From positions 1-64,000 of the forward strand of contig JACPDN010000002.1 of assembly GCA_016183985.1 (NCBI GenBank): 64,000 nt of DNA, in the 5' to 3' direction. The first letter of the stretch is position 1; each line of letters opens with the position of its first letter. This DNA is from Pseudomonadota bacterium (GTDB lineage: Bacteria > Pseudomonadota > Alphaproteobacteria > Dongiales > Dongiaceae). Below, one piece after another: positions 1-64,000 of this stretch. The position numbers were made by a program, and so were the translations under genes. The notes beneath the pieces were generated by a model, which searched no databases, had not been told where the DNA came from, and was given only the letters and a program-made list of their open reading frames with translations.

Positions 1-262
1 CCTCTGCCTCGCCCCCGGCATCCCCCACAACATCGTCGGCATCCGCCCGGGCGAGAAGCTCCATGAAGTGATGATCACCGAGGATGACAGCCGCTCCACC
101 GTCGAGCTCAAGGACCGCTATGTCATCGAGCCGGTGTTCAGCCATTGGAACCGCCGCACCTTCGCGGGTGACGGCGCCGGCAAGGTTCCGGAAGGCTTCC
201 GCTTCGCCAGCGACATCAACACGCAATGGCTCGACGCTGCATCCCTCACGAAGATGCTCTGA
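1..262 (+). CDS. pseB: C-terminal end of PseB-type UDP-GlcNAc 4,6-dehydratase (5' end outside window)
   Basis: Only the last 86 codons are present. The open frame runs in from the left edge and ends with TGA at 260-262. The motif IRPGEKLHEVMI is the hallmark C-terminal segment of the PseB/FlaA1 family of inverting UDP-N-acetylglucosamine 4,6-dehydratases (short-chain dehydrogenase fold), which catalyse the first step of pseudaminic acid synthesis. The end (VIEPVFSHW through SDINTQWL) also fits the family. The catalytic region lies outside the window and cannot be checked, so a closely related nucleotide-sugar dehydratase is possible. It lies upstream of the acetamidino-sugar genes on the same strand and probably belongs to the same flagellin or surface glycan pathway. 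Confidence 0.8.
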   Translation, partial: LCLAPGIPHNIVGIRPGEKLHEVMITEDDSRSTVELKDRYVIEPVFSHWNRRTFAGDGAGKVPEGFRFASDINTQWLDAASLTKML

Positions 263-320
263 GGGCCTTGGCAACTGCTGATCCCGACAATGCCCCACGC
301 GCTGGCTTAAGAGAAACGTG

Positions 321-956
321 ATGATCGCGATCCTTGATCTGGGGATAAGCAATATCGGCTCGCTCAATCAGGCCTTTGCGCAGGTCGGCCTGAACGGCAA
401 GCTGACCCGTTCGGCCGCGGACATTCGTGCCGCCAAGGCCGTAATCCTGCCGGGCGTCGGCGCCTATCGCGACGCCATGGCATGCCTGCGCGATAACGGC
501 CTGATCGAGGAATTGCGCCTCGCTGCCAAGAGCGGCAAGCCGTTCCTGGGAATCTGCCTCGGCATGCAATTGCTGGCGACGCAGAGCGAAGAGCACGGCC
601 GCTATGACGGTCTTGGCGTATTACCGGGTAAGATCACGCTGTTGCCTGAATCGGACCGCGTGCGCGTGCCGAATATCGGTTGGTGCGACGTGGCACCGGC
701 GCGGGCCGGCATCCTGTTCCCGGAAGGCACCGAGACGCGCTCGTTCTATTTCGTGCATTCCTATCATTTCGTTCCGGAAGACAGCCGCGCTATCGCGGCA
801 ACGATTTCAACCGGCAATGCGCGGTTTGCGGCATCGGTCGAAGCCGGCAATGTCTTTGGTGTCCAGTTCCATCCCGAAAAGAGCCAGGATGCGGGGCTCG
901 ATCTGTTGTCCCGCTATGTTCATCACCTGCGCCAGAGTGGCTGTTATGAGCAATAG
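321..956 (+). CDS. hisH: HisH-like glutamine amidotransferase of the sugar-acetamidino pathway
   Basis: Class I glutamine amidotransferase of 211 aa, the usual HisH length. It has the nucleophile elbow GICLGMQ (Cys at about residue 79) and the His-Glu pair in QFHPEK (about 184 and 186). Such proteins release ammonia from glutamine for a partner synthase. True HisH works with HisF in histidine synthesis. Here the partner is a HisF-WbpG fusion, so this copy most likely belongs to the paralogous set (HisH2/HisF2/WbpG of Pseudomonas O-antigen, PseA-type systems) that turns an N-acetyl group on a sugar into an acetamidino group. A GTG at 318 abuts the ATG; I chose ATG 321, behind a weak GAGAAA. 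The gene overlaps the next by 11 nt, suggesting translational coupling. Confidence 0.85.
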   Translation: MIAILDLGISNIGSLNQAFAQVGLNGKLTRSAADIRAAKAVILPGVGAYRDAMACLRDNGLIEELRLAAKSGKPFLGICLGMQLLATQSEEHGRYDGLGVLPGKITLLPESDRVRVPNIGWCDVAPARAGILFPEGTETRSFYFVHSYHFVPEDSRAIAATISTGNARFAASVEAGNVFGVQFHPEKSQDAGLDLLSRYVHHLRQSGCYEQ

Positions 957-3021
957 CACCAACATCGCCCGACCACGCCTCGTTCCAGTCCTGCTGCTTA
1001 AGAACGGCCTTATCGTCCGCAGCCACGCCTTCACCACCCATCAGGTCATCGGCAATCCGATGGCGACGGTGCGGCGCCTTTCCAACTGGAACGTCGACGA
1101 ACTGGTTCTGTTGGATATTTCCGAGAATAATTTCCATGACCTGCGCCGGGACGACTTTCCGGTCAGCTATCGCGGCACGGGCCTGCTTGATGTGCTGCAC
1201 GAAGTGGCGAAGGTCTGCTTCATGCCGCTATCGATCGGCGGGCGTATCCGTACACTCGACGACATCTCGCTACGCCTCGCGCACGGTGCCGACAAGTGCA
1301 TCATCAATTCCGAGGCGGTCCGCAATCCGGGTTTCATCCGCGAAGCGGCGGAGCGTTTCGGCAGCCAGTGCATCGTGGTTTCGATCGACGTCAAGCGCCA
1401 TGCCGACGGTTCACTCGAAGTCTTCACGGGTGACGGCAAGATTCCGACCGGCAAGAACCCGGCCGATTGGGCGCGAGAGGCCGCGGCCCTTGGTGCTGGC
1501 GAGATCTTCCTTAATTCGATCGATCGCGATGGTGTGGCAAGCGGCTACGATATCGACCTGGTGCGCACGGTGTCGTCGGCGGTCAAAATCCCGGTTGTTG
1601 CCTGTGGCGGTGTCGGTTCCTATGCCGATTTCGCGCCCGGCGTGTTAGAGGGCGGCGCCGCAGCAGTTGCCGCCGCCAATATCTTTCATTTCTTCGAGAT
1701 CAGCTATCCGCTGGCCAAGCAAGCCTGCATCGATGCCGGCGTGCCCATGCGCGGCGTGCGCCTTGGCACGCAATGGCAGCGCCGCGAGCCGACCTATGAT
1801 GTGGCCGCAGAAGACAAGCGCCTTGAAGAGCGCCTGCGTCAGGCCAAGGAACGCGACTTCCCGGCCGCGCGACCCGAGGCCGCCAACCGACGCCGCGAGA
1901 TTCGCTGGTGCTCGCGCTGCGTCTATCCGTCGATCGGTGCGGCACCGATGGCCTTCGATGAGGACGGCGTCTGCATGGGCTGCCGCATGTCGCAGATCAA
2001 GAAGGAAATCCCTACCGCCGAATGGGACAAGCGCAAACAGGCGCTGATCCGCATCCTGGAACAGGGACGCAGCAAGGATGGCAGTCGCCATGATTGCGTC
2101 ATCGCGGTAAGCGGCGGTAAGGACAGCTATTTCCAGACGCACATGATCAAGAATGTGCTGGGCTTCAATCCCCTGCTTGTCACTTATGACGGCAATAACT
2201 GGACACCGACTGGTTGGCGCAACATGCTGCGCATGTCCGAGGTATTCGGCGTCGATCACATCATCGTGCGCCCATCGGTCCAGGTGCTCAAGAAGCTCAA
2301 CCGCCTGGCCTTCAAGGTAATGGGCGATATGAACTGGCACGCTCATGTCGGGATCAATACCGCACCGGTCAGGGTCGCCGCCCAGCATAAGATCCCATTG
2401 GTGATCTGGGGCGAGCATGGCTACATGGACCTGTCTGGCCAGTTCTCGATGAACGATTTCCCGGAGATGTCTTATCGCCAGCGCCTGGAGCATTTCGGCC
2501 GCGGCTATGAGTGGAATTACTTTGTCGGCCGCGAAGGGCTGACGGCCAGCGACCTCATTCCCTACCAGTATCCGACAGATGAAGAGATCTTCAATCTGAA
2601 CCTGCGTGGCATCTATATCGGCAATTACGTCTATTGGGAGGCGAACGATCACACGAAGATGGTGATCGATCGCTATGGCTTCGAGGTGAGCAACATTCCC
2701 TTCGATCGCACCTATCGTCGCATGTCGAACCTCGATGACATGCATGAGAATGGTATCCACGACTATCTCAAATGGATCAAGTTCGGCTATGGCCGCTGCA
2801 CCGATCATGCCTGCAAGGACATTCGCTCCGGCCAGATCACGCGTGATGACGCAGTGGCGCTGGTCAAGCGCTATGACCCCGTCAAGTCGAGCGATCTCAA
2901 ACGCTGGCTGGATTATGTCGGCATGACCGAGGTCGAATTCGATACCATCGCCGATACGTTCCGCGACCCGCGGGTTTGGCGCATGGAAAGCGGCGTCTGG
3001 GCGAAGACCGAGATCGCCTAG
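946..3021 (+). CDS. Fused HisF-like cyclase / WbpG-like N-acetyl sugar amidotransferase
   Basis: One uninterrupted 691-aa frame carries two enzymes. Residues about 1-265 are a HisF-like (beta/alpha)8 barrel (VPVLLLKNGLIV, SIGGRIR, IVVSIDVK, ACGGVGS). After a charged linker (about 266-315) comes an N-acetyl sugar amidotransferase: a zinc-type Cys pattern (WCSRCVYP, then CMGC), the PP-loop SGGKDS at residues 389-394, and WGEHGY further on. In Pseudomonas O-antigen clusters these halves are separate proteins that act with HisH2. ATG 946 is chosen because the protein then starts like other HisF proteins; the frame is open further upstream only inside hisH. The predicted product installs an acetamidino group on a nonulosonic or uronic sugar, fed with ammonia by the upstream HisH. 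The 3' TAG overlaps the TAG of the opposing gene. Confidence 0.85.
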   Translation: MSNSTNIARPRLVPVLLLKNGLIVRSHAFTTHQVIGNPMATVRRLSNWNVDELVLLDISENNFHDLRRDDFPVSYRGTGLLDVLHEVAKVCFMPLSIGGRIRTLDDISLRLAHGADKCIINSEAVRNPGFIREAAERFGSQCIVVSIDVKRHADGSLEVFTGDGKIPTGKNPADWAREAAALGAGEIFLNSIDRDGVASGYDIDLVRTVSSAVKIPVVACGGVGSYADFAPGVLEGGAAAVAAANIFHFFEISYPLAKQACIDAGVPMRGVRLGTQWQRREPTYDVAAEDKRLEERLRQAKERDFPAARPEAANRRREIRWCSRCVYPSIGAAPMAFDEDGVCMGCRMSQIKKEIPTAEWDKRKQALIRILEQGRSKDGSRHDCVIAVSGGKDSYFQTHMIKNVLGFNPLLVTYDGNNWTPTGWRNMLRMSEVFGVDHIIVRPSVQVLKKLNRLAFKVMGDMNWHAHVGINTAPVRVAAQHKIPLVIWGEHGYMDLSGQFSMNDFPEMSYRQRLEHFGRGYEWNYFVGREGLTASDLIPYQYPTDEEIFNLNLRGIYIGNYVYWEANDHTKMVIDRYGFEVSNIPFDRTYRRMSNLDDMHENGIHDYLKWIKFGYGRCTDHACKDIRSGQITRDDAVALVKRYDPVKSSDLKRWLDYVGMTEVEFDTIADTFRDPRVWRMESGVWAKTEIA

Positions 3022-4442
3022 CCGACCTTCTTGGCGGCCCTCTCCGCTTCGTCGACATAATGGTCGACGAAGCGCTCGACGATCGCGGAGCTCGATTCCG
3101 CACCGGTCCGGGCGATATGGTGGTGGAACCGCGCCTGCTGCATCTCTATCGTGCCGCGGGCTGGAAGCTCGCCTCGCTCGGCCTGTTTGAGCAGGGCCGC
3201 CAATTCGTCGGCCGAACGCGGAAAATAAGCGACGGCCGCGTCATCCGGATTGGCGTGGCTCATCAACGCCTCGTCCGAGGTACGGACGGCGTCTGCCCAG
3301 CATGGTACGATGACCGGCACGTCGCACAGGAACCCTTCGAGGGTTGCCATCGTGTTGAAGCCAATCACCGCCAACGCTTGCGGGAAGGTTTCGTAGATCG
3401 GTTCTTCCCAGATGAGCTTGACTGGGTAATTACGCACATCCGGCAGCGCCTCGGTCGCGACATCGATATCGGAGGGCTTCTTTACCTTAATGAGGTATTC
3501 GATGCCGGCCGGCGCTTCGCGTGCCAGCTCGCAGAAGCGTCGTGCGACTTCGGCAAAATTCTGCGGCGCCAGATAGAGCGGATGGGCATAGGAGAGCAGT
3601 ACGATGAAGCGGCGCTGGCTCTTGGGTGGCGCCACGACCTCGCGCCAGCGATCGTAGCGTGGCGCACCGGTCAGCCAGATGCTGTCCTTGGGAAAGGCAT
3701 TGGTCGCTTCCAGCGTGATGCGGGTCCGGTCCGAGAAGACGGCGACACCCTTGCCGCCGAACTTGAAGCCGGCATCGGCCATGCGCCCGGTCACATTGTT
3801 GAAGTCGAGCGAAGTGATGTAGTTCTCGCGGCACAGGATCAGGAACGGGATGCCCAAGGTCTGGCAGGCGAGCTTGATTGCGTCGTCTTGCCAGTAGTCG
3901 GTGTTACCGGCCATGACGGCGCTGATCGGATGGCGCTTCTGTGCCTCCTTGAGGAAGGCGAGGCCGAAACGGCGCAGCGGCTCCTTGAGGTGCTGGCAGC
4001 GACCCTCGAGATAGCCTGTGAAATAGGTCTGGTTGCGGTCGCCGGGGGCAACCCAGGCTTCCTGGCAGCGCTTCAGTGCAGCAGCCCTGGTCGTGACCCA
4101 ATTGTAATGGGTGCGGTCGCGCAGTTCGTCGATATCTTTGCTGAATTGCGAGCGGTCCAGGCACAGCACGGTGCGCTTGCCTGGCCGATGGGCCGACCAA
4201 TCGATGGATTGGGCCAGGTGGCGTGCCTTCGCCTCGATTTGCCCGGTCAGGCTGTCCCAAGCGAGACGCGCCTTGTATTTGTCAAAGAAAGCCAATTGAC
4301 TGCCCAATCCGATCGCCGCTCGCCCTAACCGAAGAGGCCGCGAACTTATCCCCAACTTACCGTCGCCGACAGATTCCTGACGGCTACGGGCCGCATTGCG
4401 CCAAGTTTCGCCGCCCAAAATTGTCGCTGAACGAATAAGCAT
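3018..4442 (-). CDS. Probable GT-B-like surface polysaccharide protein
   Basis: A 474-aa protein without signal peptide or clear membrane segments. The C-terminal half looks like a nucleotide-sugar-binding Rossmann domain of GT-B transferases and UDP-GlcNAc 2-epimerase-like proteins: the segment FIVLLSYAHPLYLAP, then WEEPIYETFPQALAVIGFNTMATLEGF followed by DVPVIVPC, in effect 'unidentified but visible sugar-phosphate site then conserved small-residue loop'. The N-terminal half (AVMAGNTDYWQDDAIKLACQ, GIPFLILCREN) resembles the acceptor domain of capsule-type proteins. I cannot name the sugar. Its neighbours (acetamidino-sugar genes, FkbM) support a role in glycan assembly. The first 45 residues are low in family signal and a later TTG start is possible. 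Its stop codon overlaps that of the convergent fusion gene in the tetranucleotide CTAG (3018-3021). Confidence 0.5.
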   Translation of the reverse strand: MLIRSATILGGETWRNAARSRQESVGDGKLGISSRPLRLGRAAIGLGSQLAFFDKYKARLAWDSLTGQIEAKARHLAQSIDWSAHRPGKRTVLCLDRSQFSKDIDELRDRTHYNWVTTRAAALKRCQEAWVAPGDRNQTYFTGYLEGRCQHLKEPLRRFGLAFLKEAQKRHPISAVMAGNTDYWQDDAIKLACQTLGIPFLILCRENYITSLDFNNVTGRMADAGFKFGGKGVAVFSDRTRITLEATNAFPKDSIWLTGAPRYDRWREVVAPPKSQRRFIVLLSYAHPLYLAPQNFAEVARRFCELAREAPAGIEYLIKVKKPSDIDVATEALPDVRNYPVKLIWEEPIYETFPQALAVIGFNTMATLEGFLCDVPVIVPCWADAVRTSDEALMSHANPDDAAVAYFPRSADELAALLKQAERGELPARGTIEMQQARFHHHIARTGAESSSAIVERFVDHYVDEAERAAKKVG

Positions 4443-4515
4443 TCTGGTCGCCCTGTCAACTCGCCCTGCCAGCCGTGGTGCTTTGCCGGGGGTGGCAATC
4501 GCAGCTGCTTGCTTC

Positions 4516-4536
4516 AGTTGAGTAATTTACTCAACT
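4516..4536. promoter_or_regulatory. Perfect 10-bp-arm palindrome in a divergent intergenic region
   Basis: Arms AGTTGAGTAA and TTACTCAACT are perfect inverted copies around a single T. The site lies between two divergently transcribed glycan genes (starts at 4442 and 4633), where an operator for a dimeric repressor of the MarR or TetR type would be expected. No U-tract follows on either strand, so an intrinsic terminator is unlikely. The regulator is unknown. Confidence 0.5.
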
Positions 4537-4632
4537 TTGGCGGGGGCTCGGATTTATGTTTGCCTTGCCGGGCGAATATGCCAGAACGCCTGTAATACGT
4601 TAGAATATCATCAGGATCTCTATATCAGCGCC

Positions 4633-5640
4633 ATGTCGGATCAACTCGAACTGCCCCAATTCCTTCTCACATATGCGATTAACAGCATGGATGTGGGCGC
4701 GCGCGGCGGTATGCAGCGGCACTGGCGCAAGCATGCGGCGCTCATCCGCAATATCGACCTGTTCGAGCCAGATGAAGTTGCCTGTGCCGCGCAGGCCCAG
4801 CGCAACGAACCGGGGCAGTCCTGGTTTCCTGTCGCCCTGGGTGGCAGGACAGGTACCGCTCGACTCTATGTGACAAGCAAGCCGTCCGGCTCTTCGCTCT
4901 ATGAACCAAATCCCGATGTGATGCGCCGTTTCAGTGCGCCGAGCTATGGCTCAGTCGCCAAGGTCGTCGACGTCCCGCTGATGACCATCGCCGATTTCAT
5001 TGACAAGTACCGGCGGCCCGTTCCGGAACTGCTCAAGCTCGATGTCCAAGGCGCTGAATTGGATATCCTGCGCCAGTTGCGACCGGAGCATTTGGCGGGG
5101 CTCCTCGCGGTACAAGCGGAGGTCAGTTTCGTCGAGTTCTATAAGAGCCAGCCACTCTTTGCCGACGTCGACACCTTCATGCGGTCGCAAGGCTTTGTGA
5201 TGTACGATCTGCTACCTTCCAGATCCTACCGCTTCGACGGCGAGCGCTCGCACGGCCAATTGCGCCGGCATCTCAATATCGTCAAGAATCGGAACGACAT
5301 CTCGCGCCGCCTCATCGAAGCCGACGCGCTCTACCTGCGTGCGCCGGAAACCGTGCTGGCTGGCGGCAAGGTGGGAGAGATATTGAAGCTCTTCATCATC
5401 CTGCTGCTGTATCGCTTTCTCGACGAGGCGCTTTGGCTTGTCGAGGCGGCACGGGATGCGAAGATATTGGAGGCGGCCGAGGCTGCGGCCCTCATCAACA
5501 TCGTGAAGTCCGCGGCACCCAAGCCAGGATTGCTCCAGCGTGCTGATCGAATCGGCAAATGGGCGCGTCGCATCGCCAAGTCGCTGGGCTTGCTGCGACG
5601 CAAGGCCGATTACTGGCTGGATCGATCCTGGGATTTCTGA
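4633..5640 (+). CDS. FkbM family methyltransferase
   Basis: A 335-aa protein with the FkbM-type SAM-dependent methyltransferase domain in its first 210 residues: MDVGARGG (SAM-binding loop), IDLFEPDE, SSLYEPN, VDVPLMTIADFI and LLKLDVQGAELDIL are family landmarks in the expected order. The tail (about 210-335) is an extra helical, basic extension. FkbM enzymes O-methylate sugars or lipids, and this one probably methylates a surface or flagellar glycan, given its place beside the acetamidino-sugar genes. An in-frame start exists as far up as 4537, but ATG 4633 gives the normal family N-terminus. The frame upstream of it crosses the 4516-4536 palindrome, which argues for a noncoding leader. Confidence 0.8.
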   Translation: MSDQLELPQFLLTYAINSMDVGARGGMQRHWRKHAALIRNIDLFEPDEVACAAQAQRNEPGQSWFPVALGGRTGTARLYVTSKPSGSSLYEPNPDVMRRFSAPSYGSVAKVVDVPLMTIADFIDKYRRPVPELLKLDVQGAELDILRQLRPEHLAGLLAVQAEVSFVEFYKSQPLFADVDTFMRSQGFVMYDLLPSRSYRFDGERSHGQLRRHLNIVKNRNDISRRLIEADALYLRAPETVLAGGKVGEILKLFIILLLYRFLDEALWLVEAARDAKILEAAEAAALINIVKSAAPKPGLLQRADRIGKWARRIAKSLGLLRRKADYWLDRSWDF

Positions 5641-5682
5641 ACCCGGCGCTGCCCGATAGAATGGGCCTTGGCAGAAAAGTGC

Positions 5683-7605
5683 CTAGTAGCCCCAGAGATG
5701 CTGTAGCGCCACGGCGCCGGCTGGGCTCGTGGTGATGATCTGTGTGTTGAGATCGGCGTCGCCCGATTGCACCAGCAAGGCACCGTTCCCGCTGGCACCC
5801 AGATGCTGAGTGAGGCCCGGCAGGATCTCATCGAGCCAGACCATGTGCCAGGTGAAAGCGGGAAGCTCCAAGCGCGCCTGGATGCGGGCGCCATCGTTGT
5901 TGATGGCGATGAGGTCGGTCCGGGCCTTGACGCGATAATTGAGGCGACCGGAACCATTGACCATCATGATTCCGGTGCGCAAACCCTTGTCGCATCGAAC
6001 GCGGCCGAAGAGATTTGTGCGGCCGACTACAGCTAGCTGATCGGTCAGCCAATGCGGGAAACCGGGCACGGCGGCACCGAGATTGCGCCAGCATGACTGG
6101 AACTCGGTGAAATCCTGATCGAGCGTGCGGCGGTTACGGACGACCAGATTGGCCATCGGCTTGAAGCCCTTATAGCGCAGGCCCGCCTTCTCCCAATCGA
6201 CGCTGACCAAAGCAAGACGTGCCCGGCTCGCTGCCGGATCATCCAACAGCTTCAGCATGTCGTCGGCAAAGAGCGGACCGGGTTTTTCCTTTGTGTGGTG
6301 GACGCGGCCAAGATGCTTGCCGTCGGCATCGCAAAAATCGATCCGGAAATATGGCTGCTGGGGATTGGCGGCGTCGGATTCGTAGCCGAAAACCAATTCG
6401 TTCTCGGGCGGCAGGATCGGCACAGGGTGAGGCTCGAGCACGAAGCCCGCTTCGTCGACTTGGCGGAAGCGCTGCCGTTCTTCCGGACCTGCTTGAAGAT
6501 CGGTACGGTCGACGATCGCGCAACTGGAATGGTGGTTGCCAGCGATATTGCCTTGGTGGCCGCCGGCGACTGCCGCGGCATTTTCCAGCACGAACCAGTT
6601 GGAGCCGCCAAAACCGCGATAGCGCCAACCGAGCATCTCGTCGGCGCCTACATTGCCGCGCTGGATCTCGGACTGGTCGATATAGAGCGCGGCTTGGCGC
6701 GGTGCCTTGCTGCTGGTGCTGCCTGAGATCGCCTCGATCTCCTGTGCATCCGTCGCCTTGCGGTCGAAGTTCGGGATCGTGAAGGCCATCGCACCGTCGC
6801 GCACCAGCCAGGCCGGAGCGCGGAACTCGACCTTATGATCGGGGCTTCGGTTGAATTCGTGGGCACTGTGCAGGGTGGTGAAGGAATCCTTCCAGAAGAC
6901 GTCACCGCACAGACGCAGGCGGTAATGGCGGTCACGCGTCAGGATCGGATGCTCGACGAAAGCGGCCAGGCTCACGGGGTATTGCCGCACCTTCACGTGT
7001 TCGCTGAGGCGGATGACATGCGACTGGTTGGGTTCAAGGATGCGGTAGTACCGCTTCACCTCGGGTCCGTGATAGATCTCGATGCGGAATTGCAGCGGAT
7101 CCTTCACGCCGAAGAATTCCTGGAAGTGGTTGTAGAGCAGGCCTTCCACTTCGTCGGCCTCTTTAGGGGCACTCAGCGTGCCGCCGCAATATTCAAAGCC
7201 GTTGCCGACCCAGAAGACCGGTTTGGTGGCATCCTGCGCCGCCATTAGGCGCAGGGACTGGCGGTAGCGTGCCGGCAATTCCGCGCCGACGCAGACAACC
7301 GCATCGGCCGCACGCCAATCCACATCCTCGGCGTAAGACGCGCCGGCTTTTACATCATCCAGCACATGGCTGACCCAGGTCAGCGCCGCGCCCGGCAGCT
7401 CGGCCTTGGCGCCGGTGAAAGAAGCGGTGTCGCCGTGCAGAAGCACATGGCGGGCGCCGATTTCCGCCAGACGGCTGCTGACCGTGCGCCAATCGCTCGC
7501 CAGCCGGGTTCCCTGGCCGTCTTTCGCTCCGCCGGGTGCCACTTTACCGGCCTTTTGGCCCTTCTTCTTGGCCTTCGGGAACAGGTTTTCTAGCAGTGAC
7601 AGCAT
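5683..7605 (-). CDS. Conserved-looking protein of unknown function, 640 aa
   Basis: Not recognised. AAGGG sits 7 nt before ATG 7605. The N-terminus is short, Lys/Gly-rich and basic (residues 9-30), with no signal peptide. Residues about 35-150 look like an alpha/beta nucleotide-binding or GT-like half domain (ARHVLLHGDTASF, ADAVVCVGAEL, TKPVFWVGNGFEYCGG). The rest seems beta-rich and unusually full of His and aromatic residues, with clusters SAHEFNRSPDH, GNHHSS and RVHHTKE that could bind metal or glycan. There are no membrane segments. It sits at the end of the glycosylation region and converges with fkbM (43-nt gap), so a glycan-related role is possible but only inferred from position. Confidence 0.75.
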   Translation of the reverse strand: MLSLLENLFPKAKKKGQKAGKVAPGGAKDGQGTRLASDWRTVSSRLAEIGARHVLLHGDTASFTGAKAELPGAALTWVSHVLDDVKAGASYAEDVDWRAADAVVCVGAELPARYRQSLRLMAAQDATKPVFWVGNGFEYCGGTLSAPKEADEVEGLLYNHFQEFFGVKDPLQFRIEIYHGPEVKRYYRILEPNQSHVIRLSEHVKVRQYPVSLAAFVEHPILTRDRHYRLRLCGDVFWKDSFTTLHSAHEFNRSPDHKVEFRAPAWLVRDGAMAFTIPNFDRKATDAQEIEAISGSTSSKAPRQAALYIDQSEIQRGNVGADEMLGWRYRGFGGSNWFVLENAAAVAGGHQGNIAGNHHSSCAIVDRTDLQAGPEERQRFRQVDEAGFVLEPHPVPILPPENELVFGYESDAANPQQPYFRIDFCDADGKHLGRVHHTKEKPGPLFADDMLKLLDDPAASRARLALVSVDWEKAGLRYKGFKPMANLVVRNRRTLDQDFTEFQSCWRNLGAAVPGFPHWLTDQLAVVGRTNLFGRVRCDKGLRTGIMMVNGSGRLNYRVKARTDLIAINNDGARIQARLELPAFTWHMVWLDEILPGLTQHLGASGNGALLVQSGDADLNTQIITTSPAGAVALQHLWGY

Positions 7606-7832
7606 GTTGTGCCCTTGGCTGGCGGATCCATTCAGATGTGGCGGAATAGTAGTGGATAGGGACTACCCGCGCTAGTCGCGGGCGGGCCAAAACCTGACTT
7701 CGATTGGGGATTTTTCGTCGCAGGGGATGCCTGTCCGGTACCGTCGCCGGAAGCTGCAAAATGCTTGACCGGGGAAGCGCGGCTTGCTCCGGTGTCGCCC
7801 CGATATTTTTCAAATCAAGCAAGGATAGCGCC

Positions 7833-8783
7833 ATGACCGTCAAACTCGGCCGTTCGCCGCTCCAAGTCTCCCGTCTTTGTTTCGGCGGCAATGTCTTTGG
7901 CTGGACGGTTGATGAGGCGGCGTCACATCGCCTGCTCGACGGTTTTGTCGATGCCGGTTTCAATTTCATCGATACGGCCGATGTCTATTCCAAATGGCAT
8001 GACGGCAATAAAGGCGGCGAGTCCGAGGCGATCATCGGCTCCTGGCTCAAACTGCGTGGCAATCGCGACAAGGTCGTCATCGCCACCAAAGTCGGTTCTG
8101 ACATGGGCGGGGACGAAAAGGGGCTTTCGAAGGCCTATATCCTGCGTGCGGTCGATCGGTCATTGAGGCGCCTGCAGACCGATTACATCGATCTCTATCA
8201 ATCGCATTGGGACGATCTCACCGTGCCGGTCGAAGAGGCGCTGTCGGCCTATGCCGAACTCATCAAGGCAGGGAAGGTGCGTGTCGTCGGCGCCTCGAAC
8301 TTCACGCCGGAGCGTCTTAAGGCGGCGCTCGAAGGGCATCGTCGCGACGGCCTGCCGCGCTATGAGAGTCTGCAACCCGAATACAATCTGTGCGAACGCG
8401 CCGGCTTCGAGACTGAGCTTGCCGAAATTTGCCGCAGCAACCAGATCGGTGTGATCAGCTATTTCTCGCTGGCCGGCGGTTTCCTCACCGGCAAATATCG
8501 AGCCAAAGCCGATCTTGGCAAAAGCGCACGCGGCAGCGATGTGGAGAAGTATCTCGATGCCCGCGGCCAGCGAATCCTGGCGGCGCTCGACGAGGTGGCG
8601 GCGCAATATAAAGCGACGCCAGCCCGGGTCGCCATCGCCTGGCTGCTGGCGCAGCCGGTCGTGACGGCGCCGATTGCCAGTGCGACATCGGCTGCGCAAT
8701 TGGCCGAGCTGGTTGCCGCGGCGCAGTTGAAACTCGACACTGTCGCAGTGCAGCGCCTCAATGTCGCAAGTGCACCGGTTTGA
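7833..8783 (+). CDS. Aldo/keto reductase
   Basis: A 316-aa (beta/alpha)8 NADPH-dependent oxidoreductase of the AKR superfamily, close to the YajO/YghZ-like group. Visible landmarks are GRSPLQVSRLCFGGNVFGW at the N-terminus, the catalytic Asp and Tyr in FIDTADVYS, the Lys in VIATKVG, and YIDLYQSHWDD for the His position. The C-terminal NADPH-site segment includes VAIAWLLAQPVVTAPIASATS. Length is normal. ATG 7833 follows AAGGA at a 7-nt spacing; the frame is open further upstream but without a better start. It has no operon partner: the preceding gene diverges (227-nt gap) and the next begins 90 nt downstream. The natural substrate cannot be told from sequence. Confidence 0.9.
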   Translation: MTVKLGRSPLQVSRLCFGGNVFGWTVDEAASHRLLDGFVDAGFNFIDTADVYSKWHDGNKGGESEAIIGSWLKLRGNRDKVVIATKVGSDMGGDEKGLSKAYILRAVDRSLRRLQTDYIDLYQSHWDDLTVPVEEALSAYAELIKAGKVRVVGASNFTPERLKAALEGHRRDGLPRYESLQPEYNLCERAGFETELAEICRSNQIGVISYFSLAGGFLTGKYRAKADLGKSARGSDVEKYLDARGQRILAALDEVAAQYKATPARVAIAWLLAQPVVTAPIASATSAAQLAELVAAAQLKLDTVAVQRLNVASAPV

Positions 8784-8873
8784 CGTGATATCAGGCTGCG
8801 CCAATACAATCGGCGATTGACGGCAAGGCCGCCTGCCAACATTCTGGCGTGAGTTCCTTCTGCGGGATTCTTG

Positions 8874-9341
8874 ATGGCCGATTGGCTCGACACCTGTCAC
8901 CCGGACGTTCGTGTGGTGCTGGAATACTGGCAGCGCAAATGTGCCGGCCGGGCTATGCCGTCGCGCAGCGATATCGATCCCAGCGAGTTGCGCAACTTCC
9001 TGCCGCACATCACGCTGGTCGACGTGGTCGATGATCCGCGACGCTTCGTCTATCGCCTGATCGGCACGGCGGAGGTCGAACTGCGCGGTTATGATCCGAC
9101 CGGCAAGGCCGTGGCCGATGCCTATTTCGCGACCAGCGCCGAGGAAGCGCTGAAGCATTACGAGGCCACGCGGACGAGCCGGACGCCGCATTACATTGCC
9201 GACCCCTTCCAGGCGGTCGACCGCTTCATCGGCGAAGAAGATCTGTTTCTGCCGCTCTCGAATGACGGCGAAACGGTCAATATGATCATGGTATTCTCGA
9301 TCAGCCGCGATCTCTTTCAATCCGATGACGATGCAGATTGA
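8874..9341 (+). CDS. PAS_5-family protein, first tandem copy
   Basis: A 155-aa single-domain protein of the alphaproteobacterial PAS_5 family (PF07310). Typical features are CHPDVRVVLEYWQRKCAGR, a conserved DIDPSELRNFLPHITLVDVV, RFVYRLIGTAEVELRGYDPTG and the closing FLPLSNDGETVNMIMVFS. There is no output domain, signal peptide or membrane helix, so it probably binds a ligand or partner as a free-standing cytosolic sensor. ATG 8874 is preceded directly by TTG 8871; the ATG is preferred. The next gene encodes a close paralogue aligned from its first residues, so the pair arose by local duplication. Function is unknown. Confidence 0.85.
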   Translation: MADWLDTCHPDVRVVLEYWQRKCAGRAMPSRSDIDPSELRNFLPHITLVDVVDDPRRFVYRLIGTAEVELRGYDPTGKAVADAYFATSAEEALKHYEATRTSRTPHYIADPFQAVDRFIGEEDLFLPLSNDGETVNMIMVFSISRDLFQSDDDAD

Positions 9342-9351
9342 TTTTCCGCCG

Positions 9352-9813
9352 ATGAACGACTGGACCAAGACCTGCCATCCCGACATCCGCCTGATGCTCG
9401 ACTATTGGCGCGGTAAATGCGCCGGTCGCCTGATGCCGGCGCGTGGAGATCTCGATCCAGTCGAAATCGGCCGCTTTCTCCCATATGTGACGCTGGTCGA
9501 TGTGGTCGACGATGAGCGGCGCTTCGTCTATCGCCTGGTCGGCACGATGGAAGTGGCGCTGCGCGGAAGCGATCCGACTGGGCGTCCGGTCGGCGATGCC
9601 TATTTCGGCCGCTCGGCCGATGCCGTGATGGGAAAATATGAAACCGTCTGCAGAACACGGTCGCCGTTCTATGAGATCGACGATTTCCGCGTGACGGATC
9701 GCTATGTGAACGAGGAGAATCTCTTCATGCCGCTCTCCGACGATGGCGAGATGGTGAACAAAATCCTCGTCTTCTCGATCAATCGCGACCTTTACGCGGT
9801 GGGCGCGGACTGA
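9352..9813 (+). CDS. PAS_5-family protein, second tandem copy
   Basis: A 153-aa paralogue of the preceding protein. It shares MxDWxxTCHPD, the YWRGKCAGRLMPARGDLDP stretch, VTLVDVVDD, RFVYRLVGTMEVALRG, the DPTGRPVGDAYF turn and LFMPLSDDGEMVNKILVFSI. I chose ATG 9352 because it aligns exactly with the start of the upstream copy. ATG 9325 or 9331 would overlap that gene and add 7-9 residues without a ribosome binding site. The 3' end overlaps the opposing oxyR gene by 22 nt. As with its neighbour there is no effector domain, and the ligand is unknown. Confidence 0.85.
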   Translation: MNDWTKTCHPDIRLMLDYWRGKCAGRLMPARGDLDPVEIGRFLPYVTLVDVVDDERRFVYRLVGTMEVALRGSDPTGRPVGDAYFGRSADAVMGKYETVCRTRSPFYEIDDFRVTDRYVNEENLFMPLSDDGEMVNKILVFSINRDLYAVGAD

Positions 9814-10736
9814 GCGTCGGATCGGGCGTCGGATCGGGTGCCGGCAAATTGCGCCAGCATGTCTGCAAGCAAGTTGAATTCCACCGTGCGCGGTGTGGTC
9901 GGCCGCCAGACGAGCGCGATTTCGCGTGCCGGGGCGTCGGCTGACAGGGGCTTGGCCATCAGTCCGGTACCGCCGAGGAGACCTGAATCGATCGCCATCT
10001 TGGGCAGCAGTGTGACACCCAAGCGGTTCGCCACCATCTGCACCAGGGTCGGCAAGCTCGTGGCACGGAAGTCGTCGCGATGGCGCGACGGTTCCAGGCG
10101 ACAGGCGGCCAGCGCATGTTCGCGCAGGCAATGGCCTTCGTCGAGCAGCAGCAGTTTCTCGTCCGGAATGTCGTCGAGCGCGAGCGCACCACCCTTGGCC
10201 AGGGGATCGTCGGTGCGGCAGGCGAGTTCGAACGGATCGTGGCCCAGCGATCGCACTTCCAGATCGTCGGTCTGGAAGGGCAGGGCGATCAGCGCCACAT
10301 CGATATCGCCATCGTTCAGCGCGTCAAGCAGGCGCGCGGTGAGATCCTCGCGCAGGTAAAGCCGCAGATTGGGATAGCTCTGGCGCAAGGGCGGCAATAC
10401 GCGCGGCAGCAGATAGGGGCCGATCGTGGGAATGACACCGAGGCGGAGCGCACCCGAAAGCGGATCCTTCGAGGCATAAGCGAGATCGGCAATGTCCTCG
10501 GCCTCGCGCAGCACGACTCGGGCGCGGGCGACGATGGCCTCACCCAAAGGCGTCAGCATGACCCGGCGCTTGGAGCGTTCCACCAGTTTGACGTCGAGCA
10601 GGTTCTCAAGCTCCTGCAGGCCCGCAGAAAGCGTGGATTGGGTGGCAAAGCAGGATTCGGCGGCGCGGCCGAAATGCTTATGCTCAGCCAGCGCCACGAG
10701 ATAGCGCAGCTGGCGCAGGGTAGGGAGTGGTCTCAT
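9792..10736 (-). CDS. oxyR: Hydrogen-peroxide-sensing LysR regulator OxyR
   Basis: A 314-aa LysR-type regulator. The N-terminal winged HTH (RQLRYLVALAEHKHFGRAAESCF) is followed by a substrate-binding-type domain. The segment LLLLDEGHCLREHALAAC places cysteines at 203 and 212, matching the Cys199/Cys208 redox pair of Escherichia coli OxyR, which forms a disulfide on exposure to peroxide. The TSLPTLVQMVANRLGVTLLP segment is also typical. The short C-terminal tail (TRSDARSDAQSAPTA) is low complexity. No catalase or alkyl hydroperoxide reductase gene lies beside it, so its targets are elsewhere. It is transcribed in the same direction as pyrE; a small dyad lies just upstream of its start. Confidence 0.92.
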   Translation of the reverse strand: MRPLPTLRQLRYLVALAEHKHFGRAAESCFATQSTLSAGLQELENLLDVKLVERSKRRVMLTPLGEAIVARARVVLREAEDIADLAYASKDPLSGALRLGVIPTIGPYLLPRVLPPLRQSYPNLRLYLREDLTARLLDALNDGDIDVALIALPFQTDDLEVRSLGHDPFELACRTDDPLAKGGALALDDIPDEKLLLLDEGHCLREHALAACRLEPSRHRDDFRATSLPTLVQMVANRLGVTLLPKMAIDSGLLGGTGLMAKPLSADAPAREIALVWRPTTPRTVEFNLLADMLAQFAGTRSDARSDAQSAPTA

Positions 10737-10752
10737 TGATCGATCCTATCGA

Positions 10753-10770
10753 TTACTCTTGAGAGAGTAA
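10753..10770. promoter_or_regulatory. Small dyad just upstream of oxyR
   Basis: TTACTCT and AGAGTAA form a perfect 7-bp inverted repeat with a 4-nt centre, 17 nt upstream of the oxyR ATG. It could be an autoregulatory operator or a hairpin in the oxyR leader. No U-run follows on the minus strand, so it is a poor terminator for pyrE. Confidence 0.35.
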
Positions 10771-10796
10771 CAAACCGGGTCGATCAATCAAGCTGG

Positions 10797-11477
10797 CTAT
10801 TCTTCCTTCACCGATCCGCCGCGAGCGGTCGACCAGCCTTCCGGATCCTCGAGGAAAGCGCGGATCTTGGCGGTCTCACCGGTATCCAGGCGGCCGGTGT
10901 CGCGGGCGGCTTCCAGCACGTCCCACCAGGTGGCCAGGCCATGGAGCTTCACGCCGAGATCGCCCAGCGTCGTCAGGGATTGCGGGAAGATGCCGTAATG
11001 GAAGACCACCAGCGCATGGGAGACTTGGCATTCCGCCTGACGGATGGCGTTGATAAAATTGACCTTGGAACCGCCGTCGGTGGCAAGGTCTTCGACCAGC
11101 AGCGCCCGGGCGCCCGGCTTCATGTCGCCCTCGATCTGGGCGCCACGACCGAAACCCTTGGGCTTCTTGCGAATATAGGCCATGGGCAGGCCGAGCTTGT
11201 CAGCGAGCCAGGCGGCATAGGGGATGCCGGCGGTTTCGCCACCGGCCACGACGTCGAGGCTTTCAAAGCCGATTTCGCGCCCGACCAGATCGGCGGCGAG
11301 CTCGATCACTTTGGCCCGGGCGCGGGGAAAGGCGATGATCTTGCGGCAATCGATATAAACCGGGCTTTTCCGACCTGAAGTGAGGGTAAAGGGCTCATCG
11401 GGGCGGAAATGGACGGCGGCGATTTCCAAAAGGATTCGCGCCACGATCGGCCCGGAAATATTCGTCGACTGCGCCAT
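10797..11477 (-). CDS. pyrE: Orotate phosphoribosyltransferase
   Basis: A 226-aa PyrE that makes orotidine 5'-phosphate from orotate and PRPP in de novo pyrimidine synthesis. The PRPP-binding loop ALLVEDLATDGGS is at residues 125-137, and the flexible catalytic loop with RKKPKGFGRGAQIEG is at about 103-117. FTLTSGRKSPVYIDCR is the characteristic N-terminal substrate segment. ATG 11477 gives the normal N-terminus (MAQSTNISG); a 22-residue extension is possible but unlike the family. The C-terminus carries an extra acidic-basic tail. It stands alone, with the 2OG-oxygenase gene upstream (90-nt gap) and oxyR downstream. No other pyr genes are in the window. Confidence 0.93.
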   Translation of the reverse strand: MAQSTNISGPIVARILLEIAAVHFRPDEPFTLTSGRKSPVYIDCRKIIAFPRARAKVIELAADLVGREIGFESLDVVAGGETAGIPYAAWLADKLGLPMAYIRKKPKGFGRGAQIEGDMKPGARALLVEDLATDGGSKVNFINAIRQAECQVSHALVVFHYGIFPQSLTTLGDLGVKLHGLATWWDVLEAARDTGRLDTGETAKIRAFLEDPEGWSTARGGSVKEE

Positions 11478-11567
11478 GGTCCTTAAGCCCCCAATTTCTG
11501 GATCGGATGCCGCCCTTTTAGAGAGCGGCCGACCTCCCCGCAACTAGCAAGCTCAGGCGGATCGAGG

Positions 11568-12899
11568 CTAGCGGGAGCGATTGCCGGAATGAGGGCGATT
11601 TGGGTTGCCCCCGGAGCCCCCTTTTGCCCCGCGGCGGTCACCCTTTGGGGGGCGTCCTTTGCTCTGGGGCCCTTTGCCTTGCCGCCCGCGCTCCCCCTTG
11701 CCTTGGGGTTGGTCCTGAGGGGCGAGGGCGGGCCGGGGCTGCTGCATCTGATAGACCTGCACCCCTTCGCCAAGGTGACTGTTATTGGCCTGCCGAATGG
11801 CCGCCGCCGCCTCGTCGTAGAGGAAGGGGAGATAGGCAAAACGCTGGCCGCGGATGATGGGCAGGGCCTCGTGCAGCAGCGAGCAGGAGAAGACAACAGC
11901 ACCGCCGGTCGGTGCCCGATAGGTGGCGCGGCCGAATTCGGGGAACATCAGATCGCCGCCGACATAATCCTCTGCATTGAGGTTGAGGGTCACGGCAAAG
12001 CGGCGATGGGCGGTGCCCTTGGTGGTGTTGTCGCGGTGGGGGCGGAAATAGCCGCCGCTCTGGTCATAGCTCGCCACGATATGGCGTTCCATGCGGGTGA
12101 CATCGAAGGCGAAGGCCTTCTTGATCTCCGGCAACAGGCGGCGGCGGAAACGCTCCTGCACTGTCGCGATGAGGTCACGATCGGTGATGGTCCAATCGCT
12201 GCGGCGCTTGTGCCGGTGGTCGTGAAGCTGCACGGTCTTGCCGTCGCGCTCGACCATGAAGCCGGATTCGGTCGGATTGCCGTTGCGATAGCCCTCGATC
12301 AGGCGTTGGCAGAGGTCACGCTCAAGGACATGGGGCACGACCAGGACCGGGGCCTGCATCTGGCTGGGGCGCGGGGCACCGATCTTGGGCAGGCGCTTCA
12401 GCACCTGCAGAACGGAATCCGCCTGCAGGCGGCCGTCATTGGTGGCGAAGATGCCGAGCACATGCAGATTGGGGTCGAGCAGATAGGTGATCGGCTGCAG
12501 GGCCGCGACCGGCGTATCCATTCCCGCGAACTGATAGCGCTGCGCCACCTTGCGCTCGGTGTCCCAGAAGATGTCGAAACCGGGATGCGTTTGCGTAAGA
12601 TCGGCGCGCTCGCGGTCGGCGGCATCGAGCGAAACGCCGAAGCAATAGAATTCAGGATCGGCGAAAACGCCGAGCGCCGCGAGAAAACTTTCGACAAGTG
12701 CCTTGCCGACCGGATGCGCCGTCGAACCGAAGAAGGTGAGCACGACATGGCGCCCGGCCGCGGTTGAGAAATCGAAATTGGCGTTGACGTTGCTGGCGCA
12801 GTGGAACCAAGGCGCGGGATCCCCGACGAGAAGGCGCGGATCGACGACGCGCGCCGGGCTCGGTTGGCTGAGGGTGAGTGTCGGCTTGCTGGTATTCAT
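11568..12899 (-). CDS. Thioredoxin-fold / 2OG-Fe(II) oxygenase fusion protein
   Basis: A 443-aa, two-domain protein. Residues about 20-175 have an AhpC/TSA-like thioredoxin fold (VGDPAPWFHCAS, HVVLTFFGSTAHPVGKA, FYCFGVSLDA, ITYLLDPNLHVLG). The usual peroxidatic Cys position in FFGSTAHPVG has no cysteine. Residues about 185-365 are a prolyl-4-hydroxylase-type dioxygenase: iron ligands H288 and D290 in PHRD and H343 in LLHEA, and R353 for 2-oxoglutarate. The last about 55 residues are a Gly/Lys/Arg/Pro-rich disordered tail that may bind RNA or nucleic acid. ATG 12899 is preferred, and ATG 12914 is an alternative; neither has a clear ribosome site. The substrate is unknown. Confidence 0.82.
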   Translation of the reverse strand: MNTSKPTLTLSQPSPARVVDPRLLVGDPAPWFHCASNVNANFDFSTAAGRHVVLTFFGSTAHPVGKALVESFLAALGVFADPEFYCFGVSLDAADRERADLTQTHPGFDIFWDTERKVAQRYQFAGMDTPVAALQPITYLLDPNLHVLGIFATNDGRLQADSVLQVLKRLPKIGAPRPSQMQAPVLVVPHVLERDLCQRLIEGYRNGNPTESGFMVERDGKTVQLHDHRHKRRSDWTITDRDLIATVQERFRRRLLPEIKKAFAFDVTRMERHIVASYDQSGGYFRPHRDNTTKGTAHRRFAVTLNLNAEDYVGGDLMFPEFGRATYRAPTGGAVVFSCSLLHEALPIIRGQRFAYLPFLYDEAAAAIRQANNSHLGEGVQVYQMQQPRPALAPQDQPQGKGERGRQGKGPQSKGRPPKGDRRGAKGGSGGNPNRPHSGNRSR

Positions 12900-13070
12900 G
12901 ATGTCGCACTGCATTGTTGCCGTCCACGCCGCGGGAACCCGCGGCGCCGGCGCCACCATGCTGGAATCGACTCTTTTCGGCAAGCCGCGTCGCGTGAATG
13001 TTAACCATGGCCGCCGTGCTCCCGTTGCAGGGCTGACGGCGGGAAATCGGTCGATTAGGCTCAGTGCGCC

Positions 13071-13129
13071 CCGGGAATCGATGGCCGGGGAATCGATGGC
13101 CGGGAAACGATGGCCGGGGAATCGACGGC
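13071..13129 (+). repeat. Four-copy 15-bp tandem repeat
   Basis: Four head-to-tail copies of about CCGGGAATCGATGGC lie at 13071-13085, 13086-13100, 13101-13114 and 13115-13129. The third lacks one base and the copies differ at 1-2 positions. They end 12 nt before the crotonase start codon. The in-frame plus-strand reading gives a WPGNR-like repeat, but a downstream ATG is the better gene start, so I treat this as a noncoding leader repeat. Confidence 0.8.
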
Positions 13130-13141
13130 AAAGGATGCAAG

Positions 13142-13924
13142 ATGGCAACGAGTGATCTGATCCGCCTCACGCGCGACGGCGCGGTGGCGACATTGACTTT
13201 GAATCGGCCGGAAAAGCGCAACGCGCTCAACGCCGATCTATGGCGATGCCTTGCCGCCGAATTAAAGACGCTGTCGACGCAGCCCGATATGCGCTGCATC
13301 GTGCTCACCGGCGCCGGCGGGCATTTCGCGGCCGGCGCTGACATGGCGGAATTTGCTGAACTGCGCGCGACGCCGGAAGGTGCCCGCGCCTATGGCGAGA
13401 TCATGCTGGATGCGCTGTGGGCGTTACGCGACTGCCCGCTGCCGACCCTTGCCCGGATCGAGGGCAATTGCCTGGGTGGCGGGTTGGAGCTTGCCGCCAT
13501 GTGCGATCTGCGGATCGCGGCGGCGGAGGCGAAATTCGGCATTCCCATCCAGAAGGTGGGCATCACCATGCCTTATCCGGAACTGGCCGCCCTGGTCGAT
13601 CTCCTCGGTCGTCCGACCATGCTGGAATTGCTGCTGACGGCCGAGATCTTCGACGCCGCCTGGGCACTGCGCAAGGGCCTGGTTACGCGGGTCGTGGCGT
13701 CGGCCGAGCTGGATGTGGCCATTGCCGATCTGACGGGACGGATCACGGCCGGCGCGCCGATCAGCCATCGCAATCATAAGAAATTCACTCGGCGCTGCCT
13801 GGAGCCGCGGCCGTTGACCGAAGCCGAGATTGCCGAGGGCTATGCAGCCGTCAACAGCGGCGATTACCGCGAAGGTATTGCCGCTTTCCTGGGCAAACGC
13901 CCGCCGCAATTCGCCGGGAATTGA
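13142..13924 (+). CDS. Enoyl-CoA hydratase/isomerase family protein (crotonase)
   Basis: A 260-aa crotonase-superfamily protein. The segment LNRPEKRNALN, the oxyanion-hole loop GAGGHFAAGADMAEF, and GNCLGGGLELAAMCDLRIA are in the expected order. One catalytic glutamate position, in LGGGLELA, is retained. The second, usually FGxPE, reads FGIPIQKVG here, so classical hydratase activity is doubtful and an isomerase or other crotonase reaction is possible. ATG 13142 gives the family N-terminus (MATSDLIRLTRDG); longer reading through the 15-bp repeats is rejected. It is a single gene, with no beta-oxidation partner next to it. The frame continues into FLGKRPPQF, typical of the family C-terminus. 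Confidence 0.85.
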   Translation: MATSDLIRLTRDGAVATLTLNRPEKRNALNADLWRCLAAELKTLSTQPDMRCIVLTGAGGHFAAGADMAEFAELRATPEGARAYGEIMLDALWALRDCPLPTLARIEGNCLGGGLELAAMCDLRIAAAEAKFGIPIQKVGITMPYPELAALVDLLGRPTMLELLLTAEIFDAAWALRKGLVTRVVASAELDVAIADLTGRITAGAPISHRNHKKFTRRCLEPRPLTEAEIAEGYAAVNSGDYREGIAAFLGKRPPQFAGN

Positions 13925-14061
13925 TATTCGTTCGGAATCACAGGCTGGTGAGTGGCACGAATATCGCATCGGAATGTTAGACAGGTGTCAGAAAAGGGCG
14001 TTAAGATCATAACGGGATGAGGTGAGGGGCCGAACAGGCCCCCGATGGACGGGAGAGGCTC

Positions 14062-14493
14062 ATGGCAATGAAATGGGCGGCACGGAACGGTCAAACTCGG
14101 GGCGTTACCACCGACAAGACGTTTCGTGACGGCGTGCAGATGACGTTTCAGGAATTCTGGCGCCTTTATCTCGACGTCCACCGGCACCCGCTGACCCGCG
14201 GCATGCATTATTCCGCCACCACGGTCGGCATTATCACCACGTTGCTTGCGATCTATCATCAGCAGCCGCTCTTTTGCGCAGGCGGTATCGCCTTCGCCGT
14301 GGTGATGGCGGTGACGTCGCATTGGTGGGTCGAGCACAATCAGCCGCTGATCAAGGTCAACGCCTTCTATGGGGCGCTCGCCGATCTCAGGATGTGCTGG
14401 TTGGCGATGAGTGGCGGCATCACCGCGGAATATGCGCGCCTCGGACTTGGCTCGCCAGCTCCGCGACAGCAGCAGAGCCAGCCGGCGGAATAG
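14062..14493 (+). CDS. DUF962 (Mpo1-like) small membrane protein
   Basis: A 143-aa protein matching the DUF962/Mpo1-like family: FQEFWRLYLDVHRHPLTRGMHYSATT near residue 30, a hydrophobic pair of helices (VGIITTLLAIYH and AGGIAFAVVMAVT), then HWWVEHNQP and ALADLRMCWLAMSG. The histidines in DVHRHP and SHWWVEHN match the conserved His positions by which the yeast homologue Mpo1, an Fe2+ dioxygenase of fatty-acid metabolism, binds iron. Bacterial function is unproven. GGGAGAGG precedes ATG 14062. It has 137 nt of untranslated leader and no operon partner; the next gene is opposite. Confidence 0.75.
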   Translation: MAMKWAARNGQTRGVTTDKTFRDGVQMTFQEFWRLYLDVHRHPLTRGMHYSATTVGIITTLLAIYHQQPLFCAGGIAFAVVMAVTSHWWVEHNQPLIKVNAFYGALADLRMCWLAMSGGITAEYARLGLGSPAPRQQQSQPAE

Positions 14494-14502
14494 CCGGCGA
14501 CG

Positions 14503-14895
14503 TCACCACTTCTCAAGGAAGCGGTAGACCGCGTCGCCGCGTGCCAGCACTTGGCCAGCTGGATTCTTCACTTCGGCCGTGGCGAAGGCCACGGTCTTGC
14601 CACCGCCAGTGCGGCGACCCTCGACAAACACCGTTTCACCGACCTTGCCCTGACCCATGAATTGCACGTTCATGGAAACCGTCACGGCGCGCAGGACACG
14701 TTCGGGTCCGGCCGCGAAGGCCACGGCGAAGCCCGTGGCACTGTCAAGCAGCGTCGCCATGACGCCGCCATGCGGCACTTCCATGCGGTTGAGGTGGTGC
14801 GGCTTGATATGCAATTGCAGGCGGGCGAAGTCCTTGGCCTTGTCGATCAATTCATAGCCGATCAATTCAGCATAACCGCTGTAGGGTCTTTCCAT
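14503..14895 (-). CDS. PaaI-type hotdog thioesterase
   Basis: A 130-aa hotdog-fold protein of the PaaI acyl-CoA thioesterase family. The signature HLNRMEVPHGGVMATLLDSA contains the HGG turn, with the catalytic Asp in LLDSA. VTVSMNVQFMGQGKVGETV and ARGDAVYRFLEKW are family-typical strands. It probably hydrolyses (aryl)acyl-CoA thioesters in the cytosol. ATG 14895 gives the family N-terminus MERPYSGYAELIGYEL; a GTG directly before it is an alternative. It converges with the DUF962 gene (9-nt gap) and diverges from the GST pair. No phenylacetate genes are nearby, so a general housekeeping thioesterase is the better guess. Confidence 0.85.
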   Translation of the reverse strand: MERPYSGYAELIGYELIDKAKDFARLQLHIKPHHLNRMEVPHGGVMATLLDSATGFAVAFAAGPERVLRAVTVSMNVQFMGQGKVGETVFVEGRRTGGGKTVAFATAEVKNPAGQVLARGDAVYRFLEKW

Positions 14896-15107
14896 CACCG
14901 ATCCGTCACAAAACGTTGCTAGAAGCCGCCGATATACGGGCCGGCGGGCAGATTTCCCGCCACACTGCCTGTTTGTGACGGGTGGGTAAAGCGCCACTTG
15001 CGCCGCGCGGCTTTTCCCGCGACAGTGCGGGCAAGCGGCGGTTTTGAGCCATTTTCCATGGGATATGACGGCCGGGTGGGGCCGTGATTGCAAGGTGGTT
15101 GGGACAG

Positions 15108-15737
15108 ATGATCGATCTCTATTCCTGGGCGACGCCCAACGGGCACAAGGCCCATATCATGCTGGAGGAGACGGGACTCCCCTATCGGCTGCACAAGGTG
15201 GATATCGGCAAGGGCGAGCAGTTCCGGCCTGATTTCCTGGCGATCAACCCTAACAGCAAGATTCCGGCGATCGTCGATCAGGACGGACCCGGCGGCAAGC
15301 CGATCACGCTCTTCGAATCTGGGGCCATCCTGATCTACCTCGCCGAAAAGACCGGCAAGTTCCTGCCCGCCGACAAGCGCCGTCGTTATGACGTGCTGCA
15401 ATGGCTGATGTTCCAGATGGGGTCGATCGGCCCGATGTACGGTCAGGCTTGGCATTTCCGTTCCGTGGCGCCTGAGCGCATCCCTTATGCCGTGGAACGC
15501 TACACCAATGAAGTGACGCGCCTGCTGCGTGTGATGGAGCATCGCCTCAAGGAAAGCGCCTATATCGGCGACAAGGAATTCTCGATCGCCGATATCGCTG
15601 CCTGGCCTTGGGTGAAGGGCAGCGAAAAATACGGCCAGGACATGCGCGATTTCCCCAATGTCGTGCGCTGGATCGGCACGATCGCCGAACGACCGGCCGT
15701 GCAGCGCGGCCTCAATGCGCTGCTGAAAGCGGCGTGA
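15108..15737 (+). CDS. Nu-class glutathione S-transferase (YfcG-like), first copy
   Basis: A 209-aa two-domain GST of the YfcG/Ure2-like class. The thioredoxin-fold half starts MIDLYSWATPNGHKAHIMLE, with the TPNG segment that replaces the catalytic Tyr/Ser/Cys of other classes. NSKIPAIVDQDGPGGKPITLFESGAILIYLAEKTG has the cis-Pro and the glutathione-gamma-glutamyl-binding ESGA. The alpha-helical half ends FPNVVRWIGTIAERPAVQRGL. Members typically have disulfide-bond reductase activity with glutathione. ATG 15108 is chosen because it aligns with the next gene; an upstream start adds 8 residues. It is followed 16 nt later by a close paralogue, and the two are probably co-transcribed. Confidence 0.9.
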   Translation: MIDLYSWATPNGHKAHIMLEETGLPYRLHKVDIGKGEQFRPDFLAINPNSKIPAIVDQDGPGGKPITLFESGAILIYLAEKTGKFLPADKRRRYDVLQWLMFQMGSIGPMYGQAWHFRSVAPERIPYAVERYTNEVTRLLRVMEHRLKESAYIGDKEFSIADIAAWPWVKGSEKYGQDMRDFPNVVRWIGTIAERPAVQRGLNALLKAA

Positions 15738-15753
15738 GGGAGGGGCGGATAAA

Positions 15754-16461
15754 ATGAGCGCAGCAATCGACCTCTATACCTGGCCAACGCCCAACGGGCA
15801 CAAGATCCATATCGCGCTGGAGGAAATGGGCCTTGCCTATAACGTCCATGCCGTCGACATCGGTGCCGGCGACCAGTTCCAGCCGGCTTTCCTGAAGATC
15901 AGCCCCAACAACAAGATCCCCGCCATGGTCGATCCGGACGGGCCCGATGGCCAGCCGATAGCACTCATGGAATCGGGAGCGATGCTCATCTATCTCGCCG
16001 AGAAGACGGGAAAGCTCCTGTCAGCAGATCCCCGTGAGCGGGCAATCACGCTGCAGTGGCTGATGTTCCAGATGGGCGGCGTTGGGCCAATGCTGGGCCA
16101 GACCCACCATTTCCGCTCTTATGCGCCGGAGCAGTATCCCTACGCCATCAAGCGCTATACCGACGAGACGACACGGCTTTATCAGGTGCTCGACAAGCGC
16201 TTGGGCGAGGCCCCGTATATGGCCGGCGCCGATTTCAGCATCGCCGATATCGCAACTTGGCCGTGGCTGCGTTACTGGGACCGCCAAGGGCAGGACATGA
16301 ACGCCCACCCCAACCTCAAGCGCTGGTTCGAAGCCATCGCCGAACGGCCGGCGGTCGAGAAGGCGCTGCAGGTCTTGGCGGAGCGGAGCCGCAAACAGCC
16401 CTTCACGCCCCAGGAACGGGATATCCTGTTTGGCGCAAAACAGCTCGATCGGCGCTCGTAA
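15754..16461 (+). CDS. Nu-class glutathione S-transferase (YfcG-like), second copy
   Basis: A 235-aa paralogue of the preceding GST: AIDLYTWPTPNGHKIHIALE, ISPNNKIPAMVDPDGPDGQP and LMESGAMLIYLAEKTGKLLS repeat the same landmarks. It carries about 20 extra C-terminal residues (SRKQPFTPQERDILFGAKQ). GGAGGGG lies about 9 nt before ATG 15754. The tandem pair suggests a duplication with possible split of substrate range. Stop codon at 16459-16461 is followed by the tRNA-Ser leader. Confidence 0.9.
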   Translation: MSAAIDLYTWPTPNGHKIHIALEEMGLAYNVHAVDIGAGDQFQPAFLKISPNNKIPAMVDPDGPDGQPIALMESGAMLIYLAEKTGKLLSADPRERAITLQWLMFQMGGVGPMLGQTHHFRSYAPEQYPYAIKRYTDETTRLYQVLDKRLGEAPYMAGADFSIADIATWPWLRYWDRQGQDMNAHPNLKRWFEAIAERPAVEKALQVLAERSRKQPFTPQERDILFGAKQLDRRS

Positions 16462-16525
16462 CTGCCAATTAAGACATTGATACAAAATATATTTTGCCTG
16501 CGCAGTGTTGGTCGGCGACGATAGT

Positions 16526-16554
16526 TTGACATTCCTCCGGCGCCCCTTTAGTAA
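16526..16554 (+). promoter_or_regulatory. Probable sigma-70 promoter of tRNA-Ser
   Basis: A consensus -35 TTGACA at 16526-16531 is followed, after about 17 nt, by TAGTAA (16549-16554), an imperfect -10. A start near 16561 would leave a leader of about 45 nt before the tRNA. No other TTGACA lies in the gap. The palindrome CAAAATATATTTTG at 16483-16496 lies just upstream. Confidence 0.5.
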
Positions 16555-16605
16555 AGGCCCCGCATACGTCGTGAGACCGCGCCACTCGATAAGTTTGCCG
16601 AGCGC

Positions 16606-16698
16606 GGAGGGGTGGCCGAGTGGCTGAAGGCGACGGTTTGCTAAACCGTTATAGGGTGTTAAGCCCTATCGTGGGTTCGAATCCCATCCCCTCCGCCA
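16606..16698 (+). tRNA. tRNA-Ser (anticodon GCT)
   Basis: A class II tRNA of 93 nt including an encoded CCA at 16696-16698. The acceptor arm GGAGGGG (16606-16612) pairs with CCCCTCC (16688-16694). The anticodon stem ACGGT/ACCGT encloses the loop TTGCTAA, with anticodon GCT at 16640-16642, which reads AGC and AGT serine codons. A long variable arm (ATAGGGTG...) and GGTTCGAATCC for the T arm complete the serine type. The T-rich run at 16699-16711 could end transcription. Confidence 0.97.
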
Positions 16699-16885
16699 TT
16701 TTCCTTTTTATCAATCAGTTACGCGATACTGCTTAGCAGCTGTGCCGATTCTAACCTCTGCCGCGTGCCGACCGCATGAGGCCGAAGTTTGCTGCAGCCG
16801 TTATGCTTAAATCACGCGTGTTCCCGAATTGAATCGCTCGTGGCCGGTTTCGGGTTCCCCGTACTCATCAAGCCGACCAAGGCGT

Positions 16886-17791
16886 CTATCGAAGATAATC
16901 GAGCAGGTTGATCGATTGCAGCGCCTTCAGCACGCTGTAAGAAGATTCGAGTTGCAGCTCGGTTGCCGACAGTTTTGCCGTGATCTCCGTGACGTCGACA
17001 TTCTTAAGGTCGTCGACCAGCGATTCCACGTAAAGCTGGAAGTCGACATTCTGGTCCATGGCGGCATCGACGCTTTGCGCGATGCCGGAAAGGCGCGATT
17101 GCTCGACCGCGATCTCATCGATCGCCTGATCAAGAAGATCGTAGGCATCCTGCATGGTATCGAGATCGGCTGGCTTCTCGCTCGCTTGCGAAGCCAAGTC
17201 CAGCGCCCGTATCAATTTCTCGAAGCCGGAATTGGCGGCGCTGGCACTATAGGTGATGTCGAGGCCGGGAGCCGCCTCATAATATGCACCCGCATCGCCG
17301 CCCTTGTAATAGCTGGTATCCACCGTCGTCGCATCGGTTGCGGCATAGGTCGAAAGATCGACCGGCGCCGTGCTCGTCGTGGCGCCGCCGAAAACGTAAT
17401 AGCCGTCGACGCTGGTGTTGAGCAACGCGCCGACTTCATCCAAATAGGCCTGTGCCTGCACATTGGCGCCACTGATATCGTCGGTGGCGCCGGAGATGAG
17501 GCTGGACAGCCAGGCCCGCGCCTTGGTTGCGAGGTCGCTGATCGAACTCGCAGCGCTATAGGCGCCCTGGACCCGCGCCGCCACAATGGTGCCGTTGCTC
17601 ACATATTGGTCGGCGAGCTTCAGATCCGTTTCCAGACTGATGATGCTGCGCGATTCCGAGCCGTACCCGTCATAGGTCAGCGACTTCACCGAGGTCGATT
17701 GCTGTGTCTGCTCCACGGCATAGCGTTTTTGTACTTCCAGCGCTTGACTGATGAATTGGCGTTGCTGGTTGAAGGTCGAAATCCGATCCAT
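16886..17791 (-). CDS. flgL: Flagellar hook-filament junction protein FlgL
   Basis: A 301-aa HAP3 protein that joins the hook to the flagellin filament. The N-terminal D0/D1 helices (MDRISTFNQQRQFISQALEVQ) and the C-terminal helix (SATELQLESSYSVLKALQSINLLDYLR) are flagellin-like; the middle (SAANSGFEKLIRALDLAS and VDGYYVFGG) is the usual FlgL core. The protein has no cysteine, as usual for exported axial proteins. Start ATG 17791 lies 16 nt after flgK. It is the last gene of the flgD-E-x-N-K-L series on this strand. Export needs the FlgN chaperone, for which a candidate lies upstream. Confidence 0.88.
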   Translation of the reverse strand: MDRISTFNQQRQFISQALEVQKRYAVEQTQQSTSVKSLTYDGYGSESRSIISLETDLKLADQYVSNGTIVAARVQGAYSAASSISDLATKARAWLSSLISGATDDISGANVQAQAYLDEVGALLNTSVDGYYVFGGATTSTAPVDLSTYAATDATTVDTSYYKGGDAGAYYEAAPGLDITYSASAANSGFEKLIRALDLASQASEKPADLDTMQDAYDLLDQAIDEIAVEQSRLSGIAQSVDAAMDQNVDFQLYVESLVDDLKNVDVTEITAKLSATELQLESSYSVLKALQSINLLDYLR

Positions 17792-17807
17792 GTCCCGCTT
17801 ATCCCGC

Positions 17808-19538
17808 TTAGACCATGTTGAGCAGCGTCTCGTACATCTCCTGCACTACGGAGATGACATTGGCCGCAGCCTGGTAGTTCGTCTGCAATATCTCGAGTTC
17901 AGCCGCTTCCTCGTCCAGATTGACGCCAGAAGCGTTGGCGAGCGAACTGCTGAGATTGTCGAGTGCCCCCGATTTGATCTCGGCATTGGCCGTGGCGTTC
18001 GCGCTCAAGGTCGCGACATGTCCGATGATCTCGGCGGCATAATCGGAGAGGGTGCCTTTGACCGTACCAAGATCCCCTGTCGCCGCGAAGCTCTTCGTCC
18101 CGGTGAAGGCGTCGAGGAACGCGGTGACGGCCGAATTGTCGCCGCCATCGATACCGGTATCGCCGACCGTCAGAGCAGCATCCGTAGAGAGGGCGCCGCG
18201 TGCTAACAGCGACGGATCGCCTGCGACGTCGCTGCGCAGGCTGAGATGCCCTTCCGCATCCTTAGTCAGCAAGTCATTGAGCCCAAGCGCCGATGAGACC
18301 GAAGCACTGCCAATCCCGCCGGAAACCTGGGCAAGGCCGACACCCTGGGTGCCATCGTCGGCGGAGATGGCAAGTTTGCCGTCAACCCCGATTGCGGCAC
18401 TGATACCGCTCATGCTGTCGATGGCGGCGATCAGGTCGTCCGCTGTCGCGTAAATGCTAAGATCGAGATCGCTGTAGGATTGTACCACGCCGTCGGCATC
18501 GAGCAGCGCAACGCGCAACGTCCCGGTGCCGCCGAGCGCCGCACTGCCATCGACGGCCGCGGAACTCGTCAAGCTGTTGGGAGGCGGCACGGAGGTTCCG
18601 CTGTTCTGTGCAGCATTCATCGCGCTGAGGATCTGATCGCTGAGCGCGTCGACGCTTTCCTGCTGCGACGGCAGAACCTCGTCGCGGATGTCAAGGAGGC
18701 CGCCGATCGTCCCGCTGCTGACGAAGCTGGTGATATCCTTGCCGGCGACGGTGATGCCGGAGAGATTGCCATTGGCGAGGCTGTCGCCGCTATCGAGTGA
18801 CGCTGCCGCGGTATAGGCCAGCGCATGCACATCGTCATTCAGCAGCACAGTGCCGCCCGGTCCATAGATGCTGACCGCGCCATTGCCGTCGGTGTAATAG
18901 CTGATGTTGAGTTCCTGCGACAGGATCGCCACCTGCTGCATCTGCTGGTCGGCGAGATCGGCGGTCGAGGCGCCGCCCGCCCGGGCGCGCAGCACTTGAT
19001 CGTTGAGATCGTCGAGCCGTTCCAGCGCGGCATTAACGGTGTCGACATTGTCCGCGATTGCCCGGTCGGCATCCTTGCGCAGATCCTGAATGGAGTCGGT
19101 AAGCGTATTGGCGCTGTCCACCAGATCGGCGAGGTCCGAGACGACTGATTGGGCCTCGCTCGCGCTGTCGGGGTTGACCGACAGGCTCTGCAGTGATGCG
19201 GTGAGATCGCTGATCGCGCCGGCGATGGTGTCGTCACCCGTGGTCGTACCGATGGCATTGCTGAGCTGCGACAGGTAATCGGCGAGGACTTCCGTCATGC
19301 TACTCTGGCTGCGGGCGGTATTGGTCCGCCTTTCGAGTCCGGCATCGACTTGGCGCTGGATCTCGGAGAGGCTGACACCGCTGCCGACTCCGTTCACGAC
19401 CACCGTCTGCGCCGTCGCACTCTTCTTTGTATAACCATCGACATCGGCATTGGCGATGTTGTTCGACGTCGTCGAGATCGCCGATTGCGCGGCGCGCATG
19501 CCAGCGGCGGCAATGGAAAGGGCGCTGCTCAACGTCAT
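17808..19538 (-). CDS. flgK: Flagellar hook-associated protein FlgK
   Basis: A 576-aa HAP1. The D0 N-terminus SSALSIAAAGMRAAQSAIST with SNNIANADVDGYTKK, and the C-terminal D0 helix YQAAANVISVVQEMYETLLNMV, are diagnostic. Its middle is low in hydrophobic residues and rich in Ser/Ala/Asp, and there is no cysteine. ATG 19538 gives the standard N-terminus; an upstream reading of 26 residues overlaps the flgN-like gene and is rejected. It begins 24 nt after the flgN-like gene and precedes flgL by 16 nt, an arrangement that agrees with co-expression of the junction proteins and their chaperone. Confidence 0.93.
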   Translation of the reverse strand: MTLSSALSIAAAGMRAAQSAISTTSNNIANADVDGYTKKSATAQTVVVNGVGSGVSLSEIQRQVDAGLERRTNTARSQSSMTEVLADYLSQLSNAIGTTTGDDTIAGAISDLTASLQSLSVNPDSASEAQSVVSDLADLVDSANTLTDSIQDLRKDADRAIADNVDTVNAALERLDDLNDQVLRARAGGASTADLADQQMQQVAILSQELNISYYTDGNGAVSIYGPGGTVLLNDDVHALAYTAAASLDSGDSLANGNLSGITVAGKDITSFVSSGTIGGLLDIRDEVLPSQQESVDALSDQILSAMNAAQNSGTSVPPPNSLTSSAAVDGSAALGGTGTLRVALLDADGVVQSYSDLDLSIYATADDLIAAIDSMSGISAAIGVDGKLAISADDGTQGVGLAQVSGGIGSASVSSALGLNDLLTKDAEGHLSLRSDVAGDPSLLARGALSTDAALTVGDTGIDGGDNSAVTAFLDAFTGTKSFAATGDLGTVKGTLSDYAAEIIGHVATLSANATANAEIKSGALDNLSSSLANASGVNLDEEAAELEILQTNYQAAANVISVVQEMYETLLNMV

Positions 19539-19561
19539 GACGGCAAGGCTCCTCTTGGAAC

Positions 19562-19993
19562 TCAGATCCGGGTCGAGCTGATCATCATCGATTGCCGGCT
19601 GGGTGTGCCGGCGCAAAGGCGTCCATTGGCGCCGTAGGTCTCGTGGGTCGCCGCTGCCCGGCGCCGCGCCTCGACCACCACGTTGATGCGCTCGCGTGTG
19701 GCGTCGATGGCGCTGGCCAGCACCCGGCGATGCCGTTCGGCAAGGACCGCCAGTTCAGAGAGGCCGTCGCGGAGCGCCACGAAATCCGGCGCGTCCTCGG
19801 TCTTGGCCCGCTCGGCAAGCGTTGCGAAGGCGGCGCCCATTTCCGCCCGCACCATCTTGGTGATGGTGTTCTTGGCGCGGGCGTTATCGCGCAGACTGCC
19901 GATCTGGTCGGTGCCCACGGCCTCGATCTCACGGGCCAGGAGTGCCCTCAAGGAGTCGAGCGCGCTGTCCGGTGTTTCTATCGCGTCCGTCAT
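19562..19993 (-). CDS. flgN: FlgN-like flagellar export chaperone
   Basis: A 143-aa, mostly alpha-helical soluble protein located directly upstream of flgK. FlgN chaperones bind the C-terminal helices of FlgK and FlgL. The long helices (LDSLRALLAREIEAVGTDQI, MVRAEMGAAFATLAERAKT, VLAERHRRVLASAIDATRERI) and short Ser-rich tail are like FlgN proteins of this size, but the sequence signal is diffuse, so I rely on both length and context. GAGGGGA precedes ATG 19993 by 6 nt, which decides the start against a codon 18 nt further up that lies over the end of the previous gene. Confidence 0.62.
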   Translation of the reverse strand: MTDAIETPDSALDSLRALLAREIEAVGTDQIGSLRDNARAKNTITKMVRAEMGAAFATLAERAKTEDAPDFVALRDGLSELAVLAERHRRVLASAIDATRERINVVVEARRRAAATHETYGANGRLCAGTPSRQSMMISSTRI

Positions 19994-20007
19994 GAAATTT
20001 CCCCTCG

Positions 20008-20295
20008 TCATCGAATGGCCTGGCCGATCTTGGCGTAGGTGCGCGCGGCGAGAACGGCATGCGACATGATCTTGAGGCGCAACTGCAGATCGCGTCGGCT
20101 GGCCTGCAGGCCACGGATCATGGTGTCGAGTTCCTCGATCAAATTGCGCGCGCGCAGGCGCCGCGCCTTCGCCCAGGGTGATTGATCGGCCTGCATCTTC
20201 TGCAGGGCGCGTGCTTCCAGCAACACCATGGTTTCGGTCTGCTTGGCTTGGGCGAGCAGGCGGTCGAGCTGGCGGCGGTCGGCCGGCGGAGTCAT
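20008..20295 (-). CDS. Small helical protein of unknown function in the flagellar operon
   Basis: Ninety-five residues, highly charged, with a long predicted helix: LDRLLAQAKQTETMVLLEAR, a gap, then ARRLRARNLIEELDTMIRGL and LQLRLKIMSHAVLAARTYAK. Basic (many Arg) with no signal or membrane segment. I do not recognise a family. GAGGG lies 8 nt before ATG 20295; GTG 20308-20310 would overlap the flgE stop by 4 nt. It sits between flgE and the flgN-like gene, with 11 nt and 14 nt gaps, so it is translated with them. It could be a second export chaperone or a substrate-specificity helper, but this is inferred from position only. Confidence 0.65.
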   Translation of the reverse strand: MTPPADRRQLDRLLAQAKQTETMVLLEARALQKMQADQSPWAKARRLRARNLIEELDTMIRGLQASRRDLQLRLKIMSHAVLAARTYAKIGQAIR

Positions 20296-20306
20296 CGTGT
20301 CGGCCC

Positions 20307-21581
20307 TCACCGGATCGCCTGCATCAGCGTGTCGATCATCTCATCGGCGGTGGTCACGACCTTGGACGCTGCAGAATAAGCCTGCTGCGCGATGATCATG
20401 CGGCTGAACTCATCGGCGATATCGACCGTCGAGGATTCGACCGAGGACGAGCGAATGAGCCCCGCATTGCCTTCGCCAGCATCCTTGAGGATATACGTGC
20501 CGGAATCGACCGTCGGCAGGAACACGTTGTTGGAAAGCGCCTGCAGGGCGTTCGGATTGGCAAAGGTCGCAACCGGGATCTTGTAGATGGCAAGGCTGAG
20601 GCCGTTGTCGAAATTCGCCGTCACCAGCCCATCGTCGTCGATCTCGACACTGGTGTAGCGGCCATAGCGGGCACCGTCGACGTCGAGGGAATAGAGTTCG
20701 ATATCGATCTCGTCATCCTGGGCAGCATATTGGGTGAGGCTGCCGGAATCCTGGATATCGAGGGTGAGATCGACGTCAGCGGCGCCGGACGTCATGCCGG
20801 TAAAGCTGAGTTCGACCGGCGAAGGGGAGACCGAGCTCAATTTGCCTGAAGTGTCGAAGACCAGGTCATAGGTGGTACCGGAACTGGTGCCGGTGACCAC
20901 GGTGGAATCATCCGAATCGACGGCATTGCCGAAGCTCATCTGCCATTCATTGGTGCCGGTCTTGGTATAGGTGAGGGTGGTCGTATGGGCGACGCCGAGA
21001 CTGTCGAAGAACTCGACATCGAGCGACACGCTGTCACCGACCGCGGCGTCTGCAGGCAAGCCGGCCGAGAGAGACACGGTGCTGCTGGCCTGGGCGAGAC
21101 CGGAGACGATATCGACATCGATAGCGGTGAGATCGTCCACGCTGAACGCATCGCCATTGACCGGATTCCCTTCCGCATCAACGCGATAGCCCATCAGCTG
21201 ATAGCCACTGCTGGTCGAGAGATAGCCGTCCTTATCGGCAGAAAATTCCCCATTTCGGGTATAGGCAATATCTGCCGAGCCATTGCTGCCTACCTCCTGC
21301 ACGACGAAGAAGCCGCCACCGTCGAGGGCGAGGTTGGTGGAAATGGTGCTGCTTTCGATGAGGCCCTGCAGCCCGACATTGCGGCTGTCGGTCACGGCGA
21401 CGCCGCCTGAGGCATAGGACGAGCTGTTGTAATTCTGCGTCACCAGCGAACTGAAACTGGCGGTCGTCGCCTTGTAGCCGATCGTGCTGCTGTTCGAGAT
21501 GTTGTCCGAGATCATCGAGATTGCCTGGCTCTGGGCGTTGAGCGCAGATACGGCGGTGTTGATGGCATTGCCAAGGCTCAT
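20307..21581 (-). CDS. flgE: Flagellar hook protein FlgE
   Basis: A 424-aa hook protein. The N-terminal D0 (MSLGNAINTAVSALNAQSQA then SMISDNISNSSTIGYKAT) and C-terminal D0 (QAYSAASKVVTTADEMIDTL) bracket a Ser/Asp-rich hook core with GFFVVQEVG and GYLSTSSGYQLMGY, typical of FlgE. There is no cysteine. It starts 23 nt after flgD, whose product caps the growing hook. The gene is of the medium-length FlgE class. Its stop is followed 11 nt later by a small helical gene. Confidence 0.93.
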   Translation of the reverse strand: MSLGNAINTAVSALNAQSQAISMISDNISNSSTIGYKATTASFSSLVTQNYNSSSYASGGVAVTDSRNVGLQGLIESSTISTNLALDGGGFFVVQEVGSNGSADIAYTRNGEFSADKDGYLSTSSGYQLMGYRVDAEGNPVNGDAFSVDDLTAIDVDIVSGLAQASSTVSLSAGLPADAAVGDSVSLDVEFFDSLGVAHTTTLTYTKTGTNEWQMSFGNAVDSDDSTVVTGTSSGTTYDLVFDTSGKLSSVSPSPVELSFTGMTSGAADVDLTLDIQDSGSLTQYAAQDDEIDIELYSLDVDGARYGRYTSVEIDDDGLVTANFDNGLSLAIYKIPVATFANPNALQALSNNVFLPTVDSGTYILKDAGEGNAGLIRSSSVESSTVDIADEFSRMIIAQQAYSAASKVVTTADEMIDTLMQAIR

Positions 21582-21604
21582 GGCGCGTCTCCGAGAGGTG
21601 TTGA

Positions 21605-22312
21605 TCAGTTGGTGAGGGAGATGATGTCGTCGACGGTGACAGCGATATCGCCGACATAGAGGGCGATTTCGTCACCCGACGTGTCGACACGGTCGACCTT
21701 GCCGAGGCTGGTGACGCTGGTTTCGATCTCGGCACCGCTCGCATCGAGCGCACTGACGGTCAGCGAATAGGTGCCATCGGCCAGCTGATTGCCGTCGCTG
21801 TCGGTACCGTCCCAGGTAAATTGCTGGGTGCCGGCATCGGCGCTGCCGCTCTCGGTATAGACGGTGTTGCCATTCTGGTCCTTCACCGTGAGGGTGAGGG
21901 AACTGGCCTCGTCGTCGAGCGTGTAATTCCAGCTCGCCGAGCCGTCGCTCAAGCTGCTGTACTCGCTGTCATATTCGACGGTCTTGCCGACATAGCTTAG
22001 CGCGAGCGTGTTGGTGTTCCAGGAAGTGAGGCTGAGGATGTCTTCCAGCGTGTCATTGGTCTTGATCGATTGTTCGACATCCGCGTACTGGATCAGCTGA
22101 TTGGTGAATTCCGATGTATCCATCGGATCGAGCGGATCCTGGTTCTGCAACTGCGTCGTCAGCAATGTCAGGAACGCCTCGTAATTGTCGAAAAGTGTCG
22201 TGGTCGAGCTCGAGGCGCTGCTCGAACTGGAACTCGATGTCGAGCTCGTCGAGTAGGAGCTGCTCGTTGCAGTCGCATTGGTGAGGGAAGTGATCGTGCT
22301 GCTCACCGACAT
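21605..22312 (-). CDS. flgD: Flagellar hook cap FlgD
   Basis: A 235-aa hook-assembly cap. A Ser/Thr-rich N-terminal linker of about 40 residues precedes the FlgD core: NYEAFLTLLTTQLQNQDPLD, then MDTSEFTNQLIQYADVEQSI. The C-terminal half has the Ig-like module found in FlgD (DGSASWNYTLDDEASSLTL, FTWDGTDSDGNQLADGTY). ATG 22312 is picked because it leaves the Ser-rich N-terminus directly after it; upstream frame is open but lies in the divergent promoter gap. It is the first minus-strand gene of the flagellar block. Confidence 0.92.
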   Translation of the reverse strand: MSVSSTITSLTNATATSSSYSTSSTSSSSSSSASSSTTTLFDNYEAFLTLLTTQLQNQDPLDPMDTSEFTNQLIQYADVEQSIKTNDTLEDILSLTSWNTNTLALSYVGKTVEYDSEYSSLSDGSASWNYTLDDEASSLTLTVKDQNGNTVYTESGSADAGTQQFTWDGTDSDGNQLADGTYSLTVSALDASGAEIETSVTSLGKVDRVDTSGDEIALYVGDIAVTVDDIISLTN

Positions 22313-22563
22313 GGTTTGACCTCGCTGCGCAGGATGGACTGGTGATTGAACGCGGCCCGTCGCGATATCGGGCGCGCAATCTGCGGCCTCCCTGCACAGA
22401 AATATTTCGCAAGAAAATCGCCTGAAATATGTGCGCCTGGAACGTCCGCGATCCGCGTTCAATCTGCAGTCGGTCCATGAAGGGCGATCGCCTGGGGCTG
22501 ATGTACGTGATCGGTTAAGCGGCCGGCACAGATACAAGTCGTCACAGCGGGTGGAGAGAACTC

Positions 22564-23391
22564 ATGCCTGTCATCGCTACGAATACGGCGGCCAACACCG
22601 CCTTGCGCTATCTCAATCTCAACTCGAGCCAGGAATCGAGCTCGGTCGCCAAATTGTCGAGCGGCTCACGCATCACCAAGGCATCGGACGATGCGGCAGG
22701 TCTTGCCGTTGGTGTCCGCCTGCAGTCGGATGTGACCGTGTTGCAGCAGGCATCGACCAACGCATCGCACGGCACGTCGGTCTTGCAGACCGCCGATGGC
22801 GGTGCCTCGCGAATTTCCGACATTCTGCAGCGTATGAAGACACTCGCGGCACAGTCGCTTTCCGGTGCCGTCACCGACGACGAGCGTGCCTATATCAACT
22901 CGGAATTCACGCAGTTGATCTCGGAAATCGACAGTATCGCCACCGGCACGCGTTTCAACGGCGAATCGCTGCTCGACGGAACGACCAATTTCGCCACTGG
23001 CGTCGACTTCTTGTTGGGCACGGATGCCGCCACCGACACGTTGACCATTACCATCAGTGATCTGGATTCGACGGCCCTAGCTCTCAATGCGTCGACGGTC
23101 GATACTCAGGCCAATGCCGATACGGCAGCGGCGGCGATCGATACGGCCATCGACACGGTGCTCTCGGCCCGCGCCAGCATCGGCGCCCAGATGTCACGCT
23201 TCGACTATCGCGGCCAAATGATCGAAACCTCAATTGAAAACCTCAGCTCGGCCCAATCCGCGATCATGGATGCCGATGTCGCCGAGGAGCAGTCGAACCT
23301 CACCACCGCGGAAGTTCTGACCGATGCCAGCATCTCGGCGCTGAGCCATGCCAACGACATGGCGACGCGCCTGTCGAAGCTGCTGCAGTAA
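22564..23391 (+). CDS. fliC: Flagellin
   Basis: A 275-aa flagellin with the conserved ends: TNTAANTALRYLNLNSSQES with KLSSGSRITKASDDAAGLAV, and the C-terminal ENLSSAQSAIMDADVAEEQS to ANDMATRLSKLLQ. At this length the surface-exposed D2/D3 region is almost absent, so the protein is near the minimal flagellin. Cysteine is absent; Ser/Thr density is high, so it is a plausible target for the glycan made by the region 1 genes. GGAGAGAACTC precedes ATG 22564. It is the first gene of the plus-strand series fliC-fliD-fliS. It lies divergent from flgD over a 251-nt gap. Confidence 0.95.
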   Translation: MPVIATNTAANTALRYLNLNSSQESSSVAKLSSGSRITKASDDAAGLAVGVRLQSDVTVLQQASTNASHGTSVLQTADGGASRISDILQRMKTLAAQSLSGAVTDDERAYINSEFTQLISEIDSIATGTRFNGESLLDGTTNFATGVDFLLGTDAATDTLTITISDLDSTALALNASTVDTQANADTAAAAIDTAIDTVLSARASIGAQMSRFDYRGQMIETSIENLSSAQSAIMDADVAEEQSNLTTAEVLTDASISALSHANDMATRLSKLLQ

Positions 23392-23398
23392 TGGGTTG

Positions 23399-23427
23399 CG
23401 GCCGGCGGTGAAATCCCCCGCCGGCCG
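23399..23427 (+). terminator. GC-rich hairpin after fliC
   Basis: CGGCCGGCGG (23399-23408) pairs perfectly with CCGCCGGCCG (23418-23427) around a 9-nt loop, just after the fliC stop. Only a weak pyrimidine run (TCCCTT) follows. It could be a partial terminator or mRNA-stabilising stem that lets flagellin be made in excess over FliD. Confidence 0.5.
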
Positions 23428-23453
23428 TCCCTTGTCATTCCGGCGAGGTATTC

Positions 23454-25121
23454 ATGAGCGTCGTTTCAGCAACGGGCAGTACCGGTACCACCGGCGTTTC
23501 TTCCGCCAGTGTCAGCCTGGACACGGATGCGCTGATCGAGGCCGCCGTTACGGCACGTAACGCGCCAGCCGATACGCTCGACCTCAAAGTGACGGCGGCG
23601 GAAACGAAAGTCAGCGCCTATCAAGAGCTGGAATCACTGCTTCTGGCCCTGGGCGATGCGGCCGACGATCTCCGCAATCCGGCCTCTTCCACGGAGACCG
23701 ACGCCTTCGAGCAACGCTCCGTCTCGCTCTCATCGACCGGCTCGACCGAAGCAACTGATGTCATGGGTGCGTCGGTCGGCGCCAATGCCGAGCTTGGCAG
23801 CTACAGCATTGCCGTCAATCAGGTTGCGACCGTCCATAAGATCGCCAGCGACAACCAGATCAGTCGCGACGGGGATCTGGGACTTGAGGGGACGATCTCG
23901 CTTGGCGCCGGCGATGCCACGGCCGTGTCGATCGGCATCACCAGCGATATGTCGCTGGATGACATCGCGGCCGCCATCAACAACAAAAGCGACGTCAAGG
24001 CGAGCGTTCTCAAGCTGAGCGATAGTTCTTATATGCTGGTTCTGTCCGCTTCCGATACCAACCAGACGATCTCGCTTGCCGACACCAGCGGCAATACGCT
24101 GGAGACGCTGGGACTCATTACGGCGAGCGGCGATATCGGCAACGAATTGCAGCCGGCGCAGCCGGCGGTCCTGACCATCGATGGTGTCGAGGTGACGCGC
24201 GACAGCAACGAGATCGACGACCTCATCGACGAGGTAACGCTCTATCTCTATGGCGCCGAGAGCGGCACGACGATCACGCTCGATATCGGTGCCGACCTCA
24301 CCGGCATCAACACGGCGATCGCGCGTTTCGTCGATGCCTACAACGCCGTGCGGGATTTCGTCCTGACGCAGCAGGAAGTGGGTTCCGACGGCGAGGCCGC
24401 GGACGACGCCGTGCTTTACGGCGATGCGCTGGTGCGCAGTATCAGTTCGGACTTGTCGACCTTGCTGTCATCGCTCACCAGTGGCGGCGCCAATCTTGCT
24501 GCCATCGGCATTACTCTCGACGAAGACAACAAGCTGCAGATCGACAGCACGACTCTCGCCGAGGCGCTGTCCTCCGACCTCGACACCGTGATGGAGCTGT
24601 TCCGCTTCGAGGCGACGGCATCGTCGTCGAAGCTCGCCGTCATCGACAATGGCGACAGCGGCGCATCAATGGATTTCACGCTCGATATCGCGGTCGACAG
24701 CGATGGGACCATCACGAGTGCCAGTGTCGGCGGCGATGACAACCTGTTCAAAATTGCCGGCACCCGGATAGAAGGTGCCGAGGGAACTGCCTATGAGGGG
24801 ATCATTTTTGCCTATATTGGCGCGGAATCTGCATCAGTCAGCATATCAATCACGCGGGGGCTGGCGCAGAAAATATCAGACACAATTACTGACTATGCGG
24901 GCACCTATGCAGGGGCGGATGGATCGCGCATCACGACGCAGGTGGACAGCCTGAATGACACCATCACCGACATGGAAACCGAGATCAGCAACATTCAGCA
25001 ACGAACTGAAGATTATCGTGCCTGGCTGACCGAATATTACGCCCGCATCGAGGCGCAGATAAATGCGGCGAGCCGGTTGCGGGAACAGCTGGCGATACTT
25101 CTCGACGACAGTAGCGATTAG
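23454..25121 (+). CDS. fliD: Filament cap FliD
   Basis: A 555-aa HAP2. The N-terminal coil and LDTDALIEAAVTARNAPADT resemble the FliD N domain (VSLDTDALIE), the middle has FliD-like beta modules, and the last about 60 residues are a long coiled coil (DSLNDTITDMETEISNIQQR, TEYYARIEAQINAASRLREQ) as in known caps. It assembles as the rotating cap that guides flagellin folding at the tip. The gene lies 62 nt after fliC behind the hairpin, and is followed 18 nt later by fliS. There are no cysteine residues. Confidence 0.9.
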   Translation: MSVVSATGSTGTTGVSSASVSLDTDALIEAAVTARNAPADTLDLKVTAAETKVSAYQELESLLLALGDAADDLRNPASSTETDAFEQRSVSLSSTGSTEATDVMGASVGANAELGSYSIAVNQVATVHKIASDNQISRDGDLGLEGTISLGAGDATAVSIGITSDMSLDDIAAAINNKSDVKASVLKLSDSSYMLVLSASDTNQTISLADTSGNTLETLGLITASGDIGNELQPAQPAVLTIDGVEVTRDSNEIDDLIDEVTLYLYGAESGTTITLDIGADLTGINTAIARFVDAYNAVRDFVLTQQEVGSDGEAADDAVLYGDALVRSISSDLSTLLSSLTSGGANLAAIGITLDEDNKLQIDSTTLAEALSSDLDTVMELFRFEATASSSKLAVIDNGDSGASMDFTLDIAVDSDGTITSASVGGDDNLFKIAGTRIEGAEGTAYEGIIFAYIGAESASVSISITRGLAQKISDTITDYAGTYAGADGSRITTQVDSLNDTITDMETEISNIQQRTEDYRAWLTEYYARIEAQINAASRLREQLAILLDDSSD

Positions 25122-25139
25122 AGCGAAACGGGGGATGGG

Positions 25140-25589
25140 ATGAAACAGGGTTCGGGTGCGGCGACGCGCGCCTATCGGTCGGTCCATGCCGGGTCGAGCA
25201 TCCTCGATATTGTGATCTCCATCTACGATGCCGCCATCATCGATCTCCTGAAGGCGATCGATGCGCGCGGCACCGGTCGGCTCGATATGGAACTGGCAGC
25301 GGTCAACCAGGCGTCGCATCGCATGTTGGGACTGCGCAACGCGCTCGATACGAAGATCGAAGGCGATCTCATCGGGCATCTTGCGCGCTTCTATCTGACA
25401 GCTAGCTTCCAGATCCTGGCCATTCCCCGGCGCAAGGAGCCGATGCTCGCTGCCGAACGCCTCGTCCGGCAGTTGCGACAGATGCGCGAAGCCTGGCGCG
25501 ATGTGGTGGCAAGGGCCGCCAATTCGGCACAAGTACCGCTTCCAGGCAATAGCGAACGGGCACCGAAGGATTGGAATGTCGTTCTCTAA
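25140..25589 (+). CDS. fliS: Flagellin chaperone FliS
   Basis: A 149-aa helical protein that matches FliS in its position and in its N-terminal segment (AYRSVHAGSSILDIVISIYD with AAIIDLLKAID). FliS holds the flagellin C-terminus before export. It is longer than many FliS (about 125 aa), with a basic C-terminal tail. It starts 18 nt after fliD. Its last 14 nt overlap the start of the sigma-factor gene (25576-25589), so the two reading frames are probably translationally coupled. Confidence 0.78.
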   Translation: MKQGSGAATRAYRSVHAGSSILDIVISIYDAAIIDLLKAIDARGTGRLDMELAAVNQASHRMLGLRNALDTKIEGDLIGHLARFYLTASFQILAIPRRKEPMLAAERLVRQLRQMREAWRDVVARAANSAQVPLPGNSERAPKDWNVVL

Positions 25590-26214
25590 ACCGATCGACA
25601 GCGACATTCCCTTGGACACGCCGCGAGAGACGCAAGGTGCGGCCGATAACGGCATGTCCGATGAGGATCTCCTGGATCTGATGCGGGATGGCGACGAGCG
25701 ATCCTTTCGCCTGCTGGTGACGCGGCATGTCTATCGCGCGCAACGTCTGGCGGTCCGCCTGGTAGGTGATGCGACAGCTGCGGAAGATGTCGTCCAGGAT
25801 GTCTTCCTGCAGATCTGGATCAAGCGCGAACAATGGCGGCGCACGCAGGCGAAATTCACCTCGTGGCTGTTTCGCGTCATCTACAACCGCTGCATGGATA
25901 TGCGGCGCAAGCGGCACGATGTCGGTCTCGAAACCGTCGAAGAACCGGCTGACGATCAAGCCGATGCCGTGACGCGCATCTACCGCTCTCATGTCATGCG
26001 CAAGTTGCGCGATGCGATGGCTCAGCTGCCCGGCTCACAATATGTTGCCTTGTTTCTGAGCTATCACGAAGGCTATAGTACGAAGGATACCGCTGCGGCG
26101 ATGGGTATTTCGGCGCAGGCAGTAGAGTCGCTCCTAAAGAGGGGCCGACAGAATCTCAGGGACCAATTAAAACGGGACCGCCTCAATGTGCAGCATGCCT
26201 TCCCCGACCCATGA
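25576..26214 (+). CDS. ECF-type RNA polymerase sigma factor
   Basis: A 212-aa sigma-70 family factor with only regions 2 and 4. Region 2 (FRLLVTRHVYRAQRLAVRLV to EDVVQDVFLQIW) binds core polymerase and the -10, and region 4 (AMAQLPGSQYVALFLSYHEG, then DTAAAMGISAQAVESLLKRG) holds the -35 HTH. The N-terminal 25 residues are variable. ATG 25576 overlaps the end of fliS, and the stop (26214) overlaps the next gene (start 26186) by 29 nt. The gene order sigma - membrane protein - CnrX-like sensor suggests sequestration at the membrane until a periplasmic signal, by analogy with CnrYXH. Confidence 0.87.
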   Translation: MSFSKPIDSDIPLDTPRETQGAADNGMSDEDLLDLMRDGDERSFRLLVTRHVYRAQRLAVRLVGDATAAEDVVQDVFLQIWIKREQWRRTQAKFTSWLFRVIYNRCMDMRRKRHDVGLETVEEPADDQADAVTRIYRSHVMRKLRDAMAQLPGSQYVALFLSYHEGYSTKDTAAAMGISAQAVESLLKRGRQNLRDQLKRDRLNVQHAFPDP

Positions 26215-26638
26215 GTCGGGCGCGCGTGAGATATTGCCGCCGGAATGGTTGAGCGCTTTCGATGACGACCTCAGTCGCTACGGCGCTGCAGTTGAGACCT
26301 GGCCTGCGGAGAGCCGCCGTCGGGCCGAACGCGTGCTGGCAAGCTCCGTGGCGGCGCGCGCCGATCTTGAAGAAGCTGCCCTGGTGGAGGAGTTCCTCAA
26401 TCGCCGTGCGCCGGGTGGCGGCGAAGGCAATCTCGCCGAACGCATCTTTTCCGCGCAGCGCGATCTGGTGCCGGCGATGCCCGCATCGGGGTGGCAACCT
26501 TTCATCATGCTGCAGGTGGCTTTCATCGTCGCCATCGCTGCGATCGGGCTGCTGTCTGGGCGATGGATCATGACTGTACCGGCCGATTATGACGTCTCCG
26601 GCATCTACATGATCTGTGCGGACGCCTTTTATCTCTGA
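26186..26638 (+). CDS. Putative membrane anti-sigma factor
   Basis: A 150-aa protein with one probable transmembrane segment at about residues 105-123 (FIMLQVAFIVAIAAIGLLSG). It has a soluble N-terminal part with helix-rich sequence (LSAFDDDLSRYGAAVETWPA) and a short periplasmic end. The topology and place between a sigma factor and a periplasmic sensor are those of an anti-sigma factor. No zinc-finger (ZAS) motif is seen, so it would belong to a CnrY-like group. ATG 26186 lies inside the end of the sigma gene; ATG 26195 is an alternative. Confidence 0.6.
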   Translation: MCSMPSPTHESGAREILPPEWLSAFDDDLSRYGAAVETWPAESRRRAERVLASSVAARADLEEAALVEEFLNRRAPGGGEGNLAERIFSAQRDLVPAMPASGWQPFIMLQVAFIVAIAAIGLLSGRWIMTVPADYDVSGIYMICADAFYL

Positions 26639-26659
26639 ACGCCACGAGTGATCGCTGCC

Positions 26660-27106
26660 ATGGGTGATTTTCTGCGCGGACGCAAGGTGATCGGCCTGCT
26701 GCTGGCATCGCTGGCCCTCAATATTTTCCTCCTCGGGATGATGGCGGCGCAGCATGTGTTCGACCAGTCCCCACCGCCGATCCCGATGCCGCCACCACCG
26801 CGCATCATGATCGAGCGGCTGGCGGGTGAGCTTAGCGAGGCGGGCCGCAAGGCAATTCTTGCGCAATATGATGCGATGGGCGGCGTGCCCGACGATCTTT
26901 TTCAAGCCCTCGTTACGTCGCAGAGCAATGTCATGCGTGAGTTCTCGAACGAGCGCTTCGACGGGACCGCCTATCGCCTGGCACTTAACGAGCGCAAGGC
27001 GGCAGCTGACCGTTTCTTCACGGCGATGTCGGAGTTCTTCATGAAGGTAGGCGCTGACCTGTCGTCGGCTGATCGGCGCCGCGTCGTCGAGCGGGGCCGG
27101 CTTTAA
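26660..27106 (+). CDS. CnrX/ZraP-like periplasmic sensor (heavy-metal-resistance family)
   Basis: A 148-aa membrane-anchored protein: a single N-terminal helix (IGLLLASLALNIFLLGMMAA), a proline-rich spacer (PPPIPMPPPP), then a helical domain (IMIERLAGELSEAGRKAILA, FDGTAYRLALNERKAAADRF). This is the layout of the Metal_resist family (PF13801; CnrX, NccX, ZraP). The usual His/Met metal ligands are not obvious, so the signal may not be a metal. ATG 26660 starts 21 nt after the anti-sigma gene; GTG 26648 is an alternative. It closes the fliS-sigma-antisigma-sensor series. Confidence 0.65.
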   Translation: MGDFLRGRKVIGLLLASLALNIFLLGMMAAQHVFDQSPPPIPMPPPPRIMIERLAGELSEAGRKAILAQYDAMGGVPDDLFQALVTSQSNVMREFSNERFDGTAYRLALNERKAAADRFFTAMSEFFMKVGADLSSADRRRVVERGRL

Positions 27107-27228
27107 CGCCCGCTTCCCCAGCAGGGAAATGGACAAGCCGGTTCGGACTGCATTAGGTAGTTTATGCAACTTGACCGAACGATTTGGACATAGGCGAAAA
27201 GAGGCACCATTCCCCTTTCGCCCATCGC

Positions 27229-28101
27229 TCAAGCCTGATGGCGGCGCACGTATTCTCGCCAGAAGGTGAAAATGCCGGCGCCAACGACGATGACGGAGCC
27301 GGCTAGGGTGTTCCAGGTCAATGTCTCGCCATAAAGCAGGACGCCGAACAACGAGGCATAGACCAGTCCCAGATAGCTGATGGGTTGTGCGGCGGACGCG
27401 TCGAGCAGTTCATAGGCGCGGATCACCAGATAATGGCCGGTCATTCCGGTGACGCAGAGGAGGGCCATCCAGGCCTTGTCCCAGCCTTCGAGAGTGGTCC
27501 AGAAGAACGGCCCCACCAAGGTTGCCGTCACCGCGCCCGCGACGCCGATATAGAAGAAGCTGGTCGCCGGCGAGTCGGTGCGGCTGACCAGGCGGGTCGC
27601 GATCAGATAGATCGCATACATGAAGCAGCAGATGACGGGCAGGAGCAACCAGGGGTCGAGAAAGCCGCTGGCATCGGGCTTGAGGATGAGCAGCACGCCG
27701 ATGAGGCCGGCCACAATCGCCGACCAGCGCCGCCAACCGACTTGTTCGCCGAGCAGCGGGATGGAGAGCAAGGTGACAACGAGCGGCGTTGCGGAGAGGA
27801 CGGCGGTCGAATGCGCGAGGCCCGCATGGGCGAAGGCCGCGATGACGATCATGATCTCCGTGGCCAACAGGACACCGCGCATGATCTGGAGCACGGGCCG
27901 CTTTGTGTGGGCTGCCGCTCGCAGGCCACCTGGCTTCCGTGAGGCCAGCAATATGCAAAAGGCCCCGAACGCCCAATACCGGATCATGGTGATGAAGATC
28001 GGCGGGTAATGGTCGCCGAGATGCTTCGAAACTGCATCCTGGAACGAGAAGATCGTCGTGGCCGCGAGAGCGAAGAGATAGCCGTGCGCTTTGGATTTCA
28101 T
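27229..28101 (-). CDS. EamA/DMT-family transporter
   Basis: A 290-aa integral membrane protein with about 10 hydrophobic helices in two EamA repeats, e.g. the first repeat's ATTIFSFQDAVSKHLGDHYP and the second's YLGLVYASLFGVLLYGETLT. The gene resembles RhaT/YdcZ-type drug/metabolite exporters. Its substrate is unknown. ATG 28101 has AAGG 5 nt upstream, which prefers it to the GTG 6 nt earlier. It lies downstream of the LysR gene on the same strand (88-nt gap), possibly co-expressed with the amine-oxidation genes further up. Confidence 0.88.
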   Translation of the reverse strand: MKSKAHGYLFALAATTIFSFQDAVSKHLGDHYPPIFITMIRYWAFGAFCILLASRKPGGLRAAAHTKRPVLQIMRGVLLATEIMIVIAAFAHAGLAHSTAVLSATPLVVTLLSIPLLGEQVGWRRWSAIVAGLIGVLLILKPDASGFLDPWLLLPVICCFMYAIYLIATRLVSRTDSPATSFFYIGVAGAVTATLVGPFFWTTLEGWDKAWMALLCVTGMTGHYLVIRAYELLDASAAQPISYLGLVYASLFGVLLYGETLTWNTLAGSVIVVGAGIFTFWREYVRRHQA

Positions 28102-28189
28102 CCTCACCTTTTAGCCGCGAAGCGGGGATTAGGCCACACCTGCACCATTTGAACGCTTTAATGCGTTGAAAAATATCCCGTATTGACCG

Positions 28190-29125
28190 CTATTTTACCG
28201 CGCGGTCCGTTCCAAAAACACCCTGTTCGACGACGAAGCGCCGGCAGTGATCGATGAAGGCGCGGATTGTTTGCGTGCGGCGCTCGGCCTGAGGAAGGGC
28301 GAGCCCCATCGTGAGCGGGCGCAAATCCCTGCTGATCGGCACAAATACCAGCGGCTTGCCATCCGGTGACATGCTGTGAAGCGGGCGCATGTTGGCGATG
28401 CCGTAGCCGAAGCCATTGGCGACCATCGAGCGCATGACCGCGATATCGGGCGTCCGCTCCCCGATCATTGGACGCAGGCCTTTCATTTGAAAAGCGGAAA
28501 GGAAGTATTCCCGGCTGTGGGGAAGATCGAGCAGGACCATCGGCTCATTGATAAGTTCCTCCAACGCGATGCCGGCCTTGCCGGCAAACGGATGCCCAGC
28601 CGGCAGCATGACATAGGGAGGCAATTGGATGATCGGTTCGAAGGCGATGTCCTGCGTCGCCTCCAGGTCATAGGTGAGTGCCGCGTCTATCTCGCCGCGC
28701 TGGAGCATTTCCAGCAATTGTCCTTGATGCCGCTCATACTGGCGAATGCGCACGCCCGGATAGGCTGCTTCAAAACTCTTCCGCAGCGCCGGGAACACGA
28801 TCTGGGCAAATGTGAGCAAGCATCCAATGGCAATCGGTCCGATGACCTTCTCGGCGATGTCGCCTGCGACGTCGTGCAGGGCCTCCGCCTCGGACAACAA
28901 GCGCGCCGCCTCCTTCAGGAACGTCCTGCCGCCGGGCGTCAGAGACAGCTTCTGCGAATGCTTGCGAACAAAAAGCTGGATGCCGAACTCGGCCTCGATC
29001 TGAGAAATCGCCGCAGACAGCGACGGTCCGGACACATTGATCTGCTCCGCGGCCTTGGCGATGGAACCAGCCTCGCCAACGGCAACGAAGTATTCGAGCT
29101 GTCTCAGGGTGAAACGAAGGGCCAT
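28190..29125 (-). CDS. LysR-type transcriptional regulator
   Basis: A 311-aa LysR protein with the N-terminal winged HTH (FTLRQLEYFVAVGEAGSIAK, then AAEQINVSGPSLSAAISQIE) and a C-terminal periplasmic-binding-like effector domain. It reads in the same direction as the flavin genes upstream and lies 80 nt after them, so it may control the amine-dehydrogenase/monooxygenase pair or the downstream DMT exporter. The effector is unknown. No operator was identified. Confidence 0.9.
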   Translation of the reverse strand: MALRFTLRQLEYFVAVGEAGSIAKAAEQINVSGPSLSAAISQIEAEFGIQLFVRKHSQKLSLTPGGRTFLKEAARLLSEAEALHDVAGDIAEKVIGPIAIGCLLTFAQIVFPALRKSFEAAYPGVRIRQYERHQGQLLEMLQRGEIDAALTYDLEATQDIAFEPIIQLPPYVMLPAGHPFAGKAGIALEELINEPMVLLDLPHSREYFLSAFQMKGLRPMIGERTPDIAVMRSMVANGFGYGIANMRPLHSMSPDGKPLVFVPISRDLRPLTMGLALPQAERRTQTIRAFIDHCRRFVVEQGVFGTDRAVK

Positions 29126-29205
29126 GGCAGCCTAATTGCCCCAATTATCCGGGGCAATCAAGGCATGCGTTGAGGTGGATTGGGGCTGAGACCTGGGGTG
29201 GAGCG

Positions 29206-31299
29206 CTAATCCGCCGCCAAAGCCGCGACCTCGCGCCGGAACGGGAGCGCGTCGCCGATATCGGGTTCGTCCATTTCACGGGCGAAGCGATGTCCGGCAT
29301 AGGTTGCCCAGGCGATCGGTCCCGGCGCTTCGGCATCGCCGATAACCTTGATCGATTTTATGCCATGATCCGCCCATTCGGCCGCGCGGGCCTTGAGGTC
29401 GGTCCACACGGTGTCGTCCTGGAGGCGGGACGTGACGAGAACGACGGCATCCGCTTCGATGACCCGGGTGGCACCCGTATAGACGCAGGCCGATGTAGCG
29501 CCGTTCGCGCCGATCCGCTGGATCGTGCGATTGAGGACGATCTTGACGCCATGCTCGGCCAAGCGGCGATGAATGGCGCCCTGTTCGAGGGTATTGCGTG
29601 TCCAGTCCGACACGAAGGCCGATGGGGTGACAAGCGTCACCTTGGCGCCCTGCCGCGCCATGAGTTCCGCCAAGACACCGCCCATATAATAGTGATCGTC
29701 GTCGAACAGGACGACATTGCCGTTCGGGACTTTGCCGCCCATCAGATCGTCCGGCGTGAAAATCGGCATAGACCGGTCGATCGGCATCGGCACGACATGC
29801 GCCCTCGCAACGCCGTCCCGGCGCCAGGTCGAGCCGGTGGCTACGGCGACATTCTGGAATCCGAAGGAAAGGATATCTTCGGCCGACAGCCGGCTTTCGA
29901 GATAGACATTCACATTGGGCATCTGGCTGAGCTGATACTGCCGATAGTCTCGAACACGGCCCCAGGCGGAAAGCCCGGGCAGCTTCGATTCCCGCGTCAC
30001 GCGTCCGCCAAGCTCACCGCCGGCTTCTGCGATCGCCACCTCATATCCGCGCAAAGCCAGCGCCCGCGCCGCTTCAAGGCCGGCGGGTCCGCCACCGACG
30101 ATGAGTACGCTTTCGCTTGCTCCCTTGGCCTGCATGCGCTCGGGGTGCCACCCTTTGCGCCATTCCTCCATGAATGTCGGATTCTGCGTGCAGCGCGAGA
30201 TCGACATCGTCATGTCACCGGTAATACAGATATTGCAGCCGATGCATTCCCGAATATCGTCGGGCCGGCCTTCCTCGATCTTCTTGGGCAGGAACGGGTC
30301 GGCAATCGATGGCCGCGCGCAGCCGATGAAGTCGAGCGTGCCGGATCTGATCATCCGCACCATCGTATCCGGCGAGGTGAAACGGCCGACACCGACGACC
30401 GGCTTCGAGGTCAGTTTTTTTATCCCGCTGACGAGGGATTCCTGGGCGCCTTCCTCCTTGAAGCGTGATGGGCCGGAGCAATCCTCCCAGGCTCCATGCG
30501 CGAGATCCCAAAGGTCGGGCAACTCCGCGTGCATCTCGATCATCTCGCGCACTTCGGAATTGGCGAAGCCGAGTTCACCGATCATCTCATCGAGCGACAG
30601 GCGCAGCGTCAGACCGCAGGTGTCGCTGATCGCATCGCGGCCCTCTTCGATGAGCTCCCGCATGAGGCGTGACCTGTTCTCCAGCGACCCGCCATATTCG
30701 TCCGAGCGCTGGTTGGTGGCGGTCGAGAGGAAATGCTGGATGATGCCAAAGCCATGCGCGCCATAGAGACACACCAGATCGAACCCAGCTTGCTTGGCGC
30801 GCCTATAGGCATTGCGGTGCCAGCGGCGCAGATCGCGAATGTCCTGGCGGTCCATCGCCCGCGCCTGCACCGGATCATTGGTGAAGGTGCGGATCGGCAG
30901 CGCCGAGGGGCCGCGCGGCACTTCCTTGGTATAGAGGTTGGGGCCGTTGATGCCGGAATAAGCGAGCTGGATGCCGGCGAGGGCGCCGTGCTCGTGCATC
31001 GCCTCCGCCATCTTGGCGAGTGCCGGAATGTCAGCGTCGTCCCAGAGGCGCAGTTCGATGAAAGGCGTAATCTCGGAGGTGTGGTGCATCTCCGTCTGCT
31101 CAGTGAAGATCACGCCCCAGCCGCCTTCGGACTTGATCCGGCGCATCGCCGCGGCGGCCGATGGATCGCGATAGCCGCCGCCATTGCAATGCGGGACTTG
31201 ATAGAAGCGGTTCTTGGCTGTCACCGGCCCGATCTTCATGGGCTCGAACAGGATGTCGTAGCGGGGGTCGCGCGAACGATTCACGATGCCTGTGCTCAA
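29206..31299 (-). CDS. Trimethylamine/dimethylamine dehydrogenase family flavoenzyme
   Basis: A 697-aa, three-domain enzyme of the TMADH/DMADH/histamine dehydrogenase family. An N-terminal TIM barrel has NRFYQVPHC, where Cys38 is the site of the 6-S-cysteinyl-FMN link. C352, C355, C358 and C370 are placed to bind a [4Fe-4S] cluster (CIGCNIC). A Rossmann domain (VLIVGGGPAGLEAARALALR) follows from about residue 398. Active-site YGAH is kept (179-182). Where TMADH has Tyr60 of its aromatic bowl, this protein has Gln68 (TEQ), as in dimethylamine dehydrogenase, so I favour a secondary-amine substrate. The start is TTG 31299, or GTG 31284; neither has a good ribosome site. An electron-transfer flavoprotein partner is not in the window. 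Confidence 0.85.
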   Translation of the reverse strand: MSTGIVNRSRDPRYDILFEPMKIGPVTAKNRFYQVPHCNGGGYRDPSAAAAMRRIKSEGGWGVIFTEQTEMHHTSEITPFIELRLWDDADIPALAKMAEAMHEHGALAGIQLAYSGINGPNLYTKEVPRGPSALPIRTFTNDPVQARAMDRQDIRDLRRWHRNAYRRAKQAGFDLVCLYGAHGFGIIQHFLSTATNQRSDEYGGSLENRSRLMRELIEEGRDAISDTCGLTLRLSLDEMIGELGFANSEVREMIEMHAELPDLWDLAHGAWEDCSGPSRFKEEGAQESLVSGIKKLTSKPVVGVGRFTSPDTMVRMIRSGTLDFIGCARPSIADPFLPKKIEEGRPDDIRECIGCNICITGDMTMSISRCTQNPTFMEEWRKGWHPERMQAKGASESVLIVGGGPAGLEAARALALRGYEVAIAEAGGELGGRVTRESKLPGLSAWGRVRDYRQYQLSQMPNVNVYLESRLSAEDILSFGFQNVAVATGSTWRRDGVARAHVVPMPIDRSMPIFTPDDLMGGKVPNGNVVLFDDDHYYMGGVLAELMARQGAKVTLVTPSAFVSDWTRNTLEQGAIHRRLAEHGVKIVLNRTIQRIGANGATSACVYTGATRVIEADAVVLVTSRLQDDTVWTDLKARAAEWADHGIKSIKVIGDAEAPGPIAWATYAGHRFAREMDEPDIGDALPFRREVAALAAD

Positions 31300-31331
31300 T
31301 TTATGCGGTGCTCAACTTCTATTGAGGAAAA

Positions 31332-32657
31332 CTATCGGACAACCGACCGGCCGATTTTATCGACGGCAGCATGGCCTGCCTGCTCCGCAGAAGCGTGATA
31401 GGCCATGTATTTTTGCCTGGTCGCGATCCGGTCCGCCAGATATTTGGCGTCGTGCCACACCCCCCAGATGAAGCTGGAGCCGCGCCGGGACTGCCATGGC
31501 AGGCCCAGGAAGTAGATGCCGGGTTCCGAGGACACGCCGCGAAGATGTTTGGGGCGGCCCTTCTCGTCGAAGGCATTGACCTTCAACCAGCTGTAATCGG
31601 CGGCAAAGCCGGTGGCCCAGACGATCGTGGTGACACCGGCTTCCTTGAGATCGAGCTCGCGCCGCGGATTCTTCAGGCATTCCGGATCAGCCCCGATCTT
31701 GCGCGCCGCCGGCTCTTCCGGGAGGTCGAGGCCGTTATCGGTAATGAAGGCATCCGCCTCATCGAGCACGGAGAGGTAATTGGCATCGCCGTTCGCGACG
31801 TTCTTCGCAAGGTCACCCGCGAAAGTGATGACGCCGTCTTTGCACGTCTCCGTCCGCCCCACCAGCGTGATGCCGAGCGCGGCGAGCTTGCGGAAATCGA
31901 TCGTATAGCCGCCATGCGCACCGCTGACGGCGATGGTGACATGCTCCATGCCGGGGCCGCGCGTATCGAGGTCCCATTTGCCGAGCACGCCGAGCCACCA
32001 GCAGAAATCGCGCCCGCGATAAGACCGCGGCGGACGATCATGCGGACCGACGGACAGATAGACCTGCCTGCCGGCGCGTGCGAGTTCATCGGCTATCTGT
32101 ACGCCAGACGAACCGGCGCCGACGACCAGGATGGCGCCCGCCGGCAACTGCCCGGGGTTGCGATAGGCGCTGGAGTGAATCTGCATGATGCCGGAATCGG
32201 CGGGAGCCGACGCCGGAATGATCGGGACTTGGAATGGGCCGGTGGCGGCGACGACGTTGTTCGCCTCGACTATGCCGTCCGAGGTCTCGACCGTGAAGCC
32301 GGGGCGGCCGACATTCCGGGTGACCCCTTTCACCTCGACACCGCAGCGGATAGGCGCCGCGATCATTTTGGCATAGGCGACGAAGTAGTCTGCCACTTCT
32401 TCCTTCGACGGAAAGCCGTCCGGTCCGGTGACGGGAAATTCCATGCCGGGAAATCGGTCGTGCCAGGCCGGCCCGTTGGCGACGAGGGAGTCCCATCGTT
32501 CCGAGCGCCAGCGCTCCGCAATCCGGTGCCGCTCCAGAATGAGGTGAGAGACGCTGCATTTGCCAAGATGCTCACTCATGGCCAAGCCAGCCTGACCGCC
32601 GCCCACGATAAGTGTATCGACCTTTTCAACTTTCATTTCATTCTCGACGGTTCGCAT
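31332..32657 (-). CDS. FAD/NADPH-dependent monooxygenase (CzcO/YUC-like)
   Basis: A 441-aa flavoprotein with an FAD-binding GxGxxG near the start (TLIVGGGQAGLAMSEHLGKC) and an NADPH-binding one at about residue 174 (ILVVGAGSSGVQIADELARA). It belongs to the class B monooxygenase-like group (CzcO), though the classic FxGxxxHxxxW fingerprint is not clear. AGGA lies 4 nt before ATG 32657, which decides against ATG 32636. It starts the flavin operon: 32 nt later comes the amine dehydrogenase, suggesting a joint role in oxidation of an N-methylated or other amine. The substrate is inferred from context only. Confidence 0.75.
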   Translation of the reverse strand: MRTVENEMKVEKVDTLIVGGGQAGLAMSEHLGKCSVSHLILERHRIAERWRSERWDSLVANGPAWHDRFPGMEFPVTGPDGFPSKEEVADYFVAYAKMIAAPIRCGVEVKGVTRNVGRPGFTVETSDGIVEANNVVAATGPFQVPIIPASAPADSGIMQIHSSAYRNPGQLPAGAILVVGAGSSGVQIADELARAGRQVYLSVGPHDRPPRSYRGRDFCWWLGVLGKWDLDTRGPGMEHVTIAVSGAHGGYTIDFRKLAALGITLVGRTETCKDGVITFAGDLAKNVANGDANYLSVLDEADAFITDNGLDLPEEPAARKIGADPECLKNPRRELDLKEAGVTTIVWATGFAADYSWLKVNAFDEKGRPKHLRGVSSEPGIYFLGLPWQSRRGSSFIWGVWHDAKYLADRIATRQKYMAYHASAEQAGHAAVDKIGRSVVR

Positions 32658-33017
32658 CGGATCCTAACACATTGATTGTTAGAGGATTTTTTCCTAATGA
32701 GCTCGGCTGGGTCTATCGAACGCGACAGGCTCTCTCAGGGTGCGACATCAGAACATCTGGCACCCATCGATTGAATTAGCCTTTTTTGTCCTTTGGCTTA
32801 GGGAAAGCCAAAGGACAACTGAGCGGCAGCAGGATCCTTGAGATCGCGCGCCAGGCAAAGCGGCGGTGCGCGATCATTCCGAACGATGGCCGCATTCATT
32901 GGCAATGGTATTTCTTGCAATTGCAATCAACGCGCAGTTGAGGACAGTCTTACTCTGACTGCTCAGTGTGCGCTTTTCTGATATCTTGCCATCGTCCAGC
33001 CAAGTCCGGGGGAACAA
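32658..33017. other. 360-nt divergent intergenic region
   Basis: This gap separates the flavin-monooxygenase gene (minus) from a patatin lipoprotein gene (plus), so it should hold promoters for both. AT-rich segments lie at 32680-32700 and 32905-32930. It contains the strong hairpin listed separately. No open frame with a credible ribosome site or codon use was seen in it. Confidence 0.6.
32786..32818. other. Perfect 14-bp hairpin
   Basis: TTGTCCTTTGGCTT (32786-32799) is followed, after the 5-nt loop AGGGA, by the perfect complement AAGCCAAAGGACAA (32805-32818). The stem is preceded by TTTT on the plus strand, but neither strand has a U-run on its 3' side, so it is not a standard terminator. 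It may be a structured untranslated RNA, a small RNA piece, or an operator. Confidence 0.55.
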
Positions 33018-34196
33018 ATGGGACCGCGAAGCCTAGGGGTGTTTCAGGCCCTTCTTGCTCTATCGCTTCTAGCCGCCTGTGGATCGCCCACGGAGCGAAC
33101 GCTTTCTTTGCATGCGCCATTGTATGCAACGCTTCCCAATGGGACCGAACCGCTGGATCCAGCCAAGCCATCAAGCATCTACGCCGGGGTGATCACCGTT
33201 CCCGGCGATAACATGATCCGCTACCTCGAACGCAAGCGCGGACATGCGCTCAATCTCCTTTCCCTCTCCGGCGGTGGGCAGAACGGCGCCTTCGGTGCCG
33301 GCTTTCTCAAGGGATGGCGCGAACGCGGGAACCGTCCACAGTTCGACATCGTCGGTGGCGTCAGCACCGGTGCCCTGCTAGCCACCCATGCCTTCCTTGG
33401 CACGCCGGCCGATGATGCGACGCTGGAAGAAATGTATACCCAGGTCACCAATGCCGACATCTACACGGACCGGGGCATCCTCAGTCTTCTGTCCGCGGAT
33501 TCGTTGAAGGATACGACGCCTTTGCGGGCGATGATCGCCAAATATGTGACCGCGGAAACGTTGAAGCGGGTGGCGGCCGCGTATGATGAAAATCGTATGC
33601 TGTTTGTCGGCACGACGAATATCGATTACGGCCAGACCTGGGTCTGGAACATGACGATGATCGCGAAGGCGGGCAAGTTGGAGCTTTACCGCGACGTATT
33701 GCTGGCCTCCGCTTCGTTCCCGATCGTGTTTCCACCGGTGGAGATCGATGGCCATCTCTTCGTGGACGGTGCCGCGCGTTCGAATTTGGTGATTCCTGGG
33801 ATGGGCGGGCAGGGGAAGCCGAACCCTCCCCTCTATGGCCCTGGCAATCTCTATCTGATCGACAATGGCAAGGTCACGCAACCACCCCAAGCGCTGGTCA
33901 GAGCTCTCGGCGAGATTGCCGCGACAACGATCAGCGTGATGATGGAGCAGTCCATGCAGACGGCCCTGACGAGATCTTACTTCGGCACCCGGGTGTTGGG
34001 CTATTCCTTCAACATGATCGGCATTCCGGAAAATGTAGATGTTGGCATGGACGTGCTGGCCTTCGATCAAACGCAGATGCGCAGAGCTTTTGCCGCAGGG
34101 CACACTCTTGGTGCGCAGGACAGTCCCTGGCAAGCGACGCCGACAAACTCGGGCGACATTCCTTCATGGGTATTTAAGGAAATGATGGCCCCTTAA
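33018..34196 (+). CDS. Patatin-like phospholipase lipoprotein
   Basis: A 392-aa lipoprotein with a lipobox (LLAACG, Cys at about 21) and a patatin domain. The oxyanion-hole motif is LSLSGGGQNGAFGAGF, the nucleophile elbow is GGVSTGA, and the catalytic Asp lies in FVDGAARSN; all three are intact. It probably acts as a membrane-attached lipid acyl hydrolase at the envelope. GGGGGAACAA precedes ATG 33018. A second patatin lipoprotein with the same layout is at 40578-41813. It converges with the cysteine-synthase fusion gene. Confidence 0.87.
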   Translation: MGPRSLGVFQALLALSLLAACGSPTERTLSLHAPLYATLPNGTEPLDPAKPSSIYAGVITVPGDNMIRYLERKRGHALNLLSLSGGGQNGAFGAGFLKGWRERGNRPQFDIVGGVSTGALLATHAFLGTPADDATLEEMYTQVTNADIYTDRGILSLLSADSLKDTTPLRAMIAKYVTAETLKRVAAAYDENRMLFVGTTNIDYGQTWVWNMTMIAKAGKLELYRDVLLASASFPIVFPPVEIDGHLFVDGAARSNLVIPGMGGQGKPNPPLYGPGNLYLIDNGKVTQPPQALVRALGEIAATTISVMMEQSMQTALTRSYFGTRVLGYSFNMIGIPENVDVGMDVLAFDQTQMRRAFAAGHTLGAQDSPWQATPTNSGDIPSWVFKEMMAP

Positions 34197-34218
34197 CGGC
34201 GGGCGGGCGTTCGCCCCC

Positions 34219-35715
34219 TCAGCCGCGCGCATGCAGCCAGCCCGGCAGGAAGCTATAAGGGTCGGCGCTGGCATCGCGGTTATAGGCCATGCCCGCGTCC
34301 TCGAGTTGTCGTTGCGTGGTGCCGGCGCGCCAGGCTTCGAAAAGATCGGTGCAACCGCCGATATGTTGGCCGGCGATGAAGATCTGCGGGATGGTTCGCT
34401 GTCCGGTCGCGGCATTGAGGGCCGCGCGGATTTTTCCACCCCAATCGTCCTTCTGATACTGGACGGAATCGAGATCGACCGAGCGAAACGGTATCTTGTA
34501 ATGGCTCAACATCTTGCGGACCGACCAGCAGAACTCACACCATTCCAGCGCAAACATCACGACCGGGTTTGCCGGATCGCGGATGGCGTCGGCCACGAAA
34601 GCGGCTGCTTCCGGAAGAACCGGTGCTTGTTCCGGCTGTATGACGGGTGCTTTGGGTGCTGGCGCTGCGCTGTCGAACCTGCCGCCGGAGGTCGAGCGTG
34701 AGATGGCGAGTTCTTCCTCCGTCATCTCAACCGGCACGTCGGCAAAGAGCGGGGTGCTGAGATAGCGCTCACCGGTATCGGGCAGCATGCAGAGGATGCG
34801 GCTGCCTTTCGGCGCTGTGCGTGCGACGGTCAAGGCGGCGGCCAGTGTGGCGCCAGCGGTGATGCCGACCAGTATGCCTTCTCGGGCGGCAAGATCCCGG
34901 GCGGCCGCCAGCGCGTCATTGCCGGCGACGGGTACGACCTCGTCAATAAGGTTGAGATCGACGGCATCCTCCAGCAGCTTGCTGATGAAATCGGGTGTCC
35001 ATCCCTGCATCAGATGCGGGCGGAAAGCGGGATGCGCGCCGGCTTCGCTGCCGTCGCTGTTCCGTTTGGAACGGATACCACTCCCCAGCAAGGGCGAGTT
35101 GTCGGGTTCGGCCACCACGATGCGGGTATCTGGCCGGTTCTTGCGCAGGGTGCGGGCAACACCTTTCAGCGTTCCACCGGTACCATATCCGGTGACCCAG
35201 AAATCGAGCCGCTCTGCCTCGAAATCGGCAAGGATTTCAGGCGCGGTCGTGCGGGAATGCATCTCGGCATTGGCTTCGTTGTCGAATTGCCGGGCGAGAA
35301 ACCAGCCATGTGTCGCCGCAAGCTCCACTGCCTTGGCCAGCATGCCGCTGCCGCGCTCGGCGGCCGGTGTCAGGACGACCTTTGCGCCGAGGAAGCGCAT
35401 CAACTTGCGCCGCTCGATGCTGAAATTCTCCGCCATCACGGCGACAAAAGGATAGCCGCGCTGGGCGCATACCATGGCAAGGCTGATGCCGGTATTGCCG
35501 CTCGTTGCCTCAATGACGGTCTGCCCGGGTTTCAGCAAACCTTTTTGCTCGGCATCCTCGATGGCGGCGAGGGCGAATCTGTCCTTGACCGAGCCCATCG
35601 GGTTGAAGGCCTCGATCTTGGCGAAAATTTCAACGCCGGCCGGTGCAAGGCGGGAGAGCTTCACGACCGGAGTCCGGCCGATCGTCTCGGTGATATTGTT
35701 GTATTTCCTGCTCAT
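34219..35715 (-). CDS. Cysteine synthase - glutaredoxin fusion
   Basis: A 498-aa protein. Residues about 1-330 are a PLP-dependent cysteine synthase/cystathionine-beta-synthase family domain: K44 in NPMGSVKDRFA binds PLP, and T71-G76 (TSGNTG) binds phosphate. TGYGTGGTLKGVARTL is the usual glycine-rich loop. After a proline-rich linker (340-372) comes a glutaredoxin at about 376-480, with active site W-C393-E-F-C396, the TIPQIFI cis-Pro segment and GG-C-TD. The glutaredoxin has both cysteines. It is the last of three genes (hydrolase, GFA protein, this one) with 40-45 nt gaps. ATG 35715 gives the normal CysK start; an in-frame ATG at 35739 adds 8 residues. Confidence 0.85.
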   Translation of the reverse strand: MSRKYNNITETIGRTPVVKLSRLAPAGVEIFAKIEAFNPMGSVKDRFALAAIEDAEQKGLLKPGQTVIEATSGNTGISLAMVCAQRGYPFVAVMAENFSIERRKLMRFLGAKVVLTPAAERGSGMLAKAVELAATHGWFLARQFDNEANAEMHSRTTAPEILADFEAERLDFWVTGYGTGGTLKGVARTLRKNRPDTRIVVAEPDNSPLLGSGIRSKRNSDGSEAGAHPAFRPHLMQGWTPDFISKLLEDAVDLNLIDEVVPVAGNDALAAARDLAAREGILVGITAGATLAAALTVARTAPKGSRILCMLPDTGERYLSTPLFADVPVEMTEEELAISRSTSGGRFDSAAPAPKAPVIQPEQAPVLPEAAAFVADAIRDPANPVVMFALEWCEFCWSVRKMLSHYKIPFRSVDLDSVQYQKDDWGGKIRAALNAATGQRTIPQIFIAGQHIGGCTDLFEAWRAGTTQRQLEDAGMAYNRDASADPYSFLPGWLHARG

Positions 35716-35760
35716 ATCGCGACCTTCTCTCCACGCCATGCTATTCCGGACCGATCGTGC

Positions 35761-36192
35761 TTATTCGGCGACGACGTCGCCGGACCCGCCAAATTCCTTG
35801 GGGAAATCCTTGAGCTTGGGCAGGCCGTCTTTGATCCGCAGCACGGTCTCGCCATAGTTCACATGCACGCCCGGCTTGAACTCGAGTTCCGGCAGCATGG
35901 CTGCGAACACGTCGACTAGGCCGAGACCGGGATGGTCGGTCAGCACATGACCGCCGCATTTGGTGCAGAACTTGCGCGTGCTGCCGGGGGTCTTGTTGTA
36001 GCTGGCCAGATCCTTGTCACCCTTGGTGACCTTGACGGCCGCTGGCTGCCACAAGGTGAAGGCATTGACGGGCGAGGCGGACCATTCGCGGCAGGACGCG
36101 CAATGGCAATAACCCATCGCCGCGGGCTGTCCCGTCACTTCGATTTCGACGGAGCCGCAGAAACATTTGCCGGATTGAGCTGTGGTGGACAT
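35761..36192 (-). CDS. GFA-family (glutathione-dependent formaldehyde-activating) zinc protein
   Basis: A 143-aa protein with the GFA/CENP-V fold. The zinc-ligand pattern is GKCFCGSV (residues 9-11), GYCHCASC (about 29-34) and KFCTKCG (about 74-77), all intact. Such proteins are often annotated as S-hydroxymethylglutathione synthases, though activity is proven only for few. GAGAGAG lies before ATG 36192, which I prefer to the 26-residue longer reading. It is in the middle of a three-gene unit with an alpha/beta hydrolase and a CysK-glutaredoxin fusion, which suggests a thiol or sulfur-related task. Confidence 0.85.
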   Translation of the reverse strand: MSTTAQSGKCFCGSVEIEVTGQPAAMGYCHCASCREWSASPVNAFTLWQPAAVKVTKGDKDLASYNKTPGSTRKFCTKCGGHVLTDHPGLGLVDVFAAMLPELEFKPGVHVNYGETVLRIKDGLPKLKDFPKEFGGSGDVVAE

Positions 36193-36232
36193 GGTTTCAT
36201 CTCTCTCTTGTTGGTGGTTGGGGTGTCTTTGG

Positions 36233-37108
36233 CTACGCCGCACGGCCGTTTCGCTGTTCGGTCGATGCAAGCGATCTTTCGCTTGTGCCAGGCACGCGCG
36301 ATCGAATGTGGTCGGCGATCAAGGTGGCGATTTGGCCGCCATGGCTAATGGGCGCCATATGGCCGACCCCGTCGATGAAGCTCAAACGGCAATCGGGCAT
36401 CACGTCGGCGAGAATGCGGGCGATCTCGGCGGTCGGGGCGGGCGAGCGGGTGCCCACCATGATCCGGCACGGGATGTCGAGTTGCGCGTAGTGCGACAGC
36501 TGTGCGGGCTCGCCAAACAAGGCACGAAAATCGAGCGTTACTTTCGGTGCCCATCGCATGAGCGCGCTTTGCACCTCCGGCATCAGCGCATCCCAGCTGC
36601 CGTTTCCGCTCCAATAATTCACGAACCGCTTCATGGCGCCGCGCCTGTCGCCACGTGCCAGCATGACCTCGACGTCTCTGGCCAGTCCCAGGATCTCGGC
36701 ATACTCAATGCCGTCGGAAGGCTTCAGGAGATGGAAGGACGATGGCTCATAGAGCGTCAGGCTGCCGATACGCTCAGCGCGGGCGAGGGCCGCATGCAGG
36801 GCGATCGCGCCGCCATAGGAATGGCCGATCAGGTGAATCCGGCCGTCTTGGGCATCGATCAATCGTATGATCGGGGCAACTTCATCATCGAGCGAGAAGG
36901 CGCGGTCGCCTGGCCAGATCGGGCCGTCAACTGCGCCGTAAAGATCTGGCGCGATGAGACGTGCAGCGCCATCCAACGCGTCCTGCAGGTGCTGCCACAT
37001 GGCGCCGCCGGCACCGGAGCAATGCAAGGCGATGGCCGTTGCCGGCTGATCGCCTGTCGCATTGCGGGATCGGTCCTCCACCTCGTCGAAGGTGCCAAGG
37101 ATCTCCAT
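36233..37108 (-). CDS. Alpha/beta hydrolase
   Basis: A 291-aa alpha/beta-hydrolase-fold protein. The nucleophile elbow is LIGHSYGGAIALHA (Ser), with the His in FIDGVGHMAP near the end; IALHCSGAGGAMWQHL is the oxyanion-hole strand. There is no signal peptide. GAGGA, 5 nt before ATG 37108, decides that start; the frame is open for 10 more codons without a ribosome site. It is the first gene of a three-gene unit with a GFA protein and a CysK-glutaredoxin fusion (40-nt gap). Esterase or thioesterase activity is likely; the substrate is unknown. Confidence 0.88.
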   Translation of the reverse strand: MEILGTFDEVEDRSRNATGDQPATAIALHCSGAGGAMWQHLQDALDGAARLIAPDLYGAVDGPIWPGDRAFSLDDEVAPIIRLIDAQDGRIHLIGHSYGGAIALHAALARAERIGSLTLYEPSSFHLLKPSDGIEYAEILGLARDVEVMLARGDRRGAMKRFVNYWSGNGSWDALMPEVQSALMRWAPKVTLDFRALFGEPAQLSHYAQLDIPCRIMVGTRSPAPTAEIARILADVMPDCRLSFIDGVGHMAPISHGGQIATLIADHIRSRVPGTSERSLASTEQRNGRAA

Positions 37109-37383
37109 GATTTTCCTCATCAACTTGCGTGAAGCCATTTTCGGTGGGCAGCCGGGTCAATTGACCTGCGGGGCGGATCACCTGGACGGCAAATTAGGAG
37201 TCTGAGAGCGGGGGCAAATCGGGAGTCCTCCCTATTTATTGCCGGGCCACGGCATGGCGTTATGGGGCATTTGCATCGGTCCCAGCCCCGGCAAGCGCTT
37301 CGAATCCCATGCCTTTCGCCTGCTGACGCCTGCTGTTAATAATTCGGTGCAGCACAGGTCGCTTTGGGGGATTGAGGCCCGTC

Positions 37384-38706
37384 ATGAACATGCCAACGCG
37401 TCAATTGCCGCGCAGTCTCTGGGCGGCGACGGCCTGCCCGGCACCGGCCTATACGCAGCCGCGCGCGGAGATGACGGCCGATGTCGCCGTGATAGGCGGC
37501 GGCTATACCGGCCTCAGCACGGCGCTGCATCTTGCGCGGAAGGGGCACAAGGCCGTGATCCTGGAAGCAGCCGAGCCGGGCTGGGGTGCCTCGGGCCGCA
37601 ATGGCGGGCAGGTGATCGCCGGCATGAAGGCAACGATCGGAGAGCTCGCGGGTCTTTTTGGGCAAGATGCTGCGCATCGGATGGTGGCGAATATGGGCGG
37701 GTCGGCGGATCTCGTTTTTTCGCTCATCGAGAGATATGGCATGAACTGCCATGCGGTCCGTTCGGGCTGGCTGCAAGCGGCGCATGGACCCAAGCCCTAT
37801 CGCGACCTGGTCGTGCCGCGCTATGAGCAGTGGCGCAGCCTCGGCGTTGCCGCTGAACTGTTGAACGCGTCGGAAACGGCGTCGGCGCTGGGTGTTGCCG
37901 CATCGCCCTATCACGCGGCCTGGCGCGATCCGCGTGGCGGTGTGCTGCAGCCTCTCAGCTATGCCAGGGAACTTGCGCGCGCGGCGTTGAGCGAAGGTGT
38001 CGAGATCCTGGCGTACACGCCGGCAAGACGCTTGCAGCAGGACGGTGCCGGCTGGGTCATAGCGGCCGACGGCATGACGCTGCATGCCGGACAGGTTGTG
38101 CTGGCAACCAATGCTTATACCGGTGCCGGCAGTGAAAGCCTGTGGCCGGGACTGGAACGTGCGCTCATTCCGGTGACGAGCTTCCAGATGGCGACCCATC
38201 CGCTCGACGAAAGATACGATCACATTCTGCCGGCCGGTATGGGAGTCACCGATTCACGGCGCCTGCTGCTCTATTTCCGCCGCGATCATCAAAAGCGGCT
38301 GGTGATGGGCGGGCGTTCACCGGTCGAGGACAGTCCGACATTTGCCGACGCAGCGCCTTTGCAGCGCGCCGTCCAAGGGCTCTTTCCGGAACTCGGCCTG
38401 CCGAAACCCGAATTCGTCTGGAGCGGCAAGGTCGCCATCACCAAGGACCGGCTGCCGCATATTCATCAGCCGGCCGCCGGGCTCCATGTCTTCATGGGTT
38501 GCAACGGCCGTGGCGTCGGCCTCTGCACCATGATGGGAAAGATGCTGGCCGATCTCGCCTGTGGCGTGCCGGCGGCCGATGTGCCGTTTCCGGTCACCGT
38601 GCCGGACAGCTTCGCCTTGCACGGCCTGCGCAAGCTCGGCGTCTATGCGCTCAGCCAGTATTATCGGCTGCTCGATAAGATGGAAGCAGCGGGCCGGCTG
38701 CGCTGA
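37384..38706 (+). CDS. FAD-dependent amine oxidase of the DAO/PuuB family
   Basis: A 440-aa D-amino-acid-oxidase-fold flavoprotein close to gamma-glutamylputrescine oxidoreductase PuuB. ADVAVIGGGYTGLSTALHLA is the FAD-binding site, GWGASGRNGGQVIAG is a PuuB-like conserved loop, and GCNGRGVGLCTMMGKMLAD ends the FAD site. PuuB oxidises gamma-glutamylputrescine, but other primary or secondary amines are possible. ATG 37384 is chosen because GAGG lies 6 nt before it. PotE and an amino-acid decarboxylase that can make putrescine or agmatine lie some 4-7 kb downstream, which agrees with polyamine handling. A short-chain dehydrogenase gene follows after 24 nt. Confidence 0.85.
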   Translation: MNMPTRQLPRSLWAATACPAPAYTQPRAEMTADVAVIGGGYTGLSTALHLARKGHKAVILEAAEPGWGASGRNGGQVIAGMKATIGELAGLFGQDAAHRMVANMGGSADLVFSLIERYGMNCHAVRSGWLQAAHGPKPYRDLVVPRYEQWRSLGVAAELLNASETASALGVAASPYHAAWRDPRGGVLQPLSYARELARAALSEGVEILAYTPARRLQQDGAGWVIAADGMTLHAGQVVLATNAYTGAGSESLWPGLERALIPVTSFQMATHPLDERYDHILPAGMGVTDSRRLLLYFRRDHQKRLVMGGRSPVEDSPTFADAAPLQRAVQGLFPELGLPKPEFVWSGKVAITKDRLPHIHQPAAGLHVFMGCNGRGVGLCTMMGKMLADLACGVPAADVPFPVTVPDSFALHGLRKLGVYALSQYYRLLDKMEAAGRLR

Positions 38707-38730
38707 AACCGGAAATGGGGAAGAAGAATC

Positions 38731-39570
38731 ATGTTCAAGAATGACCTGCTCGCGGGCCAACGCATTCTGATCACCGGCGGCGGCACCGGGATCGGCCGCT
38801 CGATCGGCCGGCATTTCCTCGGCCTTGGCGCCGAGATCGTGATCTGCGGCCGGCGCGAGGCGGTGCTGGCGGAGGCGGCCACCGAGCTCGCTGCAGAGAC
38901 TGGCGGCAAAGTCACCTTCAAGACCTGCGACATCCGGGACGCGGCGCAGGTCGAAGCGCTCTGCGACTGGATCTGGGCGGAGGCGCCGCTGACCGGACTT
39001 GTCAACAATGCCGCCGGCAATTTCATCGCCCAGAGCGAGAGCTTGAGCCCGCGCGCGGTCGATGCCGTGCTTGGCATCGTGCTGCACGGCTCCGCCTATA
39101 TGACGCTGGGTTGCGGCAAGCGTTGGCTCGCCGCGGGACAGCGCGGCAATGTGCTCTCGATCATCACCACTTATGCCTGGACGGGATCGGCCTATGTCGT
39201 GCCCTCTGCCATGGCGAAGGCCGGCGTCCTGGCATTGACTCGGTCGCTTGCGGTCGAATGGGGTGGGCGTGGGATCCGGCTCAACGCCATAGCGCCCGGC
39301 CCGTTTCCGACCGCAGGGGCCTGGGAACGCCTGGTGCCAAAGCCTGAAATGGCCGCGATCTTTGAATCGAAGAATCCGCAAAAGCGCGTCGGCCGGCATG
39401 ACGAGCTAACCAACCTTGCCGCTTTCCTGATGTCGGATGCCGTGGGCTTCATCAATGGCGAGGTCGTGACGATCGATGGCGGCGAGTGGCTGCAAGGCGC
39501 CGGCCAGTTCAACTTTGTCGGCGAGCATATGTCGGCGGCGGATTGGCAGGCGCTGCGGGCGAAGAAGTGA
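38731..39570 (+). CDS. Short-chain dehydrogenase/reductase (2,4-dienoyl-CoA-reductase-like)
   Basis: A 279-aa SDR with the cofactor site TGGGTGIGRSIG (residues 15-26) and NNAAGNF. The usual catalytic YxxxK is absent; instead YAWTGSAYVVPSAMAK has Ser four positions before the Lys, as in the 2,4-dienoyl-CoA reductase group, so a Tyr further upstream may be the acid. It may reduce unsaturated or oxidised acyl intermediates. It starts 24 nt after the amine-oxidase gene and converges with DUF4105. Its closeness to the amine oxidase suggests co-transcription. Confidence 0.85.
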   Translation: MFKNDLLAGQRILITGGGTGIGRSIGRHFLGLGAEIVICGRREAVLAEAATELAAETGGKVTFKTCDIRDAAQVEALCDWIWAEAPLTGLVNNAAGNFIAQSESLSPRAVDAVLGIVLHGSAYMTLGCGKRWLAAGQRGNVLSIITTYAWTGSAYVVPSAMAKAGVLALTRSLAVEWGGRGIRLNAIAPGPFPTAGAWERLVPKPEMAAIFESKNPQKRVGRHDELTNLAAFLMSDAVGFINGEVVTIDGGEWLQGAGQFNFVGEHMSAADWQALRAKK

Positions 39571-39576
39571 CGGCGC

Positions 39577-40581
39577 TCAGGGTTCGCTGAAGCCGGCGCG
39601 GTTGAGGCGGATGATGCGGGAAAAATCAGCCGATTGATTGGCCGGGCGCGCGGCGTCGTTGATGACCGCCTGCCGCTTCAAGGCGTCGAAGGGCAGGTTG
39701 CCGGCCAACCGGCCATGCTGATAGGCATATTCGTCCGCCTTGCCATTGAGCACCAGGCGCCAACTCCATTCTGCCGGCGTCGTTCCTGCGATACCTGCCG
39801 TATGGATGCGGATGCCGGTCGTGCAATTGCTGGTGATGGCGTTGTACCAGACTGGTTTTTGCGCCAATTCATTCACGGTCTGCAAATAGCCGAGCAGGAC
39901 GGCGCGTGCAGTTTCCGGCGTAGCCACGGTCCGGTAAAGATAGACCGTCTCGCCGACCCGGTAATTGGTACGCAGGCGAATGAGGTCGCGCTCATCGGCG
40001 AAGACATAGATCAGTTCATATTGGCGGAAGAAGCCGAGCAGGGCCGAATATTCCTCCCCCACCTCCTTGCGCGTTTCGACCGAGACGGCGAGATGCCGCC
40101 CGGCACCGAAATCGAAGCTGACGATGGGGTGCGCAATCCAGGGCGATCCCCAATAGGTGATGAAAAGATCGATCCCGCGGAGATCGTCGAGATTGTATTC
40201 CCGGGTCTCCCAACGCGGCGTGTAATCGAGTTCGGTCCGGTAATCGGCGTTGCGCAGGTTATGGATGATGATCCTGCTGCCATCGATCTCGGCAGAGGCC
40301 GTTTTGGCCACGTCCAGCTGCCAGTTTCTCTCATTCGACGGCGAAAGCGCCAGCCACCAGAACAGCACGAGCAGAAATGGCGCAAAGCCGCTTATCGCCT
40401 TTCGCCAACGCCCCGGCACGCGCCAGAGAAGGAAGAGCAGGGAGATGCAGAAAATGATCGGTGCCGCGACACGCAGGGCAGGCGCCGGCATGTCGATGGC
40501 AAGCGCCATCAACGCCCAAAGACTGGCGATAGCGAGTGCCACCCAAAGAAGAATTCGTGCGGTGAGTTTCGTCGCCTTCAA
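39577..40581 (-). CDS. DUF4105 (Lnb-like) membrane protein
   Basis: A 334-aa protein with three N-terminal membrane helices (LLWVALAIASLWALMALAI, AAPIIFCISLLFLLW, APFLLVLFWWLAL) and a periplasmic DUF4105 domain. The family segment YNAITSNCTTGIRIH, with Asn-Cys-Thr-Thr, is present. The Cys may be catalytic (papain/NlpC-like), but function is unproven. I chose TTG 40581, whose TTGA overlaps the TGA of the upstream patatin gene and gives a plain membrane N-terminus; ATG 40650 would add 23 residues and overlap by 73 nt. Both genes are probably one unit acting at the envelope. Confidence 0.72.
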   Translation of the reverse strand: MKATKLTARILLWVALAIASLWALMALAIDMPAPALRVAAPIIFCISLLFLLWRVPGRWRKAISGFAPFLLVLFWWLALSPSNERNWQLDVAKTASAEIDGSRIIIHNLRNADYRTELDYTPRWETREYNLDDLRGIDLFITYWGSPWIAHPIVSFDFGAGRHLAVSVETRKEVGEEYSALLGFFRQYELIYVFADERDLIRLRTNYRVGETVYLYRTVATPETARAVLLGYLQTVNELAQKPVWYNAITSNCTTGIRIHTAGIAGTTPAEWSWRLVLNGKADEYAYQHGRLAGNLPFDALKRQAVINDAARPANQSADFSRIIRLNRAGFSEP

Positions 40582-41813
40582 TTGTGTGCCTGTTCCGGCG
40601 GCACTGTCGGTTGCGACTGCCCGGCATAGCCGGGCGGCGACATGACCCATTGAATGCCGTCGAGTGCGATCTTCTCGCCCAGCTTGAATTCGCGATTCAT
40701 CTCGGCGTTATCGAATTGCTGTGTCGTGGACGGGGTATAGTCGGCAGGTATCGCCGTATAGTGGAAGAGGACATTGTCGTCCCGCGATGAGAAATAGAGC
40801 CGCCACAGATCGTTGACGCCGGACATCTTGAACATCGAGAGGATGGCGCGGGAGGTGATGCTGGTAAGGCCGCGCTCGACGGGTTGGAAGACTGGGTTTA
40901 CCCAGCCATTGCGGATGACATAGAGGTTCTGGGCGAAGTTCTCGCCCCAATCCGGATGGGCGCTGCGGATCGTCGCCTGCAGATCGGTCGACGAACCGAC
41001 AAAGAAGGATTGGAAGACGACGCCGCCATCGACATGAAGTTCCTGATACTTCTTGCCGTCGCGCGCCACGTCGAAAATGACCGGCGGAAAAAGGGAGGGA
41101 ATGGCCGCGGAAGCCAACAGCACCTTGCGAAACAGCTCCAGCCTGTGCTTGCTCTTGCTGCTGGCAATGGCACCCATATCCCAGATGACTGGCTGCTCAT
41201 TGTCGAGATTGGTGGAAGCGATAAAGAGGCGCCGCCCCTTGGCATGCTCGATGGCGATCGCTTTCAAGACCTTGTCATCGATATAGGTGTCGATGAGCTG
41301 CCGCAGTGGCGCGGTCGAGGTAAAGGATTCGGACCAGAGCAGCGGCAGCAAGCCGCGCAACTCGAAGACCCTGCTGGCATCGATGGTCGTGTAAGACAGC
41401 CTCAGCTCGTCGTCGTAATCCGGACCCAGGAAGGCGAAGGGGGCAATAAGGCCGCCTGTGCTGACGCCGGTGACGATCTTGAACCTCGGCCGCGTGCCGG
41501 CCTTTGTCCAGCCATTGAGCATGCCCGCGCCAAAGGCGCCGTCGGACCCGCCACCGGAGACTGCGAGGTAGTTATAGACCGGCTTGCCGTCATCGCCGAC
41601 CGTATAACACTCGGGCGATTCATTGGTGAAAGCGCGCGAGATGTTATTCTGAATCTTCGCCAGATCCTCGAGCGGCGCATAGCGGATCTCCTCGCCCTCG
41701 AAGCTGTCGTTGATTGCCGTGGTGACGGGCGGCGGCGAGGCCGGCTGGCGGGCCAGAGTGCCGCAGGCCGCCAGGGCGATGGCAAGAGGCAGAAGCAGAG
41801 ATATCTGTCGCAT
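40578..41813 (-). CDS. Patatin-like phospholipase lipoprotein (second)
   Basis: A 411-aa lipoprotein: signal ends in LAACG (Cys about 17). Catalytic motifs are AVSGGGSDGAFGAGM, GVSTGGLIAPF and HVDGGVV, all intact. It has the same architecture as the patatin at 33018-34196 and probably acts on the outer-membrane or periplasmic lipids. ATG 41813 gives a clean signal peptide; the 22-residue upstream reading is rejected. The stop TGA overlaps the TTG of the DUF4105 gene. No regulator is nearby. Confidence 0.87.
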   Translation of the reverse strand: MRQISLLLPLAIALAACGTLARQPASPPPVTTAINDSFEGEEIRYAPLEDLAKIQNNISRAFTNESPECYTVGDDGKPVYNYLAVSGGGSDGAFGAGMLNGWTKAGTRPRFKIVTGVSTGGLIAPFAFLGPDYDDELRLSYTTIDASRVFELRGLLPLLWSESFTSTAPLRQLIDTYIDDKVLKAIAIEHAKGRRLFIASTNLDNEQPVIWDMGAIASSKSKHRLELFRKVLLASAAIPSLFPPVIFDVARDGKKYQELHVDGGVVFQSFFVGSSTDLQATIRSAHPDWGENFAQNLYVIRNGWVNPVFQPVERGLTSITSRAILSMFKMSGVNDLWRLYFSSRDDNVLFHYTAIPADYTPSTTQQFDNAEMNREFKLGEKIALDGIQWVMSPPGYAGQSQPTVPPEQAHN

Positions 41814-41879
41814 GGCCGGACTTTCTGATCGGGCGCGTCTGCTGGTTGGAGATGCTCTTGCCACGCTACTCTTGCACAC

Positions 41880-42728
41880 TCATTCCGGCAGGCCCGAAAC
41901 GGTGAAGAGCGCCTTCTGCAGGGCGGTCGGCTTGGCCTTGTCGCCGAACACATCATGGAAGAGCTTCACGATCGCGCCGGAACGATAGAGCTTGCTCAGC
42001 GACCGGTCCACGGCGAGGCGCAAGTTCGTCTCGCCCAATGGAACGCCAAGCGCATAGGGCTCGATGGTGAGATAATTGTCGGAGAGCAACAGCTTTGTCG
42101 GCGATTTGCGCGCGGCCAGGCGGTAGCGCAGGATCGTGCGATCGGCGAAATAGGCGTCGACGCTACCGCTTTCCAAGGCGGCGAAGCCCTCATCATGCGT
42201 CTTGGCCGGGACGATTTCGGCCGTGATCTGTTGCTCGCCGAGTGAATTGCGCAGGGCTTCTTCCGTCGTGGTTCCGCCCAGCACGCCGATTTTCTTACCC
42301 GCCAATGCCTTGAAATCGCCCGGGCCGCCTTCGCGAATGATGAGGCCGGCACCGCTTACGAAAGTGGGGATCGAAAAATCGAGCTGTTCACGTCGGGAGA
42401 GGGTAACGGTCGTCGCCTCGCAGAGGATATCGGCCTTCTTCTCCGTGATGGCCTTGAACCGGTTCTCGGCCGTCACCGGCACGAATTCGACCTTCAGTGC
42501 CGACAGGCCTAGCTGCTTCTTGAGATCTTCCGCCACGGCCTGGCAGAGCGCCACGGAATACCCCACCGGATCACCCTTGTCGTTCTTCGAGGAGAAGGGC
42601 GGCGCGTCTTCGCGCACGGCCAGGCGCAGTGTGGCATTATTCTTGATGTCCGTCAGCAAATCGGCAGAGGCAAGGCTGGGCCAGGCAAGGGCGATGCAGG
42701 CCACGAAGCCGAAATGAAGCGAGCGCAT
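41880..42728 (-). CDS. Amino-acid-type periplasmic binding protein (family 3)
   Basis: A 282-aa exported protein. The signal peptide (MRSLHFGFVACIALAWPSLA, cleavage near ASA) is followed by a family 3 solute-binding fold: LRLAVREDAPPFSSKNDKGD, GYSVALCQAVAEDLKKQLGL and AVDRSLSKLYRSG. GGGGGATATCT precedes ATG 42728. No permease or ATPase lies next to it, so it is an orphan. It may serve as a sensor or the receptor of a transporter elsewhere. It is 41 nt downstream of potE on the same strand and so may be in the same transcript, which would suggest an amino-acid or polyamine ligand. Confidence 0.87.
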   Translation of the reverse strand: MRSLHFGFVACIALAWPSLASADLLTDIKNNATLRLAVREDAPPFSSKNDKGDPVGYSVALCQAVAEDLKKQLGLSALKVEFVPVTAENRFKAITEKKADILCEATTVTLSRREQLDFSIPTFVSGAGLIIREGGPGDFKALAGKKIGVLGGTTTEEALRNSLGEQQITAEIVPAKTHDEGFAALESGSVDAYFADRTILRYRLAARKSPTKLLLSDNYLTIEPYALGVPLGETNLRLAVDRSLSKLYRSGAIVKLFHDVFGDKAKPTALQKALFTVSGLPE

Positions 42729-42769
42729 AGATATCCCCCCAATTATAATTTATTTCCTGGTTTACGGCA

Positions 42770-44119
42770 TTACGCCTGCAGCGATTTGCCTGGATTTTTC
42801 ACATGGGCAGCCACTTCCATGCGATAGAAGCGGGCGCTGACGAAGCCGAACAGCGTCCAGCCGGCAAAGACGGCAAGCCCACCCAGCATCAGCGCCTCGG
42901 TGCCGGAACTCCACAGGGCATAGAAGCTGTAGGCCGTGCCGATCATGGCAACGACATTGACCGGGAGCGACTTGGCCCTCGGCACGCCGGAGACGTTCTG
43001 GATGGTGATCAGTGCGGCCATCGACATGACATAGGGCACGAGGTTGGTAACGACCGCCAGATCGACCACGCGCTGGAACTGAGTGGTGAGGTTGGGGTCG
43101 ATGGTCATGAGCGAGAGAACGACCTGGGCCGCCAGCAGGATCAGCATGCCGACGATCGGGGTGCCGCTCCTTGTTGCGATGCCAAAGACCGGCAGAAAAT
43201 AGCCGACATCGGCCGAGCTCTTGAAAACCTGTGCCACGGTAAACTGCCAACCGAGCAGCGAGCCGATGCAGGCAATGATCATGAGAGCCATGATCACATT
43301 GCCGATGGCCGGCGTGAACATCGTCGCGAAAGCCAGGCCGAACGGCGCGCTCGATGTGGCAAGATCCGCGTTCGGGACGATGCCGGCGATGACATTGGTC
43401 GAAATGATATAAAACACCGCAGCGCCGATCGTGCCGCCCAGTACGGCGACCGGAACGTCGCGTTCGGGGTTTTCCACCGCATCGGCATTGGCGCAGGCCG
43501 ATTCGAGGCCGAGGAAAGCCCAGAGCGTGATTGAAATCGAGCCGCCGACGGCGGGCAGGAGCTCCATGCCATGCGGATTCCAGGCATCGCTCCAGGTGGT
43601 GCCGCTGAACCAGAACCACCCGATCAGCGAGACGATGACGACAGGGACGATGACACCCCAGACGGTTACGGCGCCGATGCGGCCGGTAATGCGTGCACCG
43701 CCGAAATTGGCGACCGTCGTGATGATGAGTAGGACGACCGTCCAGAGACAGGTCTGAAGCGGCGTCAGCGTGACGTTGAAGAGTACGACGGCGTAACCGA
43801 CGGCGGTGATGCCGATCGCAACATTGGCGATCACCAGCGACAGGCCATATGTGTAGTTGGCCATGTAATTGCCGGCTTTGCCGAAGGCGTATTCCGCATA
43901 ACCGCCCATGCCGCCGGGCTTTTTGCTGAGCATGCCGCAGCGTGCAAAAGCATAAGCGAGAGCGAGGGAACCGCCGGCCGTGATCAACCAGGAGAAAATC
44001 GAGATGGTGCCGACTTCGGCCAGCTTGGAGGGCAGCATGATGATGCCGGAGCCCATCATGTTCACGGCTGTCAGAATGGTCAGCTGCCAGACGTTCATTT
44101 TGTTCTTCGAGACACTCAT
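42770..44119 (-). CDS. potE: Putrescine/ornithine-type APC antiporter PotE
   Basis: A 449-aa, 12-helix APC-superfamily antiporter. The N-terminus VWQLTILTAVNMMGSGIIML and the run SGIIMLPSKLAEVGTISIFS, AFARCGMLSKKPGGMGGYAE, LWAFLGLESACANADAVENP all follow PotE of Escherichia coli closely. PotE exchanges putrescine for ornithine or takes up putrescine with protons. ATG 44119 is chosen because AGGAG lies 7 nt before it; ATG 44125 is too near that site. It diverges from an AdiA-type decarboxylase gene with a 617-nt gap, unlike the usual speF-potE order. Confidence 0.85.
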   Translation of the reverse strand: MSVSKNKMNVWQLTILTAVNMMGSGIIMLPSKLAEVGTISIFSWLITAGGSLALAYAFARCGMLSKKPGGMGGYAEYAFGKAGNYMANYTYGLSLVIANVAIGITAVGYAVVLFNVTLTPLQTCLWTVVLLIITTVANFGGARITGRIGAVTVWGVIVPVVIVSLIGWFWFSGTTWSDAWNPHGMELLPAVGGSISITLWAFLGLESACANADAVENPERDVPVAVLGGTIGAAVFYIISTNVIAGIVPNADLATSSAPFGLAFATMFTPAIGNVIMALMIIACIGSLLGWQFTVAQVFKSSADVGYFLPVFGIATRSGTPIVGMLILLAAQVVLSLMTIDPNLTTQFQRVVDLAVVTNLVPYVMSMAALITIQNVSGVPRAKSLPVNVVAMIGTAYSFYALWSSGTEALMLGGLAVFAGWTLFGFVSARFYRMEVAAHVKNPGKSLQA

Positions 44120-44504
44120 CCCCATGCTCCTTTCAGGCGACAACCCGGCCATCCCCGGGATTGCGGCCGCGCCACCAAGCTCCTGTTTTGTGCGGCGCAA
44201 CGCCGCCGCGACCAAACGAACAATTGGACGTCCCTAATCAGTCACCTAAGATTCTGAGGCAAAATCCAAACGCGCATGGATGACAGCTTCGCGATGTTGC
44301 GCGTGCAGAATTGGTGACAGCAAAATGCTTAGGAATGCACACCCCGATGTCTTGCTCTCGACGGTACACTCAGTGATCCTATGCAAGCTACACCCAGTGC
44401 GTGCATTTGGCCAGGGCAAGGGCTAGAGTGCCGTGCGGGCTAAATCGAAGGAGACAGACGCTGAGGTCGTGCAAGCGATCGCCATCGACTAACCTTCGAG
44501 AAAA
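44120..44504. other. 385-nt intergenic region between potE and the decarboxylase leader
   Basis: It should contain promoters for potE (minus) and the decarboxylase (plus). I see no clear -35/-10 pair, inverted repeat or riboswitch. AAGGAG (about 44449) followed by GTG 44468 and a stop at 44489-44491 could be a 7-codon leader peptide, but the spacing is poor. Nothing else coding is credible. Confidence 0.4.
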
Positions 44505-44843
44505 ATGTTCTTGGGGCAGGGCATGTTTCCGATCTCGGAATACTTTCGCATCCTGGTCGTAGGCGGAGCCTACAAGCCGATCGCGGAACTCATCGAGACC
44601 AAGCTCGGCTGTCGAACGACGCTTTGCACTTCAGAAGAGACGACTTCGATCATTCATGGCGGTGCGGATATCGCCGCCATCGTCGTTGGCCGCTCCGATG
44701 TTGCTGCTGAAAAGTTAAAGAGACCAGGAGAGGGCTATGCGCGCGAGTTCCTATCGGCTCTTTGGATTGAAGGCTCTTTTCGTCAATTCCGAACTAAATG
44801 CGGACAACGCCGACGGCCGCGTTGCACGCGCCCTGGCAGATGA
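44505..44843 (+). CDS. Possible 112-aa upstream open reading frame before the decarboxylase
   Basis: A plausible but uncertain small gene. The first 65 codons use typical GC-rich third positions and give an alpha/beta-like sequence (ISEYFRILVVGGAYKPIAEL, then ADIAAIVVGRSD) that resembles a receiver or wing domain. After about 44705 codon use worsens, and it runs 107 nt into the decarboxylase gene in another frame. ATG 44523 is an alternative start. It could be a leader that couples translation, or an eroded remnant of a decarboxylase N-terminal domain. No family is recognised. Confidence 0.3.
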   Translation: MFLGQGMFPISEYFRILVVGGAYKPIAELIETKLGCRTTLCTSEETTSIIHGGADIAAIVVGRSDVAAEKLKRPGEGYAREFLSALWIEGSFRQFRTKCGQRRRPRCTRPGR

Positions 44844-47028
44844 GCTTCGCCAACGGGAAGTCGACGTCGTCGGCGTAACGACGCCTGAGGACGCAAAGAT
44901 CATCATCGAAAACGACGCAGCGATCCAGGTGGCGCTGGTCGATTGGGATCTGCCGTCGGACAAGAAATACGGCCATGCGATCGACCTCCTGCAAGCGATC
45001 CACCGGCGCAATGCCAACTTGCCGATCTTCGTCTGCGCCGACCGCAGCGTGGCCTCGACCATTCCGCTCGAATCGATGGACAAGTTCGACGACTTCATCT
45101 GGCTGCGCGAGGATACGCCGGCTTTCATCGTCGGCCGCGTCATCGCCGCCATGGACCGCTACCGGGCGCAGGTGCTGCCGCCGATGTTCAGCGCGCTCCT
45201 GCAATTTGCCCAGGTCCATGAATATTCGTGGCACACGCCCGGGCATACCGGCGGCACGGCCTTCCTGAAGCATCCTGCCGGTCGCGTCTTTTTCGAGTTC
45301 TTTGGCGAGAATACGTTGCGCTCGGATCTCTCGATCTCGGTGGGCGAGCTGGGCTCGCTCCTCGATCATAGCGGGCCGATCGGCGCCGGTGAGAGATATG
45401 CCGCGCGCGTCTTCGGTGCGCACCGCACCTATTACGTCACCAACGGCTCGTCGACTTCGAACCGCGTCATTCTGATGTCCAGTGTCACGCGTGATCAGGT
45501 GGCGCTGTGCGACCGCAACTGCCACAAATCAGCCGAGCATGCGATGACGCTGTCCGGCACAATCCCTATCTGGATGATGCCGTCACGCAACGGGCTCGGC
45601 ATCATCGGCCCGATCCCGCCATCGCGCCTCACGCCGCAGGCGCTCAAGAAATCGATAGCCGACAACCCGCTGGTGAAAGGCAAGGTGGACCCGACCCCGC
45701 AGCACGCGATCATCACCAACTCGACCTATGACGGCCTTTGCTACAACGTGACCTCGGTTGAAAAGCTGCTGGGCAAGTCGGTCGACCGTCTGCATTTCGA
45801 TGAAGCCTGGTACGGCTATGCCCGCTTCAATCCGATCTATCGCGACCGGCACGCCATGCATGGCGATCCCAAGGATCACGATCCGAAGGGGCCGACCGTC
45901 TTTGCGACGCAATCCACTCACAAGCTGTTGGCGGCCCTTTCGCAGGCCTCCTATATCCACATCCGCGACGGCCGCCGCCCCATCGAGCATGCCCGCTTCA
46001 ACGAGGCGTTCATGATGCATGCCTCGACCTCGCCCAATTACGCCATTATCGCCTCGAACGACGTGAGTGCCGCCATGATGGACGGACCGTCGGGCGAGGC
46101 GCTGACGGGAGAATCGATCCGCGAGGCGGTTGCTTTCCGGCAGATCATTGCGCGCCTCAATGCCGAATGTGCGGCGAAGAAGACGTGGTTCTTCAATATC
46201 TGGCAGCCGGATCACGTCAAAGCCAAAGGCAAGAAAGTGCCGTTCCACGCGGCGGATCCCGAATTGCTGGCAACCGAACCCAGCTGCTGGGTGCTCGAAC
46301 CGGGTGCCAACTGGCATGGCTTCGAGGGTCTTGAGGGCGACTGGTGCATGCTCGATCCGATCAAGGTCTCGATCCTCGCCCCCGGCATGTCGCCGGACGG
46401 CAAGCTTGCCGCCACCGGCATCCCGGCCAGCATCGTGACGGCCTACCTTCATCGCCGTGGTATTGAGGTCGAAAAGACGACGGACTTCACCATCCTGGTC
46501 CTGTTCTCCCTCGGCATCACCAAGGGAAAATGGGGCACGCTGGTCAGCAGCCTGGCCGATTTCAAGCGCGACTATGATGCCAACGTATCCCTCGATCGCG
46601 TCATGCCGGATCTGGTGGAAACGTATGGCAGCCGCTATGCGGGCATGGGTCTGAAAGATCTAGCCGACGACATGTTTGCCAAGGTCAAAGGGCTCAAGAC
46701 GACCGCCACCATGTCGGCCGGCTTCTCATTGCTGCCCAAGGTGGAGCTCAGTCCCGTCCAGGCCTATGAGAAGATGGTTCGGGGCGAGGTTGAAACCGTC
46801 GCGCTGGACGGCATGGCGGGCAGGATTGCTGCAACCGGCGTCGTGCCTTACCCGCCGGGCATTCCCATTCTCATTCCCGGCGAGAATGCGGGGCCGGCCA
46901 ATGGCCCCATCCTTGGCTACCTGAAGGCGCTCGAAGCATATGACCGCCATTTCCCCGGCTTCACCCATGATACGCATGGCGTGGAGGTCGAGGACGGCGT
47001 CTATCGCATGATGTGTATTCGCAAGTAA
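44737..47028 (+). CDS. adiA: AdiA-type basic amino-acid decarboxylase (PLP)
   Basis: A 763-aa fold-type I PLP decarboxylase with the N-terminal wing domain (LFVNSELNADNADGRVARAL). K396 in ATQSTHKLLAALSQAS binds PLP. Many segments follow arginine decarboxylase AdiA: HTPGHTGGTAFLKHPAGRVF, DRLHFDEAWYGYARFNPIYR, DPIKVSILAPGM and FTILVLFSLGITKGKWGTLV. The C-terminal PYPPGIPILIPGENAG is family-wide. Substrate (arginine or ornithine/lysine) cannot be fixed; WFFNIWQPDH is nearer the lysine enzymes. AGGAG lies 6 nt before ATG 44737. It is divergent from potE, so a putrescine-forming reaction would fit the transporter. Acid resistance and polyamine synthesis are both plausible roles. Confidence 0.82.
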   Translation: MRASSYRLFGLKALFVNSELNADNADGRVARALADELRQREVDVVGVTTPEDAKIIIENDAAIQVALVDWDLPSDKKYGHAIDLLQAIHRRNANLPIFVCADRSVASTIPLESMDKFDDFIWLREDTPAFIVGRVIAAMDRYRAQVLPPMFSALLQFAQVHEYSWHTPGHTGGTAFLKHPAGRVFFEFFGENTLRSDLSISVGELGSLLDHSGPIGAGERYAARVFGAHRTYYVTNGSSTSNRVILMSSVTRDQVALCDRNCHKSAEHAMTLSGTIPIWMMPSRNGLGIIGPIPPSRLTPQALKKSIADNPLVKGKVDPTPQHAIITNSTYDGLCYNVTSVEKLLGKSVDRLHFDEAWYGYARFNPIYRDRHAMHGDPKDHDPKGPTVFATQSTHKLLAALSQASYIHIRDGRRPIEHARFNEAFMMHASTSPNYAIIASNDVSAAMMDGPSGEALTGESIREAVAFRQIIARLNAECAAKKTWFFNIWQPDHVKAKGKKVPFHAADPELLATEPSCWVLEPGANWHGFEGLEGDWCMLDPIKVSILAPGMSPDGKLAATGIPASIVTAYLHRRGIEVEKTTDFTILVLFSLGITKGKWGTLVSSLADFKRDYDANVSLDRVMPDLVETYGSRYAGMGLKDLADDMFAKVKGLKTTATMSAGFSLLPKVELSPVQAYEKMVRGEVETVALDGMAGRIAATGVVPYPPGIPILIPGENAGPANGPILGYLKALEAYDRHFPGFTHDTHGVEVEDGVYRMMCIRK

Positions 47029-47044
47029 GGGTATGGAGGGGAAG

Positions 47045-48181
47045 ATGAGGGGGAGCCGGGGTCATCTTTGTCACGTTCTGCTTGGCAGTTCGGCGCTGGT
47101 TGGTGTCCAGGCCCTTGCTGGAGCGGCATTCGCCAGCGACGGCGTGAAGCTGTCGCTGGGCGGTTACCTCAATACGTCATTCGGCGCGGCGTTCGACGAC
47201 GATCAAAAAGGTGAGGCTGGCGACAACGTCAATACGGTCGGCGTCGGTCACGATGCCGAAATCTATTTCATGGGTGAGGTCACGCTGGATAACGGCGTGA
47301 CCGTTGGTGCCCATTTCGAGCTCGAGGGCCAGGACGAAGACGGCGATCAGTTCGACCAGGCCTACGCCTATTTGGAGGGCGGTTGGGGTCAGCTGCGCTT
47401 TGGCGTACTCGACGGCGCTGCCGGCAATAACTATATGCTGCCGCCAGGCTCCACGGCCAATTTCGGCCCATACTCCCCGAACGTCATTGGCTCGGTTCTG
47501 TCGCCTGGCCTGTTCGATCCGGAAAACACGATCACCGCCAAGGATAAGCCGGCGAAGATCGTCTATTATTCGCCGACCTGGAGCGGCTTCTCCTTTGCCC
47601 TCGGTTTCACGCCGAACGATGACGAAAAGACCTACAACAACGGCGACAATATCGACGGTCAATGGCGGCCGAACAAGCCGGAAGGGTCCGCCAGCAACGA
47701 TGTCGGCATCAACCTGCATTATGAGCATGAAGGCGACGGCTGGGGGCTCGCCGCGGGTACCACCGCCTATATCGAAGGTGACGTCAATAAAGGGTCGCCC
47801 GATGACGCCGAGCAGGCCGGCTACAATGCGGGTGTCAATCTGTCGCTTGGCGGCTGGACCTTCGGTGTTGCCGGAACTTACTTTACCAACGGCAACGGAC
47901 AGGATCAGGATCTGTGGATGGTCGGTACGGGCTTGACCTATGCCTGGGATGCCTGGACCCTTGGGGCGGGTTGGGCGCATGTCGTCGGCGAGGTGGCTGG
48001 ATTCAGCGACGACGACTATCTCGATCGGGCGGGTGTCACGGCCAATTATGAAATGGCACCGGGCATCAATCTGGATGGTGGCATCTTCTATACCTGGGCT
48101 GAGGCTGCCGACGACAATAACGATCCGAATGACGGTTATGACGCCCTGGAAATCTCGATCGGTTCGGCGATCGAATTCTAA
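47045..48181 (+). CDS. Outer-membrane porin
   Basis: A 378-aa protein with an export signal (up to about residue 33, GAAFASD) and a repeated amphipathic beta pattern up to a C-terminal Phe (EISIGSAIEF), as needed for BAM insertion. KLSLGGYLNTSFGAAFDDDQ and GQLRFGVLDGAAGNNYMLPP are typical of alphaproteobacterial general porins, with an acidic extracellular loop 3. GGAGG stands 5 nt before ATG 47045, and this decides the start. It follows the decarboxylase after 16 nt, and the RND adaptor follows after 22 nt; the series may be one transcript. Confidence 0.85.
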   Translation: MRGSRGHLCHVLLGSSALVGVQALAGAAFASDGVKLSLGGYLNTSFGAAFDDDQKGEAGDNVNTVGVGHDAEIYFMGEVTLDNGVTVGAHFELEGQDEDGDQFDQAYAYLEGGWGQLRFGVLDGAAGNNYMLPPGSTANFGPYSPNVIGSVLSPGLFDPENTITAKDKPAKIVYYSPTWSGFSFALGFTPNDDEKTYNNGDNIDGQWRPNKPEGSASNDVGINLHYEHEGDGWGLAAGTTAYIEGDVNKGSPDDAEQAGYNAGVNLSLGGWTFGVAGTYFTNGNGQDQDLWMVGTGLTYAWDAWTLGAGWAHVVGEVAGFSDDDYLDRAGVTANYEMAPGINLDGGIFYTWAEAADDNNDPNDGYDALEISIGSAIEF

Positions 48182-48203
48182 GGTGTGGAGCAGGGAGGGT
48201 ACG

Positions 48204-49319
48204 ATGTCGGTGAAAACCGCCTTGGTTGCGGCAAGTGTATTATTGGCGATGCCGGCAGCGGCGTTTGCAGAGGAGGCGCCGGCGGCGCCACAAGCACTCA
48301 CTGTTGGCACTGTCGCCGCGGCGAAGCAGGCTGTGGCCAAATCGCAGAGCTTCGTTGGCCGCGTTGAGGCTGTCGACCGGGTCGAGATCGTCGCGCGCGT
48401 TTCCGGCTATCTCGATCAGATTCATTTCACCGAAGGTGGGATGGTCAAGGCCGGCGACCCGCTCTATACGATCGAAAAGCAGCTCTACGAGGCGGCGCTG
48501 CAGCAGGCGCAGGGCAGCGTCGAAAGCGCCAAGGCCGGCGTCCTCCTCGCCAAGCAGCAAAAGGGCCGCACCCAGGAATTGCTGACGAAGGAAGTCGCCA
48601 GCCAGATGACCATGGACCAGCGGGTCGCACAGACCCAGCAGGCCCAGGCGGATCAGGCCATGAGCGAGGCGGCCGTGCGCACCGCCCAGATCAATCTGGG
48701 CTATACCGAGATCACCTCGCCGATCACGGGCAAGATCGGCCGCACGGCCGTGACCAAGGGTAATGTGGTCGGGCCCAATAGCGGCGTGCTGACCGTGATC
48801 GTCAGCCAGGATCCGATGTATGTCACCTTCCCCGTCAGCCAGCGCGAATTCCTGCGCGCCGGCATGGGTGCCGAAGGTGCGGCGAAATCCGATATCGTGG
48901 TCAAGATCAGCTTTTCCGACGGCACGGTCTATCCGGATACGGGAAGCATCAATTTCGTCGATGTCACGACCGACAAGACGACCGATACCATCACCGTGCG
49001 CGCGACCTTCCCGAATCACAGTGGTTCGCTGGTCGACGGCCAGTTCGTCAATGTCCTGCTGGAGAGCGCCAAGCCGGAGGAAGTTGTCGTCGTGCCGCAA
49101 TCGGCCCTGTTGGCGGATCAGCAAGGCACGTATGTATTCGTGGTCGAGAACAACAAGGCCGTGGTCAAGCGGATTAAGCCCGGTGGCGAGCATGGCCCCA
49201 ATATCGTCGTCAGCGATGGCCTGAGCGGCGGTGAAATGGTCATCGTCGAAGGCCTGCAATTCGTCAGGCCCGATATGCCCGTTCAAGCTGCACCGATTTC
49301 CGCCGCCAATCCGAGCTGA
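48204..49319 (+). CDS. RND efflux periplasmic adaptor (membrane fusion protein)
   Basis: A 371-aa MFP: an N-terminal signal ([18 protein letters not shown]-like) without lipobox, a biotinyl/lipoyl-like segment ([20 protein letters not shown]), a helical hairpin ([20 protein letters not shown]), and a beta barrel ([20 protein letters not shown]). It bridges an RND pump and an outer-membrane channel. GGAGG precedes ATG 48204 by 5 nt, which decides against the longer frame from 47940. It is followed 5 nt later by the RND pump gene. It has no lipid anchor, unlike AcrA. Confidence 0.9.
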
Positions 49320-49324
49320 AAGCC

Positions 49325-52300
49325 ATGCTGTCCGCAGTTTTCGTCGATCGACCGCGCCTCGCGATCGTCATTGCCATCGTCACCGTCATTGCCGGCGTGC
49401 TGTCGCTGTTCGTCATTCCGGTGGCGCAGTATCCGGACATCGTGCCGCCGCAGGTATCGGTCACGACCAGTTATCCTGGTGCCGCTGCCGCCATTGTCGA
49501 TGCCACCGTCGCCCAGCCCATCGAGGCGCAGGCAGTTGGTGTCGACAAGATGATGTATATGAAGAGCATCAGCGGCAATGACGGCAGCTATTCGCTGACG
49601 GCCTCGTTCGAGCTCGGCACCGATCCCGACATCAACACCGTCAACCTTAACAACCGCGTGCAGGTGGCGCTTTCCAAGTTGCCGCAGGAAGTTCAGCGCC
49701 AGGGCGTCACCGTCAAGAAGAAGTCCTCGGCTCTTTTGGGCGTCATCTCGGTCTATTCACCCAAAGGCAGCCACGATCCCCTGTTCATCTCGAACTACGT
49801 CACGATCAATCTGCTGGACACCATCAAGAGCACGCCCGGCGTCGGCGATGCCTCGCTCTGGGGCCCGCAGGATTATGCGATGCGCGCCTGGCTGCGGACC
49901 GACCGGTTGACCGGACTTGGGCTGACCGCCGGTGACGTGATCACGGCCATTCAGGCGCAGAACGTTCAAGCAGCGGTGGGACGCATCGGCGCCCAGCCGA
50001 TCTCCAACGAGCAGCAATTCCAGCTCAACATCCAGACCACCGGTCGCCTGACCTCGCCGGAGCAATTCGAAAAGATCGTCATCCGCACCAATCCGGACGG
50101 CTCCGTCCTGCGCCTGGGCGATATTGCGCGGCTGGAATTGGGGGCTGCCAATCTCGACCGCGAAACCCGCTTCAACGGTAACGCGGCATCGGTGATCGCG
50201 ATCTATCAGGCGCCCGGCGCCAATGCCATCACGACACTGCAAGGCGTTGAAGCGAAGCTGACCGAGCTGCAGAAATCCTTCCCGGGCGATCTCACCTGGA
50301 AGGTGACCTACGATCCCACGACCTTCGTCAAGGCCACCGTGCATGAGGTGCAGAAGACGCTGGTCGAGGCTTTCATCCTGGTTGTCATCGTCGTCTTCCT
50401 GTTTTTGGGATCGGTTCGCGCCACCCTCATTCCGCTGCTCGCCGTTCCGGTCAGCCTGATCGGCACCTTCATCGTGCTGCTGGCGATCGGCTATTCGGCA
50501 AACTCCGTCTCGCTGCTTGCCATCGTGCTCGCCATCGGCATCGTCGTCGATGACGCCATCGTCGTCGTCGAGAATGTCGAGCGGGTGATGGAAGAGCATC
50601 CCGATCTCAGCCCTGCCGAGGCTACCAAGAAGGCCATGGCCGAGATCACGGCGCCGATCATCGCCATCACACTGGTGCTGCTCTCGGTCTTCGTGCCGGT
50701 CGCCTTCATCCCCGGCATCTCCGGCGAACTCTTCCGCCAATTCGCGATCACCGTCGCCGTCGGCATGTTCCTGTCGGCGATCAACGCGCTGACCCTGTCG
50801 CCGGCCCTTTGCGGCGTGCTGCTCCGGCATCACAAGGGGCCGAAGCGCGGCGTGATCGCCAAGATCATGGGCGGGATCGATTGGGTGCGCGACCGCTATG
50901 GCGACGTCGTTGCCAAGCTGCTGCGGCTGTCGATCATCGGCCTGGTGCTGTCGATCGCGGCGGGTGCCGGCACGGCGGCCCTGTTCAAGGTGACGCCGAC
51001 GGGCTTCCTGCCCGAAGACGATCAGGGCGCCTTCTTCGTCGTGGTTCAGCTGCCGGAAGGCGCTTCGCTACAGCGGACGCAAGGCGTCATCGCCGAAGCG
51101 GAGAAGCTGTTGCAGGCAGAAGATGCCGTCGCCGATTACACATCGGTCATCGGCCTCAACTTCATCGACAACTATTCCCAGGCCAATGCCGCCTTCATCG
51201 TCGTCACCCTGAAGTCGTTCGAGGAACGCACCGACCGCTCGCTCGTGGCGGATGCGGTCATCAAGCGGTTGGGGCCCAAGTTCCGCCAGATCCGTGGTGG
51301 CGTCGTGGTGCCGCTGGCACCGCCGCCCATCATCGGTCTGGGTACCGGCGGCGGCTTCACCTATGTCCTGAAGGATTTGAGCGGCGGCGATCCCAAGGTG
51401 CTGGCGCAGGTTCTGCGCGGCCTCGTCGTCGCGGCCAATCAGGAACCCCAGCTCAGCGGCGTTTTCACCACCTTCTCGGCGACCAGCCCGTCGATCTTCC
51501 TCGATATCGACCGTGACAAGGTCCAGGTGCTGGGTGTCGCCCTCAATGACGTCTTCCAGGCGCTGCAGGCTTATCTCGGCGGCTATTATGTCAACGACGT
51601 AAACCTCTTCGGGCGGACCTGGCAGGTGCAGATCCAGGCCGAGGCCCTGGACCGCTCGCGCGTCGACGATGTCTATCGCATCAATGTGCGCAACAAGGAC
51701 GGCAAGATGGTGCCGTTGCGGAGCCTCTTGGAAGTGCGCGTCGTGACCGGCCCGCCGGGCGTCATCCGCTATAACAACACCCGGGCGGTCACCATCCAGG
51801 GTGCGCCGGCGCCGGGTATTTCCTCCGGCCAGGCCCTCAATGTGATGGAGGCCGTGGCGGCCAAGACCTTGCCGGCGGGTTTTGCCGGCGAATGGACCGA
51901 CACCGCCTTCCAGGAAAAACGGGCCGAGGGCAAGACTGCCTTCATCATGGGCATGGCCGTGCTCTTCGCCTATCTCTTCCTGGTGGCCCTCTATGAAAGC
52001 TGGAGCATCCCGGTCCCCGTTCTGCTCTCGGTCACGATTGGCGTCGTCGGTGCCGTGGGCTCAGTGCTGCTCGCCGGGCTTGTCTTCGATCTCTATGCCC
52101 AGATCGGCCTCATCGTGTTGATCGGATTGGCGGCCAAGAACGGCATTCTGATCGTCGAGTTCGCCAAGGAATTGCGGGCCAAGGGGTATCCGTTGCTGCA
52201 GGCGGCGGCGGAAGGGGCCCGGCTGCGTTTCCGCCCCGTCATGATGACGTCCTTTGCCTTCATCCTCGGTCTCTATCCGCTGGTGGTGGCAAAGGGTGCC

Positions 52301-52504
52301 TCGGAACTGGCGCGGCGTGATGTGGGGACGCCCGTCTTCGGCGGCATGATCGCAGCGTCGTTCGTGGGCATCTTCGTCATTCCGCTGCTCTATGTGACGT
52401 TCCAGCATATTCGCGAACGACTCCGGCCTTCGACCAAGCCTGCAGAGGAGATCGTGCCGGTGGCGCACAATGCGCCGGCGGTTCATGAAGGCGGCGCCGA
52501 ATAG
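49325..52504 (+). CDS. RND multidrug efflux pump (AcrB/MexB type)
   Basis: A 1059-aa HAE1-type RND transporter with 12 predicted membrane helices and two large periplasmic loops. The N-terminus [20 protein letters not shown] and [18 protein letters not shown] (the paired Asp in TM4 used for proton relay) are diagnostic, as are [20 protein letters not shown] and [20 protein letters not shown]. Length is usual. It follows the adaptor after 5 nt. There is no outer-membrane factor, and no TetR or MarR regulator in this part, so a TolC-like channel encoded elsewhere is needed. Substrate range is unknown. Confidence 0.95.
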
Positions 52505-52561
52505 ACCGACGATTGCGCTTGGCCGCCATCGGCCTGCGCTCGAAAAAGGGGAGGAATAGGT

Positions 52562-53056
52562 ATGACAGGAAAAGTCCCACGCTCCTTGGGGAGGTCTAGC
52601 CTGGGTCGGACGGGGTTGACGCGCCGACGCTTCGTGCAAGCGGCGGCCACGGGTGTCGCCGCGATCGGCCTGCCCCGCTTTGCGGCTGCCGATTTCGTGG
52701 AATCCGGCCGTGTCACGATCGAACAGGTGCAGATCGCCTTCATCGGCAGCGGCAATCTGGGTGGCGGCAGCCTGAGCTATGGCGGCCGCAATTACAGCAT
52801 TACCGTGGGCGGCTTAGGCATCGGCGGTTTCGGCATCTCCAAGATGACGGCCGTCGGCACCGTCTACAATCTGTTCAAGCTGGAGGATTTTGCCGGCGCC
52901 TATATCCAGGCGCGTTACGGTCTCGCCATCGGCGAATTGAGCACCGGTGAATTGTGGCTGCAGAACACACATGGTGTCGGTCTGCGCCTGAAGGCCGACC
53001 GAACGGGGCTGGCACTCTCACTGGGTGGCGACGCTGTTTACATTGGTTTCGATTGA
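52562..53056 (+). CDS. Tat-exported protein of unknown function
   Basis: A 164-aa protein with a twin-arginine signal (LTRRRFVQAAATGVAAIGLP, cleavage near AAA). The mature part is Gly-rich and beta-like: IEQVQIAFIGSGNLGGGSLS, YSITVGGLGIGGFGISKM, TGELWLQNTHGVGLRLKA. I recall similar unnamed proteins in other proteobacteria but no family name. Tat export suggests folding before export, perhaps with a cofactor. It follows the RND gene by 57 nt and begins a three-gene series (gaps 16 and 11 nt). Confidence 0.72.
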   Translation: MTGKVPRSLGRSSLGRTGLTRRRFVQAAATGVAAIGLPRFAAADFVESGRVTIEQVQIAFIGSGNLGGGSLSYGGRNYSITVGGLGIGGFGISKMTAVGTVYNLFKLEDFAGAYIQARYGLAIGELSTGELWLQNTHGVGLRLKADRTGLALSLGGDAVYIGFD

Positions 53057-53072
53057 ATTCGAGGAGGATATC

Positions 53073-53621
53073 GTGAGCAAGCGCATTCTGACTGCCGTGA
53101 CGAGCCTGTGTCTCGCTTTTGTCGCCATCTGCGTCGGACCCGCCGTCGCGGATGAAGAAGAAACGGTCAAGGCGTTCTCGTCCTGGCAGGGACGTGGCCA
53201 GATCTTCGAGACAGGCCCCAATCGCATGACCTTCGTCGGCGCCTTTTCCGGCATGATCTATATCGAGACGCAAAAGGGCCCGCTCGATGCGGGTTACATG
53301 GTCTGCCCCGCTTATGTGGACGTGAACGTGACCGATGGGACGCAGGAAGCCAAAGGCCGCTGCACGATCTCGGCCAAGGATGGCGCCCGGGTCTATGCCG
53401 ATCTCTCCTGCAAGGGCGTCCACATGGTGGGCTGCGAGGGTGAGTTCAAATTCACCGGCGGCACCGATCGCTTCGAAGGCATCACCGGCGGCGGACCGGT
53501 GACCGTGCGCAGCGCCTTGCAGGACTTGGCGGCCAGCGGCGGCAACACGGTCCAGGAATCGGCGAGCGGCATCATCTATTGGCCCAAGCTCACCTACAAG
53601 TTGAAGCCGGCTGCCCAATAA
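53073..53621 (+). CDS. Secreted protein of unknown function
   Basis: A 182-aa protein with a Sec signal (ILTAVTSLCLAFVAICVGPA then VADE). GGAGG is 5 nt before GTG 53073, so this GTG is the start and not the overlapping ATG at 53025. The mature part has four Cys (MVCPAYV, GRCTIS, LSCKGV, GCEGEF), likely two disulfides, and a beta-rich sequence with TFVGAFSGMIYIETQKG. No family recognised. It sits between the Tat protein and a glycine-zipper protein, in an apparent envelope unit. Confidence 0.7.
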   Translation: MSKRILTAVTSLCLAFVAICVGPAVADEEETVKAFSSWQGRGQIFETGPNRMTFVGAFSGMIYIETQKGPLDAGYMVCPAYVDVNVTDGTQEAKGRCTISAKDGARVYADLSCKGVHMVGCEGEFKFTGGTDRFEGITGGGPVTVRSALQDLAASGGNTVQESASGIIYWPKLTYKLKPAAQ

Positions 53622-53632
53622 GGAGGTGCGAG

Positions 53633-54118
53633 ATGCTGAAAAGATCCTTCGTCATCAGCCTCGCTGCAGCATCGCTGCTGTGTGGCGTGCATATCCGGCA
53701 AGCAGCGGCGCAGGCCGCGCCCATCATCTATCCGAGCGGCGGCCAATCGCTCGACCAACAGGCGGCCGATGAGGGCGCGTGCCGCAGCTGGGCGCAACAG
53801 CAGACCGGGATGTATCCCGGCCAGGCGGCACCCGGCTATTACGGGGCGCCGCAGCAACAGGGTGCACCCGTCCTCGGCGGTGCGGCGCGCGGTGCGGCTA
53901 TCGGCGCCGTCGGCGGCGCTATCGCTGGCGATGCCGGCAAAGGCGCTGGCATGGGTGCCGCGATGGGTGCGACGGCTGGCCTCTTCCGCAAGAACCAGCA
54001 GCGCCGCCAGGAAGCCAACGCCAACGAACAGGCCATGGCTGCCTATCAGGCCGATATGGGGCGCTACAATCAGGCCTTCGCCGCCTGCATGCAGGGACGC
54101 GGCTACACGGTTCGATAA
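53633..54118 (+). CDS. Glycine-zipper exported protein
   Basis: A 161-aa protein: signal (up to about AAAQA), a Pro/Gln/Tyr-rich stretch, then a glycine-zipper (GGAARGAAIGAVGGAIAGDA) as in OmpA-like/YMGG proteins that insert in membranes, and a Gln/Ala-rich helix with closing FAACMQGRGYTVR. AGGAGG lies 6 nt before ATG 53633. It follows the preceding gene by 11 nt and converges with the ABC permease gene. The zipper suggests membrane association. Confidence 0.75.
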   Translation: MLKRSFVISLAAASLLCGVHIRQAAAQAAPIIYPSGGQSLDQQAADEGACRSWAQQQTGMYPGQAAPGYYGAPQQQGAPVLGGAARGAAIGAVGGAIAGDAGKGAGMGAAMGATAGLFRKNQQRRQEANANEQAMAAYQADMGRYNQAFAACMQGRGYTVR

Positions 54119-54125
54119 CGGGCGC

Positions 54126-55031
54126 CTATTCCTTGACCGCACCCGTCATCGACGAGACGTAATGCTCGACGAAGAAGGAATAGAGGATCACGACGGGGAG
54201 TGATCCGATGAGGGCGCCTGCCATCAGCGAACCCCATTCATAGACGTCGGAGCGGACCAGCTCGGTCAGCACGCCCACCGGCACCGTCTTCATCTCCGAC
54301 GATTGGATGAAGGTGAGGGCGTAGATGAACTCGTTCCATGACAGCGTAAACGCGAAGATGCCGGCTGAAATGAGGCCAGGTACGGCCAAAGGCAGCACGA
54401 TCTTGATCAGGATCTGCCAGCGCGTGGCGCCATCGATAAGGGCGCATTCCTCGAGTTCATAGGGGATCGAGCGGAAATAGCCCATCAGCAGCCAGGTGCA
54501 GAAGGGTATGAGGAAGGTGGGATAAGTGAGGATCAGAGCAAAGCGCGTGTCATAGAGTCCCAGATTGAAGACCATGACGGCGAGCGGAATGAACAGGATC
54601 GATGGCGGCACCAGATAGGCCATGAAGATGGCAAGGCCGATCTGCTTGGCGCCCTGGAAGCGCAACCTCTCGATGGCATAGGCCGCAAAGACCGAGGCGA
54701 TGAGCGAGAGCAGGGTGGCTATGAGCGAAACCAGGATGGTGTTCCAAAGCCAACCCGGATAGGACGTCTCGAACAGCAGATATTTGATGTGGTCCAGCGT
54801 CGGGTCCACCACCCAGAACGGGCTGTAATTCTTGTAATCGGTGAGTTCCTGGTTCGGCTTCACCGCCGTGATCGCCATCCAATAGAACGGGAACAGCAGC
54901 ACGAACACAAAAACGCCAAGCGGCAGATAGATCGTGACGATCCGACGCGGCAGGCGCGACAGATAATTCATGCCGCCATCATCGCCGCTCTTCACATCGC
55001 CCATCTGTGCAAATGCTTTGCTGCCGGCCAT
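54126..55031 (-). CDS. Carbohydrate-type ABC permease (MalG-like)
   Basis: A 301-aa inner-membrane permease with six predicted helices. The EAA loop is EECALIDGATRWQILIKIVL, which contacts the ATPase. TVPVGVLTELVRSDVYEWGS near the end is typical of the CUT1 MalG family. ATG 55031 shares its first base with the TGA of the upstream permease gene (translational coupling). It is the last of the ABC operon ATPase - binding protein - permease - permease. Substrate is unknown. Confidence 0.92.
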   Translation of the reverse strand: MAGSKAFAQMGDVKSGDDGGMNYLSRLPRRIVTIYLPLGVFVFVLLFPFYWMAITAVKPNQELTDYKNYSPFWVVDPTLDHIKYLLFETSYPGWLWNTILVSLIATLLSLIASVFAAYAIERLRFQGAKQIGLAIFMAYLVPPSILFIPLAVMVFNLGLYDTRFALILTYPTFLIPFCTWLLMGYFRSIPYELEECALIDGATRWQILIKIVLPLAVPGLISAGIFAFTLSWNEFIYALTFIQSSEMKTVPVGVLTELVRSDVYEWGSLMAGALIGSLPVVILYSFFVEHYVSSMTGAVKE

Positions 55032-55960
55032 CAGTTATCGCCTCCCTGCTGCCAGCGGCGGCGCTGCAGGCCGAAATAGCTGAAGAGGATCGCGGCGAGC
55101 AGGAACGGTATCATGGCAACGGCGATGGCGGCTCCTTCGCCGAGATTGCCGCCGGATATACCGCGCTGGAAGCTCAACGTCGCCATCAGATGGGTGGCAT
55201 TCACCGGCCCGCCGCGCGTCAGCACATAGATCAGCTGGAAATCGGTGAAGGTAAAGAGGACCGAAAACGTCATCACGATGGCGATGATGGGCGTGAGCAA
55301 CGGAAAGGTGACATAGCGGAAACGCTGCCACGATCCGGCGCCGTCGAGCGTCGCCGCTTCGTAAAGCGAGGGCGGAATCGTCTGCAGCCCCGCCAACAAG
55401 GTGATGGCGACGAACGGAATCCCGCGCCAGACATTGGCGGCGATGACCGAAGCGCGGGCGTTGTTGGGGTCGCCGAGGAAATTGATCGGCGTATCGATGA
55501 TCCCTGCCTGCATCAAGACCCAGGAGAGAATCGAAAACTGCGCATCGTAGATCCACCAGAAGGCGATGGCGGAAAGCACCGTCGGCACGACCCAGGGCAG
55601 CAGCACGACCGCGCGAAAGAAGGCCTTGAAGGGCAAATTCTCATTCAGCAGCAAGGCAAGCCAAAGGCCGAGGCCGAATTTCAGGCCTGAGGCGACCGTC
55701 GTATAGAGCAGCGTATTGAAAACCGCCAACCAGAACACGCTGTCATCGATCAGGTATTCGTAATTCTCGAGGCCGATGAAGATACCAGGCCGCCCGATCT
55801 TCTCATCCGTGAAACCCAGCCATACGCCAAGGCCGAGCGGATAAGTGAGGAAGACAAGCAGCAGCACGGCCGCCGGCAGCATGAAGAGAATGCCGAGCCC
55901 CAACCGGCTCTGTTCGAGGCGGGCGAGAAGGGGGGGTGATGCGGGAACGCTACTTGCCAT
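55031..55960 (-). CDS. Carbohydrate-type ABC permease (MalF-like)
   Basis: A 309-aa inner-membrane permease with about six helices (FMLPAAVLLLVFLTYPLGLG at the start). The EAA loop is YEAATLDGAGSWQRFRYVTF, with VVLLPWVVPTVLSAIAFWWI before it. It pairs with the MalG-like gene, which starts on the last base of this one's stop codon. It follows the binding-protein gene by 56 nt. The operon resembles UgpA-type CUT1 importers. Confidence 0.92.
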   Translation of the reverse strand: MASSVPASPPLLARLEQSRLGLGILFMLPAAVLLLVFLTYPLGLGVWLGFTDEKIGRPGIFIGLENYEYLIDDSVFWLAVFNTLLYTTVASGLKFGLGLWLALLLNENLPFKAFFRAVVLLPWVVPTVLSAIAFWWIYDAQFSILSWVLMQAGIIDTPINFLGDPNNARASVIAANVWRGIPFVAITLLAGLQTIPPSLYEAATLDGAGSWQRFRYVTFPLLTPIIAIVMTFSVLFTFTDFQLIYVLTRGGPVNATHLMATLSFQRGISGGNLGEGAAIAVAMIPFLLAAILFSYFGLQRRRWQQGGDN

Positions 55961-56016
55961 GAACCTGCCGGAGAAAGATCGGCCGGCGGCGGGATGCCGC
56001 CGGCCGTTGCGACGCG

Positions 56017-57330
56017 TTAGACGCGGTAGTAACGGTTGATGCGCTTCTCGGCCTTTTCGATCGCATCCTTGGGCGATGCGGCACCGGTCACGGCCTCCGC
56101 GAACATGTCGACCAGGACGTAATCGGCCATGACGGCTGCCGATGCGTAGCCGAGCGGTCCGGCATAACCATTGGGCCGCAGGGTTGCCGATGCCTTGGCG
56201 TAAGGGGCGTTATTGGGATCGGCCTTCCAGACCGGATTCTCGGCATAGGACTTCAATGTCTGGCAGCAATAGCCGGCCGACTTCTCGATCCAGTCGTTCA
56301 TCTGCTCGGCCTCGAACATGAACCGCAGGTATTCGCGCGCCGCGTTCGGGTATTTCGTATATTTGAAGATGACCGTGCTGGTGACCTGATATAGCTCGAT
56401 CGACTTGCCCACCGGGCCGATCGGCAGCGACGTGGTCCTGATATCGGCCGCAAGTTCCGCCTGTGCCGGATCGTTCTTCGGCGTGTAATAGGCCGAGATG
56501 CCGTTGGCGATGATCGACAGCTCACCGGCCAGGAAGGCACGGTTGTTGTTGACATCGAGCCAGCCTTCGGTGCCGGGAATGAAGGTCTTGTAGAGTGCCT
56601 GGGCGTATTCGATCGCCTTCATCGTTTCCGGGCTGTTGATGGTGCAATTGCCATCCTTGTCGACCATCTGCCCGCCATGGCTCCACAGCAGCCAATGGGC
56701 GTAATTGTTGCCGTCGCCCACACCATGGCCATGGGTGAAGCCCACGGGGTGGCCGCTTTTCTGCATGGCCTTGCAGAGTTCCAGGAAGTCGTCGGTCTTG
56801 GTCGGGAATGTCGACCATCCGGCCGCCTTCACCCAGCTATCGCGATAGACGATGGCATTGCCGATGGTGGCGGTCGGAATGCCGATGAACTGGCCACCGC
56901 GCGACGCGTAGTCCTTCGGCCCGTCATACCAGCCGCCATATTTGCCGCCCAGATAATCGGCAAGCTCGGTCACGTCGAGCAGCTTGTCGGGATATTGGTG
57001 CGGATCGTCGAACCAGACCATCATCAGATCCGGTCCTGAGCCGACATTGGCAGCAACGGCTGCTTTTGGGCGGATGTCTTCCCAGCTTTCCTTGTCGACA
57101 CGGACCTCGACGCCGGTCGCCTCGGTGAACTTCTTGGTATTGGCGAGCCATTGTTCTTCATCGCCCTTCACGAAGGGCGACCAGCGCAGCAGGCGCAGTT
57201 TGGCGCCTTCTTCGGGCGTGTATTTGAGATCCTGCGCAAAGGCGCGGCGGCCACCGAGCAATGTGGGGGCCATGCTGGCGACGCCCAGCCCGGCCGTTGT
57301 CTTTAGGAGATCGCGTCTGGTGAAACTCAT
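56017..57330 (-). CDS. Tat-exported extracellular solute-binding protein (family 1)
   Basis: A 437-aa binding protein. The Tat signal is MSFTRRDLLKTTAGLGVASM; the mature part is a CUT1-type fold (WSPFVKGDEEQWLANTKKFT, GPDLMMVWFDDPHQYPD, TATIGNAIVYRDSWVKAAGW). AGGAAGAG precedes ATG 57330, which decides against the 19-residue longer reading. It delivers its ligand to the two permeases downstream. Its leader contains TTTCATATAAGG, also found before the D-aminopeptidase gene. Ligand: a sugar, glycoside or possibly a D-amino-acid conjugate, given the neighbouring D-aminopeptidase. Confidence 0.9.
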   Translation of the reverse strand: MSFTRRDLLKTTAGLGVASMAPTLLGGRRAFAQDLKYTPEEGAKLRLLRWSPFVKGDEEQWLANTKKFTEATGVEVRVDKESWEDIRPKAAVAANVGSGPDLMMVWFDDPHQYPDKLLDVTELADYLGGKYGGWYDGPKDYASRGGQFIGIPTATIGNAIVYRDSWVKAAGWSTFPTKTDDFLELCKAMQKSGHPVGFTHGHGVGDGNNYAHWLLWSHGGQMVDKDGNCTINSPETMKAIEYAQALYKTFIPGTEGWLDVNNNRAFLAGELSIIANGISAYYTPKNDPAQAELAADIRTTSLPIGPVGKSIELYQVTSTVIFKYTKYPNAAREYLRFMFEAEQMNDWIEKSAGYCCQTLKSYAENPVWKADPNNAPYAKASATLRPNGYAGPLGYASAAVMADYVLVDMFAEAVTGAASPKDAIEKAEKRINRYYRV

Positions 57331-57353
57331 GGTCTCTTCCTCCGTCTGGTTCG

Positions 57354-57365
57354 CCTTATATGAAA
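57354..57365 (-). repeat. 12-bp shared upstream element, copy 1
   Basis: TTTCATATAAGG on the minus strand, 24 nt before the binding-protein start codon. The same 12 bases lie 8 nt before the D-aminopeptidase start (60165-60176). The two genes belong to one locus, so this may be a shared operator half-site or leader motif. Confidence 0.45.
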
Positions 57366-57390
57366 CGTCGCTGGCTATTTCCCCCAATGC

Positions 57391-58446
<1,056 letters not shown>

Positions 58447-58481
58447 TACACCTCCCGGATCAGCGCTCTTTTTTTTGACAG

Positions 58482-58495
58482 TGTAAGCGCTTTCA
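58482..58495. promoter_or_regulatory. LacI-family operator (cre-like)
   Basis: TGAAAGCGCTTACA on the minus strand (TGTAAGCGCTTTCA on plus) matches the palindromic consensus of LacI/CcpA-type regulators around AGCGCT, with six of seven mirrored positions kept. It lies 36-49 nt upstream of the ABC ATPase start codon. In alphaproteobacteria local LacI-family repressors of sugar ABC loci use such sites. No LacI gene is in the window. Confidence 0.68.
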
Positions 58496-58594
58496 AATTG
58501 AGGCTATCGGCGTCATTTCAGTGCTGCAAGGGCAAATTCCCCGACTTCTGGTCTGGAGGACCCGTACCTTCGTCGGGGGTGCTTGCTTGATATG

Positions 58595-60157
58595 TCAGAC
58601 CTTCGGCGTGTAGCTGAACTGACGCGCCAGCCAGCAGCCGACGCGGATGGACTTGATGTCTTTCCCCTCGCGCTGGACAGCGAGCGTCCAATCTCCGGGC
58701 GGGAAATGATCGACGCCGCGCGGGCAGGGCATCGCCCAGATGTCCTTGCCGATCGGCTGCAGCTGTTCCATGCGCCCTTCACCAAGCACACCGGCGCAGG
58801 CGGCATAAAGCTGGCCACCGGCATCGGCGATGCTGAGCTCAGCACCGAGCTCGTCGCAGCGATAGGTGCCGGCAATGTCCATGGCCGGTGTGCCATCGGC
58901 TGGTATCAGCAAGCTGCGCTGATTGTCCTCGGGCACATCGAACCACAGGCCCTCGGCGCTGGGGCGCAAGGTCAGCTCGCCGCCATCTTCCTTGGCGCTG
59001 CCATCGGCCTGCAATTTGAGATCGACCGGTCCGTTGAGATAGCGCAGCGACAGCGTGCGCGCATCGGATTGAGCGACGCGGACGAAGAGGCCGGTTTCCG
59101 GCTCGATATAGGTGCCGAGCCAAGCGGGTTTCGGCGGGTTGCCTTCCGCGATCGGCTCGTCGATGCCAAGCACCGCCGCGACCAATTCCTTGGCGGCGTC
59201 ACCCGGGCTCGCATTGTGGTTGAAAAGAACGACGACCGACAGGCGCTCGGATTCCATGTGCAGGCGCTGGCTGCGCCAGCCGCGCAAGGCGCCGCCATGG
59301 CGCGTGACGGCGCGGCCGAACATCTTGTCCCGCGCAAGGCCGAAGCCATAGGCAGCCGGCGTGCCGTCGCCAAAGGCGACAGGACGTGAGATGCGGCGAT
59401 AGAGACCATCCGCATCCGCGCGCGTCGCATCGATGAAACGCTCCCAGGCGATCATGTCGTCAAGTGTCGCGCCGATCGAAGCATCGCCGCCGGCCCAGAA
59501 CATGCCATTGGCCGCCGGGCGAAAGCCGCTGTCGACAGTACCTTCATAGCCATCGCCGCCATCGGGCATCGAGCGGGTATCGGCGGCGATGAAAGCGGTC
59601 TCCATGCCGGCATGCTCAAAGATGCGGGCCTTCACCAATTCGCTATAGGCCCGTCCGGTGCGCGCCTCGAGAATATCCGAGAGGATGCGAAAATTCTGAT
59701 TGGCATAGGAATAGCGCGTGCCGGGCGTGAATTGCAGGCCGCGCGTGGCGGCGATGAGGCGCGCGGCCTCACGATTGCCAAAGGGCGTTTCGGCAAGGGC
59801 GCCCTGCAGCATCGCCACGGCCCAGTAATCCTTGAGGCCCGATTGATTGTGGCAGAGATGGAGCGTCTGCGGCACGGCACCCTCCAGCAGCGGCAGCCTC
59901 GCCTTGACATCGGCATCGAGAACGCTCGGGTCCGGGAAAGCATCGACCACCAGGCCGCAGGTGAATTGCTTGGTGATGGAGCAGATGCGGAATTGGGTCT
60001 TCGGCGTGAAGGGAATACGGCGCTCGAGATTGGCCCAGCCCCAGGCATGGCGCAGCAACACCTCGCCATCCTTGACGATCGCGACAGCGCCGCCGGGGCC
60101 GGCATAGGTTTGCGGGAGCGATTTCAGGACGCGGTCAAGGCGGGCCGCTACGGACAT
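58595..60157 (-). CDS. dap: D-aminopeptidase (S12 serine hydrolase)
   Basis: A 520-aa penicillin-recognising hydrolase resembling the Ochrobactrum anthropi D-aminopeptidase along its whole length (also 520 aa). The motif CSITK places the nucleophile at S60 and the base K63; YAN (151-153) and HGG (H287) are the other active-site motifs. HNQSGLKDYWAV is a family block. Two C-terminal beta domains (about 340-520) follow. There is no signal peptide, so it acts in the cytosol on D-amino-terminal peptides or amides. AAGG precedes ATG 60157. The downstream ABC genes on the same strand suggest that the substrate is imported. Confidence 0.9.
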   Translation of the reverse strand: MSVAARLDRVLKSLPQTYAGPGGAVAIVKDGEVLLRHAWGWANLERRIPFTPKTQFRICSITKQFTCGLVVDAFPDPSVLDADVKARLPLLEGAVPQTLHLCHNQSGLKDYWAVAMLQGALAETPFGNREAARLIAATRGLQFTPGTRYSYANQNFRILSDILEARTGRAYSELVKARIFEHAGMETAFIAADTRSMPDGGDGYEGTVDSGFRPAANGMFWAGGDASIGATLDDMIAWERFIDATRADADGLYRRISRPVAFGDGTPAAYGFGLARDKMFGRAVTRHGGALRGWRSQRLHMESERLSVVVLFNHNASPGDAAKELVAAVLGIDEPIAEGNPPKPAWLGTYIEPETGLFVRVAQSDARTLSLRYLNGPVDLKLQADGSAKEDGGELTLRPSAEGLWFDVPEDNQRSLLIPADGTPAMDIAGTYRCDELGAELSIADAGGQLYAACAGVLGEGRMEQLQPIGKDIWAMPCPRGVDHFPPGDWTLAVQREGKDIKSIRVGCWLARQFSYTPKV

Positions 60158-60164
60158 GATGACA

Positions 60165-60176
60165 CCTTATATGAAA
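60165..60176 (-). repeat. 12-bp shared upstream element, copy 2
   Basis: TTTCATATAAGG on the minus strand ends 8 nt before the dap ATG and its AAGG can be the ribosome site. It is identical to the element before the binding-protein gene at 57354-57365. Confidence 0.45.
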
Positions 60177-60304
60177 TGGTCTGGGCGTTCGGTTCCGGAA
60201 GGAAGCTATATCGGAGCGCATATGCGCGGTAAAGCGGGCGCAACAATCCCGGCGATAACGTGTTATAAGGCGGATCGTCATTCGATCGGCAGCGAGAGGA
60301 AGCC

Positions 60305-61111
60305 ATGGCGCAGAAGGATAAGGCCCGGATCCATATCGGTATCGGCGGCTGGACATTCGAGCCGTGGCGCGGGCCCTTTTATCCCGACGGCCTCGCCCAG
60401 AAGCGCGAGCTGGAATATGCAAGCAGCAAGCTGACCTCGATCGAGATCAACGGCACCTATTACGGTTCGCAAAAGCCCGAGAGCTTCGCCAAATGGCATG
60501 ACGAGACGCCGGAGGATTTCATTTTCGCGCTGAAGGCATCGCGCTTTGCCACCAACCGCAAGGTGCTGGCCGAAGGCGGCGCGTCGATCGAGAAATTCGT
60601 GACCAGCGGCATCACCGAGCTCAAGAAGAAGCTGGGGCCAATCAACTGGCAGTTCATGGGCACGAAGAAATTCGACCCGGACGATTTCGAGGGCTTCCTG
60701 AAATTGCTCCCCGACAGCCATGACGGCATCAAGCTGCGCCATGCCGTCGAGGTGCGCCATGACAGTTTCAAGGTGCCGGAATTCATCGATCTGGCGCGGA
60801 GCTACAACGTCGCGGTGATCACCTCGGCCGATGGCGAATATCCGCAGATCGCCGACCTCACGGCGCCCTTTGCCTATCTGCGCATCATGGGCACCAAGGA
60901 GGGCGAGAAACTCGGTTATGCCAAGAAGACGCTCGATAGCTGGGCGACACGTGCCAAGGCGCTTGCCAAGGGCGAGGTGCCGGACGGCTTGGAGACAGCC
61001 AGCAAAAAGCCCGGGCGCAAAGGCCCGGGCGATGTGTTTCTCTATGTCATCAGCGGCCACAAGGTGGCAAACCCGGCGGCCGCGATGGCATTGATCGAGC
61101 GCGTTTCCTAA
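60305..61111 (+). CDS. DUF72 protein
   Basis: A 268-aa TIM-barrel-like protein of the DUF72 (YecE) family. HIGIGGWTFEPWRGPFYPDG, IEINGTYYGSQKPESFAKWH and DFIFALKASRFATNRK are in typical order, as is RHAVEVRHDSF. Function is unknown. AGAGGAAG precedes ATG 60305. It diverges from dap (147-nt gap) and its stop codon overlaps an opposite TAG. The C-terminal lysine/glycine-rich stretch (ASKKPGRKGPGDVF) is family-typical. Confidence 0.9.
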   Translation: MAQKDKARIHIGIGGWTFEPWRGPFYPDGLAQKRELEYASSKLTSIEINGTYYGSQKPESFAKWHDETPEDFIFALKASRFATNRKVLAEGGASIEKFVTSGITELKKKLGPINWQFMGTKKFDPDDFEGFLKLLPDSHDGIKLRHAVEVRHDSFKVPEFIDLARSYNVAVITSADGEYPQIADLTAPFAYLRIMGTKEGEKLGYAKKTLDSWATRAKALAKGEVPDGLETASKKPGRKGPGDVFLYVISGHKVANPAAAMALIERVS

Positions 61112-61217
61112 GCCAGGGCGACGTCGCGCGAGCCTTTGCGCCAGAGCTCGATGCCGCCGTCGAGCGCAAGTGCGGTGAGGCCACGGATGCGCTTCGGCGG
61201 CCGTTCTGGGGGAACGT
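61108..61217 (-). pseudogene. Possible 3' remnant of a gene (about 36 codons)
   Basis: Between the histidine-kinase stop and the DUF72 stop, one minus-strand frame reads ALALDGGIELWRKGSRDVAL and ends TAG at 61108-61110. Its codon use looks like a real gene end, but no upstream start exists except inside the kinase in another frame. This may be debris from an insertion or deletion; it could equally be chance. Confidence 0.2.
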
Positions 61218-62582
61218 TCAGGCGACGAGATTGAGCGGCAGCTCGATCGATACCCGGAAGGAATTTGCGGTCGCTTCGTAATGCAGCGATCCGTCATGGG
61301 CTTCGACAATCGCCTTGGCGATCGGCATCTCCAACCCTAAGCCATGCGCGCCTCGGCTCAGGCCCAGTTCACCTTGGGTGAAGGGATCGAGCGCCGCATC
61401 GTTGCTGGCGGGCACATGCTCGAGCTGCGCATGGCCGCTATGGCTGATGGTGATATGCGCGCGGCCGCCGCGATGGCTGACGGCGATCTCGATGGGCTTG
61501 TCGCCAGACAGCTTCTTGCGCCCATGCAGGATCGTGTTGAACAGCGCCTGTCGCAGCCAGGCTTCGTCGGCATAGATCATGATGTCCTGCGCGGGGAGGG
61601 TGGTGGTCACCTCATGCCGCGTCGTGACATCGGGGTCGTGATGGATCTGGCGCTTGATGCTGGTGACGCTGTCGGCGACCAGCAGGCGCAGATCGAACGC
61701 CGCCGGCGACAAGGCGAGCTTTCCGGCCGAGATCTTCGACATGTCGATAGTCTGATTGACCAATGTCAGAAGATGGCGCCCAGCCTGGAGGATTTCGTCG
61801 ATCCAGGTCACGAGTTCCCGGTCGTCATTCTTGCTGGCCCGCGATTTCATCAGCTCGGAAAAGCCGATGACGGCGTTGAGCGGCGTGCGCAGTTCATGGG
61901 TCACGACGGCCAGAAACGTGTCCTTCACGCGGCTTGCCTGGTCGACGCGCAGGCGCGCTTCCCGCTCGCGCTCGCGCGATGCCTCGACTTGGCGGATGTT
62001 GCGCATCAAGAGCAGGATGAGCGTGAAGCCCGAGAGTGCCGCCACCGACATGACGCCGGCCGCCTTGATCTCGGCATCGATGAGTTCGTCCTTCTGCCGG
62101 TCCGGGTTGCTGCGCAGCATGACGTCCTGGACCCAAGAGCGGATCGGCGAGTCGAGGCGCGCCAGTTGATTGAGTGCCGCCCTGTGGGCGTCCTCATCCT
62201 TGCTGTCCATGGCGATGCGCACGGGCGAACCCGCAGCCGTCACCGCCTCGAGGCCCGCGATGAGTTCGTCATAGCTGGTATCCGAAGCGAGTTCGGTGGT
62301 GTCGGTCTCCTGCTTCAGCACGCGGATGCGCCTTTGGAAGACCGAGTAGCGCGTCTCGAGGAAAGAGACCGGCACACTCTGGCGGACACCGGCAAAACCG
62401 ATGAAAGCATGCTTGAACTGCAGGTACTCGATTTCAAGCTGGGCCGCGGCCCAGGCCACATTCTTCTGGCTGCGATGCGCGTCAAGGGCGCTCGACAGCA
62501 GGATCTGCACGCTGATCGCAAGCGCCAACAGAAAGGTGGCGATGACGATCACGACCAGCCAATGCCTGCGTGCAGTACTCAT
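61218..62582 (-). CDS. Sensor histidine kinase (orphan, degenerate ATP site)
   Basis: A 454-aa membrane kinase. Helix 1 is at about 8-31 (WLVVIVIATFLLALAISVQI), a periplasmic helical region of about 145 residues follows, and helix 2 is at about 177-194. The H-box VVTHELRTPLNAVIG has His229 for phosphorylation. The catalytic domain keeps GLGLEMPIAKAIVEAHDGSL (G2), but the G1 region reads TISHSGHA, lacking the usual Asp, and the N-box (LFNTILHG) is weak. ATP binding is therefore uncertain. The frame is open to 62639. There is no response regulator nearby, so the partner is elsewhere. Confidence 0.85.
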   Translation of the reverse strand: MSTARRHWLVVIVIATFLLALAISVQILLSSALDAHRSQKNVAWAAAQLEIEYLQFKHAFIGFAGVRQSVPVSFLETRYSVFQRRIRVLKQETDTTELASDTSYDELIAGLEAVTAAGSPVRIAMDSKDEDAHRAALNQLARLDSPIRSWVQDVMLRSNPDRQKDELIDAEIKAAGVMSVAALSGFTLILLLMRNIRQVEASREREREARLRVDQASRVKDTFLAVVTHELRTPLNAVIGFSELMKSRASKNDDRELVTWIDEILQAGRHLLTLVNQTIDMSKISAGKLALSPAAFDLRLLVADSVTSIKRQIHHDPDVTTRHEVTTTLPAQDIMIYADEAWLRQALFNTILHGRKKLSGDKPIEIAVSHRGGRAHITISHSGHAQLEHVPASNDAALDPFTQGELGLSRGAHGLGLEMPIAKAIVEAHDGSLHYEATANSFRVSIELPLNLVA

Positions 62583-62706
62583 AGCCCGTGCTACGCCCCG
62601 CTGCCCCTTTTTTAGGTGCCGCCAGCCCTCCACCCCCATTGTGCGTGGTCCGGCGGTTCCTATTAACGAAGCATTAACCTTAAATGCCGAGTCGCGTCAA
62701 AAGCGT

Positions 62707-63171
62707 TTAGAAGCCAAGCTCGCTCAAACTCGGATGGTCGTCGGGGCGCCGCCCCAATGGCCAATGATAGCGGCGGTCGCTCTCCTTGATCGGGCTGTCA
62801 TTGATGCTGGCGATGCGCCAGCGCATCAACCCGTGGGCATCGAATTCCCAATTCTCGTTGCCATAGGAGCGGAACCATTGGCCGCTGTCGTCATGCCATT
62901 CATAGGCAAAGCGCACGGCGATGCGGTTGTCGCGAAAGGCCCACAGCTCCTTGATCAGGCGATAGTCGAGTTCCCGCTGCCATTTGCGGGTCAGAAAGGC
63001 CTCGATCTCGGCCCGTCCCTGGATGAATTCGGCCCGGTTGCGCCATTTGCTGTCCGTCGTATAGGCGAGCGCCACGCGGGCGGGATCGCGGCTGTTCCAG
63101 GCATCTTCGGCAAGCCGCGCCTTCTGTGCGGCGGTTTCTTCGGTGAAGGGCGGCAGCGGTGGGCGATCCAT
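62707..63171 (-). CDS. DUF1348 (NTF2-like) protein
   Basis: A 154-aa protein of the DUF1348 family with an NTF2-like cone fold: [60 protein letters not shown] and [20 protein letters not shown]. Function is unknown. AGGAG stands 6 nt before ATG 63171, which decides against the 26-residue longer form. It ends 124 nt before the kinase start on the same strand and diverges from the bicupin gene. Confidence 0.88.
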
Positions 63172-63284
63172 CTTTCTCTCCTGGGGCTGGTAGGTCATTC
63201 TCATCGCAGCGAAGGCGACAGGTTGATCCGGAACACAATCTTCAGTCAAATGCGCCCGGCTGAATCGAGATCAAAGTCGGGGGC

Positions 63285-64000
63285 ATGAACGTGGCAAGCA
63301 ATCCGGTCATCAAATTCAATCTCAACGGCGCCGACGGCAAAGGCCTTACCGAATGGCCGGCCATTCCGGCGGCAGAACTCACCGCGGGCAATCCGGTCCA
63401 GCGTGGCATCGAATATTTCAACGCTCCCAAGATCGGCCTCAGTGCCGGCGTTTGGGATTGCACCGCTTTCACGACCAAGATGGGCCCCTATCCCGTCAAC
63501 GAATTCATGATCGTGCTCGATGGCGGCGTCACCATGATCGAGGCCGATGGCAAGGAAACCAAGATCTCGGCCGGCGACGCCTTCATCATCCCCAAGGGGA
63601 CCGTCTGCCAATGGCGGCAGACCGGCTACATGAAGAAATACTATGTGATCTTCGACGATGCGTCCGGCGCGGATCCCGCCAAGGCCAGCGCGCAGAAGAT
63701 CATGAAGGTCGATATCTCTTTGCCGCACGAGCCGAGCCCGTCCCCGGCGCCAGAGCTGCTGCTGAGCCCCAGCCCGACGCAGACGGGGCGCAACTGGATC
63801 GAGGATGCGACCGGCCAATGGACCATGGGCGTCTGGGATTCCACACCCTATCGCCGCAAGGCCATTCCGTTTCCGCGCCACGAGCTGATGCATCTGCTGG
63901 AAGGCTCCGTGACACTCGCGACGCCAGAGGGCTGGCGCGAGACCTATAAGGCCGGCGACACATTCTTCGTGCCCATGGGCGCCAATGTCGAATGGCACAA
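63285..64000 (+). CDS. Bicupin protein, C-terminal end beyond the window
   Basis: An open frame of at least 238 codons from ATG 63285 to the right edge, without a stop. The first cupin segment YPVNEFMIVLDGGVTMIEAD continues to the GDAFIIPKGT turn, and the second repeats it (HELMHLLEGSVTLATPEG, then GDTFFVPMGANVEW). This is the DUF861 (Cupin_3) pattern, doubled. GGGGG lies just before the ATG. Metal ligands in the first copy look weak and in the second include HELMH. A function cannot be assigned; some relatives act on ureidoglycine or ethanolamine pathways. Confidence 0.78.
   Translation, partial: MNVASNPVIKFNLNGADGKGLTEWPAIPAAELTAGNPVQRGIEYFNAPKIGLSAGVWDCTAFTTKMGPYPVNEFMIVLDGGVTMIEADGKETKISAGDAFIIPKGTVCQWRQTGYMKKYYVIFDDASGADPAKASAQKIMKVDISLPHEPSPSPAPELLLSPSPTQTGRNWIEDATGQWTMGVWDSTPYRRKAIPFPRHELMHLLEGSVTLATPEGWRETYKAGDTFFVPMGANVEWH

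Follow-up and report, generated by a model that had tools for sequence, protein, structure and literature searches.

We found that one uninterrupted reading frame joins a HisF-like barrel to an N-acetyl sugar amidotransferase (NASAT) in the 64,000-nucleotide stretch analyzed here (the window, which starts at the first base of contig C9). Taken together, the data make it likely that the product of the preceding hisH-like gene and the fusion form an amidination machine, in which the barrel would serve as a conduit to the NASAT half, the substrate would belong to the pseudaminic acid pathway, and the fusion would go back to a single origin. The features of the region are as follows.

2..262, + strand: 3′ end of pseB (UDP-GlcNAc 4,6-dehydratase, inverting), matched by TIGR03589; the left contig edge cuts the gene.
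318..956, + strand: hisH-like glutaminase, 212 residues, GTG start, above the TIGR01855 cut-off.
946..3021, + strand: HisF-like barrel-NASAT fusion, 691 residues.
976..1752, + strand: HisF-like barrel, residues 11-269, from residue alignment and matches to HisF structures.
1753..1896, + strand: linker, residues 270-317, with R-E-P-x-Y and a predicted helix at 286-302.
1897..3018, + strand: NASAT half (WbuX/WbpG type), residues 318-691, from TIGR03573 and the fold match to 8wex.
1909..1983, + strand: predicted tetracysteine zinc motif, C322-x2-C325 ... G-V-C343-x2-C346, from the conserved cysteines.
2110..2127, + strand: PP-loop SGGKDS, residues 389-394, from the conserved residues.

The genes run in the order pseB end, hisH, fusion, and the fusion ATG overlaps the final 11 bases of hisH. 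Translation of 946-3021 (+) yielded 691 residues without an internal stop, in agreement with an earlier sequence-only reading of this DNA, which had described one stop-free frame linking a HisF barrel to a NASAT (SGGKDS at residues 389-394) behind hisH. Because the frame remains open upstream of 946, where the first listed start is an ATG at 604, the exact start of the fusion is a matter of choice. The fused architecture was sought in other genomes by scanning one genome per species (84,980 species) with the fused query; this returned 144 relatives, and the best 80 of these were sorted together with the window into 81 loci (L numbers below; contig ends truncate L029 and L033). In 40 of the 81 loci one uninterrupted frame covered both halves and in 41 the NASAT stood apart from any HisF-like gene, a division in which the fused query and the use of the best 80 of 144 relatives favor fused sequences and in which fusions far outside the fused clade would be missed. 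The fusion frame is genuine and no sequencing accident, and the fusion is not peculiar to the source genome.

The HisH protein scored 193.7 bits against TIGR01855 (cut-off, 105.4) and has the triad Cys78 (549-551), His185 (870-872) and Glu187. A hisH gene was present in 39 of the 40 fused loci, upstream of the fusion in 38 and downstream in L030, and the Cys-His-Glu triad is kept in 38 of these 39. The remaining triad, in L049, reads Cys-Arg-Glu, and since the PP-loop of the same locus is altered to SGGRDG, this copy may have decayed or been sequenced poorly. Frames open far upstream in L049 (1397 codons), L022, L034 and L058 had raised the suspicion of a HisH-HisF-NASAT triple fusion, but HisH lay in the same open frame in none of the 39 loci (another frame in 28, the same frame behind a stop in 10, downstream in L030). 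The long open frame upstream of the NASAT in L067 contained no HisF match.

The C-terminal half matched the WbuX/NASAT model TIGR03573 of NCBIfam over residues 320-669 with 309.5 bits, above the cut-off of 203.2, and residues 315-691 matched the structure 8wex with a Z score of 37.9 and an rmsd of 2.4 over 349 aligned residues. C322, C325, C343 and C346 were invariant in 38 fused rows of the alignment, as were S389, G390, G391 and D393. For LpNASAT, the available text of PMC10607449 describes a tetracysteine motif, CXXC...[GN]XCXXC, that binds zinc, together with a PP-loop of the form SGGXDS; according to the same text, NASATs act on several sugars, and little is known of their structure and function. 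Both LpNASAT motif definitions apply to the fusion, through SGGKDS and the four cysteines; a second half devoid of zinc and PP-loop residues, a possibility that the earlier reading had raised, was looked for, and all of these residues are present. The NASAT half is thus predicted, from its sequence, to be probably an ATP-dependent enzyme that converts an N-acetyl to an acetamidino group.

All HisF-like model matches in NCBIfam fell within residues 8-269, and each was below its cut-off: 248.0 bits for WbuZ (TIGR03572; cut-off, 299.7), 215.8 for AglZ/HisF2 (NF038364; 310) and 206.7 for HisF (TIGR00735; 294.55). Since seven other barrels, four from unfused and three from fused relatives, were likewise below all three cut-offs, these proteins look like a subfamily that the WbuZ, AglZ/HisF2 and HisF models do not yet name. 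In HisF catalysis, D11 acts as the general acid and D130 as the general base (available text of PMC11350729). This pair is incomplete in the fusion, where D148 occupies the D130 position and L17 (994-996) that of D11. Asp at the D130 position was found in 40/40 fused and 38/38 paired rows; the D11 position held Leu in 38 fused rows, Phe in 1 and a gap in one (Asp in 0/39), and in the paired rows Leu in 15, Tyr in 11, Phe in 10 and Asn in 2 (Asp in 0/38). The label "cyclase" given to the barrel by the sequence-only reading is probably wrong, because Asp11 is never Asp and the score is below the HisF cut-off.

The ammonia gate of the Thermotoga maritima enzyme, which we take to be R5, E46, K99 and E167, corresponds to R11, E52, K117 and E186 of the fusion. 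Arg was present at R5 in 37/37 fused rows with a residue there, Glu at E46 in 40/40, Lys at K99 in 39/40 (one Arg) and Glu at E167 in 40/40, and all four were kept in 38/38 paired rows. Read together with the lost Asp11 and the kept Asp130, these gate positions suggest that the barrel is probably an ammonia conduit. The position corresponding to T171 held Asn or Gln in 40/40 fused rows. Most glycines of the phosphate-binding loops are retained, and a loop inserted after strand 2, without counterpart in the genome's canonical HisF, has R68 in 78/78 rows. When predicted secondary structure was used to assign the barrel faces, the majority residue had a mean frequency, across fused and paired rows, of 0.73 in bottom loops, 0.66 in top loops, 0.51 in outer helices and 0.74 in strands. 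The barrel bottom was more conserved than the top, and both exceeded the outer helices; a barrel that uses both faces would be expected to show such conservation of its two ends, although these frequencies do not tell which face the NASAT covers.

The linker is also conserved, with R280 in 37, E281 in 35, P282 in 35, Y284 in 36 and R296 in 37 of the 38 full-length fused rows, and the stretch aligned with residues 270-321 is 40-52 residues long in every one of these rows. AlphaFold2 modeling with 104 aligned sequences gave the fusion a pLDDT of 93.1 and a pTM of 0.91, and for the divergent L037 protein (52% identical), modeled with 32 fused sequences, the values were 88.7 and 0.88. HisF structures matched within residues 7-277, with Z scores of about 33-36; a single chain covering both halves was found neither among the 50 Foldseek rows listed nor among the 50 entries of a second structure listing. 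High pLDDT and pTM values over two domains suggest a fixed mutual arrangement of the halves. The sequence-only reading had placed an ammonia tunnel and the adenylating site in one chain. This claim is supported in part, by the conserved gate positions and the confidently packed halves of the model; pTM does not prove an ammonia tunnel, and we infer the placement of the NASAT at the barrel top rather than at its bottom or side. Its central idea, that a channel has been linked to an adenylating enzyme, is the reading that fits best.

We hypothesize that HisH, given its intact triad, would hydrolyze glutamine to ammonia and, by analogy with HisF structures, would dock on the barrel bottom, so that ammonia could cross the gate and the barrel. 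Without the general acid of a cyclase, the barrel would now be mainly conduit and scaffold, and its top would pass ammonia to the covalently joined NASAT half. By analogy with the PP-loop family, this half would activate the N-acetyl oxygen with ATP, giving AMP and PPi, and exchange it for NH to form the acetamidino group. An intermediate on the way to pseudaminic acid, or its CMP form, would be the most likely substrate, leading to Pse5Ac7Am. A hisF-nasat gene pair would have fused a single time, with later movement of the fusion between lineages.

The fused loci carry nine phylum labels, of which those of metagenome bins may be wrong: Pseudomonadota (17), Cyanobacteriota (5), Thermodesulfobacteriota, Myxococcota and Actinomycetota (4 each), Verrucomicrobiota, Planctomycetota, Fidelibacterota and Armatimonadota (1 each), with two unlabeled, including the window. 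Isolates with the fusion include Acidovorax delafieldii DSM 64, Leptolyngbya PCC 6406, Desulfovibrio sp. A2 and Rhabdaerophilum calidifontis. In 35 of the 41 unfused loci, hisH, hisF and nasat are adjacent in that order. Both trees were quick ones, with SH-aLRT values that are not bootstrap support: all 40 fused sequences fell on one side of a branch in the tree of the NASAT half (87 rows; SH-aLRT, 99) and formed one clade in that of the barrel half (79 rows; support, 100), and several phyla were intermixed within the fused clade. Since the 40 fused sequences group together in the trees of both halves, a single fusion with subsequent horizontal spread is the simplest reading, and the three adjacent genes of most unfused loci suggest that a neighboring hisF-nasat pair was fused.

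A second, independent fusion group had been suspected in 11 loci (L038-L042, L044-L047, L050 and L051) in which tblastn spanned both halves; in-frame stops separate the two genes in 11/11, which were sorted with the unfused loci. Close to the source lineage the fusion is rare. Among 398 genomes drawn evenly from the window's phylum, 2 matched at E ≤ 1e-110, including that of the window itself; the fusion was found in 0/60 relatives and, at E ≤ 1e-60, in 0/6 other genomes of the same genus, 4 of which have separate NASAT or HisF relatives that are 37-50% identical. In a plasmid collection 95 records matched, and at least 7 of them, among the matches listed, span 80% or more of the query, each split into two pieces with 30-36% identity. 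In a phage collection 14 records matched, and none covers at least 80% of the query.

The fusion's NASAT half has the PP-loop, the tetracysteine zinc motif and the fold in common with the WbpG/WbuX NASATs (TIGR03573) and LpNASAT (8wex). WbpG, WbuX and LpNASAT are, so far as is known, separate chains, whereas the fusion has in addition a conserved linker and, ahead of it at the N terminus, a HisF-like barrel. The two best-scoring families of the barrel, WbuZ and AglZ/HisF2 (248.0 and 215.8 bits), are acetamidino-associated HisF homologues whose genes, in the available text of PMC11340318, occur with NASAT and HisH genes; compared with them, the barrel is below both cut-offs and is fused to the NASAT. 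The HisF/HisH imidazole glycerol phosphate synthase likewise consists of a glutaminase plus a barrel, which are united in the HIS7 (HisHF) fusion (available text of PMC1963479), but here the barrel is joined to the presumed acceptor enzyme instead of the glutaminase and D11 is lost. The fusion likely shares its product step with PseA, the CMP-Pse5Ac7Am acetamidino-synthase, to which the gene neighborhood points (PseI near 7/40 fused loci, pseB here); PseA is not described as a fusion in the available text of PMC13317340. A HisF-NASAT fusion was found described neither in the open-access literature, among the matches listed, nor in the available portions of PMC11340318, PMC3694923, PMC7371886, PMC13317340, PMC11237513 and PMC1963479. 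The fusion is a scattered variant, apparently of single origin, of a three-part system that is already known. Knowledge of the nitrogen source of acetamidino sugars seems to rest mostly on gene neighborhoods and mutants. The occurrence of a natural fusion argues strongly that barrel and NASAT act as one body, and it fixes their ratio; together with HisH, the fusion makes a two-protein system open to expression and structure solution. The lost Asp11 with the gate kept yields a clear prediction of an ammonia conduit and not a cyclase.

Could two normal genes only look joined here, owing to chance read-through, misassembly or a frameshift artefact? In some unfused loci (for example, L038 and L039) a single in-frame stop separates hisF from nasat, but the joined frame recurs in 39 other loci, including the named isolates, and the linker is conserved. 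A frameshift, which the sequence-only reading had considered, is very unlikely given those 39 joined frames, and the probability of any artefact of this kind is close to nil. It is also highly improbable, if slightly less so, that the barrel is still the cyclase of imidazole glycerol phosphate synthase and that the fusion ties histidine and purine metabolism to sugar amidination. The close HisF fold (Z about 33-36), D130 and most glycines of the putative phosphate-binding loops would suit such an enzyme; the replacement of the general acid by Leu, the Asn or Gln at T171 in every fused row, the score below the HisF cut-off and a separate true HisF with D11, encoded elsewhere in the genome at C2:443620, all speak against it.

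More weight, although we still regard it as unlikely, attaches to the same machine working on another substrate, an N-acetyl hexosamine or another nonulosonate (compare WbpG with ManNAc3NAmA, WbuX with FucNAm, and legionaminic acid). NASATs use several sugars (available text of PMC10607449), and a second NeuB/PseI-family gene at C14:55446, below the PseI cut-off, makes another nonulosonic acid possible in this genome. Against this stands the pseB fragment, the last 86 codons of the gene, which ends 55 bases upstream of hisH; it scored 87.5 bits against TIGR03589 over profile positions 240-323 of 324 and, as a fragment, is below the cut-off of 407.75. Another pseB end occupies C1:8-256 (91% identical to the window's over 262 bases, the first 141 bases without a difference), and C4 and C15 both start with the beginning of a pseB gene (99.5% over 222 bases). 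Because pseB pieces begin contigs C9, C1, C4 and C15, a duplicated pseB probably broke the assembly. PseI was above its cut-off at C1:6471 and PseC at C4:42300; C1 also carries matches to PseG and to an SpsF-like nucleotidyltransferase. Since pseB adjoins the fusion and PseC and PseI are in the genome, the genome probably makes pseudaminic acid, and the likeliest product is probably acetamidino-pseudaminic acid (Pse5Ac7Am). The acetamidino step for pseudaminic acid is assigned to PseA in the available text of PMC13317340. The sequence-only reading had compared the fusion with the two separate proteins of Pseudomonas O-antigen loci; these loci are not the nearest setting, because a fusion that neighbors pseB points to a pseudaminic rather than a WbpG-like setting.

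Across the fetched flanks, which reach at most 6 kb and are often cut, so that absences are weak, the 40 fused loci have a PseI match in 7 and DUF4910 in 20, with an overlap of 0, and the 41 unfused loci have them in 29 and 1; some of the PseI matches, at 29-38% identity, may be other NeuB-family enzymes. The PseI matches argue against another substrate, and the 20 fused loci with DUF4910 and without PseI argue for it. Matches to PseI, PseB, PseG and DUF4910 were all absent from 13/40 fused loci, including the window's (L001), whose pseB fragment was missed at the threshold used. Because half of the fused loci hold DUF4910 and no PseI, pseudaminic acid is probably not the product at every fused locus, and the fused enzyme probably also serves a second pathway. 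The DUF4910 gene is directly upstream of hisH in 17/20 loci, methyltransferases of three kinds occur in 15, 15 and 17 of these loci, and 11 encode a protein that shares 24-32% identity with an asparagine-synthase-like protein; PF16254 scored 145.6 bits on one example, L078. From gene neighborhoods, Das and others suggested a role for DUF4910 proteins in the synthesis of a modified surface carbohydrate, perhaps in transacylation to an amino sugar (available text of PMC4000134). It is conceivable, though doubtful, that the enzyme was recruited after the single fusion into a second, so far undescribed pathway, a recurring cassette of DUF4910, hisH, fusion and methyltransferases that lacks PseI and in some loci includes the asparagine-synthase-like protein, in which a barrel without cyclase chemistry would feed ammonia to a NASAT acting on a non-nonulosonate sugar. 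We note that seven loci of the DUF4910 or a related setting contain a second, distant NASAT.

Among the fused loci compared, one gene set was seen repeatedly, DUF4910-hisH-fusion-methyltransferases (L004, L005, L006, L008, L012, L017, L018, L019, L078 and others). An asparagine synthase-like protein of distant likeness often accompanies this cassette, and a search of the fetched flanks at the cassette loci gave no match to PseI. At seven loci, an additional, distant N-acetyl sugar amidotransferase (NASAT; about 28 to 34% identical) lies close to the fusion, with both SGGKDS and the cysteine pairs intact:

L008, 370-1449, second NASAT
L026, 684-1760, second NASAT
L028, 1655-2731, second NASAT
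L043, 1542-2618, second NASAT
L022, L034 and L058, minus strand, second NASAT

The PP-loop of the fused copy at L049 (6016-8100) reads SGGRDG, and the HisH of this locus has Arg in place of His; these changes possibly reflect decay or sequencing error.

The window opens with a piece of pseB (2-262), and its genome carries further pieces on contigs C1, C4 and C15. In this genome pseB seems to be duplicated, with copies sharing near-identical stretches. Four contig starts, those of C1, C4, C15 and the window's own, fall inside pseB, and the window's left edge probably originated from a break at this repeat.

Elsewhere in the window there are two pairs of neighboring frames, with the two members of each pair similar to one another:

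8871-9341 and 9325-9813, first pair
15084-15737 and 15754-16461, second pair

By eye, the second pair resembles glutathione transferases.
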